DNA of 64,000 nt, taken from Komagataeibacter medellinensis NBRC 3288 (lineage in GTDB: Bacteria > Pseudomonadota > Alphaproteobacteria > Acetobacterales > Acetobacteraceae). The DNA is taken from NCBI RefSeq assembly GCF_000182745.2, contig NC_016027.1, forward strand, positions 871,001 to 935,000. The letters run 5' to 3'. The notes beneath the pieces were generated by a model. The model did no database searches. It saw only the letters and a list, made by a program, of their open reading frames with translations, and had not been told where the DNA came from. The position numbers and the translations under genes are program-made. Below, one piece after another: positions 1-64,000 of the stretch (its first letter is position 1; each line of letters starts with the position of its first letter).

Positions 1-744
1 GCCAATCGTGTCGGTCGTAAGCACGACCACACGGGCGTGGCGATATTCGGGAGCGGTGAATTCCCACGGGTGGTTGGCGTGGTAGCGGGCAAGCTGGGCC
101 TGCGTGGGGGTGGCCGTGACCTGCTGGCTTTCAAAGGGGATGCGCACAAGGTCGATGGTGCGGGTCTGGGCCTCGAAATCAAACAGGTGGCGGACCATCA
201 CCTCGGACACGCCCACGCCATTGCGAATCGGCTCAAGCAGCATGCGCGAGGCCTGTTCCTGCCGCACCAGTTCGATCAGCCGCCCCTCCGTCATGCCGGT
301 GCGGCGCAGGCGGTCATTGAACAGCGCGCGGTCGAACTGGCCATTGCCCCCCTTGAAGGCGGGGATGGAGAAAATCTCGTCCCGCACCACGGAATCAGGC
401 ACGATCAGGAAGTGGCGATCAGCGGCCTCGGCAATTTCGGCCTGCAGCACAAGGCGCTGGAGTACCTGGCGGGCCACCTGCTCACGCGTTGCGGGCGGGA
501 TCTGGCTGGGGTCCGACAGATGCATGGACTGCGCGACCTGCGGCATCTCGGATTGCAGCGCGTTCTGGTAGGACTGCACCAGGATGGGGCGATCCCCCAC
601 GCGGGCGGCCACGTCGGCGCGCTCGGTGCCGATGTTCATCAGCACGTCGCCCACGCCAAACCCGATGAAGGCCAGGAAAAACAGCCCGGCAACGATGCGC
701 CCCACCCATGAATCGACAAACACGCGATACAGAAAAGATAGCAT
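1..744 (-). CDS. PpiD/SurA-N-like periplasmic folding chaperone, 5' part only
   Basis: The reading frame runs from an ATG at 744 leftward off the window edge, so only about the first 248 residues are visible. The protein starts MLSFLYRVFVDSWVGR and has one membrane segment at about residues 14-33, followed by a helical region typical of the SurA N-terminal domain of PpiD-type peptidylprolyl isomerases (known family: an inner-membrane anchored periplasmic chaperone that helps outer-membrane proteins fold). The parvulin domain, if present, lies outside the window. The gene diverges from tpiA, with about 260 bases between the two starts. The family call is by recognition of the N-terminal layout and is fairly safe; the exact symbol is not. 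Confidence 0.75.
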   Translation of the reverse strand, partial: MLSFLYRVFVDSWVGRIVAGLFFLAFIGFGVGDVLMNIGTERADVAARVGDRPILVQSYQNALQSEMPQVAQSMHLSDPSQIPPATREQVARQVLQRLVLQAEIAEAADRHFLIVPDSVVRDEIFSIPAFKGGNGQFDRALFNDRLRRTGMTEGRLIELVRQEQASRMLLEPIRNGVGVSEVMVRHLFDFEAQTRTIDLVRIPFESQQVTATPTQAQLARYHANHPWEFTAPEYRHARVVVLTTDTIG

Positions 745-1004
745 GAAATACCCTGCGCCAGCACCAAGACAAAGCCGGAAGGAACAGGGCCCGCGCACCA
801 CGCGCACCCATGGGGCGCCCTGTTTTCCGGTCGGGCACCATACGGTCACGCCGCCGGTTTGACCAGCACCCGCATGCGCGCGGCCTTGCCACGCGTGGCA
901 TGCGGGTTGCAACGGGGGGCGGGCCGTGGTGTAGGCTCACGGCCATCATATACCATGCCACGCCCGCAGGCGGCACGCACGGGGCATGGACCAGGAGTGG
1001 AAAC

Positions 1005-1748
1005 ATGAAGCAGATTATTGTTGGCAACTGGAAGATGAACGGCCTGAGCGCCGATGCGGACGCGCTGGTCACGGGGCTGGCGGCGGGGCTGGCCGCCCTG
1101 CCCACGCGGGCCGATGTGGTGGTCTGCCCCCCCTTTACCCAGCTTGCGCGGCTGGCGCCCAAGCTGAAGGCCGCTGGCATCGCGCTGGGTGCCCAGGACT
1201 GCCACAAGGACAAATCCGGTGCCCATACCGGTGACATCTCGGCCCCCATGCTGGCGGACCTTGGGGTGCAGTACGTAATCCTTGGCCATTCCGAGCGCCG
1301 TGCCGAGCATGGCGAACTGGACGAGACCGTGCGCGAAAAGACCGTGGCCGCCATGGCCGCCGGCCTGACCCCCATCGTGTGCGTGGGCGAGAACGCCGAT
1401 CAGCGCGACAGCGGGGATTCGCGCGATGCGGTGGGCTGGCAGATCCAGGGATCACTGCCACAGGGTTTTACTGGCATTGTGGCGTATGAGCCGATCTGGG
1501 CCATCGGCTCGGGTACGGCCGCATCACAGCAGGATATTGCCGACATGTCCGCCTTCATCCGCGCCGAACTGGTGCGCCAGTTCGGGGAAGCTGGCAAAAC
1601 GATCCGAATCCTTTATGGTGGCTCGGTCAATGAACGCAATGTCACCGATATCCTGCCCGTTGAAAACGTGGATGGGGCGCTGGTGGGCAATGCCAGCCTG
1701 AAGGCCGATGCCTTCGTGCCGCTTGTCCGCGCCGCCCGCGCCTCGTGA
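1005..1748 (+). CDS. tpiA: Triosephosphate isomerase
   Basis: Interconverts dihydroxyacetone phosphate and glyceraldehyde 3-phosphate in the cytosol. The 247-residue product has the usual family length. It starts MKQIIVGNWKMNG with the substrate-binding NWKMN motif, carries the catalytic histidine region GHSERR near residue 95, the catalytic glutamate motif AYEPIWAIGSG near residue 165, and the phosphate-binding LYGGSVN near residue 205. I chose the ATG at 1005 because the family begins there; an in-frame upstream extension is not conserved. It is followed after 37 bases by secG on the same strand, an arrangement known from other proteobacteria, so the two are probably co-transcribed. Confidence 0.98.
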   Translation: MKQIIVGNWKMNGLSADADALVTGLAAGLAALPTRADVVVCPPFTQLARLAPKLKAAGIALGAQDCHKDKSGAHTGDISAPMLADLGVQYVILGHSERRAEHGELDETVREKTVAAMAAGLTPIVCVGENADQRDSGDSRDAVGWQIQGSLPQGFTGIVAYEPIWAIGSGTAASQQDIADMSAFIRAELVRQFGEAGKTIRILYGGSVNERNVTDILPVENVDGALVGNASLKADAFVPLVRAARAS

Positions 1749-1785
1749 TTGCCGCGCGGCTGGCGGGGCTCTACTGGAAAGACGC

Positions 1786-4723
<2,938 letters not shown>

Positions 4724-4775
4724 CGCGCAATCGTCCGACCAGTTGGTGGCCACCTTGCCCGTGGCCACCCCGGCT

Positions 4776-5165
4776 GTTCCCTTCCCTGCCTTTGCTGTTC
4801 CCTGACCTGTTCCCTGTTCCCCCATGTGCCGGGCCGGGTGCCCGCCCCATGCCGCCCGACGGCATTCAGGGCCACGGTTATCCACGATCCGGGGGGCACG
4901 ATGGGGGGCCGGCCCATGCGCCCGTGTTCCCTCTGTTCCTTATGTTCCCTTATATCTGTAATAAAGAATAAATAATAAGATATAGGGATATCAGTACACC
5001 GGTATACAGGTTGGGGGAGATAGGGAAACACGAAGGAACATAGGGAACGCAGGGAACATATCTGGCTGCCGGGGTGGTGGATACGCACCTGCCGCCTTTG
5101 GCCGGGGGCATTGTCCATGACCGTGCCCGTGTTCCATGCCCCCCGTTTTTCGTGTTCCCGTTCCC
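4776..5165. repeat. Island of GTTCCC motifs around an AT-rich core
   Basis: The 452-base gap between the convergent kdsA and glycosyltransferase genes has no credible gene. It carries forward GTTCCC/T motifs at 4776, 4797, 4809, 4816, 4925, 4934 and 4943, inverted copies (GGGAAC or near-matches) at about 5023, 5034, 5043 and 5052, then forward copies at about 5131, 5154 and 5160. The copies at 4925-4948 and 5023-5057 form an imperfect inverted repeat around an AT-rich core (about 4950-4990). A DnaA-box-like TTATCCACG lies at 4878-4886. The function is unknown. Confidence 0.7.
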
Positions 5166-5175
5166 CTACTTCATG

Positions 5176-6276
5176 TCACGGCGTGCTGGCGCCGTGCATG
5201 GTCATGCCCGCCATGTGCCGCAGCACCGCATCGCCCGCGCGCGCAAAGGCTGCGGGGCTGTAGCGCTGGTTGACCAGCGCCTGCGCCGCCTGCCCCATGG
5301 CTGCAAGCCGTCCAGGCCGGCGCAGGGCGGTCTCCAGCACATCGGCCAGGGCCTGCGGCTGGCACGGCGCCACTTTCCAGCCGGTTACGCCGTGTATGAT
5401 GGAGCGGTTCATCTCCCCCACTGTGCTGCCGATCACGGGTAGCGCGCGGTCCATGGCCTCATGCGCTGCAATGCAGAACCCTTCGCGGCGCGAGGGCTGG
5501 ACATAGAGGTGGCACCGCCGCAGGAACGCCGCCGTATCGTGCACGTAACCGGCAAATACCACGTTATCCAGCCCGTGCTGCTGGCAGAAGGCGCGCAGGC
5601 GGCCATGTTCCGCCCCCTCCCCGCCAATCATGACCTGGAACGGCGGCAGCCCCCCCACGTTGCGCATCGCAACCAGCGCACGGCACAGCATGTCATACCC
5701 CTTGCCGGGGTTAAGGCGGCCCAGTGTGCCGATCCGCATCACCTCCCCCGGCTGCCAGCCCGGTGCGGGGGCAAGGTCGGGGCGGGTGCGGAAAATGGGC
5801 CAGCACATCAGCCGCGCGGGCGCGATACCCAGCCTTGTGTGGGTCAGTTCTGTTACATAGGCGGAATCCCCCACCCATAGCCGACTGCGCCCGCGCATGA
5901 GGCGCAGCAGCGCCAGGTTGCCAGGCTTGAGAAAGGCATTGTGCTGCCAGCTGGTAACCGGGATGCCGTGACGCATACCGACAACCTGCCCCAGCAGGGT
6001 CGCGCGCGTGAGTGATGTCCAGATATGGGTGGGGCCGACATCGCGCACCCAGCCATCCAGCCGGGACAGCACGCGGGGCGCTGGTGCGCCATCAACCGCC
6101 AGCACATCCGCCCCGATCCCGGCATGCTCCAGCGCCGTCATGGCGCGACCGTTGCGCCGCTCCAGTGCCACGACCCGCACGCTGTGCCCCAGGCTGCGGC
6201 AGACCCCCACAATAGCCGGGATGGGCAGGGCAGCCCCTCCCCCTTCAAAACTATTGATGACATAGGCAATACGCAT
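5176..6276 (-). CDS. Glycosyltransferase family 4 protein
   Basis: Predicted retaining GT-B glycosyltransferase acting on a nucleotide-sugar donor, probably in surface polysaccharide synthesis. The 366-residue product begins MRIAYVINSFEGGGA with the N-terminal glycine-rich loop. In the C-terminal half it has GRLNPGKGYDML and the EX7E donor-binding motif in REGFCIAAHEAM, followed by PVIGSTVGEM, all typical of GT4. I chose the ATG at 6276 because the conserved domain starts there. It lies 55 bases downstream of the transferase at 6332-7507 on the same strand, so the two probably form an operon. Donor and acceptor cannot be told from sequence. Confidence 0.88.
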   Translation of the reverse strand: MRIAYVINSFEGGGAALPIPAIVGVCRSLGHSVRVVALERRNGRAMTALEHAGIGADVLAVDGAPAPRVLSRLDGWVRDVGPTHIWTSLTRATLLGQVVGMRHGIPVTSWQHNAFLKPGNLALLRLMRGRSRLWVGDSAYVTELTHTRLGIAPARLMCWPIFRTRPDLAPAPGWQPGEVMRIGTLGRLNPGKGYDMLCRALVAMRNVGGLPPFQVMIGGEGAEHGRLRAFCQQHGLDNVVFAGYVHDTAAFLRRCHLYVQPSRREGFCIAAHEAMDRALPVIGSTVGEMNRSIIHGVTGWKVAPCQPQALADVLETALRRPGRLAAMGQAAQALVNQRYSPAAFARAGDAVLRHMAGMTMHGASTP

Positions 6277-6331
6277 GACATTCCCCCCCCACGCAGGGAG
6301 GCGGGATGATAGCGCCATAGGCTACCCGTGT

Positions 6332-7507
6332 TCAGGCCGCTTCGCGTTTATCCTGTAACAAATAGTAAACAATTTCCTCGGCGGCGCGGCGGCTGGCGCT
6401 CTGGCCGGGAACGGTATGGAAGGTTGCGGCAAAGGCCGCGCGCTGGTGTGCATCAAAGCGGGCCTGCTGCTGGCGCGCCACCGCCAGCGCATGCGGCAGG
6501 GCGCTGACCCGGTCAATCACCTGCCCCATGTTCCAGTGCGTGTAGCTGGGATTATCCTGCCAGCGTGCATTGTGGGAATTAAGGAAAATGCACGGCCGCG
6601 GGTTGCAGATCCACTCGTACACCTGGCTGCTGGCATCACCCAGATAGATGTCGGCCGCCAGCACATAGGACATATCGACCGAGCGCGTGCTGCCCGTGTC
6701 AATCAGGATATGCGAAAGGTTACGCAGCCGTTCAGGTATGGACCACCGGTAGCGGATGCGCCTGTGCTCCACCGATGTATGCAGCCTGCGACGGAACAGC
6801 ATGACATGGGGGGCGAAGATCAGGTTGTACTCATCCTGCCGGGCAAACCATTCCAGCACCGCCATCCCCATATCCCACCATGAGGACAAGATCGGGTCGA
6901 AATGTGGGTTGTAGAGCACCGTGGGCCGGTCATTGCCAAAAAAACGCGGGCGGGCGGCCATGTCGATGGTATCGAATTTGGGGTAGCCGATCACTGCATG
7001 GTGGCCGGGGCGGACCAGTTTCCTGCGCACCATGCGCTCCCGCGTCTTGGCGCCGGGCAGAAGCACAAAGTCAAAGAAGCGCGTAACATCGCGGAACCCG
7101 ATGGAGCGGTCCCCTGCCCCATGCGGCAGGTAGATCAGCCTGACATCAAGGTTGAAGTGGCTTTTGAGCAGGGCGGATGTCGTCTCGGGGACCACCAGCG
7201 CGTCAAAACCGGCAAACAGGCCCAGGTTGTCACGCAAATTGGCAATGCGGCGGAAGGGCAGCACCGCCCCGGCCACCGTATTGATGGCGCGCGATATGCG
7301 GTTGATGTCGATATGGACAAAGCGTACACGCGCGGCGCAGCCCGCGATTATCTTTTTGACCTGCTGTTCCTGCGTGTCACATGATGTAACAACCGTGACA
7401 TCCTGCCCAAGGGCCACGAGTTCGCAGATGATCGGCGCGGTATGCGCTATCTGGTGAGTGCAGTCGTGATTGAACAGGAAGCCGATCTGCAGGTGGGGCG
7501 TTGTCAT
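6332..7507 (-). CDS. CDP-glycerol:glycerophosphotransferase-like protein
   Basis: The 391-residue product has the layout of the CDP-glycerol glycerophosphotransferase (TagB/TagF) superfamily: an N-terminal Rossmann-like half with PHGAGDRSIGF near residue 145, YNPHFDP near residue 210, and a C-terminal half with LIDTGSTRSVDMSYVLAAD and YLGDASSQVYEW near residues 285-315. In Gram-positive relatives these enzymes polymerise teichoic-acid backbones; in Gram-negatives they can add polyol phosphates to capsules or O-antigens. I used the ATG at 7507 (MTTPHLQIGF) rather than an upstream extension lacking conservation. The neighbouring GT4 gene suggests a shared surface glycan. The substrate is unknown. 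Confidence 0.75.
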   Translation of the reverse strand: MTTPHLQIGFLFNHDCTHQIAHTAPIICELVALGQDVTVVTSCDTQEQQVKKIIAGCAARVRFVHIDINRISRAINTVAGAVLPFRRIANLRDNLGLFAGFDALVVPETTSALLKSHFNLDVRLIYLPHGAGDRSIGFRDVTRFFDFVLLPGAKTRERMVRRKLVRPGHHAVIGYPKFDTIDMAARPRFFGNDRPTVLYNPHFDPILSSWWDMGMAVLEWFARQDEYNLIFAPHVMLFRRRLHTSVEHRRIRYRWSIPERLRNLSHILIDTGSTRSVDMSYVLAADIYLGDASSQVYEWICNPRPCIFLNSHNARWQDNPSYTHWNMGQVIDRVSALPHALAVARQQQARFDAHQRAAFAATFHTVPGQSASRRAAEEIVYYLLQDKREAA

Positions 7508-7753
7508 GTGACGAATTGTGACTGAATTCTGCCACAAAAAATAGGTTCCCTTTATCTTTATTTTAGCCACATTTTATTATTTGGCAGGGAATTTTACTGC
7601 TCCCGCGCAAACTGTCCCATTTCTGTCACATACAAAGGCGGTTGCCCCATGGGCAGACAGGACGCACAGGACATTACAGGATTAAACGGGATACGGAAAG
7701 CTCCGGCACACGCGCGCCTGTAGCCACGGGCGCGGGCTTTCAGGCGCTTTTTG

Positions 7754-9895
7754 TCAGGCGTGGGTCAGGATGGCCTGACGGATCATGTCGGCCGGTTGCG
7801 GGCGGCCAAGCAGGAAACCCTGCACCTGGTTGCAGCCCAGATCGTTCAGGTGCGCCCACTGGTCCTGTGTCTCCACGCCTTCGGCGGTGATGGGGATGTC
7901 CATGCTCTGCGCCAGGCTGATGATGGCGCGGATAATGCCCGCCGCCCCGCGTTCGGGCAGTTCCTGCACGAAAGAACGGTCGATCTTGATCTTCTGGAAC
8001 TGGAACGAACGCAAATAACCCAGCGAGGAATAGCCCGTGCCAAAGTCATCCAGCACGATGCTGCATCCGATACGCCCCAATTTTTGCAGGATTTCGCGGT
8101 TGGTGGCACTGTTCTGGACGAATATGTTCTCGGTAATCTCGATTTCCAGCCGTTCGGGCGGCAGGCCGGATTGCGCCAGCGCCTCTTCCACAATGCGGAT
8201 GAAACGCGGGTTGCGCAGTTGTATGGGCGAGACATTGACCGCCACCTTGACCTGTGCCGGCCAGTCCGCTGCTTCGTTACAGGCCGTACGCAGCACCCAC
8301 TCGCCAAGATCGTGAATCAGACCGTTTTCTTCCGCCAGCCCCACAAACTGGTCGGGCGGGATCATGCCCTGCGTGGGGTGGTGCCAGCGCACCAGTGCCT
8401 CGCACGCGCTCAGGCGGTTGCCGGGCATGGAGTACAGCGGCTGGAAATGCAGGGTCAATCCGTTACCGGCAATGGCGCCACGCAGTTCGCTGCCAAGGCG
8501 CGCGCGGGTCTGGATCTCGTCGCGCAGTTCCTCATCAAAGAACTGGAAACCATTCCGCCCCAGCGACTTGGCGCGGTAAAGCGCGATATCGGCATATTGC
8601 AGCAGGTTTTCCGATGCATCCGCATCACGCGGGTACAGCGCGGAGCCAACGCTTGCACCAATAACGATATGGTGGCCATCAATAACGTAGGGCCTGCTGA
8701 CCGTCTCCACGATTTCACGCGCGCGCGCGGTCAGTTCAACAGGGGCAGGCACGGTGGGCCAGATGATGGCGAACTCGTCGCCACCCAGACGGGCCACCAG
8801 GTCCTCGGGCCTGCTACACGCGCGCAGTCGTTCGGAAACCAGTTGCAGCAGGCTGTCGCCTGCCGCGTGGCCGTAAACGTCATTCACGGTCTTGAAGTAA
8901 TCAAGGTCGATGCACAGAAGTGTTGCGGTGCCGCCGGGCACGCAGGCCGCCTCCAGTCGGGAACTGAACAGGGCGCGGTTGGCAAGCCCGGTCAGCGGGT
9001 CGTAATGGGCCAGCAGTTCCACCTGGTGCTGGGCGTCGCGCTGCTCGGTCACATCATCGGCCACGCACAGTTCCCACCGGGGCGCGCCGCGTTCATCGGC
9101 AATGGTGACCTGGCGGGTGGAAATGGCCCGCCTTGCGCCAGTATGGTCACACAGCACTTTTTCAATCACGCCCTGCCCGCCACCGGCAAAGCGGCTGACC
9201 AGCAGGTGGCCGATTTCATCACTGGTGAACACGTCATCCACATTGCGCTCCACCAGCAGGTCACGCCGGCAGCCGGTCATGGCTTCGGCCGCGCGGTTGA
9301 CCAGCACAAGGTGCTCGTGGCGCAGCGAGCGCACGATCAGGGCGGAGGGGATGTTCTCCACAATCGTGTCGATGAACAGCTTGTCGCGTGAAATCTTGCG
9401 GTTGGCGCGGCGCAGTTCCTCGGCGGCTTCCTTCAGGCTGGCGGCGGACGCCACGGCGTGGGAATGGGATGCATTGATCAGGTCCAGCGCCGAACCGGTG
9501 CCAAGGTAGCGCCCATCGCGCGTGACGATATAGCCGCGCAGCAGGTCGGAGGGCTGGCTCATTAATGTCAGCGCCGTAAAATCGGATGACGAGACAGCCG
9601 CATCGATTACGACCGGGCTGTCATCCATCAGCAGCGCCACCGGCCGCCGGTTGAACAGTGCATGGCCGAACTTGCCCGATACCCTGAGAAAAAAAGCCTG
9701 CCGCTCCACCAGACCGACAGGCACATTATCATCATTCACAACGGCAACGAGCATCAGTTCGGCGTCATTATGGAAAAATTCGAACAGACGCTCCCCCAGC
9801 GCGTCGGGGGGAATGACCGGCCCGGGCCTTGCAATGTCCCCCATGACCTGAACGGTGACGGACGGGCTTTTCTGTGCAGAAATCTCATTCATCAT
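7754..9895 (-). CDS. PAS-GGDEF-EAL cyclic di-GMP synthase/phosphodiesterase
   Basis: Predicted cytoplasmic enzyme turning over cyclic di-GMP; no membrane segment is seen. Residues 1-150 resemble a CBS-like sensory region, 170-290 a PAS domain, 295-455 a GGDEF domain and 465-713 an EAL domain. The GGDEF site is intact (RLGGDEFAI) with an inhibitory I-site RPED five residues upstream. The EAL residues are also intact: CEALVRW, NVSPIQL, EIEITEN, LDDFGTGYSS, KIDRSF, AEGVET and QVQGFLLGRP. It could therefore make or degrade the messenger. In acetic acid bacteria such hybrids control cellulose synthesis through the PilZ domain of BcsA (known); a link to the bcs locus here is inference. Confidence 0.93.
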   Translation of the reverse strand: MMNEISAQKSPSVTVQVMGDIARPGPVIPPDALGERLFEFFHNDAELMLVAVVNDDNVPVGLVERQAFFLRVSGKFGHALFNRRPVALLMDDSPVVIDAAVSSSDFTALTLMSQPSDLLRGYIVTRDGRYLGTGSALDLINASHSHAVASAASLKEAAEELRRANRKISRDKLFIDTIVENIPSALIVRSLRHEHLVLVNRAAEAMTGCRRDLLVERNVDDVFTSDEIGHLLVSRFAGGGQGVIEKVLCDHTGARRAISTRQVTIADERGAPRWELCVADDVTEQRDAQHQVELLAHYDPLTGLANRALFSSRLEAACVPGGTATLLCIDLDYFKTVNDVYGHAAGDSLLQLVSERLRACSRPEDLVARLGGDEFAIIWPTVPAPVELTARAREIVETVSRPYVIDGHHIVIGASVGSALYPRDADASENLLQYADIALYRAKSLGRNGFQFFDEELRDEIQTRARLGSELRGAIAGNGLTLHFQPLYSMPGNRLSACEALVRWHHPTQGMIPPDQFVGLAEENGLIHDLGEWVLRTACNEAADWPAQVKVAVNVSPIQLRNPRFIRIVEEALAQSGLPPERLEIEITENIFVQNSATNREILQKLGRIGCSIVLDDFGTGYSSLGYLRSFQFQKIKIDRSFVQELPERGAAGIIRAIISLAQSMDIPITAEGVETQDQWAHLNDLGCNQVQGFLLGRPQPADMIRQAILTHA

Positions 9896-10001
9896 TCAAT
9901 TTTCCACAGCGGGATGCGGCTGCTTTCTATCGTATTGATTTACTTATTATTACTTCATTTTTAATAAAATTAAAGGAAATATAATTCATTTTTACTTAAT
10001 C

Positions 10002-10028
10002 GTGCCCGAACCATAACCGTTCGGGCAC
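10002..10028. terminator. Perfect hairpin after the porin gene
   Basis: A 10-bp perfect stem (GTGCCCGAAC paired with GTTCGGGCAC) with a 7-base loop lies 45 bases downstream of the porin stop codon and about 105 bases upstream of the c-di-GMP gene start. It lacks a clear U-tract in either direction, so it may be an mRNA 3' stabiliser rather than a true intrinsic terminator. Confidence 0.5.
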
Positions 10029-10073
10029 CATGGCATGAAACCCTCATGCCGTTACGCTACCCGACCTGCCCGA

Positions 10074-11762
10074 TCAGAAGGCGGCCTGGATACGCCCGGC
10101 AACCGAGTTACCTTCGCGGCCCAGGATGTTGGCTGCGACACTGTTGCGGCTGACAATGAAGTGGTTGAAATCAAGCATGAAGCGGAAGTGGCGGTTGGGA
10201 TACCAGTTCAGGCCCGCCGACCACACCGTCTGCTGCCCACCACGCAGGGCGGTTGATGCATTGCCCAGGTTGGCGTTCAGGTCGGCCACGCTGTAACGGG
10301 CCGTCATTTCCAGCGCACCCCAGTAACCGTGCGACGGGTCGAAGGCATGCTCCACGCCGGGGGCTGCGAATGCACCTTCCTTGATGTTGTAGGAACGCCC
10401 CTTGCCAAAGATGGTGTAGTTGGCCGCGCCATAGTAACCGGTAAAGTTGACAGTGGCGTTGTTGGCGGCCGAGTTGCCACCGTTATCACCGCGCGTGACA
10501 CCGATGTTGTAGTATTCACCCTTCAGCGTAAGGCGCTTCCAGCGGAAGCCCAGTTCCGGGCCTGCCGACCAGATGCTGCCCACATTGCCCACCGTGGCGC
10601 TAAGCAGCTTGGTGGTGGTCAGGTTGACTTCGGGCGCTTCGGAGAAGTTATAGGAACGGTCATCGGAAGCCTTGGCCTGCGCCACCTTGAACGCCGTGAT
10701 GGCAGACAGACCGATATGAACGTCAATATCCTTGGACATGTACGGACGGCCCGCCACACGGAAGGTCGCGCCGGACTGGCTGTCATACGTTGCACGCTTG
10801 CCGTAAGTCTGGCCCGTCACGTAACCCGCGATCCACCAGCGCTTGGCATAATGCAGGGCGCCAAGGCTCATGCGGGCGTCACCGGCGGCGATGTTACGCA
10901 CGATATCGGTAATGGCGGGGCGTTCCATCAGTTCGAACTCGTTCGAGCTTTCGGAATCTTCTTCCGTCACGCGCGGCTGGAAATAACCGGCGGTGATGAC
11001 CGTGTGGTTAAAGCCGGCGTAATTCAGGTTCGCTTCATACAACTGCGAGGTGGAAGTACCATCGGCGGAACCGGAACCAAAATCCGGGGTGATGTTGGCA
11101 ATCCAGTTCTTGTAACGGAACGAGATGGGAATACGCAGGCGGCGTGCGTTTTCGGTCAGACCTTCATAGTCGCCCTTGGTCTCGCCACGGCGCGGGGACA
11201 TGCCCATGAACCCGCCAATATCCTCATGGAACGCCAGGCCGATGGACATGGCATACATCCCGTCTTCAGACGAGATGGTCGGCCGCCCGCCGGGGAAACC
11301 CACAACCATGCCACCCATGTGCAGGGCCTCTTCCTTTTCCGTCGCCGCACGGAACGATGCCCAGGAGGAGGAAACGCCACGATCCGACGGGGGCGTGCCA
11401 AGGTCGGCCCTCTGCATCGCACTGCTAAGGCTACCGCCCATGCCGCTGTCACCACCGATGTGGATGTCACGCGCATAGCTGTCGGGCAGGGGCTGGCCGT
11501 GGCTGGCGGCAACCCGGCGGGCCTGTGCGGCGTTGGCGGCCACGGAGTTACCACGGACAGATTCGGCGCGGACCAGGCGCTGGCGCAGCACGCTGATCTG
11601 ACTACTCATGTCACGGCGCATGGCCTGCATTTCCACCTGCAGAGCCTTGATCTGAGCATCCGATGCGGCATCCGCATGGGCCTGATGAAAGGAAGAGAGC
11701 CCCAGAAGGGCAGACGAACCAAGCAACAGGGAAACTACAGGCCGACGGATCATGTTAAGCAT
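10074..11762 (-). CDS. Outer-membrane porin (OprO/OprP-like)
   Basis: Predicted beta-barrel channel. The 562-residue product has a signal peptide (positively charged start, hydrophobic core, likely cleavage after SFHQAHA near residue 30), a short coiled coil at about 33-70 with heptad-like QIKALQVEMQAMRRDM, and then a long stretch of alternating polar and aromatic beta-strand sequence. It ends in phenylalanine, as expected for BAM-dependent barrels. The coiled coil followed by a barrel is typical of phosphate-selective porin-like proteins of acetic acid bacteria. A second in-frame ATG at 11753 (MIRRPVVSLLL) is an equally possible start. Substrate specificity cannot be read from the sequence. 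Confidence 0.8.
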   Translation of the reverse strand: MLNMIRRPVVSLLLGSSALLGLSSFHQAHADAASDAQIKALQVEMQAMRRDMSSQISVLRQRLVRAESVRGNSVAANAAQARRVAASHGQPLPDSYARDIHIGGDSGMGGSLSSAMQRADLGTPPSDRGVSSSWASFRAATEKEEALHMGGMVVGFPGGRPTISSEDGMYAMSIGLAFHEDIGGFMGMSPRRGETKGDYEGLTENARRLRIPISFRYKNWIANITPDFGSGSADGTSTSQLYEANLNYAGFNHTVITAGYFQPRVTEEDSESSNEFELMERPAITDIVRNIAAGDARMSLGALHYAKRWWIAGYVTGQTYGKRATYDSQSGATFRVAGRPYMSKDIDVHIGLSAITAFKVAQAKASDDRSYNFSEAPEVNLTTTKLLSATVGNVGSIWSAGPELGFRWKRLTLKGEYYNIGVTRGDNGGNSAANNATVNFTGYYGAANYTIFGKGRSYNIKEGAFAAPGVEHAFDPSHGYWGALEMTARYSVADLNANLGNASTALRGGQQTVWSAGLNWYPNRHFRFMLDFNHFIVSRNSVAANILGREGNSVAGRIQAAF

Positions 11763-12143
11763 TCCGTAATGAAGGATGAGTTCATTTAGAATGGGCGTCT
11801 GATCCTGTGTGTTATGTTTCCAATACAGTTTTATGAATGTTTTATTAAATGATCTATATTTAAATACTCATTTTTTATTATAAATATGGACCAGACAATA
11901 CGGGCTGCAATAATTCAGTGCATTTCCGGTACAACATGGATGCAGGCCGTCATGACCAAGGCATTAAAAAAAATATTACCTTGGAAAATTTTCTCTTTTT
12001 CAGGGAAACACCACGGGCAGTTGCAGATGTACTACCGGTTTAGTGTGTGATTTTTGTTGCCACATACCACCGTGGCGGCAAACCGCGCCCCGTCTGACCG
12101 TGCCACATGCGTATGACAGCCGCATTGTGGCCACAATACCACA
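11763..12143. other. Intergenic region upstream of the porin gene
   Basis: About 380 bases without a gene. The stretch at about 11,830-12,010 is markedly AT-rich compared with its surroundings and probably contains the porin promoter, reading leftward. I could not pick a specific promoter or repeat. Confidence 0.5.
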
Positions 12144-12761
12144 CTACGCGCCGGTACTGGCAGCCGGGGCGGCAACCGGGGCGGCAACCGGGGTGGCAAC
12201 CGGGGTGGCAACCGGGGTGGCAGGCTTGGTGGGCACACCCGCCTGCGGGGTCAGATTCTGGCGGGCCTGCTGGCGGATGGCGTTGCACTTCTGGGTAAAC
12301 ACGGCAGATTGCGAGGCCGTCATGAAATTGATGATGAACGCCACCACCAGCGAACAGAAGGACAGCGCAATCACCGCCTGCCCCAGCCCGCCTATGGGTG
12401 TATCGTAATATTCCGCCGAGTACCACAGTAGCACAAGGCTGAGTACTGCCCCGAAAAAACCCATGACACCGGTGTAATGGACCAGGGTGTCTTCCTCATT
12501 GGCGTAATCAGTACTTTCCTGCCACAGCAGGTACAGCTTCTGGTTCATTTCCTCTACCTGGCAGTCATGTTCCAACTGCTGCGCGCTGACCAGCCTGCTG
12601 GGGGCCGTGCGGTACATGCCCAGTTCCTGCTGTGCCTTGGCAAAGACCCGCCGCCGTTCCTTGATGGCAGGCAGGCTGATATCCACAAAGCTGAGAATTG
12701 CCACATTCAGGCCAGCCGACAACTGCACAACCGCCTGAAAATCACCCCAAGTCTGGCTCAC
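12144..12761 (-). CDS. Hypothetical membrane protein with PVAT-repeat tail
   Basis: I do not recognise this 205-residue protein. It starts MSQTWGDFQAVVQLSAG, has a charged, probably cytoplasmic helical region (residues 30-90), two likely membrane segments (about 92-115 and 122-147), and a C-terminal low-complexity tail of repeated P-V-A-T/A units (about 178-202) encoded by 12-bp tandem repeats. It lies immediately before the CRISPR array 1 leader but on the opposite strand. Nothing links it to CRISPR function except position. Confidence 0.7.
   Translation of the reverse strand: MSQTWGDFQAVVQLSAGLNVAILSFVDISLPAIKERRRVFAKAQQELGMYRTAPSRLVSAQQLEHDCQVEEMNQKLYLLWQESTDYANEEDTLVHYTGVMGFFGAVLSLVLLWYSAEYYDTPIGGLGQAVIALSFCSLVVAFIINFMTASQSAVFTQKCNAIRQQARQNLTPQAGVPTKPATPVATPVATPVAAPVAAPAASTGA
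12161..12222. repeat. 12-bp tandem repeat encoding PVAT/PVAA units
   Basis: About five head-to-tail copies of a GGCAACCGGGGT-type 12-mer (one position varies between C and T) lie within the 3' end of the preceding gene. Each copy encodes four residues, so copy-number changes would keep the reading frame. Confidence 0.85.
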
Positions 12762-12863
12762 GCTGGCCCTCCGGTCTCAAATAGCCGCAAGAACGATACC
12801 GCATGCCACCGCCGAAAAGCAGCCTGCAAAACAGGCGGGCAGGATTGCATTCATTCCGGGGTT

Positions 12864-12981
12864 GGCCCCATGGCAACCATGCTTTCACGGCGGCGGAAAA
12901 ACGGGTAGAACAAAGGGCCATAAAGTTGGTAGAGTCTTTGACAGTAAAATAGTGATTTGGAAACAATGGGTTCCAGGAAGG
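12864..12981 (+). promoter_or_regulatory. Leader of CRISPR array 1, including a copy of the cas2 3' end
   Basis: The roughly 118 bases before the first repeat are nearly identical to the reverse complement of the array 2 leader, beginning inside the cas2 coding sequence. In the plus-strand frame the left part encodes GPMATMLSRRRKNG and a stop, matching the Cas2 C-terminus [14 protein letters not shown]. The shared leader core starts at AAAGTTGGTAGA and contains TCTTTGACA. An IHF-like site abuts the repeat but reads AAACAA where arrays 2 and 3 have AATCAA. Confidence 0.8.
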
Positions 12982-13437
12982 GTGTTCCCCGCACGCGCGG
13001 GGATGAACCGATCACCGTTCTTGATTCGCCGCTGACCTCTGGGTGTTCCCCGCACGCGCGGGGATGAACCGCGGGGATATGCCTGTATCTGGTGCAGAAC
13101 AGGGTGTTCCCCGCACGCGCGGGGATGAACCGGTGTTATCCTTCAGGATGCGGCAATCACGCCAGTGTTCCCCGCACGCGCGGGGATGAACCGGCCGACA
13201 ACGCGGCCATCCAGGCATCGTGAGCGTGTTCCCCGCACGCGCGGGGATGAACCGCCTGCTTGCGGGCATGATAGGCGTCAAGGCGCGTGTTCCCCGCACG
13301 CGCGGGGATGAACCGTTCAGGCGACCGCAAAGAAGCAGGCAGAAGAAGTGTTCCCCGCATGCGCGGGGATGAACCGTAATCCACAATGTCCGGGTCGTTC
13401 TCAAAGGCGTGTTCCCCGCACACGCGGGGATAAACCT
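12982..13437 (+). CRISPR. Type I-E CRISPR array 1 (8 repeats, 7 spacers)
   Basis: Repeats of 29 bases start at 12982, 13043, 13104, 13165, 13226, 13287, 13348 and 13409, with a strict 61-base period and 32-base spacers. Each begins GTGTTCCCCGCACGCGC and ends GGGGATGAACCG, the type I-E form. The leader is on the left, so transcription is rightward, opposite to arrays 2 and 3. The seventh repeat has one change and the eighth is degenerate (ends GATAAACCT), as expected for the trailer end. The repeat equals that of array 3. No cas genes adjoin this array. Confidence 0.98.
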
Positions 13438-13551
13438 CATCGGACCACGAAGGAAAATGCCCTACAGCACATACGCGCGCTGCCGCTGATTTCGGGAGGC
13501 GTGGCCAGACATCCCCGTGGATGACACGCTACAGAATAGTGGCTGAACGGT

Positions 13552-13640
13552 GGGCAGGTGGGGCCAGCCATAAACCCCACAATATTGATCCCGCCACAAG
13601 GGCGGTCCTGCGGTCGGCTGAATATCGCCGCTTCACTGCA
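13552..13640 (-). repeat. Two-hairpin trailer repeat, copy A
   Basis: Read on the minus strand, this segment contains GATATTC, a stem-loop core CCGCCCTTGTGGCGGGATC, then GGGGTT and GGCCCC forming a second short hairpin. Three diverged copies occur at 17.97-18.6 kb (copies B-D). It lies about 115 bases beyond the degenerate last repeat of array 1. Confidence 0.75.
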
Positions 13641-13794
13641 CGCCGCACCCATTACATTAGGACGGCACGAAGAAGAATTCCACGACAGTTTTCAGTATTG
13701 GGCAGGACATGACCGGGATCAGGGACGGCCTGACGCGGATGGCGGCAGTTGGACGCAACCCGCAGTAACTGCGGGAGGCAACTGGGCTGGGACT

Positions 13795-13885
13795 GTGTTC
13801 CCCGCGCATGCGGGGATGAACCATCGTCGTGGATTTTCCGGTCAACCGGAACCGTGTATCCCCCCGCACATGCAGGAATGAACCG
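13795..13885 (+). repeat. Relic CRISPR repeat-spacer-repeat unit
   Basis: A near-consensus repeat at 13795-13823 (GTGTTCCCCGCGCATGCGGG, then GATGAACCA) is followed by a 30-base spacer-like stretch and a more decayed repeat with an insertion at 13854-13885 (starts GTGTATCCCCCCGCAC, ends GAATGAACCG). The unit has the same orientation as array 1 but is about 360 bases beyond its end, so it looks like the remains of an older, longer array. Confidence 0.8.
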
Positions 13886-13940
13886 TGAGGCAAAAAGACT
13901 GCTTGAAATCCCCCCCTGATAAGAATGATAACGGTCTCTG

Positions 13941-14010
13941 ATTACTGCCTTTTTTTCAAAAAGCGGCATTCTTCAAAGCTTTTTGGGAAAAAGCTTCACC
14001 AAAAATCTCT
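13941..14010. terminator. Double-hairpin intergenic repeat downstream of nrdJ
   Basis: Contains two stem-loops (TACTGCCTTTTTTTCAAAAA-type, then AAGCTTTTTGGGAAAAAGCTT) followed by CACCAAAAA. The same two-stem unit recurs at 23812, 32723, 43938 and 60025. It lies between the 3' end of nrdJ and array 1, which are transcribed toward each other, consistent with a two-way terminator. Confidence 0.7.
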
Positions 14011-14039
14011 CTGCGTTTTCGGGGCTGTTGCGCGGTGCA

Positions 14040-16439
14040 CTAGATCGGGCAGGCACCGCTGGCGCATTGCAGGTGGGCCCAGTCCACCACCTCACGCGCA
14101 TCCTCACCATGAATGGCGGCGGTAATGGCGGCAAAGCGGCCTGCGGGCACTTCTTCCTCAGGCAGGTATTCGTAGCCCAGATCGGAATCGGGCCTGCTGG
14201 GTAGCACGGCGCAGCAGCGCACATGGGGCTGGTTAGCCGCCACCATGGCGCGGAAGCCCGCAAGGTCATGCCGGTCGGTATAGACCTTGAGCGTGTAGGA
14301 CACCTGATTGCCCTGCGCCGCCCCGATCCAGTATTTCTCCAGCAATTCCAGCCAGCGATACTGCTCGGCAGGCGTGGCTTCCGGGGCGGTGACCACGCGC
14401 CCGCCCATGCCAAGCCGCTGGATCAGCGGCACGGTGGGAAAGCCCACAATGCTCATGCCCGGAAAGCTGCGCAGGCTACGCACGGGGTAACCACGGCTGG
14501 CATAATCGGCCAGTAGCGGGTCGGAACCTGTCTCCCACGTACCATCGGCGCACTGTACGCCCTTGAACTGCACCCAGCGCAGGTACTGCCGCCGTGCGGG
14601 CAGGTGCGCGCCCTCCGTCAGGCCGAACAGCTTGGATGTGGTGCCCGCAGGCTTGACGGTAGTGACCGTAACCGGGCGGGCGGTGCCGGTCTCATGTGCG
14701 TAGGCATTGGCCTCGGTCTTGGCAATGGTGGACAATTCGCGCACCGCATCCCAGAACGGTGCGGCGCGCGTCTCATCCAGCAGGTCATGGAAATCAAGGC
14801 CAAAACGCAGCCATGCCCATTCATGCAGGCCGGTCGGGCCAATGCCGATGCGGTTGGTGCGGCGCACTTCCTCGCCATACAATGCGTCCATGCGGTTGGC
14901 GCGCAACAGGAAGCGCACGCCAAGCCGCACGGCATCGCGCACGCGGGCATCCCATATTGCCGCCGTTTCGGCTGCTACATGGCCGGGGGTTACGCCATCC
15001 AGCGCCACCGGGCAGGCCAGCAGCGGGGCAAAATCGCCAATCACGCAGTAGCCACCGGTTACGTGCAGCGTAATCTCGCCACACGGGTTGGTGGTGACCG
15101 GAAAATGCGCGCCCGCCGCCCGCCGGGCCAGATCGGCCAGCAGGCCCGCGCCCTCGGTGGCCTGGTAGCGGTGCGAGCGGAAGTCACGCCCGTCCGTATA
15201 AACCGGTTTGCGTCGCGCGCTGCCGGTGCGGCTGTCTTCCAGCCGGTCGCCGTTGATGAAGCCGGGCTCGCCATTGATCCACGCGCACCGCGTGGCCTCG
15301 GCAAACACGGCGCGGGCATGGTCGGCCAGCGGGGCAACCCGTGCGGGGTCGTTCACGCAGGCCCAGAATTCGGCATCGACCATCACCGAATGGTTGGCCG
15401 TCCACAGCCCGCCCTCTTCCTTGGCGCGGATGAAGCGCAGTACATCCGCATCGCGCCACGACTTGGTGGCCATACGCGCGGCCCGGCGCGCGCCGCCCAC
15501 CTGCACCTCGACCGAGAGATAGTGGTCCACCCGCAGCGCCTGTTCCCATAGCGCCATGCTCCCCGCGCGCGCGGGCCGAATGACATGATCGCGCACGTTG
15601 AGCAACCCACGCAGCAGCGAAACCGGGCCGGACGCCGGGCGCCCCTGCATGCCCGCAATCGGGCTGCCAGCGCAGCGGATGGCGCTGAAATCGAATACCA
15701 GCGTGCGCGTACGCGCCCCCGCGAAGGCCATGGCCTCGATCATCTCAACCGCCTTGCCCCACCCTTCCCGGCTATCGGCGATTACATGAGCCTGTTCCGC
15801 ACCTTCGGGCACCTGCGTCATTACATTACGGGACAGGAAAGCGCGGACCTTCCCCTCCATTGCTGCATCGAACGCATCCAGCCCCGTACCCCAGGGCAGG
15901 ATCTGCATCTCAAGGCCAAGACGCAGCAGGCCCGCGCGGTCGTGGGGGTAGTCGGGGTGACTGGGGGAAAGGACGAACTGCAGGTCTGGCGCCTGCCCCC
16001 AGTCCACCACGCACAGTTCATCATCATACGCCCGCCCCACGCCGGACCCGTTGAGCAGGAGGTAGAATTTGGCGAACGAGCAGATGGCCGTGGCGCAGTT
16101 GGTAAACATTTCCATGTTCCGCCCCGGCTGTGCGGCATCGCCATGCTGCAGGTGGCGGCCCGAGGTGAGCAGCGCGCCGGTGGCAATGGCGTTGCGCAGT
16201 TGCGCGCGCTCGGCTGGCGTGACGGTGGGCAGCAGTTCCGTGTTGCCGCGTGCGACACGGTCGGCCACGCGGCCGAAATCCTCATGGTCGGCGGGACGGA
16301 ACACGGTGCGGCGACCCACGGCTTCCCCCATGCCCCGGTCCAGCGCGCGGCTAGGCAGCGAGGGGGTGCCAAACGCGCCCTCCAACGGGTTACGCACATG
16401 CGCGCGCGCCGTACCAGCCAGCGAGAAACCTCCGTCCAT
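14040..16439 (-). CDS. Adenosylcobalamin-dependent ribonucleoside-triphosphate reductase
   Basis: Reduces ribonucleoside triphosphates to deoxy forms using vitamin B12 and a thiyl radical (class II, monomeric Lactobacillus leichmannii type). The 799-residue product has SGRHLQHGD near residue 95, a cysteine in MFTNCATAICSFAKF that fits the active-site disulfide partner, the thiyl-radical region TTNPCGEITL, a second redox cysteine in GGYCVIGD, and the C-terminal shuttle pair CASGACPI. All key cysteines are present and the length is only slightly above the family norm. The gene stands alone between CRISPR arrays 1 and 2, diverging from ltrA. I saw no cobalamin riboswitch upstream. Confidence 0.92.
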   Translation of the reverse strand: MDGGFSLAGTARAHVRNPLEGAFGTPSLPSRALDRGMGEAVGRRTVFRPADHEDFGRVADRVARGNTELLPTVTPAERAQLRNAIATGALLTSGRHLQHGDAAQPGRNMEMFTNCATAICSFAKFYLLLNGSGVGRAYDDELCVVDWGQAPDLQFVLSPSHPDYPHDRAGLLRLGLEMQILPWGTGLDAFDAAMEGKVRAFLSRNVMTQVPEGAEQAHVIADSREGWGKAVEMIEAMAFAGARTRTLVFDFSAIRCAGSPIAGMQGRPASGPVSLLRGLLNVRDHVIRPARAGSMALWEQALRVDHYLSVEVQVGGARRAARMATKSWRDADVLRFIRAKEEGGLWTANHSVMVDAEFWACVNDPARVAPLADHARAVFAEATRCAWINGEPGFINGDRLEDSRTGSARRKPVYTDGRDFRSHRYQATEGAGLLADLARRAAGAHFPVTTNPCGEITLHVTGGYCVIGDFAPLLACPVALDGVTPGHVAAETAAIWDARVRDAVRLGVRFLLRANRMDALYGEEVRRTNRIGIGPTGLHEWAWLRFGLDFHDLLDETRAAPFWDAVRELSTIAKTEANAYAHETGTARPVTVTTVKPAGTTSKLFGLTEGAHLPARRQYLRWVQFKGVQCADGTWETGSDPLLADYASRGYPVRSLRSFPGMSIVGFPTVPLIQRLGMGGRVVTAPEATPAEQYRWLELLEKYWIGAAQGNQVSYTLKVYTDRHDLAGFRAMVAANQPHVRCCAVLPSRPDSDLGYEYLPEEEVPAGRFAAITAAIHGEDAREVVDWAHLQCASGACPI

Positions 16440-16522
16440 GCTCCAGTTCCTTCATGCCCGCGAAGCCGGGTCCGCCTGGCACGGCCACTTCGCATCATAT
16501 TGTATTAGATGCATTATGATTG

Positions 16523-16537
16523 CACCATATCTAGTGG
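16523..16537. promoter_or_regulatory. Possible NrdR box upstream of the ribonucleotide reductase
   Basis: The partly palindromic CACCATATCTAGTGG lies about 85 bases upstream of the reductase start and matches an NrdR-box pattern (ACTATATATAGTGT-like) at about 11 of 14 positions. A weaker AT-rich second site may lie at 16494-16510. NrdR sites normally come in pairs, so this is tentative. Confidence 0.3.
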
Positions 16538-16722
16538 CATGCACGCTTAAATTTAGGTGACTGCCCCCCGCCCCCACCCGCAGGGCAAGACTTCCGCCGT
16601 GCGAATCCTTCGGCATGTTTTTTGTAACGGCCATGGTCAGAGTCGGGTTACATGCACGAATCACTTTAATGCCGCAGCCCGTACAGTGACCCCGGCATGC
16701 CGCCCCCGATAAAGGAGCCACC

Positions 16723-17898
16723 ATGGCCACACCCGCCCCCACCCTTCACCCGCTGATGCGCCAGTCGGGGCCGGATGGCGCACGGGTCACGAACGAAGAA
16801 CTGTTCTTCGATCTGGCTTATGTCTTCCTGGTTACCCAGATCAGCCATGGCCTGCTGCACCACCTGAACTGGATGGGTGGGGTGCAGACGCTCATCCTGT
16901 GGTTCGCCGCCTGGCTGGGGTGGCAGTACACCGGGTGGGTCACCAACTGGTTCGACCCGCGCGTGCCCGCCCTGCGCGGGGTGATGTTCGTAACCATGGC
17001 GCTGGCCGTGCTGTGCGGGGCCGCAGCGCCCGAAGCCTTCGGCCCGCGCGGTCTGGCCTTTGCGCTGTGTTATGCTGCCATGCAGGTTGGCCGTTCAGCC
17101 TTTATTGTATGCAGCCTGCCCGCCAGCCATCCACTTGCACCCAATTACCGGCGCATTCTGGGCTGGGGGGTCATTGCGGGCGTGTTCTGGATTGCAGGCG
17201 GCGTGGGTACGCCCGCGTGGCGGGTACCGCTCTGGGCAGTGGGGGTGGCGTGTGAATATGTCTCGCCCATGTTCGGGTTCTGGCTGCCCGGCCTTGGGCG
17301 CTCGCGCACGGCGGACTGGACGATCGCGGGCGGCCATCTGGTGGAGCGATGCCAGTTGTTCGTAATCGTGGCGCTGGGCGAGACGATCATGGCATCGGGC
17401 CTGTCACTGGCGAAGAATACGGAATGGTCGGTCTGGGAACTGGGCGGGTTTGGCACCAGCTTCCTATGCACCATTGCCATGTGGTGGCTGTATTTCGGCA
17501 CATCGAGCGAGGAAGCCGAGCACAGCATCACTACATCACCCGATCCGGGGCGGATGGGGGCGTATTTCCATTACCTGCATGTAGTGCTGGTGGCGGGCAT
17601 TATCGTGACGGCAGTGGGCATGGACATCCTGCTTGAAGAACCGGTCGAGGCCGCAACCGGTGCCCCTGCCGTGGTAATGACGCTGGGGCCGGTGCTCTAC
17701 CTTATGGCCAGCACGCTCTACCGTTGGGTTGCCACCCGCCGCCTTGTGCGCGCGCAGGTGGCGGGCGCGGTCGTGCTGGTGGTGGCAGGCATTGCGGGGC
17801 ACGGCCTGCCCATGTGGCAGCTTGCACTGGTGGAGACGCTGGTCCTACTGGCTACCAGCTTCGTATCCGTGGGCAGGCCACAGGTGGAGCGGCGGTAA
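16723..17898 (+). CDS. ltrA: Low temperature requirement protein A (LtrA) family membrane protein
   Basis: A polytopic inner-membrane protein of unknown biochemical role; the family was named from a Listeria mutant that failed to grow in the cold. The 391-residue product has the conserved N-terminal VTNEELFFDLAYVFLVTQ, a central HLVERCQLFVIVALGETIM motif near residue 215 that marks the family, and about ten membrane segments. The ATG at 16723 follows a good ribosome binding site (AAAGGAG). It diverges from the reductase gene, and downstream lies only CRISPR-related debris. Confidence 0.92.
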   Translation: MATPAPTLHPLMRQSGPDGARVTNEELFFDLAYVFLVTQISHGLLHHLNWMGGVQTLILWFAAWLGWQYTGWVTNWFDPRVPALRGVMFVTMALAVLCGAAAPEAFGPRGLAFALCYAAMQVGRSAFIVCSLPASHPLAPNYRRILGWGVIAGVFWIAGGVGTPAWRVPLWAVGVACEYVSPMFGFWLPGLGRSRTADWTIAGGHLVERCQLFVIVALGETIMASGLSLAKNTEWSVWELGGFGTSFLCTIAMWWLYFGTSSEEAEHSITTSPDPGRMGAYFHYLHVVLVAGIIVTAVGMDILLEEPVEAATGAPAVVMTLGPVLYLMASTLYRWVATRRLVRAQVAGAVVLVVAGIAGHGLPMWQLALVETLVLLATSFVSVGRPQVERR

Positions 17899-17971
17899 CG
17901 GGACGGGCCTGTTCTGTCCAACATTTGAAATTACTATGGAGAACCTTCCGTGCACGGATTATACTGCACAG

Positions 17972-18062
17972 GCGACGCGCCGAGACACGGTGCCATTCTT
18001 CCAGCCGTAGGACCGCCCTTGTGGCGGGATCGCCATGGGGGGTTGCCGGGAGCCCCCCCGGC
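17972..18062 (+). repeat. Two-hairpin trailer repeat, copy B
   Basis: Contains GAGACACGGTG, GCCGTAGGACCGCCC, TTGTGGCGGGATCG and a GGGG...CCCC second hairpin. It shares the order and spacing of motifs with copies A, C and D. Similarity to copy C extends upstream over AACCTTCC. A 29-base CRISPR repeat relic follows at 18125. Confidence 0.75.
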
Positions 18063-18124
18063 GCGTCGTTTTCCCCATCAGCCCTATCTGTTTCACGGTT
18101 GTCCAGACTACCGGAAACGCTCTG

Positions 18125-18153
18125 CGGTGCCGCCCCGCATGTGCGGGGAACAC
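18125..18153 (-). repeat. Isolated degenerate CRISPR repeat
   Basis: A 29-base sequence differing from the array 2 repeat at four positions (it keeps TGTGCGGGGAACAC at its right end). It has the same orientation as array 2 and lies 814 bases beyond that array's trailer end. Confidence 0.8.
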
Positions 18154-18214
18154 TCCCGGAAATGGAAAGGAACGTCATGATGGAAACCTTCCTTGGTATC
18201 TGCTAGTGTCAGCT

Positions 18215-18310
18215 AGCGCGTATCGGAGACAACGGTGATATTCTCCCTGCCGAAGGACGTCCCTTTATGGGACGGATCGAATGGGGTTCTGCGGGAGGCC
18301 CCACCGACAC
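18215..18310 (+). repeat. Two-hairpin trailer repeat, copy C
   Basis: Contains GGAGACAACGGTGATATTCT, GCCGAAGGACGTCCC, TTTATGGGACGGATCG, then GGGGTT and AGGCCCC. It is a diverged tandem copy of B, and the stem changes are compensatory (CGTCCC pairs with GGGACG where B has CCGCCC with GGCGGG), suggesting that structure is conserved. Confidence 0.75.
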
Positions 18311-18318
18311 GCGTTATT

Positions 18319-18347
18319 CGGTTCATCCCCACGTATGCGGGGAACAC
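18319..18347 (-). repeat. Isolated degenerate CRISPR repeat
   Basis: A 29-base repeat with only two differences from array 2 (CCCCACGTATGCGGGG in place of CCCCGCGTGTGCGGGG). It begins 8 bases after copy C. No second repeat follows at the 61-base distance. Confidence 0.85.
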
Positions 18348-18498
18348 GTGGTGAAGACCACGCGCAACCAGCAGGAAAACTTCCTCCAGTCCTTCCATTC
18401 CCTGTCATTCGCTAATCCGCGACAGCAGATGCGCAGTCGCCGTGTATTCTAAAGCGAACTACTACTGCCTGACCCGGATGAGGAAAAAGGGAATTGAT

Positions 18499-18595
18499 GG
18501 CACGCGGACGGGGCCTGCTACAAAACCCCGCAAAGCGCTCCCGCCATGACGGCGGTGCTACGGCCAGCAGAATATCACCGTGTCGCCGCATGCCA
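18499..18595 (-). repeat. Two-hairpin trailer repeat, copy D
   Basis: Read on the minus strand it contains GACACGGTGATATTCT, GCCGTAGCACCGCC, ATGGCGGGAGCG, GGGGTTTT and AGGCCCCG, in the same order and spacing as copies A-C. It is inverted relative to B and C and directly precedes the phage-gene remnant. Confidence 0.75.
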
Positions 18596-18641
18596 GACAT
18601 GAACATACGCCATTTACCGGGAGGTTTCCATCATAGCTTTA

Positions 18642-18938
18642 TTTACATATCCGTTGATGGCAGCACCGATCCGATTGCATCTGCGTTGGGCCGGATTGCT
18701 GCAATCGGTACCAATCCCACGCCTGTTCTGGCAGCCCTTGGCTCTCTCATGATGACCAATACCCGGCAGCGCATGCGCGAAGGGATCGACCCCAATGGTG
18801 TGCGATAGGAAGATTACACCCCACTCAATCCCCTCTACGAGATCGACAGGCCCGACCCGACCATCCTGATCAGTCACGGTGGCTTTACTTCCAGACTGGC
18901 GACATCACTGACTTCACAGATCAGCGGAAATACAGTTA
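18642..18938 (+). pseudogene. Phage virion morphogenesis (tail completion, gpG-like) remnant
   Basis: In one frame the sequence encodes SVDGSTDPIASALGRIAA, TNTRQRMREGIDPNG, then an in-frame TAG at 18806-18808, then TPLNPLYEIDRPDPTILI, GGFTSRLATSLTSQI and SGNTVTV. This order (helical N-terminal part, TRQRF-like motif, DPDGxxW, then a G(D/F)..S(L)...GNTV beta end) is typical of the phage virion morphogenesis family. No separate start codon is clear. The frame ends exactly where the degenerate trailer repeat of array 2 begins (18939). It is broken by one stop and truncated at its 3' end, and no other phage genes are near. Confidence 0.65.
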
Positions 18939-19882
18939 CGGTTCAGCCTCGCGTATGCGGGGAACACGCTAATGTTAGAATAAGGTTAGCTCCCTCGATC
19001 GGTTCATCCCCGCGTGTGCGGGGAACACGATCATGTCATGAACGAAGCGCTGTGCCGGTCCGGTTCATCCCCGCGTGTGCGGGGAACACAGACGTACGGA
19101 ATGGGAATAAGTTTTTTGTTACGGTTCATCCCCGCGTGTGCGGGGAACACCCGACCGTAAAATCCAGACGGAAGGCCGCCGTCGGTTCATCCCCGCGTGT
19201 GCGGGGAACACTCCTGCGTGAAGGTGGTCAGCTTGCCTTCCAGCGGTTCATCCCCGCGTGTGCGGGGAACACCACAACGGCATGTCGGGCGTTGCCCCAG
19301 CCGTCGGTTCATCCCCGCGTGTGCGGGGAACACAGATGCCGACCGATCTGCGTCAGTGCACCCAGCGGTTCATCCCCGCGTGTGCGGGGAACACCACGAT
19401 TGCACGGCGCTGGGCCGCAGATAGAACGGTTCATCCCCGCGTGTGCGGGGAACACTTCAAAACGAAGTTCGTAAAATAGCAGATTTCCGGTTCATCCCCG
19501 CGTGTGCGGGGAACACCTATCCAGCCAGGTGGTGAAATCGTTGAACGCCGGTTCATCCCCGCGTGTGCGGGGAACACTTAGTATGAGTGGGACAGTTGGG
19601 AAAACGACACGGTTCATCCCCGCGTGTGCGGGGAACACGCCAGACGGCGCACAGTATCATTGTTGGCGATCGGTTCATCCCCGCGTGTGCGGGGAACACA
19701 TGTTTCGAGTCCGCGGGAATGGCTGCGTGAGCGGTTCATCCCCGCGTGTGCGGGGAACACCAGGGACCGGCGCTGTTCGTATGTCACAGCCTCGGTTCAT
19801 CCCCGCGTGTGCGGGGAACACCCGCGCACGTCACCATGCAATGCAGCATCGCCCGGTTCATCCCCGCGTGTGCGGGGAACAC
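18939..19882 (-). CRISPR. Type I-E CRISPR array 2 (16 repeats, 15 spacers), beside cas2
   Basis: Repeats of 29 bases begin at 18939 (degenerate, three changes), 19000, 19061 and every 61 bases to 19854; all spacers are 32 bases. On the plus strand each reads CGGTTCATCCCCGCGTGTGC then GGGGAACAC. The leader is at the right, next to cas2, so transcription is leftward. The repeat differs from arrays 1 and 3 by one base in the loop (T for C). The internal repeats are identical, indicating a recently active array. Confidence 0.99.
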
Positions 19883-21237
<1,355 letters not shown>

Positions 21238-21246
21238 GGCGCGCCC

Positions 21247-21954
21247 TCAGCCCGCGCGGCGGACCAGCATCAGCCCGCACCCGAACGCCCGCGCCCGGCC
21301 AAACCCGTGCAGCAGTGCGGGCACGAACAGCGCCGGGTCTTCCACTGCCAGCACGCCCGTCATGTCCACCACGCCAAAGCGGGCCCTGGCCCGGCCCTGC
21401 GCGCGCGGAATGCTCAAGACATCACAGCGTTCAATCTCCGGCGCATCCAACGGCACGAAACCCGTGCGTGCGCCCTGCCGCGCCAGCCATGCGGCCATCA
21501 CTTCAGGCACCACGCGCGCACGCGCCGTGGCGCGTTCGGCCGAGGGCAATGCATGCAACGCGTCCATCACCACATCATGGCGCTGGCTGCGCGTGCGCCC
21601 GGGTGCCTTGCGGTCCTTCTCGGGCGGCTTACGGTCCACCGTGGCGTTGGCACACAGCATGAAGCGCAGCCGGTCGCCCGCCTTCAGCACAGGGGCGAAG
21701 GGACGGCTTTCGATGTCAAAGATCGCGTGCCGGTCCACCGGCGCGCGGGCCGAGAGCACCATGAACTGCCCCGGTGCGGTCTGCCGCCACAAAAAATCCC
21801 GCCTGCGCTCGGGCGTATCGCCAAACAGCGCCCAGAGCAGGTGGTGCGCCGCTCCATGCTGCTGCCCGGCACTGCCGGGTACCAGCAACCGGATAATGGC
21901 CTGCACGGAAGCCTCATGGCGCAACGCCACACGTGACAGGAAGCCTTCGGTCAT
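21247..21954 (-). CDS. cas6e: crRNA endonuclease Cas6e (CasE)
   Basis: Cleaves the precursor CRISPR RNA within each repeat and stays bound to the 3' hairpin as part of Cascade. The 235-residue product has two ferredoxin-like halves, the catalytic histidine region GAAHHLLWALF near residue 37, and the C-terminal glycine-rich loop GFGRARAFGCGLM typical of Cas6 (E. coli: 199 residues). Its start overlaps the end of cas5 by 4 bases. Confidence 0.95.
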   Translation of the reverse strand: MTEGFLSRVALRHEASVQAIIRLLVPGSAGQQHGAAHHLLWALFGDTPERRRDFLWRQTAPGQFMVLSARAPVDRHAIFDIESRPFAPVLKAGDRLRFMLCANATVDRKPPEKDRKAPGRTRSQRHDVVMDALHALPSAERATARARVVPEVMAAWLARQGARTGFVPLDAPEIERCDVLSIPRAQGRARARFGVVDMTGVLAVEDPALFVPALLHGFGRARAFGCGLMLVRRAG

Positions 21955-22736
21955 ATCCCTACCTTCGCGTTACAGTGCAGCACGGCTTCCTCACGCAATC
22001 CGAACTGCCAGCGCGTGCGTGAGAGCGGCTCGTCACGCCGCATTTCGCGCCGGATCACGGGATGGTCGCCGGCATGCGCCGCCACATCGGCCATATCCAT
22101 TACAACCAGCGCGCCTTCATCCGCGCGCGAGTGGCCCGCAAGCTGGTCACGGAACAGGCCGTAGCGTGCATGCATCTGGCTTTCCGGGCCGTTATGCTGG
22201 CGCTCCAGCAGCACGGCGGTAGCGGTTTCCCCTTCTACCACCTGTGGTGCAAGCGGCAGGCCGGGCGGGCACGACCTGCGCCCCAGCGAGGGCGTGAATA
22301 CGGGTTCGCGCATGGCGGCACATATTTCCTCAAGGCTCCAGCGCGGCGCGGCATCACGTACCCACACGGCACCCAGGTGCCAGCTTCCCGTGCGGTAGTC
22401 GCGGCGCGAGAGGATGGTGGCAAGATCATCCCCTGCCTCCGCCAGTTCACGCGCGCGGGTTGCGGGCTGCCAGTTACGGCGCGTGGGGGCACTCTGGGTC
22501 GTGTGATAATCGGTCAGCAACTCGCCAGGGGCATGGCACAGCAGCGCAAGGCCGTAGCCCTGCGCCAGCGCTGCCTGCGCCGCACCATCGGCACGGGTCA
22601 GGCCAAGGCATGCCCCCACCAGCCCCAGCACGGCGGAACGCGCGGGGCGGTCTGCCCCATCACGCCGCTCGCCCACCGCAAGCATGCCGAACGAAGCCAT
22701 GGGGGCCACCATGGCAAATGTCAGGAACCGGCCCAT
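21951..22736 (-). CDS. cas5e: Cascade subunit Cas5e (CasD)
   Basis: Cascade subunit that caps the 5' handle of the crRNA. The 261-residue product begins MGRFLTFAMVAPMASFGMLA, the Cas5 N-terminal beta strand and glycine-rich loop, with SAVLGLVGACLGLTR near residue 34 and LTDYHTTQSAPTRR near residue 73, both conserved in Cas5e. Somewhat longer than the E. coli protein (224). It lies 3 bases downstream of cas7 and overlaps cas6e. Confidence 0.95.
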   Translation of the reverse strand: MGRFLTFAMVAPMASFGMLAVGERRDGADRPARSAVLGLVGACLGLTRADGAAQAALAQGYGLALLCHAPGELLTDYHTTQSAPTRRNWQPATRARELAEAGDDLATILSRRDYRTGSWHLGAVWVRDAAPRWSLEEICAAMREPVFTPSLGRRSCPPGLPLAPQVVEGETATAVLLERQHNGPESQMHARYGLFRDQLAGHSRADEGALVVMDMADVAAHAGDHPVIRREMRRDEPLSRTRWQFGLREEAVLHCNAKVGI

Positions 22737-22739
22737 GGT

Positions 22740-23807
22740 TCAGGCCCGGCAGAAGGTAACAAGATCGGCCAGCGTGGCGCTTTTTGCATCCCCAAGCGCC
22801 ATCTCGCACGTCTCATCAACGCCGGGGCCATACACGCGGGCCAGTTCCGCGCGGAAATCCTTCAGCGCCGTGATGGAAGAGGCCATCAGGTCCTCCCCCC
22901 CTACCGGCCGGGCAAAGGCACCCGCCAGCGTGCGGGGCTGGGCATTGCCCTTTTCCGCCAGCACGTAGCCCGCGCGCGCAAGGGCGGCATAGCTGTTCTG
23001 CTTGCCCGAGGGCGAGACCGTCATCGCCGCTTCCACCAGGGCACCAAGGGCGGCTTCCGCCACACCGGTTTCGCCCTCGCCCCCCAGGTTTGACAGCAGC
23101 AGGTCACGGTTGATGCACAGGTAGAGGTAGAACACACCCGAGCCAAAGCCCGCCTCCCCCAGAAAGCCCGCGCCTGCGTCTTCCTCGCCTTTGTTCAGAT
23201 CGTCTATCGCGGTGTAGTAATCATCCTCCACGGTTACGCGGTGGGTGGTCAAGGCGTGGGCGACCTGCACGGCGGCCTCGCGGTTGAAGGCGGGGGCGCT
23301 GGCCAGCATGCGGCCAAACAGGGCAATGTCGGCCGCCGTATCCGCACGGTGCAGCAGCGTGTCCTGCTCCTTCTTCGGGTCCACCTTTTCGCCCGCCGCC
23401 ATGCGGTCGGCCATGGCCAGCGCCATCTCGCGCTCGGTGGGGGAGATGAACACAAGCTGTTCGGTGCGGGTGGGGTTGCCATCCTTTTCCGGCTTGACCT
23501 TGCCGTACACGCCCGCAATCTCGCGCGCGATCTTGATGGCATCTTTCTCCTTCGTGCCCTTTGCGTGCAGGTGCGCCAGCACTTCCTCGCCCAGGCGCTG
23601 GGTACGCTGGCCCATATGGCCTGCCAGAGCATGGTCAAAGATTTCGGATGTGCGCCATGCCCGCTTGAGCGCCTGCGAGGAAATGCGCAGTCGTGTCACC
23701 CCGCCCACCGTGGCGGTCTTGGGCTTGCCCATGTCATCGCGGTTGACGTTGGAAGGCGGGTAGAAGGTCAGGAGATGAAGCTGGATGAAGCGGCTCAATG
23801 GTAACAT
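22740..23807 (-). CDS. cas7e: Cascade backbone subunit Cas7e (CasC)
   Basis: Forms the six-copy helical backbone that binds the crRNA spacer. The product has the conserved N-terminal SRFIQLHLLTFYPPSNVNRDDMG (shown in part: NRDDMGKPKTA), then RLRISSQALKRAWR and GQRTQRLGEEV. An ATG at 23807 gives 355 residues, but the family start (MSxFI-) and an AAGGA at the right distance point to a TTG at 23798 as the more likely start. The 111-base gap to cas11 is the largest inside the cas8e-cas2 run and holds an inserted intergenic repeat. Confidence 0.96.
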   Translation of the reverse strand: MLPLSRFIQLHLLTFYPPSNVNRDDMGKPKTATVGGVTRLRISSQALKRAWRTSEIFDHALAGHMGQRTQRLGEEVLAHLHAKGTKEKDAIKIAREIAGVYGKVKPEKDGNPTRTEQLVFISPTEREMALAMADRMAAGEKVDPKKEQDTLLHRADTAADIALFGRMLASAPAFNREAAVQVAHALTTHRVTVEDDYYTAIDDLNKGEEDAGAGFLGEAGFGSGVFYLYLCINRDLLLSNLGGEGETGVAEAALGALVEAAMTVSPSGKQNSYAALARAGYVLAEKGNAQPRTLAGAFARPVGGEDLMASSITALKDFRAELARVYGPGVDETCEMALGDAKSATLADLVTFCRA

Positions 23808-23811
23808 CCTT

Positions 23812-23893
23812 GTTTTTTGGTAATGTTCGGGAAGAAATTTTTTAAATTGAAGTATTCTCGAATATTTTTGAAAAAACTTCACCAAAAAATTCT
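23812..23893. terminator. Double-hairpin intergenic repeat inside the Cascade operon
   Basis: An AT-rich, decayed copy of the repeat seen at 32723, 43938 and 60025, recognisable by GTTTTTTGGTAA at one end and TTGAAAAAACTTCACCAAAA at the other. Every other copy lies between convergent transcription units; this one lies between cas11 and cas7, both read leftward. It ends only a few bases upstream of the cas7 ribosome binding site. Confidence 0.65.
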
Positions 23894-23918
23894 TTCTTTT
23901 TTGAATAATGCTTTGGGT

Positions 23919-24467
23919 TCAGCTATCCGTTGCCATCGGGCCAGCGTTCCAGTACTGGTACACCCATTCACGGCGTATCCACTCGGCCCTCACGTCATCA
24001 TGCGTGCCCTCACGCGGCCACAGCAGCAGCGCATGCGCAAGGTCGGTCACGTTGACCGCCCCGCCCGCCAGCACCACCAGGCGCCGGAAGCCACGCAGGC
24101 ATTCATCATACGTGCGGGCATCAAGCAGACGGCGGAAGCGGATCGGCTTGCACAGGGTTGTTGCCGCATCCTTCATGTCAACCGGGCCAATCTGGCGGGC
24201 CAGACGCATGGCGGGCGTATCGGTGCGCACATGCGCCACCACACCCGCCACCAGCGCCATGCGGGCAATGGCATTTTCGCCCTGTGCCGCGCAGCGTTGC
24301 GCCAGCATCTGGGTTTCCGGCTCGAACAGCGCTTCGGTCACGCTACCGCAGTGGCGCAGGCGGGCCAGTGTTGCCCGGTCTCCGGGGCGTTTTCTTTCCG
24401 GGTCCGGCTGCAGTTCATGCCACCATGTGGCTACCTGCCGGGCTGTTGCCCTGTCATCACGCCGCAT
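23919..24467 (-). CDS. cas11: Cascade small subunit Cas11 (Cse2/CasB)
   Basis: Two copies form the inner belly of Cascade and hold the displaced DNA strand. The 182-residue, mainly helical product starts MRRDDRATARQVATWWHELQ, has RPGDRATLARLRHCGSVTEAL near residue 25 (a conserved Cse2 block), and RFRRLLDARTYDECLRGFRR near residue 125. The ATG at 24467 shares its A with the cas8e stop codon (TGATG), indicating translational coupling. Confidence 0.94.
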   Translation of the reverse strand: MRRDDRATARQVATWWHELQPDPERKRPGDRATLARLRHCGSVTEALFEPETQMLAQRCAAQGENAIARMALVAGVVAHVRTDTPAMRLARQIGPVDMKDAATTLCKPIRFRRLLDARTYDECLRGFRRLVVLAGGAVNVTDLAHALLLWPREGTHDDVRAEWIRREWVYQYWNAGPMATDS

Positions 24468-26110
24468 CAGGCACCCTTTCGTGCTGTCTTGGTTTTTGTC
24501 TTTACCGGCACCGGCAGGGCCAGCATGTTCAGCAGCCCGACACCTTCCTTGCTGGTACCGGCAACTGCGGTGAACAGCCGCGTGCGTGCCCAGGCGCAGG
24601 CCTGTGCCCGTGCTGGATCCGTGTCGGGTTCCAGCTTCACGGTCGCATCGAACTGCCTGCGCGCCGCCTGCCCCAGCATGCCCAGCCACGCCCGTTTCAG
24701 CGCCATGTCGTCGCTGCCTTCGCGCGAACCGCTGCGTAGCGTATTGAAAAAACCCGTTTCCGTATCCAGCCAGAACCGCTCACGCACATTGGCCAGCAGC
24801 GTGACATCGACCGAAACGGTGCCTTTGCCCGCCAGTGCATCACGCACGCAACCGCGCAGGATATCGGCCACCAGCACCGCAGCGCCCACGCAGTCCCGCG
24901 CCAGGTCATCCAGCGCGTCCCGCATGTCGGCACCCTGCGTACCGGGCAGCGGCATTTCGCTTTCCACAAAGCCGCGGGCCTTCATGTTGTCCATATCAAA
25001 GCCTGCGGCCAGCAGGCGGGCTGTGTCCAGCAGCCCGATCTCCACTGCCCGTGCGTTGCGCCAGTCGGCCACGCAACTGGCAGGCAGGCGGTTGGTGTCG
25101 GTGCTGCTGACCACCACGCCGGTCCAGTGCCGGTAGCCAATGCCGCCGGGCTGAGGGTGGACGGCCAGCCATTCCGTTGTGGCCTTCTGCCGATAGCGTG
25201 GCGTGAGCGGGTGGATGACCGCCCCACCATAGGGCTGCCCGATCCAGCCCGCGTATTTGGGGCCATAGGGCCGCTGCCGCCAGCTAGTGACCAATACGTC
25301 ATCAACCCGGCCGGTCAGGTCACAGGGCGCGCCCTGTGCCGGTGCAAAATCCAGCCGGATGCGCCGTGGCATGCCCCACCAGCACTGTAACGCATGGGCG
25401 TTGACGCCTTCACGCACGACGCCTTTATTGCCAGAAGCAATGGTGGGGGCCATCCATGGAAAAATACGGGACATAGCAGCCGGGTCCGCGGCACTGCCGC
25501 AGGGCACGTTTGCCCACGCCACGGCCCACAGCCCTGCCCCTTCCTCTGGCAGGACCAGCGTGGTCAGCGGGCCGCCGCCGCGCAGGCCGGTCATGTTGCC
25601 CGCCCCGCCGCTGGGTGCCCATGACTGGAGCGTAAACAGCGCCATGGCCGCCGCCCCGCGTCCCAACCGCCCGACCTGCGCGCGGTGCACGAACAGGTCG
25701 GCATTGCGCTTTATGGTACTCTCCCCCGGTGCATCGATCAGCAACCGTTCGACGGGTTCCGACCCGCTCTGCAGATCCTCATGGTCCTGCATGAAGCGTG
25801 GCCCCGGCCCATCCAGCCAGAAGGCGGGAACAAGGGGAGCAAAGGCGGCATCGAGCGCCGCAACGGTGGGCGGCTGGCACCAGCGCTGGCCCCATGCCCT
25901 GTGATCGGCTGGCGGGCAGGCGGTGGCCAGCAGGCCGATCAGGAATTCAAGGGAGGCAATGCGGAAATCGGCACGGGGCCAGTCAAAATCTATGATCGGG
26001 TCATTTTCCAGCCCCGCCACGATCTGGGCCGGGCGGATCAGACTGCGGGCCCCGGACCTGTGGCGCACCGGCAGCCATGGGTCTGAAATGAGGTTTAGGG
26101 GTTGGGTCAT
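24467..26110 (-). CDS. cas8e: Cascade large subunit Cas8e (Cse1/CasA)
   Basis: Recognises the PAM and recruits Cas3. The 547-residue product starts MTQPLNLISDPWLPV, with the L1-loop region STIKRNADLFVHR near residue 135, GGGPLTTLVLP near residue 180 and a C-terminal helical bundle. Length is near the E. coli value (502). It is the first gene of the compact cas8e-cas2 run. The ribosome binding site is weak. A 460-base spacer with hairpins and decayed repeats separates it from cas3. Confidence 0.95.
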   Translation of the reverse strand: MTQPLNLISDPWLPVRHRSGARSLIRPAQIVAGLENDPIIDFDWPRADFRIASLEFLIGLLATACPPADHRAWGQRWCQPPTVAALDAAFAPLVPAFWLDGPGPRFMQDHEDLQSGSEPVERLLIDAPGESTIKRNADLFVHRAQVGRLGRGAAAMALFTLQSWAPSGGAGNMTGLRGGGPLTTLVLPEEGAGLWAVAWANVPCGSAADPAAMSRIFPWMAPTIASGNKGVVREGVNAHALQCWWGMPRRIRLDFAPAQGAPCDLTGRVDDVLVTSWRQRPYGPKYAGWIGQPYGGAVIHPLTPRYRQKATTEWLAVHPQPGGIGYRHWTGVVVSSTDTNRLPASCVADWRNARAVEIGLLDTARLLAAGFDMDNMKARGFVESEMPLPGTQGADMRDALDDLARDCVGAAVLVADILRGCVRDALAGKGTVSVDVTLLANVRERFWLDTETGFFNTLRSGSREGSDDMALKRAWLGMLGQAARRQFDATVKLEPDTDPARAQACAWARTRLFTAVAGTSKEGVGLLNMLALPVPVKTKTKTARKGA

Positions 26111-26142
26111 TTAAATAGACATTTCCAGAGAAATATTCCAAA

Positions 26143-26295
26143 ACTCTGGCTGCCAGTTGCAGCTGGCAACCAGAGTCCGATTACACAAGCGCCTGAGGCG
26201 CGTAGTCTAATCTGACAAACGTGTACCGCACGTTACGCACCTTTCCTGATTTCTTTGCCGCCACGCAGGGCTTTCGCCCGGCGTGGCTTTTCTTT
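26143..26295 (+). ncRNA. Structured intergenic stretch, possible small RNA
   Basis: The gap between cas8e and cas3 contains a strong hairpin at 26143-26176 (ACTCTGGCTGCCAG paired with CTGGCAACCAGAGT), smaller hairpins at about 26190-26202 and 26219-26234, and a terminator-like hairpin (GCCACGC/GCGTGGC) followed by TTTTCTTTTT at 26287-26296. On the plus strand this has the layout of a roughly 150-base small RNA. Read leftward instead, the first hairpin with its TTTT could act as an attenuator before cas8e. No known RNA family is recognised and no open frame is evident. Confidence 0.35.
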
Positions 26296-26502
26296 TTAGC
26301 GACATTTCCCATCCAGCGGAAACCGATTTTCTTCTTTTAATACCTCAAGACTTGTTTCTTAACAAGAATTCTAATCAAGTTATTGTTTTTAATGTATAAA
26401 ATTTTCAGGAAATTATGCTCTTTTTTGAACGAAGCTACCAAAAAAGCAGATGTTTGCCCTATCATCCATTGGGAAACGGCATGCCCCATGCGACAGGACA
26501 TG

Positions 26503-26595
26503 CCGTATCCATCCCTGCATATGCGGGGAACCCCAACCATCTGATACTACAACAGATACCACAAGACGGTTCATCCCGCCGGGGCGGGAACGACC
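26503..26595 (-). repeat. Decayed two-repeat mini-array between cas3 and cas8e
   Basis: Two repeat-like sequences, about 26503-26531 (TCCATCCCTGCATATGCGGG then GAACC) and 26567-26595 (CGGTTCATCCCGCCGGGGCG then GGAACGACC), start about 62 bases apart, matching the CRISPR period and the orientation of arrays 2 and 3. They enclose a 35-base spacer-like stretch. The second overlaps the end of cas3: its TGA stop lies in the GATGAACCG part of the repeat. Transcribed leftward, it would follow cas3 directly. Confidence 0.7.
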
Positions 26596-29282
26596 CGCAG
26601 ACCATAATGCGGGTCATAATGAACCACAACTGCCTCCCCTTTCTCATTACAGGCATCTCCCTCCATGCCCGCTTTCCCCTGCCGGAGCACAAGCAGCAGG
26701 AACTGCCCGTCCGCCTCACGCTCCCACCGTGGCCAGCCTGCGCGGGCGGCGGCCACGGCGTGCGCCAGCCCCGCCGCCACCGGGCAGGCGGCAAGGGCAT
26801 GCTGCGCCACCGACACTTCGGACAGCGCCCACGCCCGCCGCCGCTCGGATAACGGAGCCAGACTTTCATCCTGAATGGCGGCCCACGGGCAGACATCCGC
26901 GCCCTGCATCACGGCAAGGCGCACGGTTACGTAGCGCCGCTCCTGCAGGCGGGTGGAGATGCGGGTTTCACGGTCCCAGCCACCACTTTCGGGCACGTAA
27001 CCCATTTCGTAATTCAGCACATGGCTACGTGCCAGACCGGATGCGGCAAGACCGTGACCCTGCGCCACGCTGCTGTCCTGTTCCAGCCCGGCGGGGGTAT
27101 CCGCCGCATTACCAGCTTCCTCGATCAGGTCGCGGATGTGTTCAGGGCTGCTGATGGCCCCGTGTTTTTCCAGCGCCCGCGCCGTGCGCCACAATATGGC
27201 GGGGTCGCGATATACCGCCGCCGTGCCAGGCAGCACGCGCCGCAGCCAGTTGCGGTCCGGCGCGGCTACAGGCTCGGGTGCGAAAAGGCAGAGTTCCTCG
27301 CGGTCCACCGGCCGCTCCCTGCGGGCATGGCGGCGCAGGCGGCCCGCGCGCTGGATGATCAGGTCCATGGGCGCCAGATCCGTGCACAGGACATCAAAAT
27401 CTACATCCAGTGACTGCTCGATTACGGGGCTGGCCACCACAACACCCGCCCGGCCAGCGGGCGTGCCGTCACGGCCAAAACGCGCCAGCACCGTGCGCTC
27501 GATGGCCAGCCGGTCCACCATGGCGAAGCGGGCATGAAATACCGTGGCCTTGATCCCCTGTTCATGCAGGGCCTTTGCTGCTGCAATAACGTCATCCACC
27601 GTATTGCGCACCCAGGCCACGGCGGCCCCCTGCCCCGCCGCATCAGCAACCACCCGCATCACGGATGCAACACCATCCAGCCGCCGCACGGCAATGCGCC
27701 GTGCAAGGCCGGGGCGTGGGGCACAGGGCAGTTCCCGCACCCCCTCTCGCCCCGCAAGGGTTACGAGCGGATAAGAAGTGGCAGAAAGGGGTGCCGTTTC
27801 CCCCTGCCCCAACCCGGCCCTGAATGCCGCCACCAGTTTGTGGCGCACTTCATGGGTCAGTGTTGCGGAAAGCAGGATGGCCGATCCCCCCATGGCGGCA
27901 TGGAAGCGCAGCAGGGCGGTCATTTCCGCCTGCATGTAGGGATCATAGGCATGGCATTCATCCACCAGCAGCACCTTGCCCGCCAGCCCCGCCTGCCGGA
28001 TGGTAGCGTAGCGCACCGGCAATACGGCCATCAGCGCCTGGTCAATCGTGCCCACGCCCACCTGCGCCAGCAGGGCGCGTCGCGCTTCGCTGCCCAGCCA
28101 GGCGGCACAGCCGATCTCGGCGGCATCAGCACGCTCGGGTGTTATGGCCGCGCGGTCCAGCGCATCATCGGGGGCCAGAATGGCAGCAAAGCGCGGGTCC
28201 AGTGCCGCGCGGCCATGCGCCAACGCCAGCGACGGATGCGCGGAAGGCTGGAACAGCCCGCGATACGCCACCGCCATCCGGTCGAACATGGCATTGGCGG
28301 TTGCCATAGTGGGCAGCGCCACGAACAGCCCCGTGGCCCGTCCTGCCGCCATCAGCCGGTGGGCCGCCACCAACGCGGCCTCGGTCTTGCCGGAACCGGT
28401 CATGTCCTCAATCACCACCAGCGCCGGGCCTGCGGGCAGGTGGAGCGTCTCCATCAACGCCTGCACCGGCGAGGGCGTGACGACATGCGCGAACAGGTGC
28501 CCGATACCCTGAAATGGCGCAATGGCAACAGGGGCCAGCCCCGCCCGGGCAATGGCCGCCTGCGCGCGGGGCACCGCGTGGTTCCACCAGTAGCCTGCCA
28601 TGTCGCGCACTTCATGTGGCGTGACATAGGGAAACCATTTCTGATTTGAACCAATCCAGTCGGCCTTGTTCGTCAGCCCCGCCAGCCGCCATTCCAGTTG
28701 CAGCAGATCCCCAAGCGTGGCGCAGGGCGGAATGGGGGGTGGGCGGAACACATCAAGCAGCAGCCCGATCAGGGCACGGGCATGGGCGGCCAGCGGTGTA
28801 TTGCGGATATGGCGGGCCCTGCGCATCTCCACCCCAAGGGGCTGGCCATGATGGGCCGCGATGGCGCGCCACAGACGGAGCCTGTCACCGGGGGACCAGT
28901 CATTGCCATCTTCATCCGTGCCGAACAGGGGGGCGAGTTCATCGGCGCAGACATGGGCAAGCAGCAGCAGGCCATCGGCATCATGACGGGTCTGCACCAC
29001 GCTGTCTGGGCATGCCCCCAGCACCTGCGTAGGCCAGCATGCCGGCTCCCTGGCCTGAAAAGCGGGTGCCAGCTTGCCAATATCATGCAGCGCCACAAGC
29101 AGTGCGATCTGCTGCCGGTCCAGCCCCATCTGCCCGCTACCCGGCAGCAGGGCGGCCACCGCCGCAACATCCAGCATATGAGCAGGTAGGGGGTGCATGG
29201 CGGCGGCCCCCTGCCCTTCGGCCCCATCCGGTCGGGCCTTTCCCCAAAAAAACGCCAGCCCCTGTTCGTCCTGATCCGGCAC
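26571..29282 (-). CDS. cas3: CRISPR-associated helicase-nuclease Cas3 (type I-E)
   Basis: Unwinds and degrades target DNA after Cascade binding. The N-terminal HD nuclease domain has PLPAHMLDVA and ALHDIGKLAPAFQ, and AIAAHHGQP. The SF2 helicase shows Walker A DMTGSGKTEAAL, the DEAH-like VDECHAYD, LLSATLT, and motif VI QRAGRLRRH, followed by a C-terminal domain. The frame is open to a GTG at 29366, but the GTG at 29282 (VPDQDEQGLAFFWGKA) has an AAGGTGAA upstream and fits the family start, giving 903 residues (E. coli: 888). The last residues VVPAPAG are encoded inside a CRISPR-repeat-like sequence. Array 3 lies just upstream. Confidence 0.95.
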   Translation of the reverse strand: MPDQDEQGLAFFWGKARPDGAEGQGAAAMHPLPAHMLDVAAVAALLPGSGQMGLDRQQIALLVALHDIGKLAPAFQAREPACWPTQVLGACPDSVVQTRHDADGLLLLAHVCADELAPLFGTDEDGNDWSPGDRLRLWRAIAAHHGQPLGVEMRRARHIRNTPLAAHARALIGLLLDVFRPPPIPPCATLGDLLQLEWRLAGLTNKADWIGSNQKWFPYVTPHEVRDMAGYWWNHAVPRAQAAIARAGLAPVAIAPFQGIGHLFAHVVTPSPVQALMETLHLPAGPALVVIEDMTGSGKTEAALVAAHRLMAAGRATGLFVALPTMATANAMFDRMAVAYRGLFQPSAHPSLALAHGRAALDPRFAAILAPDDALDRAAITPERADAAEIGCAAWLGSEARRALLAQVGVGTIDQALMAVLPVRYATIRQAGLAGKVLLVDECHAYDPYMQAEMTALLRFHAAMGGSAILLSATLTHEVRHKLVAAFRAGLGQGETAPLSATSYPLVTLAGREGVRELPCAPRPGLARRIAVRRLDGVASVMRVVADAAGQGAAVAWVRNTVDDVIAAAKALHEQGIKATVFHARFAMVDRLAIERTVLARFGRDGTPAGRAGVVVASPVIEQSLDVDFDVLCTDLAPMDLIIQRAGRLRRHARRERPVDREELCLFAPEPVAAPDRNWLRRVLPGTAAVYRDPAILWRTARALEKHGAISSPEHIRDLIEEAGNAADTPAGLEQDSSVAQGHGLAASGLARSHVLNYEMGYVPESGGWDRETRISTRLQERRYVTVRLAVMQGADVCPWAAIQDESLAPLSERRRAWALSEVSVAQHALAACPVAAGLAHAVAAARAGWPRWEREADGQFLLLVLRQGKAGMEGDACNEKGEAVVVHYDPHYGLRVVPAPAG

Positions 29283-29438
29283 GGCTTCACCTTTTTTCCG
29301 TATTGCCAGTAGAGGCTGGAGAGCAAGATACCGGAGGGGTCTTGCCCAAAAGCATGTCAAAATCACAGGTCAGGCTTCTGCCTTCCGGGACGTGTGGCAT
29401 TCCTGCACAGCGGCCTGCCCTTTTTTTGCTGCGCAGGG

Positions 29439-30260
29439 CCGTTTAGCCCTGCGGGTGCGGGGAACACCACCGCCCAGTTGCTTGTCCGTGATACCCAGAC
29501 GGTTCATCCCCGCGCGTGCGGGGAACACCACGACCACGTCGGGCAGCAGTTCCGGCACGACGGTTCATCCCCGCGCGTGCGGGGAACACGAGCCACACAA
29601 CAATTACAACCGGCACTACTACGGTTCATCCCCGCGCGTGCGGGGAACACGTTCTGCGGCCAGTTTGCGGGATGATCGGGGTCGGTTCATCCCCGCGCGT
29701 GCGGGGAACACCTCCAAATGGAGCCGACAAACCGCAATATTGCCGGTTCATCCCCGCGCGTGCGGGGAACACAAATCATCGGAAATTTTTTCCTGTCCGG
29801 TCTGCGGTTCATCCCCGCGCGTGCGGGGAACACAGGGTATGTGGCGAATGACGGGAACGGTGCACCGGTTCATCCCCGCGCGTGCGGGGAACACTCTGAT
29901 ATAGACGCGAGGACATTCCCCAGCGTCGGTTCATCCCCGCGCGTGCGGGGAACACTCTGCCGCCACCTGTGTGGACACCCACGGGCGCGGTTCATCCCCG
30001 CGCGTGCGGGGAACACGCCATATGAGCGGGTTGGACAAAGATACGCCGCGGTTCATCCCCGCGCGTGCGGGGAACACGCATTGCCACGCATGGAAATGCC
30101 CGAATTGATCGGTTCATCCCCGCGCGTGCGGGGAACACTTCTTTGGCCCGATACCAGGTGAGCGTTCCGTCGGTTCATCCCCGCGCGTGCGGGGAACACG
30201 AGGCACCTGTAGGTGCTGGCAAGTCGGTAATCGGTTCATCCCCGCGCGTGCGGGGAACAC
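29439..30260 (-). CRISPR. Type I-E CRISPR array 3 (14 repeats, 13 spacers), upstream of cas3
   Basis: Repeats of 29 bases begin at 29439 (degenerate: CCGTTTAGCCCTGCGGGTGC), 29500, 29561 and every 61 bases to 30232, with 32-base spacers. On the plus strand each reads CGGTTCATCCCCGCGCGTGC then GGGGAACAC, the same as array 1. The leader is at the right and transcription is leftward, toward cas3. The trailer-end repeat lies about 157 bases before the chosen cas3 start. Confidence 0.99.
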
Positions 30261-30345
30261 TCTTCCTGGAACCTATTGATTCCAAAAGCATATTTTATTG
30301 TCAAAGAATCTACCAACTTTTCCAGCCTTAACCCTACCCCATTCC
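30261..30345 (-). promoter_or_regulatory. Leader of CRISPR array 3
   Basis: On the minus strand it carries AAAGTTGGTAGATTCTTTGA, an AT-rich stretch and an IHF-like AATCAATAGGTTC next to the first repeat, matching the leaders of arrays 1 and 2. Further upstream the similarity fades and the cas2-derived part is not recognisable. Confidence 0.7.
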
Positions 30346-30431
30346 GGCCATTAAAAAAGGGGGCGTTTCAGTATGGCAGACGGGCAGTATCGGGACGACC
30401 CAAGGTACGGCACCGGACGCAGCATGGGCTT

Positions 30432-30935
30432 TCAGCCGCCGTAGAAAACCTTCTCGCCCAGGTCCTTCATCTGCAGCACCGATTCATCCGGCCGACCGGT
30501 GATGGAGCGGGTCAGGTGCACGTCAATGACTTCGGCAATGAAGGTGTGGTGGTCGCCCAGTTCCACAACATGGCGCACCTTCAGTTCCACCGCCGCAGGG
30601 GCCGCGCTCAGGATGGGCGCGCCATTGGCTGCCCAGCCAATATCCTGCCCGGCCAGTTTCCCATCCGCGTATTCGGCGTGCTTGAAGAAGGTAAAGGCCA
30701 GCCCGCCCTGCCCCTGGCCCAGAATGTTGAGTACAAGGTCCCCGCTCCGGCGCGCCACATCGTAAAGGGCGGAATCTGTCTTGATGCCAAGGGCCAGTAG
30801 CGGCGGGGCAAAGCTGGTCTGGGTTACCCAGTTGATGGTGGCGGCGGCAAGGCCGCCCTGTTCCGTGCCCGCGCTCAGCACATACAGCCCGTAGGGGATC
30901 ATCCGCAGTGCGGTTTTCCTGGCCTGTTCATCCAT
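30432..30935 (-). CDS. Flavin reductase-like FMN-binding protein
   Basis: Predicted NAD(P)H-dependent FMN/FAD reductase or FMN-binding oxidoreductase of the flavin-reductase-like split-barrel family. The 167-residue product has RMIPYGLYVLSAGT, the FMN-contacting stretch AAATINWVTQTSFAPPLLAL near residue 35, LVLNILG, and GDHHTFIAEVIDV, in the order seen in the family. The ATG at 30935 lies 7 bases after AGGAG; another in-frame ATG at 30941 is too close to it. It diverges from the aldehyde dehydrogenase gene. The electron-accepting partner is unknown. Confidence 0.85.
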   Translation of the reverse strand: MDEQARKTALRMIPYGLYVLSAGTEQGGLAAATINWVTQTSFAPPLLALGIKTDSALYDVARRSGDLVLNILGQGQGGLAFTFFKHAEYADGKLAGQDIGWAANGAPILSAAPAAVELKVRHVVELGDHHTFIAEVIDVHLTRSITGRPDESVLQMKDLGEKVFYGG

Positions 30936-31305
30936 GCCCATTCTCCTTTCCAGTCGGTTACATACCAGCATGCGCGGCGGCGCGGGACCTGTCCAGCAAT
31001 GCCATGCGCCTGCCCAACGCGTACCGCCATGCGCACATGGTATTCAAACCATCGTGATCGCATGCCCCACCGGCGCGCCACGCCCCCGGCCCAGTCCCCC
31101 ACAACCCAAGCCATAGCCCATCCGCCCGGTATAAGACATTGACACAATACGGCTGGATATAGTCACGCTATGGGCAGCCATGCACCAGCCGGCACCTACC
31201 GGGCGCAACCCGGTGCTGTAACGTGCGTCTGTTCGTTCAGGAAACGCAAACCTTCCCCGGCCATAAAGCCATCTTCCGCCCCGCAAACCACGCAAGGACA
31301 TGAAC
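30936..31305. other. Intergenic region between divergent genes
   Basis: About 370 bases separating the divergent flavin reductase and aldehyde dehydrogenase genes. It must hold both promoters. I see no repeat, RNA gene or convincing operator. Confidence 0.4.
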
Positions 31306-32676
31306 ATGAGTCCCTACCGCACCATCAATCCGGCCACCGGCAAGACGGAAAAAGTCTTTGATCTGCATGATGACAAGACAATGCTGGCCAAACTGTCCAC
31401 CGCCCATCAGTTATGGGAAAGCGATTGGCGGCACCGCCCCATTGCACAGCGCAAGGCGATCATGCTCAAGGCCGCCGGGAACCTGCGCCGCGACCGCGAA
31501 AAGCATGCCCGCCTGATTTCCATTGAAATGGGCAAGGTCCTGCCCGAGGCCCTGGCCGAGATTGACCTTTCGGCCGATATTCTGACCTATTACGCCCAGA
31601 AGGCCGAAACCTTCCTCGCCCCGCGCGAACTAAGCGTATCAAACGGGCACGCTACCGTGACCAGCGAGTCACTGGGTGTCATTTACTGTGTGGAACCGTG
31701 GAATTTCCCCTACTACCAGCTGGCCCGCGTGGCTGCGCCCAACCTGATGGCGGGCAACGTGGTCATGGTCAAGCATGCGCCGGGTGTGCCGCAATGCGCC
31801 GTGGCGTTTGAGGAACTGTTCCATGAAGCGGGTGCCCCCACAGGCACCTACACCAACCTGTTCATTACCAACGACCAGTCTGAAAAGCTGATCGAACGCC
31901 CCGAAGTGCGCGGCGTGGCCTTGACGGGCAGCGAGCGCGCGGGCAGCGCCGTAGCGGCGCAGGCGGGGCGCGCGCTCAAGAAAAGTACGATGGAACTGGG
32001 TGGCTCGGACGCCTTCATCGTGCTGGATGATGCCGACCTGAACAAGGTCATTCCGCTGGCCGTGCAGGGGCGCATGGCCAATAACGGGCAGGTCTGCACG
32101 GCGGCCAAGCGCATGATCGTGCATACATCGCTGGTTGAGGAATTTACCACGAAGCTGAAGGCCGCCCTGAACGAATTCCAGTACGGCGACCCGCTGGAAC
32201 AAGGCGTGACCCATGGCCCGATGAGCAGCGAAGTGGCGATGAAGCACGCTATGGCGCAGGTAGAAAAAGCGGTGGCAAACGGCGCAAAACTGGTTACGGG
32301 CGGCAAGCAGATCGAACGCGAGGGCTTTTTCATGAAAGCCGCGATCCTGACGCATGTGGCGAAGGACAATCCCATTTTTTATGAGGAAATCTTCGGCCCC
32401 GTTGCCATCATCTACCCTGCCGCCAGCGAGGATGAAGCCGTGGCCCTGGCCAATGACTCGCCTTATGGGCTGGGTGGTTCCATCCACACGACGGATGTGG
32501 AACGCGGCCGCAAGGTGGCGGCCCGGATTGATACCGGAATGGTGTTCATCAACAGCACCACCGGCACCGCACCCGACCTGCCCTTTGGCGGGATCAAGAA
32601 CTCGGGTTACGGGCGTGAACTTTCGGAATTCGGCATTGAGGAATTCCTCAACCGCAAGCTGGTCCACACGCCCTGA
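31306..32676 (+). CDS. NAD(P)-dependent aldehyde dehydrogenase (succinate-semialdehyde dehydrogenase type)
   Basis: Oxidises an aldehyde, likely succinic semialdehyde, to the acid in the cytosol. The 456-residue product has the family motifs EPWNFPYYQL near residue 128, catalytic glutamate in TMELGGSDAF near residue 227, catalytic cysteine in NNGQVCTAAKR near residue 261, and EEIFGPVA near residue 360. It starts SPYRTINPATGK, as in short succinate-semialdehyde dehydrogenases. Both an ATG at 31300 and one at 31306 follow AAGGA; the second has the better spacing. A strong hairpin follows the stop codon. Substrate assignment is by family only. Confidence 0.9.
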   Translation: MSPYRTINPATGKTEKVFDLHDDKTMLAKLSTAHQLWESDWRHRPIAQRKAIMLKAAGNLRRDREKHARLISIEMGKVLPEALAEIDLSADILTYYAQKAETFLAPRELSVSNGHATVTSESLGVIYCVEPWNFPYYQLARVAAPNLMAGNVVMVKHAPGVPQCAVAFEELFHEAGAPTGTYTNLFITNDQSEKLIERPEVRGVALTGSERAGSAVAAQAGRALKKSTMELGGSDAFIVLDDADLNKVIPLAVQGRMANNGQVCTAAKRMIVHTSLVEEFTTKLKAALNEFQYGDPLEQGVTHGPMSSEVAMKHAMAQVEKAVANGAKLVTGGKQIEREGFFMKAAILTHVAKDNPIFYEEIFGPVAIIYPAASEDEAVALANDSPYGLGGSIHTTDVERGRKVAARIDTGMVFINSTTGTAPDLPFGGIKNSGYGRELSEFGIEEFLNRKLVHTP

Positions 32677-32685
32677 TCCCGGCAT

Positions 32686-32716
32686 GGCGCCCTGCCTGCA
32701 CGGCAGGGTGCCTTTA
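32686..32716 (+). terminator. Intrinsic terminator after the aldehyde dehydrogenase gene
   Basis: GGCGCCCTGCC pairs with GGCAGGGTGCC around a TGCAC loop and is followed by TTTAAAAT. It begins 10 bases after the stop codon. Confidence 0.75.
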
Positions 32717-32722
32717 AAATAG

Positions 32723-32804
32723 GAAGAAGTTTTTGGTAAAGCTTTTTTCAAAAGCTTCAGAGAACGCCGCTTTTTCAAAAAAGGCGGTACCCAAAAACTT
32801 CTAT
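32723..32804. terminator. Double-hairpin intergenic repeat between convergent genes
   Basis: The best-preserved copy of the family: AGAAGTTTTTGG at one end and CCAAAAACTTCT at the other, with two internal stems (AAGCTTTTTTCAAAAGCTT and GCCGC...GGCGG). The outer ends are also complementary, so the whole element can fold back on itself. It lies between the ends of the aldehyde dehydrogenase gene and bcsC. Confidence 0.8.
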
Positions 32805-32810
32805 CCTCTT

Positions 32811-35800
32811 TTAATACACGCGCCCCGGCGCGTAATGCAGCATGAGCATGCCATGCACCTCATCCCAACTACCCGAGCGCGAATACCCTCCCTCTGCCCC
32901 CAGCCGTAACGAAGGCGTAAGCTGGTACATGGCACGCGCCAGAACATTGCCCGCAAGGCCGCCGGTGGACTGACCGGCATAACGCTGCCGGGCCGCAATA
33001 CCGCCCTGCCCCAGCGGGAACATGGCGGTGGCGTTTTCGGTATAGTGCTGGTAGCCCGCCTCGCCCTTGAACAGCCATGTCCACCGCCCGGCATGCCCGT
33101 CATAGGTCAGCGGCATCAGGGCCGCCATAAACGCATGCGGCGAGAAGTAGCCCCCCTGCCCCCACGTAAAGAAATACGTGTTGCGGTGGTAGCCGAAATA
33201 CACAAGGTCCACCCCCAGCCGCAGGTGCTGGGCATCGTGGCGGTGCCACACCAGCGCGGAGCCACCGGCACCGGCCTCGGCCTCATGGTTGGCTACCGTA
33301 TTCGTGCCCTGCATCACCGCGTAACCACCACCGGCATACAGGTTGTAGCCCGGCTGTGCCCACTCCAACTGCCCATGCCCGCGGTTGCGCGTCACCCCGC
33401 CCCACACCCGTCCCGTACCGGGGTCGCGCGCGCCGGAATAGGACAGCAGGCTGTCGGTCACCGCACGCCGCTCACCCGTCAGACGCAGGGTCAGGTCATG
33501 CGTCAGGTGCGGCGTAAGCTCGATCCCGCCCAGCACGTTGGTAGTGGTGAACCCCAGCGGAGTTGAACCGACATCGGCTGCCAGAAACCGCCACTGGTAA
33601 TGTGCCGAAAGGGCCACACCGGCCACGGCGGCGGGCACATGAAAGCCCGGCCGCACACCGTTGGCCATCACACTGCCATATTGCTGCGCGGTAGTGGCGG
33701 AAGCCAGCGGATCACCCGACATGAGCACGCTCGGCATGACCGAAAGCGCAAGCTGGTGCTGGGTGGAGGAGAACGGCACGATGGCGGTCATGGGAATGTT
33801 GACCACCGTCATGTGCCCCAGTCCCGGCTGGCCGGAACGGTCACGGATTTCCAGGTTGCCATCCGCCTGTGGCGCCAGCACGCGCCCAAGGTAGCCCGCC
33901 TGCCGGTCCAGAGCCTGCACGGGGGTCAGGCGCGGATCATAATGATAAACCTCCGGCATACCGGCCCCCATGCCGGGCACGAAATTCGTGCTGATGTCGG
34001 GCCATTCATCGCCTGCCTGTGCGTGGTAGGGGGCACAGCCCGCATCGATGCGCGTGCCGTGGCCGGTGCTGTCGTCCTCACCGTCGCGCACGGTGCAGTC
34101 CAGCGTGCGGGCATGCTGCACGTCCGCCAGGCGGCGGCGGTCGCGGCCGTCCAGACCGTCAATCTCAGCCTGTATCTCCCATGTATCGCCCCATTGCGGG
34201 TGCATTGCCCGCAGGTCACGGGCCATGGTACGCGCCGTGTGTTCATCACCCGCAGCAAGACTGTCACGCGCAAGGGCGGACAGGGCCATCATATCCTCGG
34301 GGCGTCGTGTCAGCGCGCGGCGGTCATACACCACAGCCCTGGCTGGCAGGCGCGCCGCCGCATCAACGCGCCCGCGTGCCAGCAGCAGATCGACATCATC
34401 CGGGGTCTGCGCCAGCAGCGGGTCCAGCAGGCGACGGGCAGCATCGGGGTGGCCGCCAATGTCGTCACGGTCGGCCTGCGCAATGGTCAGGCTACGCTGC
34501 ATGTCACGCAGGGTGCGCGCCTGCGTGGGGGTAAGCGCACGGCCCTGCATGATGGTGGGCAGACTATCCAGTACATGCTGTGCCGCTGGCGTATCGCCCA
34601 TCTGCAGGAACAGCCCGGCGTAGGACAGGCTCTGGTTCACGCCCACATGCTCCGCGCTGCCCGCAAGGGCACGTTGCAACACGCCCGATATGGCGGACAC
34701 GGGCGCATGGCGCTTAAGCAGCGCATCGACCACCAGCCGCGCCCGTGTCCCTTCCGGGTCAGGCAGAACGGGCATGGCTTCAAGCATGGGAATAGCCTGT
34801 GCGTCATCAACCGGCAGGGTACGGATCTGGTGCCACAGCCTGACCTGCGCCACCCCATCTGCCATCTGGGCGGTCATGTCCGCACGCGGCAGACGGGCCA
34901 GCAGTGCATCGGCGCGCGGCATGTCCTGATCCAGCAGGGCGAAGCTGAAGCACGCCCGCAGGTCTTCATCCGTGCGGGGCGCGGGTGTGCACAGCGGGGC
35001 CATGAGCGTGCGCGCGCGGGTGGCCTGCCCCTGCGCCAGCCACAACTGGGCCAGATGCAGGCGCAGCCAGCCGTTATGGGGTGCGTCACGCATTGCATGT
35101 TCCAGCAGCACGGCACGCTTTTCGGGGTCGGTCTCGATCTCGGCCATGGCACCCAGCATCCCGGCCTCAAGCTCGGTCACGCCGGAGTAGCGCGCGGCGC
35201 GCAGGCGGTTCACCCAGATCCTGGCCTCGCTGATCTTCCCTTCCTTGATCAGCACATCGGACAGGGCGGCCGCAGCAGGCATGTCACCCGGTACCATCTG
35301 CAACACCGTGCGCCAGTGCGCCTCGGCCTGTGGCAACTGGTGGCGCGACTGTTCTATGATGGCGCGCACCCTGTATGTATCGACAATGCGGCCATGGTCC
35401 TTTTCCACGGCGGGCAGCATAGCCCATGCCGCGTCATACTGGTGGCGGGCCACCAGCGCCCATAGGCGGGCAAGCTGCGGGTCACCGCCCGGCGCATCCA
35501 GCCCGGCAAGGGCAGTGCGGATGCCCCCGTTATCGGGTGCCAGCGCCTGCGCCTGTGTCAGGAAAGCGCGCGCGGCCTTTATGTCACCCCGGCGCTGCGC
35601 CACAAGGCCCAGCCCCTCCAGCGCCTCGGGGCGGGGCGTGTCGGGCTGCATGGAGGCATGGAAGTCAGCTTCCGCCTGGTCCAGTTCCCCATGCGCCAGC
35701 GCGCTGTAGCCCGAGCCGACCAGCGCCATGCGTTCGGCCAGTGCGCGGGCGGCTTCCTCTGCCTTCAGGCGGCTGGCCATTTCCGTATCATCGGGGTGCA

Positions 35801-36206
35801 ATGCCAGCCATTCGCGGTAATAAGGCGCGGATTGCGGGTCGGTGCCCATCCATTCCAGCGTCTTGCGCCATGACTGAACCGTTTCATCGCGGATAAAATC
35901 CGGCGTGGCGGGGGATGTGGCAAGCGCACGCATGTCCTCTACCGCGTCGGACCGCGTGGCGGGGCGGTAGCTCAGCGCCTGCGCCAGCGCCATACGCACT
36001 TCAAGGTCATGGGGTAGCAGGCTGCCCAGCGCGCGCAGGCGCTGCGTGCCCTCCTCATAGCCAAGGATGGAGCCGGACAGCACACGGTCATATTCCACCT
36101 CCGCTTCGGGCAGCGGGTGCCCGCCATGGAAGATGGCGCGGTACAGCAGGGTTGCCTGCAGCATCCGGCCCGCATCGGCCATGGCGCGCGCGCATCCGGC
36201 CCGCAC
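32811..36206 (-). CDS. bcsC: Cellulose synthase subunit BcsC, 5'-truncated
   Basis: BcsC is the outer-membrane exporter of cellulose: periplasmic TPR repeats followed by a beta-barrel. This frame (up to 1131 residues from a GTG at 36206) has TPR-like helices over about residues 20-720 (for example LQATLLYRAIFHGGHPLPEA) and the BcsC C-terminal barrel domain from about 760 (EVYHYDPRLTPVQALD, DRSGQPGLG, LSYSGARDPGTGRVWG) to the end. The signal peptide and first TPR repeats are missing, and the frame begins directly behind a cut BcsB fragment in another frame. Without a signal peptide it could not reach the outer membrane, so this copy is probably non-functional. Type II or III bcs loci are the likely source. 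Confidence 0.85.
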   Translation of the reverse strand: MRAGCARAMADAGRMLQATLLYRAIFHGGHPLPEAEVEYDRVLSGSILGYEEGTQRLRALGSLLPHDLEVRMALAQALSYRPATRSDAVEDMRALATSPATPDFIRDETVQSWRKTLEWMGTDPQSAPYYREWLALHPDDTEMASRLKAEEAARALAERMALVGSGYSALAHGELDQAEADFHASMQPDTPRPEALEGLGLVAQRRGDIKAARAFLTQAQALAPDNGGIRTALAGLDAPGGDPQLARLWALVARHQYDAAWAMLPAVEKDHGRIVDTYRVRAIIEQSRHQLPQAEAHWRTVLQMVPGDMPAAAALSDVLIKEGKISEARIWVNRLRAARYSGVTELEAGMLGAMAEIETDPEKRAVLLEHAMRDAPHNGWLRLHLAQLWLAQGQATRARTLMAPLCTPAPRTDEDLRACFSFALLDQDMPRADALLARLPRADMTAQMADGVAQVRLWHQIRTLPVDDAQAIPMLEAMPVLPDPEGTRARLVVDALLKRHAPVSAISGVLQRALAGSAEHVGVNQSLSYAGLFLQMGDTPAAQHVLDSLPTIMQGRALTPTQARTLRDMQRSLTIAQADRDDIGGHPDAARRLLDPLLAQTPDDVDLLLARGRVDAAARLPARAVVYDRRALTRRPEDMMALSALARDSLAAGDEHTARTMARDLRAMHPQWGDTWEIQAEIDGLDGRDRRRLADVQHARTLDCTVRDGEDDSTGHGTRIDAGCAPYHAQAGDEWPDISTNFVPGMGAGMPEVYHYDPRLTPVQALDRQAGYLGRVLAPQADGNLEIRDRSGQPGLGHMTVVNIPMTAIVPFSSTQHQLALSVMPSVLMSGDPLASATTAQQYGSVMANGVRPGFHVPAAVAGVALSAHYQWRFLAADVGSTPLGFTTTNVLGGIELTPHLTHDLTLRLTGERRAVTDSLLSYSGARDPGTGRVWGGVTRNRGHGQLEWAQPGYNLYAGGGYAVMQGTNTVANHEAEAGAGGSALVWHRHDAQHLRLGVDLVYFGYHRNTYFFTWGQGGYFSPHAFMAALMPLTYDGHAGRWTWLFKGEAGYQHYTENATAMFPLGQGGIAARQRYAGQSTGGLAGNVLARAMYQLTPSLRLGAEGGYSRSGSWDEVHGMLMLHYAPGRVY

Positions 36207-38902
36207 GCGGGTGCCGCCGCACCGCCACCTGCGGGCAGCATGAACAGGCGGAAATTGATCGTGTTGCGCGTATCAAGAAACAGCGGGCTGACCGGCAGGC
36301 TGACAGGACCAAAACCGCCATCCGCTGCCGGGCAGACCACGCCCACATCCTGATTGTTGACACTCACGGCCACAGCAACCCGGCCCGCCGCCTGCCCCAT
36401 ATGCATGGTGCCGGAAATGGCAAGCTGGCCTGCGGTAATAATGATATCGCGCCCCACCCGCGCATCCAGACCCTGCAGCGGGGCATCCGCGCGCAGAACC
36501 ATGCCGTCCACCTGCCCCATGTCCGCCAGGGTCCGGGTACGGGTAACCGGTTGGTGCGAAACCCGGTCCACATCCGCAACACTCAGCAACCCGTCATCTT
36601 CCACGCTAACGGAGCCTTCGGCCGCCTCCACCGGGGCCATGTCCGGCGGCGTGACGGGAACGGCCTGCGCGCGTGCGCCCGTGGCGCACAGGGCAAACAG
36701 GGCCAGGGCCGCGAGCGTCCGGCCCGCATTGCGCAGCATGACCGTGCGGTCTGGCGGAATAACAAGCTGCTGGCGGGGCAGATACTCTTCCGGCGTAGGC
36801 TTTCCCTGCGTCACGGGAGCAGGCTGCGGGGTTGCTTCATGCGCGCGCGGAGCGGGGCGGAACAGCGCGCAGATGCTGGCCACCAGCAGGTACAGGCTGT
36901 GCAGCGGCTGGTCGGGCGCAAAATCGGCCCAGTCGGCCCATGCATCATCACGCCCGAACACAAGACCCACCACCTGTCGCTCCGTGGCAAGGTCGGGCAC
37001 GATCCATGCAAGGTGGGCGCGCGTACCGTTCCGGGCAATGATGGTGGCGCGCAGCGCAAGCGGGCCGGATGCCAACGTGGCGCGCAGGCAGACCTCATCG
37101 CCCACCGTGGCAGGCAGTGTCGCGGGCAGGTCAAGCTGGCAGCCACCCATCGATACATCCACACTGCGGCACACAACGCCCTGCTCCGCACCCATGGACA
37201 GCGTGAAGGGAATAGCGGCCGCAACACGGTGGTTGCGCCGGCACTGGCGGGTTTCGCGCGCGGCGGCCACGCCACCCAGCACGATGATCAGGCTGAACAG
37301 CACCCAGATGGAATTGACGGCCATGGCCCGAAACACGAGCGTTTCATGGTAATGGGTAATCGCCGCCCAGATACCGCAGACCAGCCCCACCGCCAGAATG
37401 GTGGCCATGATCACGCCGGGATAGGCTGCGCGCCACTCAAAGCGCTCGCGGTCCAGCAGGCCGCCCTTGTCGGTTACATTGAACTTGCCCTTGTGCGGAG
37501 CCAGCAGGGTGACGAACGTCATGCGCACAAGGAAGGGGGCGAGCATGGATTCGTAAATCTCGCTCCAGAACGAATACCGCCACCGCCCCTGCAGGCGCGA
37601 CATGGTCATGGTAGTATGGAACAGGTGCGGCAGGGCATAGACCGCCAGTTCATAAGGCGAGGCCGCGATCATGGTCACGCCCAGAAACAGGTACGCAAGC
37701 GGCGCCATAAGGAACATGATGCGCGGTATGGCGAAGAAGTAGTTCGTGGCCGCCGCCATGTAGCAGATCCGCTGCGTCAGCCGCAGGCCACGGCCCAGCA
37801 TGGGATTGTCGATCCGCAGCATCTGGATCATGCCGCGCGCCCAGCGCACGCGCTGACCCACCTGAAGCAACAGGGTTTCCGTCTCCAGCCCTGCCGCAAG
37901 CGGTTCGCGCAGGTAGGCGGTCCCCCAGCCCTGTCGCTGCATGCGCAGGGCGGTGTGGGCATCTTCTGTCACGGTCTCGGTCGCAAAGCCGTTGATGGAG
38001 GTAATAGCCCTGCGCCGCAGCAACGCGCATGACCCGCAGAAGAAGGTGGCGTTCCAGAAGTCGTTGCCATCTTGCAGCAGGCCATAGAACAGGTTGCTCT
38101 CGGGCGGGACCTGCATGCCGCGGCTCATGTTGCGACGGAAAGGATCGGGGGAATAGAAGTGATGCGGTGTCTGCAGCAGGGCGAGATTGGGATCGGCAAT
38201 CATCCACCCCACGGTCTTTTTAAGGAAGCTGCGCACGGGCACATGATCACAATCGAAAATGGCGATGATGTCGCCCGTCGTCATGCTGATGGCGTGGTTG
38301 AGGTTGCCCGCCTTGGCATGCTGGTTTTCCGCGCGGTTGATATAGCCCGCACCCACCTGCATGGCAAAATCGCGAAAGGCGCGCCGCCGCCCGTCATCAA
38401 GGATGTAAACATTGAGCTTATCCGCCGGCCAGTCCATGCTCAGGCACCCCAGCACCGTGGTGCGGACGATCGCGATATCCTCGTTATAGGTGGGCACATA
38501 GACATCGATAACAGGCCATGTGCTTTCATCTTCCGGCATGGGGTGAACCTGCCGGCGCAGCGGCCATGCCAACTGAAAATAGGTAAAGCCGACCCGGATG
38601 GTAGTATAGATTTCCCCCACCGCCAGCGCGAGCACCAGCACCGTCTGCAGCGCGCCATCAAAGTCCAGCGTGGAGGTGAACCGCCAGACCAGATAGCGCC
38701 CCGAGACCACAATGGACAGCACCATGAGGAAACAGCGCGACCAGCGCTCATCATGCCGGCGAACAAAGAAAAACAGGGCAGCGCCCCCTACTGCCACGAA
38801 GAACTGGTGGTCAGGGGAGAGGTAGGTGAGGCACACCACCGCCATGAGCAGGGCAAAGAGCGGACCGGAGACAAGGGGGGACTTTAAAATACGCCAGATC
38901 AT
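35972..38902 (-). CDS. bcsAB: Fused cellulose synthase BcsAB, BcsB part truncated
   Basis: BcsA polymerises UDP-glucose into cellulose and threads it through the inner membrane. Residues 1-700 are a complete BcsA: membrane helices, catalytic DDG (about 167), DCD (about 216), TED (about 311), QRVRW (about 348), and a PilZ domain with RRNHR and DVSMGG (about 555-650) that binds c-di-GMP. A BcsB part begins with a membrane segment near 722 and shows the first carbohydrate-binding region (VGRDIIITAGQLAISGTM). It stops at TINFRLF near residue 885; fused BcsAB proteins are normally about 1500 residues. The last 85 or so residues read bcsC in the wrong frame. About 600 residues of BcsB are gone. Confidence 0.88.
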   Translation of the reverse strand: MIWRILKSPLVSGPLFALLMAVVCLTYLSPDHQFFVAVGGAALFFFVRRHDERWSRCFLMVLSIVVSGRYLVWRFTSTLDFDGALQTVLVLALAVGEIYTTIRVGFTYFQLAWPLRRQVHPMPEDESTWPVIDVYVPTYNEDIAIVRTTVLGCLSMDWPADKLNVYILDDGRRRAFRDFAMQVGAGYINRAENQHAKAGNLNHAISMTTGDIIAIFDCDHVPVRSFLKKTVGWMIADPNLALLQTPHHFYSPDPFRRNMSRGMQVPPESNLFYGLLQDGNDFWNATFFCGSCALLRRRAITSINGFATETVTEDAHTALRMQRQGWGTAYLREPLAAGLETETLLLQVGQRVRWARGMIQMLRIDNPMLGRGLRLTQRICYMAAATNYFFAIPRIMFLMAPLAYLFLGVTMIAASPYELAVYALPHLFHTTMTMSRLQGRWRYSFWSEIYESMLAPFLVRMTFVTLLAPHKGKFNVTDKGGLLDRERFEWRAAYPGVIMATILAVGLVCGIWAAITHYHETLVFRAMAVNSIWVLFSLIIVLGGVAAARETRQCRRNHRVAAAIPFTLSMGAEQGVVCRSVDVSMGGCQLDLPATLPATVGDEVCLRATLASGPLALRATIIARNGTRAHLAWIVPDLATERQVVGLVFGRDDAWADWADFAPDQPLHSLYLLVASICALFRPAPRAHEATPQPAPVTQGKPTPEEYLPRQQLVIPPDRTVMLRNAGRTLAALALFALCATGARAQAVPVTPPDMAPVEAAEGSVSVEDDGLLSVADVDRVSHQPVTRTRTLADMGQVDGMVLRADAPLQGLDARVGRDIIITAGQLAISGTMHMGQAAGRVAVAVSVNNQDVGVVCPAADGGFGPVSLPVSPLFLDTRNTINFRLFMLPAGGGAAAPACGPDARAPWPMRAGCCRQPCCTAPSSMAGTRCPKRRWNMTVCCPAPSLAMRRARSACARWAACYPMTLKCVWRWRRR

Positions 38903-39651
38903 GGAATCTCAGGACTGTACTATCGTGTCATTGGCAGGTTGTTCGGAAAGCGGGCCAGTGTCTGCACAGGAGCAGGTTCCTGCCTTATGGATTAACATCC
39001 ATGACCACCGGAACCAGCCAACGGGAACCATTCATTACATGATCATTACTCATGAAAATCCTGCTTTCACTGAAATACACTAAACAAATTTGGAATTATA
39101 TTTTTATTATATTAATTCTTGTACCCATTATACTGAAAATATTTTCCTGTCAACGCCTGTCTAATGAAACGAACAAGATGTTCCCTGCCCTGTTCTGGTC
39201 CATGGAAGCGTGATCAGAATGACGGATGCCGGAGCGGCACGCCTGATGCAGGATTTATTTCCCAAAGCACAAGGCAGAACCACCATGGGGCGGGCTACTG
39301 ACTACAGACACCACGCGCTATGGTTGCATCAAGACCTATTTGTAACCACAGATACCTGATGCAGACAGGTTTTGACTTCCCGCCTACCTTCACCGCACGC
39401 GTCCTGCCCTGTTAACTGCCGTGTTTCCAGCTCTGCTGGCCAGTGGTACGGTTTTTGCATTGCCCTGCCCCGGCCCATGCGTCATGGTCACAAAGGATTG
39501 GCTTTCCCAGACCATTCGATGGCGCAACACTCGGAGAACGTGACGGTTTGCGCCTCGGTGGCGGGCAGCATCGGGTCGGGGGCAGCACGGAGCGGGCCTT
39601 CTCGCATGCCACACGCCAGAGTTGTGCCCGATAACAAAAAAAGGAAATTCC
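38903..39651. other. Long intergenic region between bcsAB and sodC
   Basis: About 750 bases without a gene I can support. An AT-rich stretch at about 39,075-39,150 probably includes the promoter for the leftward bcs genes. A short frame at 39,219-39,356 has no recognisable homology. The AAAGGAAA at 39,641 serves sodC. Confidence 0.45.
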
Positions 39652-40194
39652 ATGTTCCCTCGCATTCGACAGTTCGCCCTGCTGGCCTGTGGTGTTGCAG
39701 CTTTCGGCACCTCCGGCCTGTATGCGCGCGCACACGCGGCCGATACTGCCGCAGGCAACCTGCTTGGCACCGATGGCGCGCCACATGGCAACGTACAGGT
39801 AACTGCCGCCCCCCATGGCGTGCTGCTGCGCATTACGGCGCAGGGCCTGACACCCGGCTGGCACGGCATACATTTCCATGAAAAAGGTAGCTGCGAGGCA
39901 CCAAAGTTCACCAGTGCGGGCGCGCATGTTCATGCCACGACGCCCGTGGTGCATGGCCTGCTGAATGCCGATGCCAATGATGCGGGCGACCTGCCCAACC
40001 TGTTTGTCGGGCGTGATGGCAAGGCCACGGTGGAGATGTATTCCACGCTGATGACCCTCAACGGCACAGATGGCCACCCTGCGGTGCTAGATGCCGATGG
40101 CACGTCCCTTGTCATCCATGCCAAACCCGATGATTACCACAGCCAGCCCATTGGTGGCGCGGGGGACCGCGTGGCCTGCGCCGTACTACGCTAG
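39652..40194 (+). CDS. sodC: Cu/Zn superoxide dismutase, periplasmic
   Basis: Removes superoxide in the periplasm. The 180-residue product has a signal peptide (MFPRIRQFALLACGVAAFG, likely cut after ARAHA), copper ligands in GIHFHEKGSC, the bridging histidine region SAGAHVH, a zinc histidine in VVHGLLN, and VIHAKPDDYHS for the last copper histidine. The stretch DANDAGDLPN has aspartate where the family has a zinc-binding histidine (HAGDLPN). GGAGDRVACAVL gives the conserved arginine and disulfide cysteine. AAAGGAAA precedes the start. Confidence 0.93.
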   Translation: MFPRIRQFALLACGVAAFGTSGLYARAHAADTAAGNLLGTDGAPHGNVQVTAAPHGVLLRITAQGLTPGWHGIHFHEKGSCEAPKFTSAGAHVHATTPVVHGLLNADANDAGDLPNLFVGRDGKATVEMYSTLMTLNGTDGHPAVLDADGTSLVIHAKPDDYHSQPIGGAGDRVACAVLR

Positions 40195-40200
40195 CAACTG

Positions 40201-40517
40201 TGTTTAAGCGGCGGCGGCACTACGCGCTTTCTCCCAAGCCTTTTCTTTAGCGGGGGACTGCTCGGCTGCCATCAGCTTTTTAGCCGCTCCCACCTGTGCT
40301 CACGGGCTTCGGCCAGAATGATGCTCCCAACGCCATACCGCCCAAAGGTCAGGATTTTCTGTCTGCCATGGATCGCATAGTTGTAGCGAAATGAAATGCT
40401 CTCCGCCGGCGTCACCGCGACGCATAACCCGTCGCGGTCATTTATCTTGTAAAGCCTATCCTTCGGCTTGAGGTTGGGCAGTCTGGTATCGGTCAGCATC
40501 GGTTCATGGCACTTCAA
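40201..40517 (-). pseudogene. Phage-type tyrosine integrase, N-terminal remnant
   Basis: The frame from about 40499 encodes MLTDTRLPNLKPKDRLYKIN, RDGLCVAVTP, FRYNYAIHGRQKILTFGRYG and LAEAREH, the Arm-DNA-binding (DUF4102) domain of phage and island integrases. It then slips frame: the continuation AAKKLMAAEQSPAKEKAWEK, expected for this family, is found in another frame up to 40,201. The core-binding and catalytic domains are absent. It is therefore a frameshifted, truncated integrase. No tRNA gene adjoins it. Confidence 0.8.
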
Positions 40518-40728
40518 ACAGCGACACCATAATCACAAACCATCGAAATAATCAGATAAAACTATTATTATTTATTTGGTTATCAAGTATATATACATGA
40601 CATACATAGAATACCCAACACGGTATCAACAGAAATCATGGTACCATTACTTAATAATTACCATGCGCCATGCCATAGAAAATTGCTGCCTGGCGATACC
40701 GTTTGGTGCCAGACAATGCTGGACCAAA

Positions 40729-40760
40729 AAATAAAAAAGCCCGCATTTCTGCGGGCTTTA
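40729..40760 (-). terminator. Intrinsic terminator of guaA
   Basis: Read leftward: AAAGCCCGC, loop AGAAAT, GCGGGCTTT, then a T-rich tract (TTTTTATTTTTT). It starts about 45 bases after the guaA stop codon. Confidence 0.92.
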
Positions 40761-40805
40761 AGGCACTTTTATGCCGGGTGATGCCACCCTATGCCAGACG
40801 CGGGA

Positions 40806-42407
40806 TCATTCCCACTCAATCGTTCCCGGTGGTTTGGACGTAATATCATAAGTAACACGGTTTACACCGCGCACTTCATTGACAATGCGCCCGGCCACGC
40901 GGTTGAGGAAGGACATGTCAAAGGGATAGATATCCGCCGTCATGCCATCGGTACTGGTCACAGCGCGTAGGGCGCAGGCGTAATCATATGTACGCCCATC
41001 CCCCATTACGCCCACGGTACGAACCGGCAGCAGCACGGCAAAGGCCTGCCAGATGGCGTCATACAGACCGGCCGAACGAATTTCCTCAAGGAAGATCGCA
41101 TCAACACGCCGCAGCAGATCCAGCTTTTCGCGCGTGATGGCTCCGGGAATGCGGATGGCAAGTCCCGGCCCGGGGAACGGGTGGCGCCCGACGATCACTT
41201 CGGGAATGTCCATCTCCCGGCCCAGTTCACGCACCTCGTCCTTGAACAGTTCACGCAGCGGTTCAACCAACTGCATCTTCATACGTTCGGGCAGCCCACC
41301 TACATTGTGGTGCGACTTGATGGTGACCGACGGCCCACCGGTAAAGCTCACACTCTCGATCACATCGGGGTACAGCGTACCCTGCGCCAGGAAGTCGGCC
41401 CCGCCCAGCTTGGCCGCTTCTTCCTCAAATACTTCAATGAACAGGCGACCTATGGTCTTGCGCTTGATCTCGGGGTCGCTCACCCCTTCCAGCGCATTCA
41501 GGAACAGATCCGATGCATCACGGTGGATCAGATGGATGTTGAAGCGGTCACGGAAAGTGCGGATCACCTCATCCGCCTCGCCCGCGCGCAGGATGCCGGG
41601 ATCAACGAAGATACAGGTCAACTGGTCGCCAATCGCCTGATGGATCAGCACGGCGGCAACGGAAGAATCCACCCCGCCCGACAGGCCGCAGATCACCCGC
41701 CCCTTACCCACCTGCTGGCGGATACGGGCAATCTCCATGTCACGGAAACCCGCCATGGTCCACGTGCCGCGACAGCCCGCCACATCGTGGGTAAAGTTGC
41801 GCAGCAGCGCCGCACCATGGGGGGTATGCACCACTTCGGGGTGGAACTGCATGCCGTACAGGCGGCGACCTTCATCGGCAATGATGGCGTACGGCGCACC
41901 TTCGCTCACGGCCACGGCCTGGAAGCCCGGCGGCAGTTTTGTCACACGATCGCCATGACTCATCCAGACCTGTTCACGCCCGCCGCGTGCCCATGTGCCA
42001 CGGAACAGGGCACAGTCCTTGATGATATCGATATGCGCACGGCCGAATTCACGGTGTTCGGAAGATTCCACCACCCCACCCAACTGGCGGCACATAGCCT
42101 GCTGACCGTAGCAGATCCCCAGCACCGGCACATTCAGCGCAAAGACCACATCGGGTATGGTGGGCGCGTTCTCGTCCAGCACGCTGGCCGGACTGCCAGA
42201 CAGGATGATACCCTTGGGCGCAAAGGCACGGATCTTGTCCGCGCTGGTGGAATACGGCCAGATTTCGCAATACACCCCGCTTTCGCGCACGCGCCGGGCA
42301 ATCAACTGCGTGACCTGGCTGCCAAAATCCAGAATCAGGATACGGTCTTCATGCAGGGCTTCATCAAGGGCTGCCGGGGGGGCGGTATTCACGGTCTCGG
42401 TCATCAT
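40806..42407 (-). CDS. guaA: GMP synthase (glutamine-hydrolysing)
   Basis: Converts XMP to GMP. The 533-residue product has an N-terminal class I glutamine amidotransferase domain ([18 protein letters not shown]; nucleophile elbow [14 protein letters not shown]), the ATP-pyrophosphatase P-loop [10 protein letters not shown] near residue 243, and the C-terminal dimerisation domain ending TIEWE. Two adjacent ATGs (42407, 42404) are possible; AAAGG fits the second slightly better. It is a single gene with its own terminator. Confidence 0.98.
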
Positions 42408-42573
42408 GTACCTTTCGGTCGCGGCATTATCAACAAGCTAGGCTTCCAGCATGAGCTGGCATCATAGTGCAAGGATGGGATAGTCTTTCGTGCCCGGATA
42501 GCACAATATAAAGAATCAAGGCAGGGCGGTCTGCGTCCCTGCACACCGAAAAACCAGACCACAGGGCTATTTC

Positions 42574-42954
42574 ATGACTGCGCGCCTTTTCCCGCTGCCT
42601 GCGGCCTTCTTCTGCCTTGCCTGCCTTGCCCTGCCCCCCGTGGCAAGGGCCAGCAGCCCGCTGGGGCTATGGACCGGCCAACTTGTGACCGACCAGGGCA
42701 GTTGTGACGAGACGCGTGACACCTCCACTTTCCAGATAGAAAAAAAGCGGGTCACCTTTACCCCCGCCGATGGCTCGATCTTGCTGACTGGCGTGCCAGA
42801 AGCGGACCATGCCCACTACCATGCCGAAGCGCTGGTCCGGCAGCCCTCCGGCGCACCCTTTCCCATGGTGTTCGAGGCCCATCCCGAAGGCAAAACCATA
42901 GTCGGCACCTACGGTACCCCGCGCTGCCGTGCCCATATCGTGCTCAAACGCTAG
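42574..42954 (+). CDS. Hypothetical secreted protein
   Basis: Not recognised. The 126-residue product has a clear signal peptide (MTARLFPLPAAFFCLACLAL, likely cut after VARA), leaving a small, probably beta-rich mature protein (LGLWTGQLVTDQGSCDETRD, TPADGSILLTGVP, KTIVGTYGTPRCRAHIVLKR) with two cysteines that could form a disulfide. It stands alone between guaA and the NUDIX gene. Confidence 0.75.
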   Translation: MTARLFPLPAAFFCLACLALPPVARASSPLGLWTGQLVTDQGSCDETRDTSTFQIEKKRVTFTPADGSILLTGVPEADHAHYHAEALVRQPSGAPFPMVFEAHPEGKTIVGTYGTPRCRAHIVLKR

Positions 42955-43047
42955 CCGCACCCCTGGGGCCTGTGTTCACGCAATCGGGAAGATGGTGGTC
43001 CGACATAGGCATGGATGCGTGGGCCTGATCCTCTATATTCCTTAATT

Positions 43048-43557
43048 ATGTCTGATAACATGACACTTGCCGGAGCGGTGCTGTCCATTATCGTGCGCGA
43101 CGGGCGCATGCTGCTGGTGCGTCGACGCAATCCGCCCGATCAGGGGCTGTGGGGCTTTCCCGGCGGCCGCATTGAACATGGGGAAAGCTATCTGGCTGCC
43201 GCCGCACGGGAACTGCGCGAGGAAACCGGCTTTGAAACCCATGCCGAGGGCACGCTGACCGCCTTTGACCTGATTGACCGCGATGCTCACGGCCAGATCC
43301 GCTTCCACTACCTGATTATTGCGGTGAAATGCCACGACAATGGCTGGAGCGCGATCCGCGCCGGCGATGATGCCGATGATGTGGACTGGTTCGACATGGC
43401 GCAGGTGCATGCCAACCCGTCCGCTTTCTCGCCCGGGCTGCCTGAACTGGGGGCACTGGCCCTGTCATCGCGCGGGATCGCCCCATGGCCCGTTGCACAA
43501 CAGACCCGCCTGTCTGAGACCACGGCCGCACAACAGCCTGAAAGCATCCTGTCATGA
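43048..43557 (+). CDS. NUDIX hydrolase
   Basis: Predicted hydrolase of a nucleoside diphosphate derivative. The 169-residue product carries a complete NUDIX box, from GGRIEHGES to REETGFE (GX5EX7REUXEEXGU), near residues 40-62, and AVLSIIVRDGRMLLVRRR ahead of it. The ATG at 43048 fits the family start; an upstream GTG extension at 43015 is less likely. The stop overlaps the start of the response-regulator gene by 4 bases. The substrate is unknown. Confidence 0.92.
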   Translation: MSDNMTLAGAVLSIIVRDGRMLLVRRRNPPDQGLWGFPGGRIEHGESYLAAAARELREETGFETHAEGTLTAFDLIDRDAHGQIRFHYLIIAVKCHDNGWSAIRAGDDADDVDWFDMAQVHANPSAFSPGLPELGALALSSRGIAPWPVAQQTRLSETTAAQQPESILS

Positions 43558-43904
43558 CCCAGATTTCCGCCCTGATTGTCGAGGACGAAGCCACGATAGC
43601 CGAACTGGTCGCGACCATGTTGGAAACCCAGGGCATTGCCGCTACCATAAGCCCCAGCGTGGCCGATGCCATGCACCGCATCCAGACCGCTGCCTATACG
43701 CTTGCACTGGTTGACCTGACCCTGCCTGACGGGCAGCCGGATGCCTTCATCCAGGCGGCCCGTGCCCGGGGCAGTCAGGTCATTGCCATGAGCGGTGACC
43801 CGGACCGGCTGGCACATTATGCCCCCCTGCCCCTGCTGGAGAAACCTTTCCGCATGAAGGCATTGCTGGAACAGGTGCGCCAGGCGATGCCGGTTCCGAA
43901 CTGA
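43554..43904 (+). CDS. Single-domain response regulator
   Basis: A 116-residue receiver domain with no output domain. It has the acidic pocket VEDEA near residue 10, the phospho-acceptor aspartate in LALVDLTLPDG near residue 54, a conserved serine in IAMSGDPD, and the lysine in LLEKPFR near residue 96. Such proteins act by protein-protein contact, in phosphorelays or on other regulators. The 4-base overlap with the NUDIX gene means they are co-translated; no histidine kinase is nearby. Confidence 0.92.
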   Translation: MTQISALIVEDEATIAELVATMLETQGIAATISPSVADAMHRIQTAAYTLALVDLTLPDGQPDAFIQAARARGSQVIAMSGDPDRLAHYAPLPLLEKPFRMKALLEQVRQAMPVPN

Positions 43905-43937
43905 GAAAGCATTTTTAAATCAATTATTTATAAATAT

Positions 43938-44008
43938 TAGAAGTTTTGGGCACTGCTTTTTTAAAGACAGTATTCTTTGAAGCTTTTTACAAAAAGATTC
44001 AAAGAACA
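43938..44008. terminator. Double-hairpin intergenic repeat between convergent genes
   Basis: Copy of the family at 32723: AGAAGTTTTGGGCACTGC, a first decayed stem, then TTTGAAGCTTTTTACAAAAA. It fills the gap between the ends of the response-regulator gene and the GT39-like gene. Confidence 0.7.
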
Positions 44009-44011
44009 CTT

Positions 44012-45484
44012 TTATGATTTATGCGCGGGCACAACCGGCAGCCGGGCAATCGACTGCTGACGGGTAGCGGGCAGGTCCGGGCGCAGTTGCACGCGATACA
44101 GCCCCTCCAGTTCAGCCACCCGGCTCCGGCGCCCCCGCATCACCACGCCCAGGGGCTGGATGACGGCCAAATCCGCGCGCTCGAACTCACGGCGCGGATT
44201 GCATACCATAATCCCTTCCCCCGCAGCACCATGGGGCAGGTTGAACAGCGCCCAGCGTGGCTCCATACCCAGCACCACCCGGCCGGGCATGACCGTGGCC
44301 AGTTCGGCCGCCGTGCCATAATCACACGCGGCAATGAAGTCTCCCGGCCGAGCCACTGCCCCTATACGCTCGGCCAGTGCGTGCCACCCCGCCATCTGCC
44401 GCAGCGCCACATCCGCATGCGCCGAAAGTGGCAGCGGGGCGAATACGGCCTGCACATACACCGCGCCCCCCACCAACATGCCGCCGCCTATAGCCCACCG
44501 CCCCCACCGCCAGCCCAGTACGGCGGTACCCACGGCCAGCAGCGGATAGATGATTACCGGCCAGTTGGCCTGCACCCGATCACCCAATGCATGCTGCACG
44601 AACACACAGACGGGCACGCCAGTCATACACACCAGCAGCGCCGCACCCGGCGCGTGGCGGGCGCGGCGCAGCAGACACACCATTGCCCACACAAAAAAGA
44701 TGGCAATACCGGGTGTCATCAATCCCAGTTGGCCGCCCGCCAGTTCCGTCAGGTACTGGAATGCGCGCGCGGGATGCCAGTCCGCCGCCCGCCCACCCTG
44801 CCGGGCAAAGCTGACCCAACCGTGCCGCGCGTTCCACCATATGACCGGGGCCATGGCCAGCGCTGTCACACCCGGCGCGGCCACCATGCCCACCATCTGC
44901 GCCCGCAGCCATGCGCACCGACCCCACAGCCCCTGCAAGCCCAGCCACACCCCAATTCCTGCCATGGGCAGGATGGCAGTGTATTTGCTATCAAACGCAA
45001 GCCCCCCGGCAAGGCCGGCCAGCACCCACCATCCTGCACCTGCACCCGCCACGATGCGTCCCATGCACCACACCAGCATGGAGACAAAGAACAGGACCGG
45101 CATGTCTGGTGTTATCACAACTGACTGAATTGCCAGAGCCAGAGTCGCCTGTAACAGCAGGCACGCACGCACCCCCTGCCCCGCCGGTGCATCCGGCACA
45201 AGGTCGCGCACCGCACGGATTATGAAAAACGACAGCCCGCATCCCGCCAACACCCCCACCAGCCTTACGCCGAACGGGGTATCGCCCGCCAACAGCATGC
45301 CCAGCCGGATCCATATGGCCACCATGGGCGGGTGGTCCAGATAACCAGCAGCCGGGGCCAGCGCCCATATGCGGTAATAGGCTTCATCAGGCGAAAGTGG
45401 TAATAACCCCGCCACAACCAGCCGCACACAGACCAGCAGCGCTAGCGAATACAGCCACATGCGTCGGCTGCACCCAGCACTCAC
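44012..45484 (-). CDS. GT39/ArnT-like membrane glycosyltransferase
   Basis: Predicted inner-membrane transferase that moves a sugar from a polyprenyl-phosphate donor to a protein or lipid. The 490-residue product has about ten membrane segments and the PMT_2 signature near the N-terminus: LSPDEAYYRIWALAPAAGYL followed by DHPPMVAIWIRLG, including the acidic DEAYY pair. I accept the GTG at 45484 as start because it overlaps the upstream Lrp gene's stop (GTGA), a coupling arrangement. Acceptor and donor are unknown. Confidence 0.85.
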   Translation of the reverse strand: MSAGCSRRMWLYSLALLVCVRLVVAGLLPLSPDEAYYRIWALAPAAGYLDHPPMVAIWIRLGMLLAGDTPFGVRLVGVLAGCGLSFFIIRAVRDLVPDAPAGQGVRACLLLQATLALAIQSVVITPDMPVLFFVSMLVWCMGRIVAGAGAGWWVLAGLAGGLAFDSKYTAILPMAGIGVWLGLQGLWGRCAWLRAQMVGMVAAPGVTALAMAPVIWWNARHGWVSFARQGGRAADWHPARAFQYLTELAGGQLGLMTPGIAIFFVWAMVCLLRRARHAPGAALLVCMTGVPVCVFVQHALGDRVQANWPVIIYPLLAVGTAVLGWRWGRWAIGGGMLVGGAVYVQAVFAPLPLSAHADVALRQMAGWHALAERIGAVARPGDFIAACDYGTAAELATVMPGRVVLGMEPRWALFNLPHGAAGEGIMVCNPRREFERADLAVIQPLGVVMRGRRSRVAELEGLYRVQLRPDLPATRQQSIARLPVVPAHKS

Positions 45485-45951
45485 ACAGGCACGCCAGGGC
45501 GGTTCAGGCTGGTGCGGATGGTCTGCAGCGTCTGCACGCGCACCACATGCGGAGCTTCTGTCAACTGGCGGGTCAGCAGGTTCTCATGCGTTGCATCACG
45601 CGCCACCAGCCGAACCAGAAAATCTCCCTCGCCACGGATCATGTGGCATTCACGCACTTCCGGCCAGGCCGAGACCTGGGCCTCGAAGGCGGAGAGCACC
45701 GTCTCCTTCTGGCTGTCCAGCCCGATCAGGGCGAACAGCGTGATCGACCAGCCCAGCCGGGCGCCATCCGTATCGGCATGATAGCCGCGGATTACATGGT
45801 CTTCCTCCAGCCGGCGCATACGGCGCAGGCACGGCGGGGCCGAAATGCCCACACGCCGGGCCAGCTCCACGTTCGTCATGCGTCCGTCCAGCTGGAGCTC
45901 GGCCACAATCCGACGGTCAATCGCATCAAGATCAGCCATCTGTTCCGCCAT
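45481..45951 (-). CDS. Lrp/AsnC family transcriptional regulator
   Basis: Feast/famine-type regulator that usually senses amino acids. The 156-residue product has an N-terminal winged helix (LDAIDRRIVAELQLDGRMTN, ELARRVGISAPPCLRRMRRL) and a C-terminal RAM ligand-binding domain (ITLFALIGL, VRECHMIRGEGDFLVRLVAR). The ATG at 45951 has GGAA eight bases upstream, better than the earlier in-frame start. It overlaps the GT39-like gene by 4 bases. It diverges from trxB. Confidence 0.92.
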   Translation of the reverse strand: MAEQMADLDAIDRRIVAELQLDGRMTNVELARRVGISAPPCLRRMRRLEEDHVIRGYHADTDGARLGWSITLFALIGLDSQKETVLSAFEAQVSAWPEVRECHMIRGEGDFLVRLVARDATHENLLTRQLTEAPHVVRVQTLQTIRTSLNRPGVPV

Positions 45952-46091
45952 GCATGTTCCATCTCTCGAAAAGGCGCGAAACAGGTCTTTTCGCACCACA
46001 ATAATCCAGCACTACCTACTCCAACCCTTGCACGGACGCCAGTGGACGATCATACCAAAGGAAATTCCGACCATAGGGTTTTTAGGATCTC

Positions 46092-47048
46092 ATGCCCCAG
46101 ACCTGTTCTACCGACCTGCTTGTCATTGGTGCCGGCCCCGCAGGCTATACGGCCGCCATCTATGCCGCGCGCGCCAATCTCTCTCCCGTTCTCGTAGCCG
46201 GGCTCCAGCCCGGTGGCCAATTGATGATCACGACCGATGTCGAAAACTATCCCGGTTTCGGCAAGGGCATCCAGGGACCGGACCTGATGATGCAGATGGC
46301 CGAACAGGCAGGCAATGTGGGTACCCGGCTGATTGATGACATAATCGTGTCCTGTGATTTCAGCCGCAGCGACGGCGCGGGCCGCTTCTATGCCACGGGC
46401 GATTCCGGCACGCTGTACGAAGCGCGCACTGTGATCATCGCCACCGGGGCACAGGCCAAATGGCTGGGCGTTCCGGGCGAGAAAGAGTTCCAGGGCTCCG
46501 GCGTTTCGGCCTGCGCCACATGTGATGGTTTTTTCTACCGTGGCAAGCGCGTGGCCGTAATTGGCGGCGGCAATACGGCGGTGGAGGAAGCACTCTACCT
46601 GACCCACCACGCCAGCCACGTCACCCTGATCCATCGCCGCGACAGCCTGCGGGCGGAAAAGATCCTGCAGGACCGGCTGCACGCCAACCCCAAGATATCT
46701 GTCATATGGAACAGCGCGGTCGAACGCATAACCGGCAACGGCACGCCGCCTGTCGTAACCGGCCTGGAACTGCGCGACACGAAAACCGGCGCGATACATG
46801 ATATTGCGGTGGATGGGGTGTTCGTTGCCATCGGACATGCGCCCACAACCGCAATTTTCCGTGATATAGTGGAGATCGATACAGACGGTTACATCATGAC
46901 GACACCCGGTAGCACCCGCACCTCGGTGCCAGGCGTGTTCGCCGCAGGCGACGTGCAGGACAAGATATTCCGCCAAGCCGTAACAGCAGCAGGAACCGGG
47001 TGCATGGCGGCCCTGGAAGCCGAACGCTTCCTTGCTGCCACCGTGTAA
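46092..47048 (+). CDS. trxB: Thioredoxin-disulfide reductase
   Basis: NADPH-dependent flavoenzyme that keeps thioredoxin reduced. The 318-residue product shows the FAD-binding GAGPAGYTAAIYAARA, the redox-active CATC in SACATCDGFFYRG near residue 140, the NADPH-binding GGGNTAVEEALYL and the C-terminal GVFAAGDVQD FAD motif. Length and order are standard. It is followed by a LysR regulator on the same strand, about 110 bases away. Confidence 0.97.
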   Translation: MPQTCSTDLLVIGAGPAGYTAAIYAARANLSPVLVAGLQPGGQLMITTDVENYPGFGKGIQGPDLMMQMAEQAGNVGTRLIDDIIVSCDFSRSDGAGRFYATGDSGTLYEARTVIIATGAQAKWLGVPGEKEFQGSGVSACATCDGFFYRGKRVAVIGGGNTAVEEALYLTHHASHVTLIHRRDSLRAEKILQDRLHANPKISVIWNSAVERITGNGTPPVVTGLELRDTKTGAIHDIAVDGVFVAIGHAPTTAIFRDIVEIDTDGYIMTTPGSTRTSVPGVFAAGDVQDKIFRQAVTAAGTGCMAALEAERFLAATV

Positions 47049-47158
47049 TGAATCAGCAAGAGTCCTTGACCTGCATCGTTATTTCCTTCACCACAACAAT
47101 TATAGTGTCATAACATCTGGCGCGCCCTTTATTTAGATAGCAAAAGCGGAGTCAACGC

Positions 47159-48043
47159 GTGGACTGGGATAAACTCCGGATATTTCATGCAGTAGCCGAG
47201 GCAGGGTCCTTCACCCATGCTGGCGACGTGCTTAACCTGAGCCAGTCTGCGGTATCGCGGCAGATTTCAGCGCTGGAAGAGGCACTGCAGGTTCCCCTCT
47301 TCCACCGGCATGCCCGGGGGCTGATCCTGACCGAACAGGGTGAGACACTGAACCAGACGGTCCGGGAAGTCTTTTCCAAGCTGGCCATGACCCAGTCCCT
47401 GCTGACGGAAAGCAAGGAAAAGGCAGCCGGTCGGTTACGGGTCACCACCACAACCGGGTTTGGTACCTGCTGGCTTACGCCACGGCTGCACCGGTTCATG
47501 GAAACCAATCCTGACATCTCGATCACCCTGATCCTGGAAGACAACGACCTGGATCTGGGTATGCGGGAAGCGGATGTGGCGGTACGCATGCACCCGCCAC
47601 GCCAGCCGGACCTGATCCAGCGCCATCTGGCTGACTTCCCGCTGCCGATCTATGCCTCGCAGTCCTACCTCAATGATTACGGCACACCCCGCACGCTTGA
47701 GGAACTGAACGCCCACAAGCTGATCCTGTTTGGCGGCTATCACCCGCCCGTGCCGCACATCAACTGGCTGGCGGAAACCGGCGTGCCGTCGGACGAGCGG
47801 CGTCAGGCGCGGCTTGAGGTCAACAGCCTGGCCGCCATGGCGGGCGCAATCGCGGCAGGGATCGGAATCGGGTCGATCCCGCTTTATGCGGCATCGCAGT
47901 ATCCCAATCTGGTCAAGATCCTGCCGGAAGTGCCGCTGCCGACGGTGGATGCCTATTTCGTCTACCCCGAAGAACTGCGCACATCCAAGCGCGTAGCCGT
48001 TTTCCGTGACTTCCTGCTGGCGGAAATCAACGCCCGCCACTAA
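47159..48043 (+). CDS. LysR-family transcriptional regulator
   Basis: The 294-residue product has an N-terminal helix-turn-helix (DKLRIFHAVAEAGSFTHAGD, LNLSQSAVSRQISALEEAL) and a C-terminal substrate-binding domain of periplasmic-binding type (residues about 90-290). It starts at a GTG; no in-frame ATG fits the conserved beginning. Position after trxB suggests redox-related control, but LysR proteins more often regulate divergent genes and none is present here. The effector is unknown. Confidence 0.9.
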   Translation: MDWDKLRIFHAVAEAGSFTHAGDVLNLSQSAVSRQISALEEALQVPLFHRHARGLILTEQGETLNQTVREVFSKLAMTQSLLTESKEKAAGRLRVTTTTGFGTCWLTPRLHRFMETNPDISITLILEDNDLDLGMREADVAVRMHPPRQPDLIQRHLADFPLPIYASQSYLNDYGTPRTLEELNAHKLILFGGYHPPVPHINWLAETGVPSDERRQARLEVNSLAAMAGAIAAGIGIGSIPLYAASQYPNLVKILPEVPLPTVDAYFVYPEELRTSKRVAVFRDFLLAEINARH

Positions 48044-48092
48044 AGAGGCAGGCTGAAAACGATCGCTCTCCAAAAATTACGCAGCCATCAGG

Positions 48093-48129
48093 CGCCGCCT
48101 TTTTTCAAAAAGGCGGCGTTTGCTTTTAA
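48093..48129 (+). terminator. Terminator after the LysR gene
   Basis: CGCCGCCTTTTTTC pairs with AAAAAGGCGGCG and is followed by TTTGCTTTT. The hairpin resembles the first stem of the 32723-type repeat, but the second stem is missing. It lies between the convergent LysR and ihfB genes. Confidence 0.8.
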
Positions 48130-48241
48130 TCCCTGAAAAAGCCCCTGCCGCAACCGTCCTTCTGCCGCACAGAACGGTGCACAAGCAGGCATTCCAGTCC
48201 GCTCAGAACAACCCTTTAAACAGACGTAACCGGCCAGTCAG

Positions 48242-48538
48242 TCACTCTTCCGTGCCATGCGCGCGGTTGACACGCTCACGCAGTTCCTTGCCAGCCTTGA
48301 AGAACGGCACGACCTTTTCGTCCACCGATACGCTCTCCCCCGTGCGCGGGTTGCGCCCGGTGCGTGCATCACGCTTCTTGACGGTAAAAGCCCCGAAGCC
48401 ACGCAACTCTACGCGATCACCACGCATCAGGGCATTGCTGACTTCAGCAAATATGACCTGAACAATACGTTCCACTTCCCGGATGGGAAGGTGCGGGCGG
48501 GCAGCGGCAAGTTCAGCGATCAATTCTGACCTGGTCAT
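48242..48538 (-). CDS. ihfB: Integration host factor subunit beta
   Basis: DNA-bending nucleoid protein that works as a heterodimer with IhfA. The 98-residue product starts [17 protein letters not shown] and has the DNA-intercalating arm with proline: [20 protein letters not shown] and [15 protein letters not shown]. In type I-E systems IHF bends the CRISPR leader to guide Cas1-Cas2 (known from E. coli), which fits the leader sites seen near the arrays. It lies just downstream of sppA on the same strand. Confidence 0.96.
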
Positions 48539-48564
48539 CCTGTTCCCCTTGTTTAAACAAGAAA

Positions 48565-49503
48565 TTAAAGTTTCCAGATCGCAACGGCTCCGTCAAGCAT
48601 ACTACTTTCCTTCAGCACGAATTCCGCTCCCGGCACGGCAGATGCAATCCCTTTTATCATGCGCTGCCATCTGCTGCGGGTGGCAGCAGGGCCGATATCG
48701 ACCATCTTTGCCGTATCGGACAGATGCGCCTTCCTCGCCAGCCATTCCCTTGCATCGTCCATGCTGCCGATCTCATCAACCAGACCCAGCGGCACGGCCT
48801 GCTGGCCGGTATAGGGGCGGCCATCGGCCAGTTCACGCACGCGCGCCACGGGCATGTGGCGGTCCTGCGCCACGACGTTGACAAAAAAGCCATACAGGTC
48901 GGACACAACGCCCTGCAGCATGTCGCGTCCCTCGGGGGAAAGAGGTTTCACAACAGAAGGCTGCCCCTTCATCGGGCCGGAGACAAGTTGATCAACATGC
49001 ACCCCCACCCGATCCAGCAGGGTCGAGACATCAGGCGATTCCAAAATGACCCCGATGGAGCCAGTCAAACTTGAACGATTGGCAAAGATGCGGCTGGCAG
49101 GAACCGACACCATGTAACCAGCCGATGCCGCGACACTCCCCATGGAAACGACTACCGGCTTACGCCGCGCAAAGGCTGCCACGGCATCATGCAGCGTCTC
49201 GCCACCAGTTACGGCACCGCCGGGGCTGTTGACTTCCAGCACCAGCCCCCTGACCGAATCATCATCGCGCGCCCTGTTCAGGGCCTCGATATTTTCATGC
49301 TCATCAGAACCGATGATCCCCTGCACCTTGAGGTGCACAAGATGTGGTGCCCGATGGGCCGCCCATCCGCCGCCCGAGACACGCCCCACCGCCACGATGC
49401 AGGCAAGCACAAAAAAAGCCACGGCTCCACCGCGCCATAACAGCAGGCGACGATGGAGCGACGTGGCACGCAAAACGATGTCAGGCTCAGTATCCATGAT
49501 CAT
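48565..49503 (-). CDS. sppA: Signal peptide peptidase SppA, short form
   Basis: Inner-membrane serine protease that degrades leftover signal peptides. The 312-residue product has one N-terminal membrane segment (about 21-42), the nucleophile serine in [32 protein letters not shown], and a downstream lysine region [14 protein letters not shown] that can supply the catalytic base, matching short S49-family SppA. Two close ATGs (49503, 49497) are possible starts and neither has a strong ribosome binding site. It lies upstream of ihfB, a common proteobacterial order. Confidence 0.93.
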
Positions 49504-49558
49504 GCAATATCATGGATACCAGCCACACCGAAGATGGGATTTCAGGGTGAACGAACCG

Positions 49559-50029
49559 TCAGGCCTTGCGGCGGCGGCCCGACTTGGCGGGCGCATCGCC
49601 ACTACTTGCGGCCATGCCGGCGGAAGCAGCGGTGATCTTGCGGCCAAGCCCGATCTCGCGCGCAAGACTGGAGCGGCGCTCGGCATAGTTGGGGGCGACC
49701 ATGGGGTATTCCGCTGGCAGGCCCCAGCGCTCACGGTACTGTTCGGGCGTCATGCCATAAGCACTCTGCAGGTGGCGCTTGAGCATCTTGAGCTTTTTGC
49801 CATCTTCGAGGCAGACAATGTAATCGGGAAACACCGAGCGCTTGATCGGCACGGCAGGCTGAAGCTTTTCGGGTTCTTCAACCGGACGACTGACACTGGA
49901 CAACGCCTGATATACCTGACGAATCAGGTCAGGTAACACGTCGGCGGCGACACTATTGTTTGAAACATGGGCCGACACGATCTGTGTCGTAAGTTCCAGA
50001 CATGAAAAATCCTGCTCGGTATCAGACAT
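49559..50029 (-). CDS. MucR/Ros family zinc-finger transcriptional regulator
   Basis: Alphaproteobacterial regulator, often controlling exopolysaccharide, motility and surface traits. The 156-residue product has the conserved block DYIVCLEDGKKLKMLKRHLQ followed by YGMTPEQYRERWGLPAEYPM and VAPNYAERRSSLAREIGLGR. Only one cysteine of the canonical zinc finger is present, as in many MucR proteins. The ATG at 50029 has GGAA upstream. The C-terminal tail is Ala/Lys/Arg-rich. A role in exopolysaccharide control here is inference from the family. Confidence 0.92.
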   Translation of the reverse strand: MSDTEQDFSCLELTTQIVSAHVSNNSVAADVLPDLIRQVYQALSSVSRPVEEPEKLQPAVPIKRSVFPDYIVCLEDGKKLKMLKRHLQSAYGMTPEQYRERWGLPAEYPMVAPNYAERRSSLAREIGLGRKITAASAGMAASSGDAPAKSGRRRKA

Positions 50030-50279
50030 CACGCATTCCGTAGCTCCATAACCAACCAACAGCCGCGATATATTCACAAGCCATTAGAAGGGCGTTCATA
50101 TATCAGTCCGTTAATATTTACAATATCAATCACGGAACATTTTCCTATATTCACAATAGAATATTCAACGATCCCTGATCGCAAATTAGTATTAAATAAT
50201 ACCAATTAGTCAAATGTACGTTTTTGTACGAAATTGATACAAAAGTTCTTAATTCAGCCATATCTTTCACTGGCGCTTT

Positions 50280-50684
50280 TCAGGAATCCAGTCCTATACG
50301 GGCAAAGCAGGCAGCATCGGCCTGCCGTTCGGGCGGAATAACGGCTTTTCGGTCGCGCACCAGACCCGCCAGTCGTTCCATATCGCAATCCGGGTCACAG
50401 ATCGCGCAGATCAGGCGCAGGCGCGTCTCCTCCACCGCGTCCCTGATACTGTAGATGACCTGACGCGCTTCCTTGCGCGTTACAACAATTTCAGCACGAC
50501 GAAGTTCCGCCAACTGCTGGCTCAGGGTTGGCTGGCCTATGCCTGTCTGCACCTCGATTTCACCAACGCTCCTTTCGCCATCAAGCAGGCAGGCCAGCAC
50601 CATCAGGCGCTGCGGCTGCGCCAGCAGGCGCAGCCGCAGCACAAGGGTTTCCGCAATTTCGCGCGTTCTGGGCAGGTTGGGCAT
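50280..50684 (-). CDS. ArsR-family regulator, possibly sulfide-responsive (SqrR/BigR type)
   Basis: The 134-residue winged-helix protein has LRLLAQPQRLMVLACLLDGE, SVGEIEVQTGIGQPTLSQQL and RKEARQVIYSIRD, typical of ArsR repressors. It has a cysteine in the second helix (VLACLLDG) and a cluster near residue 93-100 (LICAICDPDC), similar in placement to the two redox-sensing cysteines of BigR/SqrR, which respond to persulfide. It diverges from a TauE/SafE-type exporter, the usual partner of such regulators. The ligand call is inference. Confidence 0.82.
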   Translation of the reverse strand: MPNLPRTREIAETLVLRLRLLAQPQRLMVLACLLDGERSVGEIEVQTGIGQPTLSQQLAELRRAEIVVTRKEARQVIYSIRDAVEETRLRLICAICDPDCDMERLAGLVRDRKAVIPPERQADAACFARIGLDS

Positions 50685-50779
50685 CCACTCGCTCCCTTAC
50701 AGGTCATTTCGGGCGTAATATCATACCCTGCGCGCCATCATTAATACGACCCCTACCGCGCGACTGGCAGCACGGGGGC

Positions 50780-50820
50780 TTGTCAAAACATATACATAAT
50801 ATAATAAATAATTAAACAGT
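50780..50820. promoter_or_regulatory. AT-rich operator/promoter candidate between arsR-like and tauE-like genes
   Basis: A sharply AT-rich stretch (ATATACATAATATAATAAAT and flanks) in an otherwise GC-rich 225-base divergent gap. ArsR/BigR-type repressors bind AT-rich inverted repeats, so this is the most likely regulator site. No exact palindrome is defined. Confidence 0.4.
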
Positions 50821-50909
50821 TCATACACCACGGCCCATGATGGGAACCATGACCATGATCCACCCCCCGTCCGTCACGCCATTGCCGTCCCGGCACGCCC
50901 GCACCGCGC

Positions 50910-51698
50910 GTGCCTGATCTGGTCCAGGGGCTGGCGGGCCTGCTCAGCGGGGGCGTGATCGGCTTCACGCTAGGGCTGGTGGGAGGGGGCGGCTCCATCC
51001 TTGCCGTGCCGCTGCTGCTCTATGTAGTGGGCATGACCGACCCGCACCGGGCCATCGGCACCAGCGCGCTGGCTGTGACCGTCAATGCCCTGTGCAACCT
51101 GGCCCACCATGCCCGCGCTGGCAGCATACGGTGGCGGTGCGCGGGCCTGTTCGCCAGCGCGGGCGTGGCCGGTGCGCTTGTGGGGGCCAGCTTTGGCAAG
51201 GTCATCAACGGGCAGCGGCTGCTGTTCCTGTTTGCCCTGGTCATGCTCGGGGTCGGCGCGCTCATGCTGCGCGGCTGCCGCAAGGCGGGGCCAGAAGCCC
51301 GGGGGCCTGAGCGCATGGCCAGTCTGCCCGTGCTGGCTTACGGTGCCACCACCGGATTCTGTTCCGGCTTTTTCGGCATTGGCGGCGGCTTCCTGATCGT
51401 GCCGGCCCTGCTGGCGGCCACCGGCATGCCCATGCTCAATGCCATCGGCACATCGCTTGTGGCCGTGTGCGCCTTCGGACTGACAACATCGGTCAGCTAC
51501 GCCATGGCGGGACTGGTTGACCTGCCCATGGTGGGTCTGCTGGTGGCGGGCGGCGTGGTGGGAGGCATGGGCGGCACGGTGCTGGCGCGCAGGCTGGGCA
51601 GCCAGCCGCAGCACCTGCGCCTGATCTTTGCGTGCCTGATCTTCCTTGTGGCATTCTACATGATGTGGCGCAGCGCCCGCGCACTGGGGCTGACCTGA
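50910..51698 (+). CDS. TauE/SafE family sulfite/anion exporter-like membrane protein
   Basis: The 262-residue product has about eight membrane segments and two related halves, each with a glycine-rich signature: GFTLGLVGGGGSILAVPLLL near residue 18 and GFCSGFFGIGGGFLIVPALL near residue 150. This is typical of TauE/SafE transporters, which export sulfite or related sulfur compounds. It starts at a GTG; upstream ATGs are out of frame. The divergent ArsR-like gene suggests that it is induced by sulfur species. Confidence 0.9.
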   Translation: MPDLVQGLAGLLSGGVIGFTLGLVGGGGSILAVPLLLYVVGMTDPHRAIGTSALAVTVNALCNLAHHARAGSIRWRCAGLFASAGVAGALVGASFGKVINGQRLLFLFALVMLGVGALMLRGCRKAGPEARGPERMASLPVLAYGATTGFCSGFFGIGGGFLIVPALLAATGMPMLNAIGTSLVAVCAFGLTTSVSYAMAGLVDLPMVGLLVAGGVVGGMGGTVLARRLGSQPQHLRLIFACLIFLVAFYMMWRSARALGLT

Positions 51699-51734
51699 TC
51701 CGCCCCGCATACCACAACGGGACCAATCACAGCC

Positions 51735-52952
51735 ATGCAGCCAGTCACCGTAACCCTTGCCCACCCGCTCGATTTTGCAACATGGCGCGCCATGACCCGC
51801 GTCCTTGTCGCCCGGCATGTGCCACCGCAAGCCATTACGTGGCAGGTCGCAGCACAGGCCGGGGCAGCAAGCCAGCCCCCGCCGCCTGCTCCCGACCTGC
51901 CGGGCTTTTCCATCCTGCGGGAGACGCTGCGCCTGGCAGCCACCACCTTCCAGTCCATGCTGCCCGACCGCGCGGCCCTGGCCTACGGTCTGATCTACGC
52001 CCACGCCACCGGCACCCAACCTGACCCCGCGAACCTTGAACGCATGGAGGCCGCAGCAGCCCAGGTCCGTGCGGAAACCGATGAACTGCGACGCACCCTG
52101 CTTACCCTGATGCAGCCGGGCACCACGCAGCACGCGACCTTTCCTGCCCGCACCTATGCGCCTGAATGCAATGCGCGTTTCATCACCCTCCAGCTTTCAC
52201 TCGCACCATGGCAACTCTCCCTGCCCGGGCGCATGCTGCGCTGGACGGGCGATACCCTGCTGCATGGCCCGCATGCCCCCCTGCACCCGCTGGCGCCATC
52301 CACCCTGCCTCCGCCCGCCCTACCACTGGTGACGGACCTGGATATCAGCCAGATCACCAGCCTGCGCGCGGTGGCGCTGGCGGCGCGGAGCTGCCTCATC
52401 TGCCCCATGGCCCGCCACGCAACCCAGACGGTGTTTGGCGAGGGGGAGCCCACCGCGCGCATGATGTTCGTGGGTGAACAGCCCGGTGACCGCGAGGACC
52501 AGGTCGGCCGCCCCTTCGTCGGCCCAGCGGGCCAACTGTTCGACCGCGCGCTGGCGGAGGCGGGCATAGGTCGCGCGGATGTGTACGTGACCAATACGGT
52601 CAAGCATTTCAAGTTCATCCGGCGCGGCACCCGCCGCATCCATGAAAAGGCCGGACACGAGGAAGTGACCGCCTGCGCGCCATGGCTTGCAGCAGAGCGC
52701 CACCTCATCCGCCCCCGCGTGCTGGTCATGCTGGGAGCCACAGCGGCATCCGCCCTGCTGGGGCGCAGCGTTACAATTGGTCACACGCGTTCGCGTCCCA
52801 TCCCGATGGAGGACGGCAGCACCGGCGTGGTCACGGTCCATCCATCCTATCTGCTGCGCCTACCCGGCGAAGACGCCCGCGCGCGTGAATATGCCCGCTT
52901 TGTGGATGACCTGCGGCTGGCGGCAAGTCACCTGCCCGCCCCCGCGCCCTGA
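51735..52952 (+). CDS. DUF4130-UdgX fusion uracil-DNA binding protein
   Basis: UdgX proteins bind uracil in DNA and become covalently attached through a histidine (known from Mycobacterium). The 405-residue product joins an N-terminal DUF4130-like part (residues 1-190; SILRETLRLAATTFQSMLPD) to a UdgX domain (about 205-400). The UdgX part has GEQPGDREDQVGRPFVGPAG near residue 250, the characteristic insert RGTRRIHEKAGHEEV with the RRIH histidine, and the C-terminal VTVHPSYLLRLP. All key residues are present. The partner radical-SAM repair protein often seen with DUF4130 is not in this window. Confidence 0.88.
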   Translation: MQPVTVTLAHPLDFATWRAMTRVLVARHVPPQAITWQVAAQAGAASQPPPPAPDLPGFSILRETLRLAATTFQSMLPDRAALAYGLIYAHATGTQPDPANLERMEAAAAQVRAETDELRRTLLTLMQPGTTQHATFPARTYAPECNARFITLQLSLAPWQLSLPGRMLRWTGDTLLHGPHAPLHPLAPSTLPPPALPLVTDLDISQITSLRAVALAARSCLICPMARHATQTVFGEGEPTARMMFVGEQPGDREDQVGRPFVGPAGQLFDRALAEAGIGRADVYVTNTVKHFKFIRRGTRRIHEKAGHEEVTACAPWLAAERHLIRPRVLVMLGATAASALLGRSVTIGHTRSRPIPMEDGSTGVVTVHPSYLLRLPGEDARAREYARFVDDLRLAASHLPAPAP

Positions 52953-53066
52953 TGCCGCCGTTCCGCCACGAGGAAAGCCGATGCCAGATATGCATGCGTG
53001 ACACCATTACGTGATAGCAAGATGCGTTATGGATAACGCGCCCCCTGCCGCTGGAAGCCGCATATC

Positions 53067-55271
53067 GTGCCTGCTGACCTCAATCGCCTGCCTCCCGTCC
53101 TGACCCGCCTTTTAAGTGGAAAGCATTTTCCCACTATCCGCGCGCCCGGCTATGCGCGGATGAGCGGGCTGAAATGGCTCTACGCCCCCACGCCCGAAGC
53201 GCTGGCCTTTGCAGTGCGCACCACGGTGGCGGCGCTGATGGCGCTGACCATCGCCATGTGGATGGAACTGGATGACCCGCCATGGGCGGCGATGACCGTA
53301 TGGATCGTGGCCCAGGGATCGCGCGGGGAGAGCCTGTCCAAGGCACGGTGGCGACTGGTGGGTACGGCGGTGGGGGCCATAAGTGCCGTCATCCTTGTAT
53401 GCGCGTTCCCGCAGGCGCCATGGCTGTTCTTCCCCGCCATCAGCATATGGATCGGGCTGTGCTGCATGTGCGCGACACTGGTACGCAACTTCCGCTCCTA
53501 TGCGCTGGTGCTATCAGGCTATACCTGCGCCATCATCGCACTGGCCGCCACGCGCGACCCCGACAACATCTTCATGATCACCATGTCCCGCACCACCTAT
53601 ATCGTGCTGGGCATTACGTGTGAGACGCTGGTGGCGGTGCTGTTCGCGCATAACCTCGCCTCCAGCGCACGGCGGAACATGCGCCAGAAGATCCAGATGG
53701 CGCTGGGCAGCGCAACCGATGCCGTAGCCAACCTGCTGGCGGGTGACGAGGCTGCCTTCATCCGTTCGCGCGCTCTATTCGGCACGATCCTGAGCATCAA
53801 CGACCAGATCGAGTTCAGTGAAGTCGAGATGGGTCCTCACGGGCATGAGGGCGACCACGCGCGCGCAGCCCTTGCGGCGGTGTCGGTCCTGCTCTCACGC
53901 GGTCTGGGCATGATGGCGCGCATCAAGGCGCTGGAGACACGCAACGAACAGTTTACCGAAACCTCGCTGCTGACGCGCACCTTCCTGCTGGGCGTGCCTG
54001 CGCGGCTGGAAAATGATTCCGAGATCCCGCACATCCAGCAGGACCTGCAGGACCTGCGTGGCGTGTGTCGCCAGCGTATAATCGACGCGCTGGCCCATGA
54101 AATCAGCACCACCATCACGACAGAAACAGCCGAGGTGGATGACCTGCTGAACTGCCGCATCCTGCACAATGCACTTGATGAACTGCTGGGCGAACTTGAG
54201 CAGGCGATCCAGGAATTCGATGCCAGCCAGCACGAAATCCGCGGCGACCACTTCCATTTCCGCATCGAGGCCCATCGTGACTTCAAGGAAGCGGCCTATA
54301 ACGGCATCCGCGCCGCCGTGGCCATCGGCGCGTCCGCTGCTATCTGGGAAGTCACGGCATGGGCCAACGGCATCGGCTTCATTACCATGGTCGCAGTGAC
54401 ATGCGGGCTGTTCGCCACACGGGAGAACCCGGTAGTGGGCACCATGAACTTCCTGCGCGGTGCCTGCTGGGCGGTGCTGGTCTCGGGCTTCCTTGTGCTC
54501 CTGTTCCTGCCGCGGCCTGCGGAATTCGAGATGCTGGCCGCCGTCCTGGCCCTGCCCATGATCGCAGGCGGCCTTGCCGCGCGCAACCCGGCCACAGCGG
54601 GGGCGGCAGCATCCTACTGCCTGTTTCTGCCCAACCTGGTGGGGCCGGGCAACCAGACCCGGCTGAACGAGATTGCATATTTCAACGCCTCTTTCGCGCT
54701 GCTGTGCAGTATCGGCTTCGCGGTGCTGATCTTCCGCGCGGTGCTGCCGTTCGACAATGATGAAGAACGCTGGCGCATGCGCAACCGCACGCTGCACGAC
54801 CTGCGCCATCTGGCTTCCGCGCAGCCCATGCCGCGCACACAATCATGGATCGGACGCAACACCGACCGTTTCTCGCGCCTGATCCGCCATGCCGGCCCCA
54901 CGCCCACGCCTACCATCGAGGCCTACCTGCAGGGTACGCTCTCGGCCATGACCATCGGGTTGAACATCATCCGCCTGCGCGTAGTGCTGGAGCGCGGGCA
55001 ACTGCCACCCGCCGCCCATCGCGCCATCGAACTGTTCCTCACCCGCATGTCGCAGTTCAGCGGGCGCTACGGGCGCTTTGGCCGCACGGCGCGGGTGGCG
55101 CGCGGCGCTACGCGCAGCCTGCGGCGGCTGGAAGCCGCAGAAGCCAACATCACCTCGCGCATCGAGATGACCCGCGCCATTGCCTATCTGCTGGTCATTT
55201 CCTATGAACTGGGAGCCAACGCAGCCTTCCTTGATGCCTCCCAGCCCTACCGCGCCAGCGACGCGTCCTGA
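53067..55271 (+). CDS. FUSC family (fusaric acid/aromatic acid) exporter
   Basis: Predicted inner-membrane efflux component of the aromatic acid exporter family (AaeB/FusC-like). The 734-residue product has two blocks of membrane helices (about residues 45-195 and 420-570), each followed by a long cytoplasmic helical region, the standard FUSC layout. Markers include TVAALMALTIAMWMELDDPP, WAAMTVWIVAQGSRGESLSK near residue 80, and AYFNASFALL-like strands near residue 540. It starts at a GTG; MSGLKWLYAP at 53160 is an alternative. No membrane-fusion partner adjoins it. Confidence 0.87.
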   Translation: MPADLNRLPPVLTRLLSGKHFPTIRAPGYARMSGLKWLYAPTPEALAFAVRTTVAALMALTIAMWMELDDPPWAAMTVWIVAQGSRGESLSKARWRLVGTAVGAISAVILVCAFPQAPWLFFPAISIWIGLCCMCATLVRNFRSYALVLSGYTCAIIALAATRDPDNIFMITMSRTTYIVLGITCETLVAVLFAHNLASSARRNMRQKIQMALGSATDAVANLLAGDEAAFIRSRALFGTILSINDQIEFSEVEMGPHGHEGDHARAALAAVSVLLSRGLGMMARIKALETRNEQFTETSLLTRTFLLGVPARLENDSEIPHIQQDLQDLRGVCRQRIIDALAHEISTTITTETAEVDDLLNCRILHNALDELLGELEQAIQEFDASQHEIRGDHFHFRIEAHRDFKEAAYNGIRAAVAIGASAAIWEVTAWANGIGFITMVAVTCGLFATRENPVVGTMNFLRGACWAVLVSGFLVLLFLPRPAEFEMLAAVLALPMIAGGLAARNPATAGAAASYCLFLPNLVGPGNQTRLNEIAYFNASFALLCSIGFAVLIFRAVLPFDNDEERWRMRNRTLHDLRHLASAQPMPRTQSWIGRNTDRFSRLIRHAGPTPTPTIEAYLQGTLSAMTIGLNIIRLRVVLERGQLPPAAHRAIELFLTRMSQFSGRYGRFGRTARVARGATRSLRRLEAAEANITSRIEMTRAIAYLLVISYELGANAAFLDASQPYRASDAS

Positions 55272-55312
55272 CTGTGGCCTGACGCACGACGGGGCTGGAG
55301 ACGGAGCCAGAC

Positions 55313-56653
55313 ATGACCCCTCCCCCCGTTCCCGCCGATGCCGCCCTGCGCGGGCATGTCATCACCTTTCGCGGCAATCCCTTCCTCATGCCGTCCGATG
55401 CAGCACTGGTTGATGAACCCGACGGGCTTGTCATCGTACAGGCGGGGCGCATTACCCATGTCGGCCCGTATGGCCAGACGGTGGCGCACCTGCCCCCGGG
55501 GCTGGACGTAACGGATTACCGCGGCTGCCTGATCTCGGCAGGCTTTGTGGACATGCACGTCCACTACCCGCAACTGCCCATGATCGCGGCCTACGGCGAA
55601 CAGTTGCTGGAATGGCTGGAACGCTACACCTTCCCTACCGAGCGCCGCTTTGCCGATGCGGCTTATGCCACCGCCATCGCCCGGCAGTTCCTGTCCGAAC
55701 TGCTGCGTGGCGGCACCACCACGGCGGCGGTGTACTGCACTGTCCACCCACAATCGGTTAATGCGTTCTTTGCCGAATCCACCCGCCTTGGTACCCGCAT
55801 GGTGGCGGGCAAGGTGCTGATGGACCGCAACGCGCCAGATTACCTGCGGGATACGGCGCAGCAGGGTCATGACGAATCGCTGGCGCTGATCGAACGCTGG
55901 CATGGCAAAAACCGCCAGCATTATGCCGTAACGCCACGCTTCGCCCCTACCAGCACCCCCGCGCAGCTTGAAGCGGCAGGCAGTCTACTGGCGCGTGACG
56001 ACACACTGTTCATGCAGACCCATCTGGCCGAAAACCGGGCAGAAGTGGACTGGGTGGCCGAACTGTTTCCCGAGAGCCGCTCCTACCTTGACGTGTATGA
56101 CCGCGCGGGCCTGGTGCGCCCGCGCAGCGTGATGGGCCACGCCATCCATATTGATGAGCACGACATGCAGCGCTGCCACGCCACCGGCTGCGCGCTGGCA
56201 CATTGCCCCACCTCCAACCTGTTTTTGGGTAGTGGCACGTTCCGGCTGTTCGATGCGCTCTCGCCCACCCGCCTGGTGCGCACGGGTCTGGGCACGGATG
56301 TGGGGGCGGGCACCAGCCTGTCACACCTGCAATCCATGAACGAAGCCTACAAGATTGCCCAGACGGCCGGCCATACGCTGCACCCGGTACAGGCTTTCTG
56401 GCTGGCGACCGCAGGCGGCGCACAGGCGTTACATCTGGACGACGTAATTGGCACGGTGGCACCCGGCATGGATGCGGACCTGTGCATACTGGACCCGAAA
56501 GCAACCCCGCTGCAGGCGCTGCGCGTACAGATGTGCGACAGCACGGCGGACCTGATGTTCACGCTCATGATGCTGGGCGATGACCGCAGCATCCGCGCCA
56601 CGTATGTGGCAGGACGCCTGCTGCACGACCGTGACATGGAAACCGGATTGTAA
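55313..56653 (+). CDS. guaD: Guanine deaminase
   Basis: Converts guanine to xanthine and ammonia in purine salvage. The 446-residue amidohydrolase has the metal site FVDMHVHYPQ near residue 80, VTPRFAPTSTPAQLEAAG near residue 205, THLAENRAEVDWV near residue 235, GHAIHIDEHDM near residue 275, HCPTSNLFLGSGTF near residue 300 and GLGTDVGAGTS near residue 325, as in GuaD rather than other cytosine/adenosine deaminases. A Shine-Dalgarno-like GGAG precedes the ATG. Confidence 0.95.
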   Translation: MTPPPVPADAALRGHVITFRGNPFLMPSDAALVDEPDGLVIVQAGRITHVGPYGQTVAHLPPGLDVTDYRGCLISAGFVDMHVHYPQLPMIAAYGEQLLEWLERYTFPTERRFADAAYATAIARQFLSELLRGGTTTAAVYCTVHPQSVNAFFAESTRLGTRMVAGKVLMDRNAPDYLRDTAQQGHDESLALIERWHGKNRQHYAVTPRFAPTSTPAQLEAAGSLLARDDTLFMQTHLAENRAEVDWVAELFPESRSYLDVYDRAGLVRPRSVMGHAIHIDEHDMQRCHATGCALAHCPTSNLFLGSGTFRLFDALSPTRLVRTGLGTDVGAGTSLSHLQSMNEAYKIAQTAGHTLHPVQAFWLATAGGAQALHLDDVIGTVAPGMDADLCILDPKATPLQALRVQMCDSTADLMFTLMMLGDDRSIRATYVAGRLLHDRDMETGL

Positions 56654-56675
56654 GGGAAATACACACGCGATGCAG

Positions 56676-56765
<90 letters not shown>

Positions 56766-57013
56766 ATACTGCACGCGGTGATGCAGCGGCTTATAGGGGC
56801 GTGCAGGAGTGCGCGCAAGGGGTCTTTTTGCCCTGGCGGCACACCCCATAAAAAATATTGACCTGTGCCCACCCACCCAGTAAAAGCCCGCATTCACCCC
56901 GCGCGGACGGGGCGCCGCTGCAATTGCGGCCAATATAAAAAAGCGACTGGGCCGTGTCGCCTGCACCACCACGGTGCCGCACACGCCAAGAGATCGGAAA
57001 GACAGATAGAGAC

Positions 57014-57328
57014 ATGTTTGCAGTTATCCGTACCGGCGGTAAGCAGTACCGCGTTGCCAAGGACGCCGTCCTGAAGATTGAAAAGCTGGAAGGCGAAGCT
57101 GGCGCCACCATCACCTTCGACCAGGTCCTGGCCGTTGGCGGCGAAGGCGGCACGACCATTGGCGCGCCCACCGTGGCAGGCGCCACCGTCACCGCTACCG
57201 TGATCGCGCAGGACCGCCTGGCGAAGGTCATCATCTTCAAGAAGCGCCGCCGGCAGAACAGCCGCCGCAAGAACGGCCATCGCCAGCCGGTGACCGTGGT
57301 GCGCATCTCCGCGATCAACGCTGCCTGA
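57014..57328 (+). CDS. rplU: 50S ribosomal protein L21
   Basis: Large-subunit ribosomal protein. The 104-residue product has [14 protein letters not shown] at the start, [16 protein letters not shown], and the RNA-binding [18 protein letters not shown]. The ATG at 57014 matches the family start; the longer frame is not conserved. It is followed by rpmA after 62 bases, the conserved bacterial order, and further on by obgE. Confidence 0.98.
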
Positions 57329-57390
57329 TCCCTACCGGTCACGCGCCGGGCAGGTTTGATCAGAGATTTCAGTTTTAAGGAGTTCAGGCA

Positions 57391-57660
57391 ATGGCACAAA
57401 AAAAGGCAGGCGGTTCGTCCCGTAACGGGCGCGATAGCGCCGGGCGTCGCCTTGGCGTCAAAAAGTTTGGTGGCGAAAGCGTCATCGCAGGCAACATCAT
57501 CGTTCGCCAGCGTGGCACGAAGATGAAGGCCGGTGTGAATGTTGGCGTAGGCCGCGACCACACCCTGTTTTCGCTGGTAGACGGACATGTGAAGTTCGAA
57601 CGCCGCGCAGAAGGCCGGGTGCATGTATCCGTGCAGTCCCTGCCGCTGGCAGCGGAATAA
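57391..57660 (+). CDS. rpmA: 50S ribosomal protein L27
   Basis: Large-subunit protein whose N-terminus reaches the peptidyl-transferase centre. The 89-residue product has [38 protein letters not shown] and [23 protein letters not shown] lies upstream of the ATG. A strong terminator follows. Confidence 0.98.
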
Positions 57661-57701
57661 GGCTTAACGCCTTTATCACTGCGGGATTACCCGATATTTA
57701 A

Positions 57702-57733
57702 GGGGGGCGGTCATTCTGGCCGCCCCCTTTTTC
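57702..57733 (+). terminator. Intrinsic terminator after rpmA
   Basis: GGGGGCGG and CCGCCCCC form an 8-bp GC-rich stem around a short loop, followed by TTTTT. It separates rplU-rpmA from obgE. Confidence 0.93.
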
Positions 57734-57739
57734 GTATGA

Positions 57740-60024
<2,285 letters not shown>

Positions 60025-60094
60025 TAAAAAGTTTCCGGGTACCGCCTTTTTCAGGAAGGCGGCGTTCCCTGAGCCTTTTGGAAAAAGCGTTACC
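60025..60094. terminator. Double-hairpin intergenic repeat between convergent genes
   Basis: Copy of the 32723-type family: AAAAAGTTTCCGGGTACCGC, stem GCCTTTTTCAGGAAGGCGGC, then GAGCCTTTTGGAAAAAGCGT. It fills the 71-base gap between the ends of proB and the hypothetical gene at 60096. Confidence 0.75.
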
Positions 60095-60095
60095 T

Positions 60096-60776
60096 TCAGC
60101 CCTCCCGTCGGGGTGGCCAGCGCAAGGTCGGTTCCGCACGCTGCCCGCGTTCAGGCGGCCAGACCGAAGCCCGCAATGGACGTACGGCCGCAGAGTCCGG
60201 TGCACTACCAGGCAAACGACGGCTCCATTCGGAAAGGCTCGGCCCCTCATCCGCACGGGATGCCGGCTCACGGGATGCCGGCGGGGCCTTAGCCGGGCGT
60301 GGCGGCCAGTCTTCCGTCCCGCCACGCCCGGTGGCAGGCTCCGCACGGGGTGGTGCTACCGATACGGGTACCGCCGGTGATGAACGGGGGGCGCGGCGCT
60401 CATAAGCGGGGATGTCGCTCTCATCCTCCACCGGTTCCGGCACTGCGCGGGCGGGCGGCCGGGCGGCGGGCGTGGGGTCCCACACCGGATCGGTCCCCGC
60501 AGGGGCTGGGGGCTGCCGGCGGGGCACGGGAGCGGCAGGATCGGCCTGCGCCACGGGCATGGGGGTGGATGTGGGAGGTGTATTGATCCCCATGGACATG
60601 ACCCGCAGTTCGGCCTGCAGGTCATCAAGCTGGATGGCAAGGTTGTCCAGCCGCCCCTTCACGCCAAAAACCGCAAAAGGCACAAGCAGCCAGACCAGCG
60701 TGAACAGGATACCACCCACCAGCAGCACGGCCTGCGCCCATGGCGGCATCCATTGCGGAAAAAGGGAGGACAGCAT
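60096..60776 (-). CDS. Hypothetical membrane protein with proline-rich tail
   Basis: Not recognised. The 226-residue product has one N-terminal membrane segment (about residues 13-38, WAQAVLLVGGILFTLVWLLV), a short helix that may form a coiled coil (LDNLAIQLDDLQAELRVM), then about 160 residues of low-complexity Pro/Ala/Arg sequence, probably unstructured and cytoplasmic or periplasmic. It lies upstream of proB's end, convergent with it, and just after gapR on the same strand. Confidence 0.65.
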   Translation of the reverse strand: MLSSLFPQWMPPWAQAVLLVGGILFTLVWLLVPFAVFGVKGRLDNLAIQLDDLQAELRVMSMGINTPPTSTPMPVAQADPAAPVPRRQPPAPAGTDPVWDPTPAARPPARAVPEPVEDESDIPAYERRAPRSSPAVPVSVAPPRAEPATGRGGTEDWPPRPAKAPPASREPASRADEGPSLSEWSRRLPGSAPDSAAVRPLRASVWPPERGQRAEPTLRWPPRREG

Positions 60777-60850
60777 ACCGTGAACCTGAACTGGAGTTTA
60801 CCCGGCGGCACGGACCCTATCGCCCGCGCCACCAGGCCATGGCGGGACCG

Positions 60851-61126
60851 TTACATGCCCAGCGCGCGGCGATAGATGTCAAGCAGGGTTTCCTGCTCTT
60901 CCACTTCCGCAGGTTCCTGCTTGCGTAGGCGGATGATCTGGCGGATCACCTTGACATCAAAACCGGCGGATTTCGCCTCGGTGAAAATATCCTTGATATC
61001 GCCCGCCAGCGCCTTGCGTTCTTCCTCAAGGCGCTCGACGCGCTCGATAATGCTGCGCAGGCGGTCGGCGGCAATCCCACCCACGGCGGCAGACGTGTCG
61101 TCCGCCCCGAAATTGTCAGCATTCAT
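60851..61126 (-). CDS. gapR: GapR-like DNA-binding protein (DUF2312)
   Basis: GapR is an alphaproteobacterial nucleoid protein that binds overtwisted DNA and helps topoisomerases during replication (known from Caulobacter). The 91-residue product has the whole family block: AADRLRSIIERVERLEEERK, AGDIKDIFTEAKSAGFDVKV and IRQIIRLRKQEPAEVEEQET, ending LLDIYRRALGM. Confidence 0.95.
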   Translation of the reverse strand: MNADNFGADDTSAAVGGIAADRLRSIIERVERLEEERKALAGDIKDIFTEAKSAGFDVKVIRQIIRLRKQEPAEVEEQETLLDIYRRALGM

Positions 61127-61377
61127 GGCAGATCTCTCCAGATATCGTGATTACCCCGTCAGGCGCCCATCCGTGACATGAAGGGAATGTCACTAGGCGA
61201 TGGGGTGGAACGGCGGGATTATCGCGCCATTGCCCGATGGTCAATGCCAACTTGACAGGCCAGAGAAGCGGGCCGTAATCGAACTAGCAGCCAGTATGCA
61301 GCTTTTGCGGCATACCCCAACCCCACGCATGCTCCCCGGCATGCCTGGCACATCATACAGGCAGGAGGCCACCTTCC

Positions 61378-62871
61378 ATGGCACATCTTCCCCCCGTTGA
61401 TACTTTTGACTACATCGTTTTCGGCGGAACAGGTGACCTGACCATGCGCAAGCTGCTGCCTGCGCTCTATCACCGTTACCGTGACGGGCAGATCCCCGAT
61501 GATTCGCGCATCATCGGCACGGCACGTTCCCCCCTTTCGCGCGCCGACTACCAGCAGCGCGCCACCGACGCCCTGCACGAACACGTCAAGCCCGAGGCGC
61601 TGGATGACGCAACCGTCGCCCGCTTTGTGAACATGGTGCATTACGTCAGCCTCAACGGGGCGGAGGCGGATAGCGACTGGCCCACGCTCAAGACCCTGCT
61701 GGACAGCGTGCCGCCGGGGCGCATCCGGGTCTACTACCTTGCTACATCCCCCGCCTTGTATGGCCAGATCTGCGAGAACCTGAGCCGCGAGGACCTGATC
61801 ACGCCGCAGTCGCGCGTGGTGCTGGAAAAGCCGATTGGCACCGACCTTGCCAGCGCGGAGGCGATCAATGATAGCGTTGGCCGTCACTTCCCCGAAAACC
61901 AGATCTTCCGCATCGACCACTATCTGGGCAAAGAGACGGTCCAGAACCTGATCGCCCTGCGCTTTGCCAACCCGGTGTTCGAGCGGCTGTGGTCGTGCGA
62001 TGCGATCGACTACGTGCAGATCACGGCGGCCGAGACCGTGGGCGTGGAAAACCGTGGCCCCTATTACGACCGCTCCGGCGCCCTGCGCGACATGATCCAG
62101 AACCACCTGCTGCAGGTGCTCTGCCTTGTAGCGATGGACCCGCCCGTCTCGCTGGGAGCCGACAGCGTGCGGAACGAAAAGCTCAAGGTGTTGCACGCCC
62201 TCAAGCCGATCGAGGCGGATGACGTGGCCATCTATACCGCACGCGGGCAGTACATGCGCGGCACCATTGGCGGGCGCGCGGTGAACGGCTACCTCGAAGA
62301 CCTGGGCGAAGGGATGACCAGCGAGACGGAAACCTTCGTGGCGCTAAAGGCCGAAATCCTGACATGGCGGTGGGGCACGGTGCCGTTCTACCTGCGCTCA
62401 GGTAAGCGCATGGCCGAGAAATCAAGCGAGATCGTGATCCAGTTCCGAGGTGCGCCGTGGTCGATCTTCGCCAACCGGCCCGACGCCAACCGCCTGATCA
62501 TCCGCATCCAGCCCGATGAGGGGATGATGCTCTCGGTTTCGACCAAGGACCCTACGCCCACCGACAGTCTGGCCCTGCGCAAGGCGGACATCAACATCGA
62601 GTTCGAGAAGGCGTTCAACATCCGCTATCCCGATGCCTATGAGCGGCTGCTGCTCGATGTGGTGCGTGGCGACCCGATCCTGTTCATCCGCCGCGACGAG
62701 GTGGCCGCCGCCTGGCGCTGGATCGACCCGATCCTGCAGGGCTGGAAGGAAAACAAGGCCCCGCTGGAGCCATATGCCTCCGGCACATGGGGGCCGGAGG
62801 GGGCGCGCAACCTGCTCTCCCAGTCCGGCCACCTGTGGCATGAGGACATGAAGCAGCAGCCACCCACATGA
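61378..62871 (+). CDS. zwf: Glucose-6-phosphate dehydrogenase
   Basis: First oxidative step of the pentose phosphate pathway, a main sugar route in acetic acid bacteria. The 497-residue product has the NAD(P)-binding FGGTGDLTMRKLLPALY, the active-site RIDHYLGKETVQNL near residue 180 with the catalytic histidine, and LRSGKRM near residue 340. It overlaps the next gene by 4 bases. Confidence 0.97.
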   Translation: MAHLPPVDTFDYIVFGGTGDLTMRKLLPALYHRYRDGQIPDDSRIIGTARSPLSRADYQQRATDALHEHVKPEALDDATVARFVNMVHYVSLNGAEADSDWPTLKTLLDSVPPGRIRVYYLATSPALYGQICENLSREDLITPQSRVVLEKPIGTDLASAEAINDSVGRHFPENQIFRIDHYLGKETVQNLIALRFANPVFERLWSCDAIDYVQITAAETVGVENRGPYYDRSGALRDMIQNHLLQVLCLVAMDPPVSLGADSVRNEKLKVLHALKPIEADDVAIYTARGQYMRGTIGGRAVNGYLEDLGEGMTSETETFVALKAEILTWRWGTVPFYLRSGKRMAEKSSEIVIQFRGAPWSIFANRPDANRLIIRIQPDEGMMLSVSTKDPTPTDSLALRKADINIEFEKAFNIRYPDAYERLLLDVVRGDPILFIRRDEVAAAWRWIDPILQGWKENKAPLEPYASGTWGPEGARNLLSQSGHLWHEDMKQQPPT

Positions 62872-63323
62872 CCCAGGATTCCCCCACCGCCCCCCCGCGC
62901 CTTTCCCGCAGACGCGGGCCGGTCACGCTGCGCCAGCGCATCGTGCGCCGGGTGCTCATGATCGTGCCCATGGCCGCCCTGGTCTTTGTGGTCGGCCGCA
63001 TGGGCTGGCTGGACCAGGCAGCGGACAAGCTGACGTTTTCGCGTACCAGCTGGTTCGACAACACTGCACTGGTCGAGCATTACCGTACCATCGTCACCCA
63101 TAACGGCATGACATCAGTATCGGGCAACTGCCTGTTGTTTGTACTCAACGGTAACGACCCGCCCGACGCAACGCACATTGATGTAATGGAAAAGCATTCC
63201 GGCACCTGCCCCGGTGACCGCAACACCCTGCCCAAGCTGTTTACACTCCAGATTGACCGGATTGACCAGAAAGCACTGACGGACTGGCAGAGTCCGGGCG
63301 TGTTCCACCCCCTGCCCCGCTAG
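62868..63323 (+). CDS. Hypothetical single-pass membrane protein
   Basis: Not recognised. The 151-residue product has an Arg-rich N-terminus, one membrane segment (about residues 28-47, VLMIVPMAALVFVVGRMGWL) and a probable periplasmic domain with two cysteines (VSGNCLLFVLNG, HSGTCPGDR). It is translationally coupled to zwf (ATGA overlap). Its last 83 bases overlap the convergent hydrolase gene. Confidence 0.7.
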   Translation: MTQDSPTAPPRLSRRRGPVTLRQRIVRRVLMIVPMAALVFVVGRMGWLDQAADKLTFSRTSWFDNTALVEHYRTIVTHNGMTSVSGNCLLFVLNGNDPPDATHIDVMEKHSGTCPGDRNTLPKLFTLQIDRIDQKALTDWQSPGVFHPLPR

Positions 63324-64000
63324 CACCACCATTCGCCCGCAGCGCCTGGCGCAGGGCTTCCGCACCGTAACGGATGGCCTCCCGCCCTGCTGGCAGCATA
63401 GAATAGAAGTTCAGGAACCCGTGCACCGCGCCACGCCATGTGCGGGTGCGGGCCGGGCTTCCGGCCTGCTGCATGGCGCTTGCGTAACCGGTGCCTTCAT
63501 CATGCAGCGGATCACACTGCGCCAGCCCGATGACCGCGGGCGCAAGCCCGGCCAGCGAAGGCGCACAGATGGGCGCAAGGCGCGGATCGGTCAGGTCGGC
63601 AGCCGTACGGACATACTGCTCGGCATACCATTCCATGAGTTTGGTCGAAAGTACGTAGCCATTGGCATAGACATGGCGCGAAGGCACGTCCCGCACGCCG
63701 TAAAGCGAGGGGTAATAGAGCAGTTGCAGGGCCAGTTCCGGCCCGCCCCGATCGCGCGCCATCTGCGCCATGACGGCGGCCAGCGTGCCGCCCGCGCTGT
63801 CGCCCGCCACCGCAATCGGCCCGCCCCAGCGATGCGCCTCGCCTGCCAGCCACTGCAGGGCGGCCCAGCAGTCATCCACCGCAACGGGAAAGCGGTGCTC
63901 GGGCGCCAGACTGTAGGCAATGGACAGCACGGCCGCCCCAGACTGCCGCGCAAGCCTGCAGCATATGCCGTGATGCGAATTCAGCCCGCAATGCACATAC
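63241..64000 (-). CDS. HSL-type alpha/beta hydrolase (esterase/lipase), 3' part
   Basis: The frame continues past the right edge, so the N-terminus is missing. The visible 253 residues show the hormone-sensitive-lipase family core: RLARQSGAAVLSIAY and LAPEHRFPVAVDDC, the nucleophile elbow AGDSAGG, the catalytic aspartate in AQCDPLHDEG and catalytic histidine in GAVHGFLNF. At the edge the sequence reads YVHCGLNSHHG, where the family has an HGGG oxyanion-hole motif between YVH and the SHHG part; those glycines are absent here. The C-terminal tail is Gly/Ser-rich. Substrate unknown. Confidence 0.85.
   Translation of the reverse strand, partial: YVHCGLNSHHGICCRLARQSGAAVLSIAYSLAPEHRFPVAVDDCWAALQWLAGEAHRWGGPIAVAGDSAGGTLAAVMAQMARDRGGPELALQLLYYPSLYGVRDVPSRHVYANGYVLSTKLMEWYAEQYVRTAADLTDPRLAPICAPSLAGLAPAVIGLAQCDPLHDEGTGYASAMQQAGSPARTRTWRGAVHGFLNFYSMLPAGREAIRYGAEALRQALRANGGASGAGGGTRPDSASPSVLSGQSGQSGV

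Follow-up and report, generated by a model that had tools for sequence, protein, structure and literature searches.

A candidate CreTA-type module in the type I-E CRISPR locus of Komagataeibacter medellinensis

CreTA modules have been described for the type I-B systems of Haloarcula hispanica and Halobacterium hubeiense (PMC8501985), and they are covered in reviews (PMC12737573, PMC12948488). According to the available text of the original report, the CreA guides pair through positions 1–5 and 7–11 beside a PAM at the toxin promoter, leaving positions 6 and 12 free, while CreT has a stem-loop in addition to start signals and a pair of rare codons (AGA or AUA). In each of the two tRNA-sequestering CreT reported there, the paired codons are identical (PMC8501985). 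The cas-regulating RNAs known as CreR are given for types I-B, I-E and V-A in the accessible part of PMC13131331. Among the open-licence papers listed by our literature searches, none dealt with a CreTA- or CreR-type module in Acetobacteraceae. Bacterial CreTA were reportedly predicted in papers of 2021.

We analyzed a stretch of 64,000 nt from K. medellinensis NBRC 3288, hereafter the window, in which NCBIfam models identified a complete type I-E operon on the minus strand (cas3-cas8e-cse2-cas7-cas5-cas6e-cas1-cas2) with a gap of 460 nt between cas3 and cas8e. This locus probably encodes a CreTA-type module of the type I-E system. The reading is built on what the sequences themselves displayed, namely the anatomy of the locus, its target, the agreement of guide and target across genomes, and rare codons at a fixed position. 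In the window we found a creA unit, an AAG-flanked seed match, and a mini-ORF with a start codon, tandem rare codons (which differ from each other) and a stem-loop. The genes and the creA-like unit are arranged as follows.

29366–26571, minus strand: cas3 (NCBIfam TIGR01587 and TIGR01596, both above cut-off)
26595–26567, minus strand: psiR1, a degenerate CRISPR repeat overlapping the end of cas3 (local repeat score 13)
26574–26567, minus strand: 3' handle of psiR1, ATGAACCG, 8/8 identical to the array repeat
26573–26571, minus strand: TGA stop codon of cas3, within the psiR1 handle
26566–26535, minus strand: guide insert psiS, TCTTGTGGTATCTGTTGTAGTATCAGATGGTT, 32 nt (33 counting 26534), between psiR1 and psiR2
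26534–26505, minus strand: psiR2, the second degenerate repeat (local score 14 against the array repeat)
26110–24467, minus strand: cas8e (cse1; TIGR02547), first gene of the Cascade operon

The repeat scan located type I-E arrays at 12982–13437, 18939–19882 and 29439–30260, with 8, 16 and 14 repeats, respectively; the first is oriented opposite to the other two, and all 35 array spacers in the window (35/35) are 32 nt long. Lone repeat-like copies outside the arrays were listed by the same scan at 13795, 18125 and 18319, with 4, 5 and 3 mismatches, and are possible further ectopic guides or remnants.

Both psiR1 and psiR2 share the orientation of the cas genes, which is also the crRNA reading direction of the flanking minus-strand arrays, and they enclose a pseudo-spacer outside any array, as in creA. 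Compared with the array repeat, the stem part is identical at 14/21 positions in psiR1 and 16/21 in psiR2, and the handle at 8/8 and 4/8. In a chance control on the 530-nt gap, with both strands and 500 dinucleotide shuffles, a best score of 13 was reached in 2 shuffles and a score of 14 in 0. The initial annotation had placed two degenerate type I-E repeats in the gap, in cas orientation, and these scores bear it out; the 35-base insert it had given between them measured 32–33 nt. In predicted folds, psiR1 forms a 5-bp stem with a 4-nt loop, of a stability usual for its composition (z −0.3). The psiR2 repeat hairpin is absent from the minimum-energy fold (z +0.6), which leaves 3' processing of the guide uncertain.

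The site that psiS would address lies 240 nt upstream of cas8e, among the following elements.

26441–26412, minus strand: other candidate promoter, TTGGTA-N18-CATAAT, from the promoter scan
26365–26337, minus strand: candidate promoter TTGTTA-N17-TATTAA, found by eye, 8/12 of the consensus, below the scan threshold, overlapped by the target
26353–26351, minus strand: AAG, PAM of the target, directly before the protospacer
26350–26319, minus strand: target (protospacer), matched by psiS at positions 1–5 and 7–11 (26350–26340)

Within the first 11 positions, psiS (TCTTGtGGTAT) and its target (TCTTGaGGTAT) differ at position 6 alone. The resulting 10/10 seed match behind an AAG was equalled in 0/1000 dinucleotide shuffles; past position 11 the match is poor, with 15/32 identities overall. 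In the 3.5-Mb genome, AAGTCTTGNGGTAT has 1 exact copy, at the target, and one more site at 1 mismatch. AAG is the type I-E PAM in E. coli, and its role here is backed only by the family pattern given below; three of the 35 array spacers, searched singly as independent PAM evidence (two against plasmids, one against phages), gave no match. The initial annotation had compared the insert with the upstream region by eye and had reported a weak, PAM-less match near 26,185. That site is not the best one, and the search of the insert for a PAM-flanked seed match upstream of cas8e, which the annotation had put forward as a check, led to 26350–26319. A foreign origin of psiS was also considered and dropped, since neither psiS nor the gap region had a match in the plasmid collection.

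We then compared this region across related genomes. We found cas8e in 60 of the 397 Acetobacteraceae genomes searched, counting that of the window, and took the upstream DNA of all 60 (less than 700 nt, up to the contig end, for L021 and L039; a few cas8e matches were partial). The last 800 nt before cas8e were scanned for modules and 17 were kept, L010 being left out as a near-duplicate of L009. The choice was made by eye from the repeats while the target matches were also visible, a procedure that favors the CreTA reading, and the scan itself demanded a psiR1 handle. The handle is better kept in psiR1 than in psiR2 in all 17 modules, partly by construction for that reason, and the stem part is better kept in psiR2 in 15/17. 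Most two-repeat creA are described as having the same division, with the better handle in psiR1 and the better stem in psiR2, and creA with one repeat and a 5' handle only exist as well (PMC8501985).

The inserts of the 17 modules vary between genomes. An AAG-flanked site with at least 8/10 seed positions was found in the module's own gap in 14/17 cases (seven with 10, four with 9 and three with 8), compared with 4/272 swapped guide-gap pairs, all four among the close relatives L002, L003 and L004. In the other three modules, the site is on the opposite strand behind ATG (L012, 9/10), behind AAT (L020, 8/10) or behind ATG (L045, 10/10). Over the 14 modules, the number of matches at positions 1–5 was 14, 14, 14, 13 and 14, at position 6 it was 3, at positions 7–11 it was 14, 12, 12, 12 and 11, and at position 12 it was 2; positions 13–17 matched in 13, 13, 11, 10 and 9 modules, and those from 18 on in at most 7. 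The difference between the seed positions and positions 6 and 12, the latter two reported as non-pairing in creA (PMC8501985), was significant (Fisher p = 5e-16). Position 18 was tried as a third non-pairing position (5/14 matches) and rejected, positions 19–32 being about equally low. The comparison across genomes, which the initial annotation had suggested for related strains, gave inserts that differ and targets that in most modules follow them.

As a control on the selection, candidates were recounted by rule and blind to the target. Handle and stem were both present in 34 candidates from 29 loci, and 21 of these (in 20 loci) also had a psiR2 motif. A downstream AAG site with at least 8/10 seed positions was present for 15/21 of those with the motif (14/20 without L010) and for 0/13 of those without it. 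The 21 comprised all 17 kept modules together with L010, L007, L060 and a second L012 site, the last three having no match. Named relatives with a module and an AAG site include K. melomenusus, Novacetimonas hansenii, Acetobacter farinalis, Gluconacetobacter diazotrophicus PA1 5, Humitalea rosea, Siccirubricoccus phaeus, Gluconobacter japonicus and Oryzibacter oryziterrae. When the search was widened to the class, Cse1 matches turned up in 11 of 385 genomes, including that of the window; among the other 10 loci, 6 were read, and modules were found in L061 (ATG, 8/10), L063 (AAG, 9/10) and L067 (AAG, 10/10). Those of a further set of 78 loci that lie outside Alphaproteobacteria yielded no convincing module in a scan that depends on a handle resembling ATGAACCG and is blind to repeats of other kinds. 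Judged by these sequence comparisons, the matching pattern would be hard to obtain by chance, shared ancestry or decay.

Several single loci depart from the usual layout. The guide inserts of L002, L003, L004 and L012 are 19–21 nt long, compared with about 32 nt usually, and such short guides may favor repression over cleavage. In L099 (Nguyenibacter vanlangensis), creA is followed, still within the cas3-cas8e gap, by a real array, and the creA guide matches 10/10 at an ATG site near cas8e, with mismatches at positions 6 and 12. For L007/L079 (Novacetimonas maltaceti), we saw no convincing guide module and recognized no cas3 end upstream by eye; L007 has a target-like ATG-TCTTGTACCATTTAGG upstream of cas8e. 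The cas3 of K. melomenusus (G391) contains one in-frame TAA, and cas3 fragments occur in G254, G340 and G780 of the same genus.

The overlap with the end of cas3 was noted in the initial annotation, which had the TGA encoded in repeat-like sequence, and this is correct. Placing the Cas6e cut by the 8-nt 5' handle rule gives a predicted cut between 26575 and 26574, with the cas3 TGA 1 nt downstream of it. With the cut 1 nt before the stop, excision of the guide would yield a stop-less cas3 message at such a locus. Of the 17 modules, 9 have the cas3 stop 1 nt downstream of the predicted cut and 6 have it 7–11 nt upstream, while in the remaining 2 it lies 77 and 38 nt downstream. A nonstop-cas3 mechanism was accordingly rejected as a general rule and is at most common.

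Between the target and cas8e, the minus strand contains the elements of a CreT-like leader.

26287–26260, minus strand: stem-loop 1, upstream of the Shine-Dalgarno region (49-nt stretch 26252–26300, z −4.0)
26247–26236, minus strand: Shine-Dalgarno region, AGGAAAGGTGCG, upstream of the mini-ORF
26231–26181, minus strand: creT-like mini-ORF of 16 codons with a GTG start, between the target and cas8e
26213–26208, minus strand: codons 7–8 of the mini-ORF, AGA TTA, the two rarest codons
26177–26142, minus strand: strong stem-loop between the mini-ORF and cas8e (51-nt stretch 26132–26182, z −6.9, 0/200 shuffles equally stable)

AGA and TTA occur at 0.33 and 1.26 per 1000 codons, respectively (15083 codons in 32 window ORFs, made up of 7 cas genes plus 25 long ORFs of other kinds); when the cas genes are counted by themselves, ACT ties with these two as rarest. 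The corresponding tRNA-Arg(UCU) and tRNA-Leu(UAA) have one gene each among 47 tRNA genes, as do many other tRNAs. The Shine-Dalgarno of the window is moderate and weaker than those of relatives.

Rare-codon mini-ORFs were chosen by reading in 10 loci, that is, in nine of the 17 kept modules and in L103. Codons 7–8 are AGA-AGA in L004, L012, L015, L017 and L022, ATA-ATA in L002 and AGA-TTA in the window, and a single rare codon is present in L009 (TTA at 7), L023 (AGA at 8) and L103 (TTA at 8). In all, AGA, TTA or ATA occupies codon 7 in 8/10 mini-ORFs, codon 8 in 9/10 and codons 2–6 in 0/50. Among 83 Shine-Dalgarno-led ORFs from 42 module-free loci, codon 7 or codon 8 was rare in 9/83 and both were in 1/83, a control that is indicative because the mini-ORFs were picked by reading. 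Outside Acetobacteraceae, L067 reads ATG ACC ATC AGG ATA TAA and L061 has AGA AGA at codons 11–12. In L045, a Shine-Dalgarno followed by ATG AAG TAA lies between target and cas8e, a minimal minigene. DNA resembling the creT region was found in 2/19 genomes of the genus, both with a full-length cas3 match; the match between the two is 70% over 136 nt, so orphan toxins could be missed. In Gluconobacter, an 81-codon frame (L031 and L095) was tried as a protein toxin and rejected, its differences being spread evenly over the codon positions (14, 17 and 14) with no sign of protein constraint.

The initial annotation had proposed a guide of the CreR or CreTA kind. The guide idea gained from the AAG, the 10/10 seed and the genome-by-genome matching. 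The toxin-like mini-ORF downstream of the target, with its two rarest codons, was not part of that annotation and shifts the interpretation from a sole CreR to something closer to CreTA. That the guide would autorepress the cas8e promoter and nothing more, the mini-ORF in K. medellinensis NBRC 3288 being a non-toxic or decaying leader, is the strongest alternative and, in our view, an unlikely one. It draws on the 8/17 modules without a rare-codon mini-ORF (L003, L014, L019, L020, L026, L031, L045 and L048), which mean that creT is not universal; L019, for example, has ATG TGA, with ATA AGA at the corresponding place. In N. hansenii (L003), the corresponding leader has lost its start and Shine-Dalgarno while the guide-target match is kept at 10/10. 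L014 and L026 lack a mini-ORF and, with 89 and 127 nt, respectively, separating the target from the cas8e match, have little room for a toxin gene; by their sequence these two look like plain CreR. Type I-E CreR are also reported, as far as the consulted part of the source goes (PMC13131331). Against simple autorepression in the window stand its start codon, the two rarest codons at 7–8 and the strong stem-loops, and a CreR is generally uncoupled from a toxin gene, whereas here a creT-like mini-ORF is present, if it is a toxin.

A 16-pair stem in the window ends 31 nt before cas8e, and the 75 nt before the mini-ORF start gave z −2.6. Across loci, the RNA 3' of codon 6 is stabler than shuffles in 12/12 (z −1.7 to −7.3), and folding of the 75 nt before the start is less clear (z −0.7 to −6.7). 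The terminator scan listed no terminator-like site between mini-ORF and cas8e; its sole minus-strand site, 26579–26561, falls inside creA and is at chance level (shuffle mean 1.0). The last stem-loop was rejected as a terminator, as the scan lists none there and 5 T in 8 bases follow it in 1/12 loci only; in the other 11/12, the 8 bases past the stems before cas8e contain at most 4 T. For lack of any terminator-like site in this interval, the promoter in front of creT probably serves the Cascade operon as well. The Cascade mRNA would then probably have creT as its leader, which would place toxin and Cascade under joint control of the guide.

A rare-codon mini-ORF followed by a strong stem-loop so close to cas8e also recalls an attenuator, in which the guide represses the promoter and rare-codon stalling in a leader peptide sets stem-loop folding and hence cas8e expression. 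We regard this as improbable, given that codon identity shifts among AGA, ATA and TTA between relatives, so that no single amino acid is sensed, and that T-rich tails (5 T of 8) are missing past the stems in 11/12 loci. Finally, the view that the unit could equally be a relic of a dead array, or else a mini-array serving ordinary immunity, can point to the degenerate repeats and to the orphan copies elsewhere in the window, but it is contradicted by the own-versus-swapped comparison and the target-blind recount, by a match that persists despite diverging sequences and whose mismatches fall on positions 6 and 12, the non-pairing ones, and by the absence of psiS from the plasmid collection, and is very remote.

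For the CreTA-type module, the mechanism that we infer comprises guide processing, repression, toxicity and a shared promoter. The psiR1-psiS-psiR2 unit (creA) would be transcribed with or after cas3, and Cas6e would cut this transcript into a crRNA-like guide. Guide-loaded Cascade would then use seed positions 1–5 and 7–11 to bind the partial match behind AAG, upstream of cas8e, and would block transcription, the pairing being presumably too limited to recruit Cas3. The repressed transcript would start with creT, that is, with the Shine-Dalgarno, the start, AGA-TTA at codons 7–8 and the strong stem-loops. Ribosomes would stall on creT, and tRNA-Arg(UCU) and tRNA-Leu(UAA) would be sequestered. 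The guide would thereby silence the toxin and, through the shared promoter, place the Cascade level under feedback; loss of the CRISPR system would release the RNA toxin and poison the cell.

More tentatively, and with less confidence than for the module as such, these elements may be combined into a joint reading with one Cascade-repressed promoter for toxin and Cascade operon, removal of the cas3 stop, and CreR and CreTA as two states. A mild loss of free guide-Cascade, through many crRNAs or a partial anti-CRISPR block, would raise Cascade, and a collapse of guide-Cascade would free a toxin draining two different rare tRNAs. Cas6e excision would remove the cas3 stop from the mRNA and couple Cas3 output to guide production. 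The toxin might be gained or lost between relatives, making CreR and CreTA states of one module.

If the CreTA reading is true, it places the tRNA-sequestering type of CRISPR toxin-antitoxin in type I-E, and acetic-acid bacteria have a corresponding family of modules whose guides visibly change along with their targets. Two questions become testable, namely how CreR and CreTA interconvert and whether immune dosage control and addiction can share a single promoter. Such a module would be easily missed, given its degenerate repeats and its overlap with the cas3 end.

Among the systems most akin to this one are the haloarchaeal type I-B CreTA as described in the available text (PMC8501985). Both have one or more degenerate repeats with a pseudo-spacer, a seed of exactly 1–5 and 7–11 with a PAM, and an RNA with a start codon, consecutive rare codons and a stem-loop, whose toxicity here we infer. 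Unlike those modules, the window presents a bacterial type I-E system with its rare codons at 7–8 and a mixed AGA-TTA pair, a creA that overlaps the cas3 stop, and a creT that is seemingly the leader of the Cascade operon. The Acinetobacter type I-F CreTA shares the location between cas3 and the first Cascade gene, the Shine-Dalgarno with mini-ORF and the two psiR, to the extent covered by the accessible text (PMC10097628). CreR RNAs are similar in that a guide from a mini-CRISPR, only partly complementary to a cas promoter, brings about autorepression, which would apply here as well; unlike the window, they are generally uncoupled from a toxin in the portions of the sources at hand (PMC13131331, PMC12737573, PMC12948488). 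In Francisella scaRNA/Cas9, an ectopic repeat likewise yields a gene-repressing guide, although that system, in the part of the report consulted, is of type II and represses a lipoprotein operon (PMC9458426).
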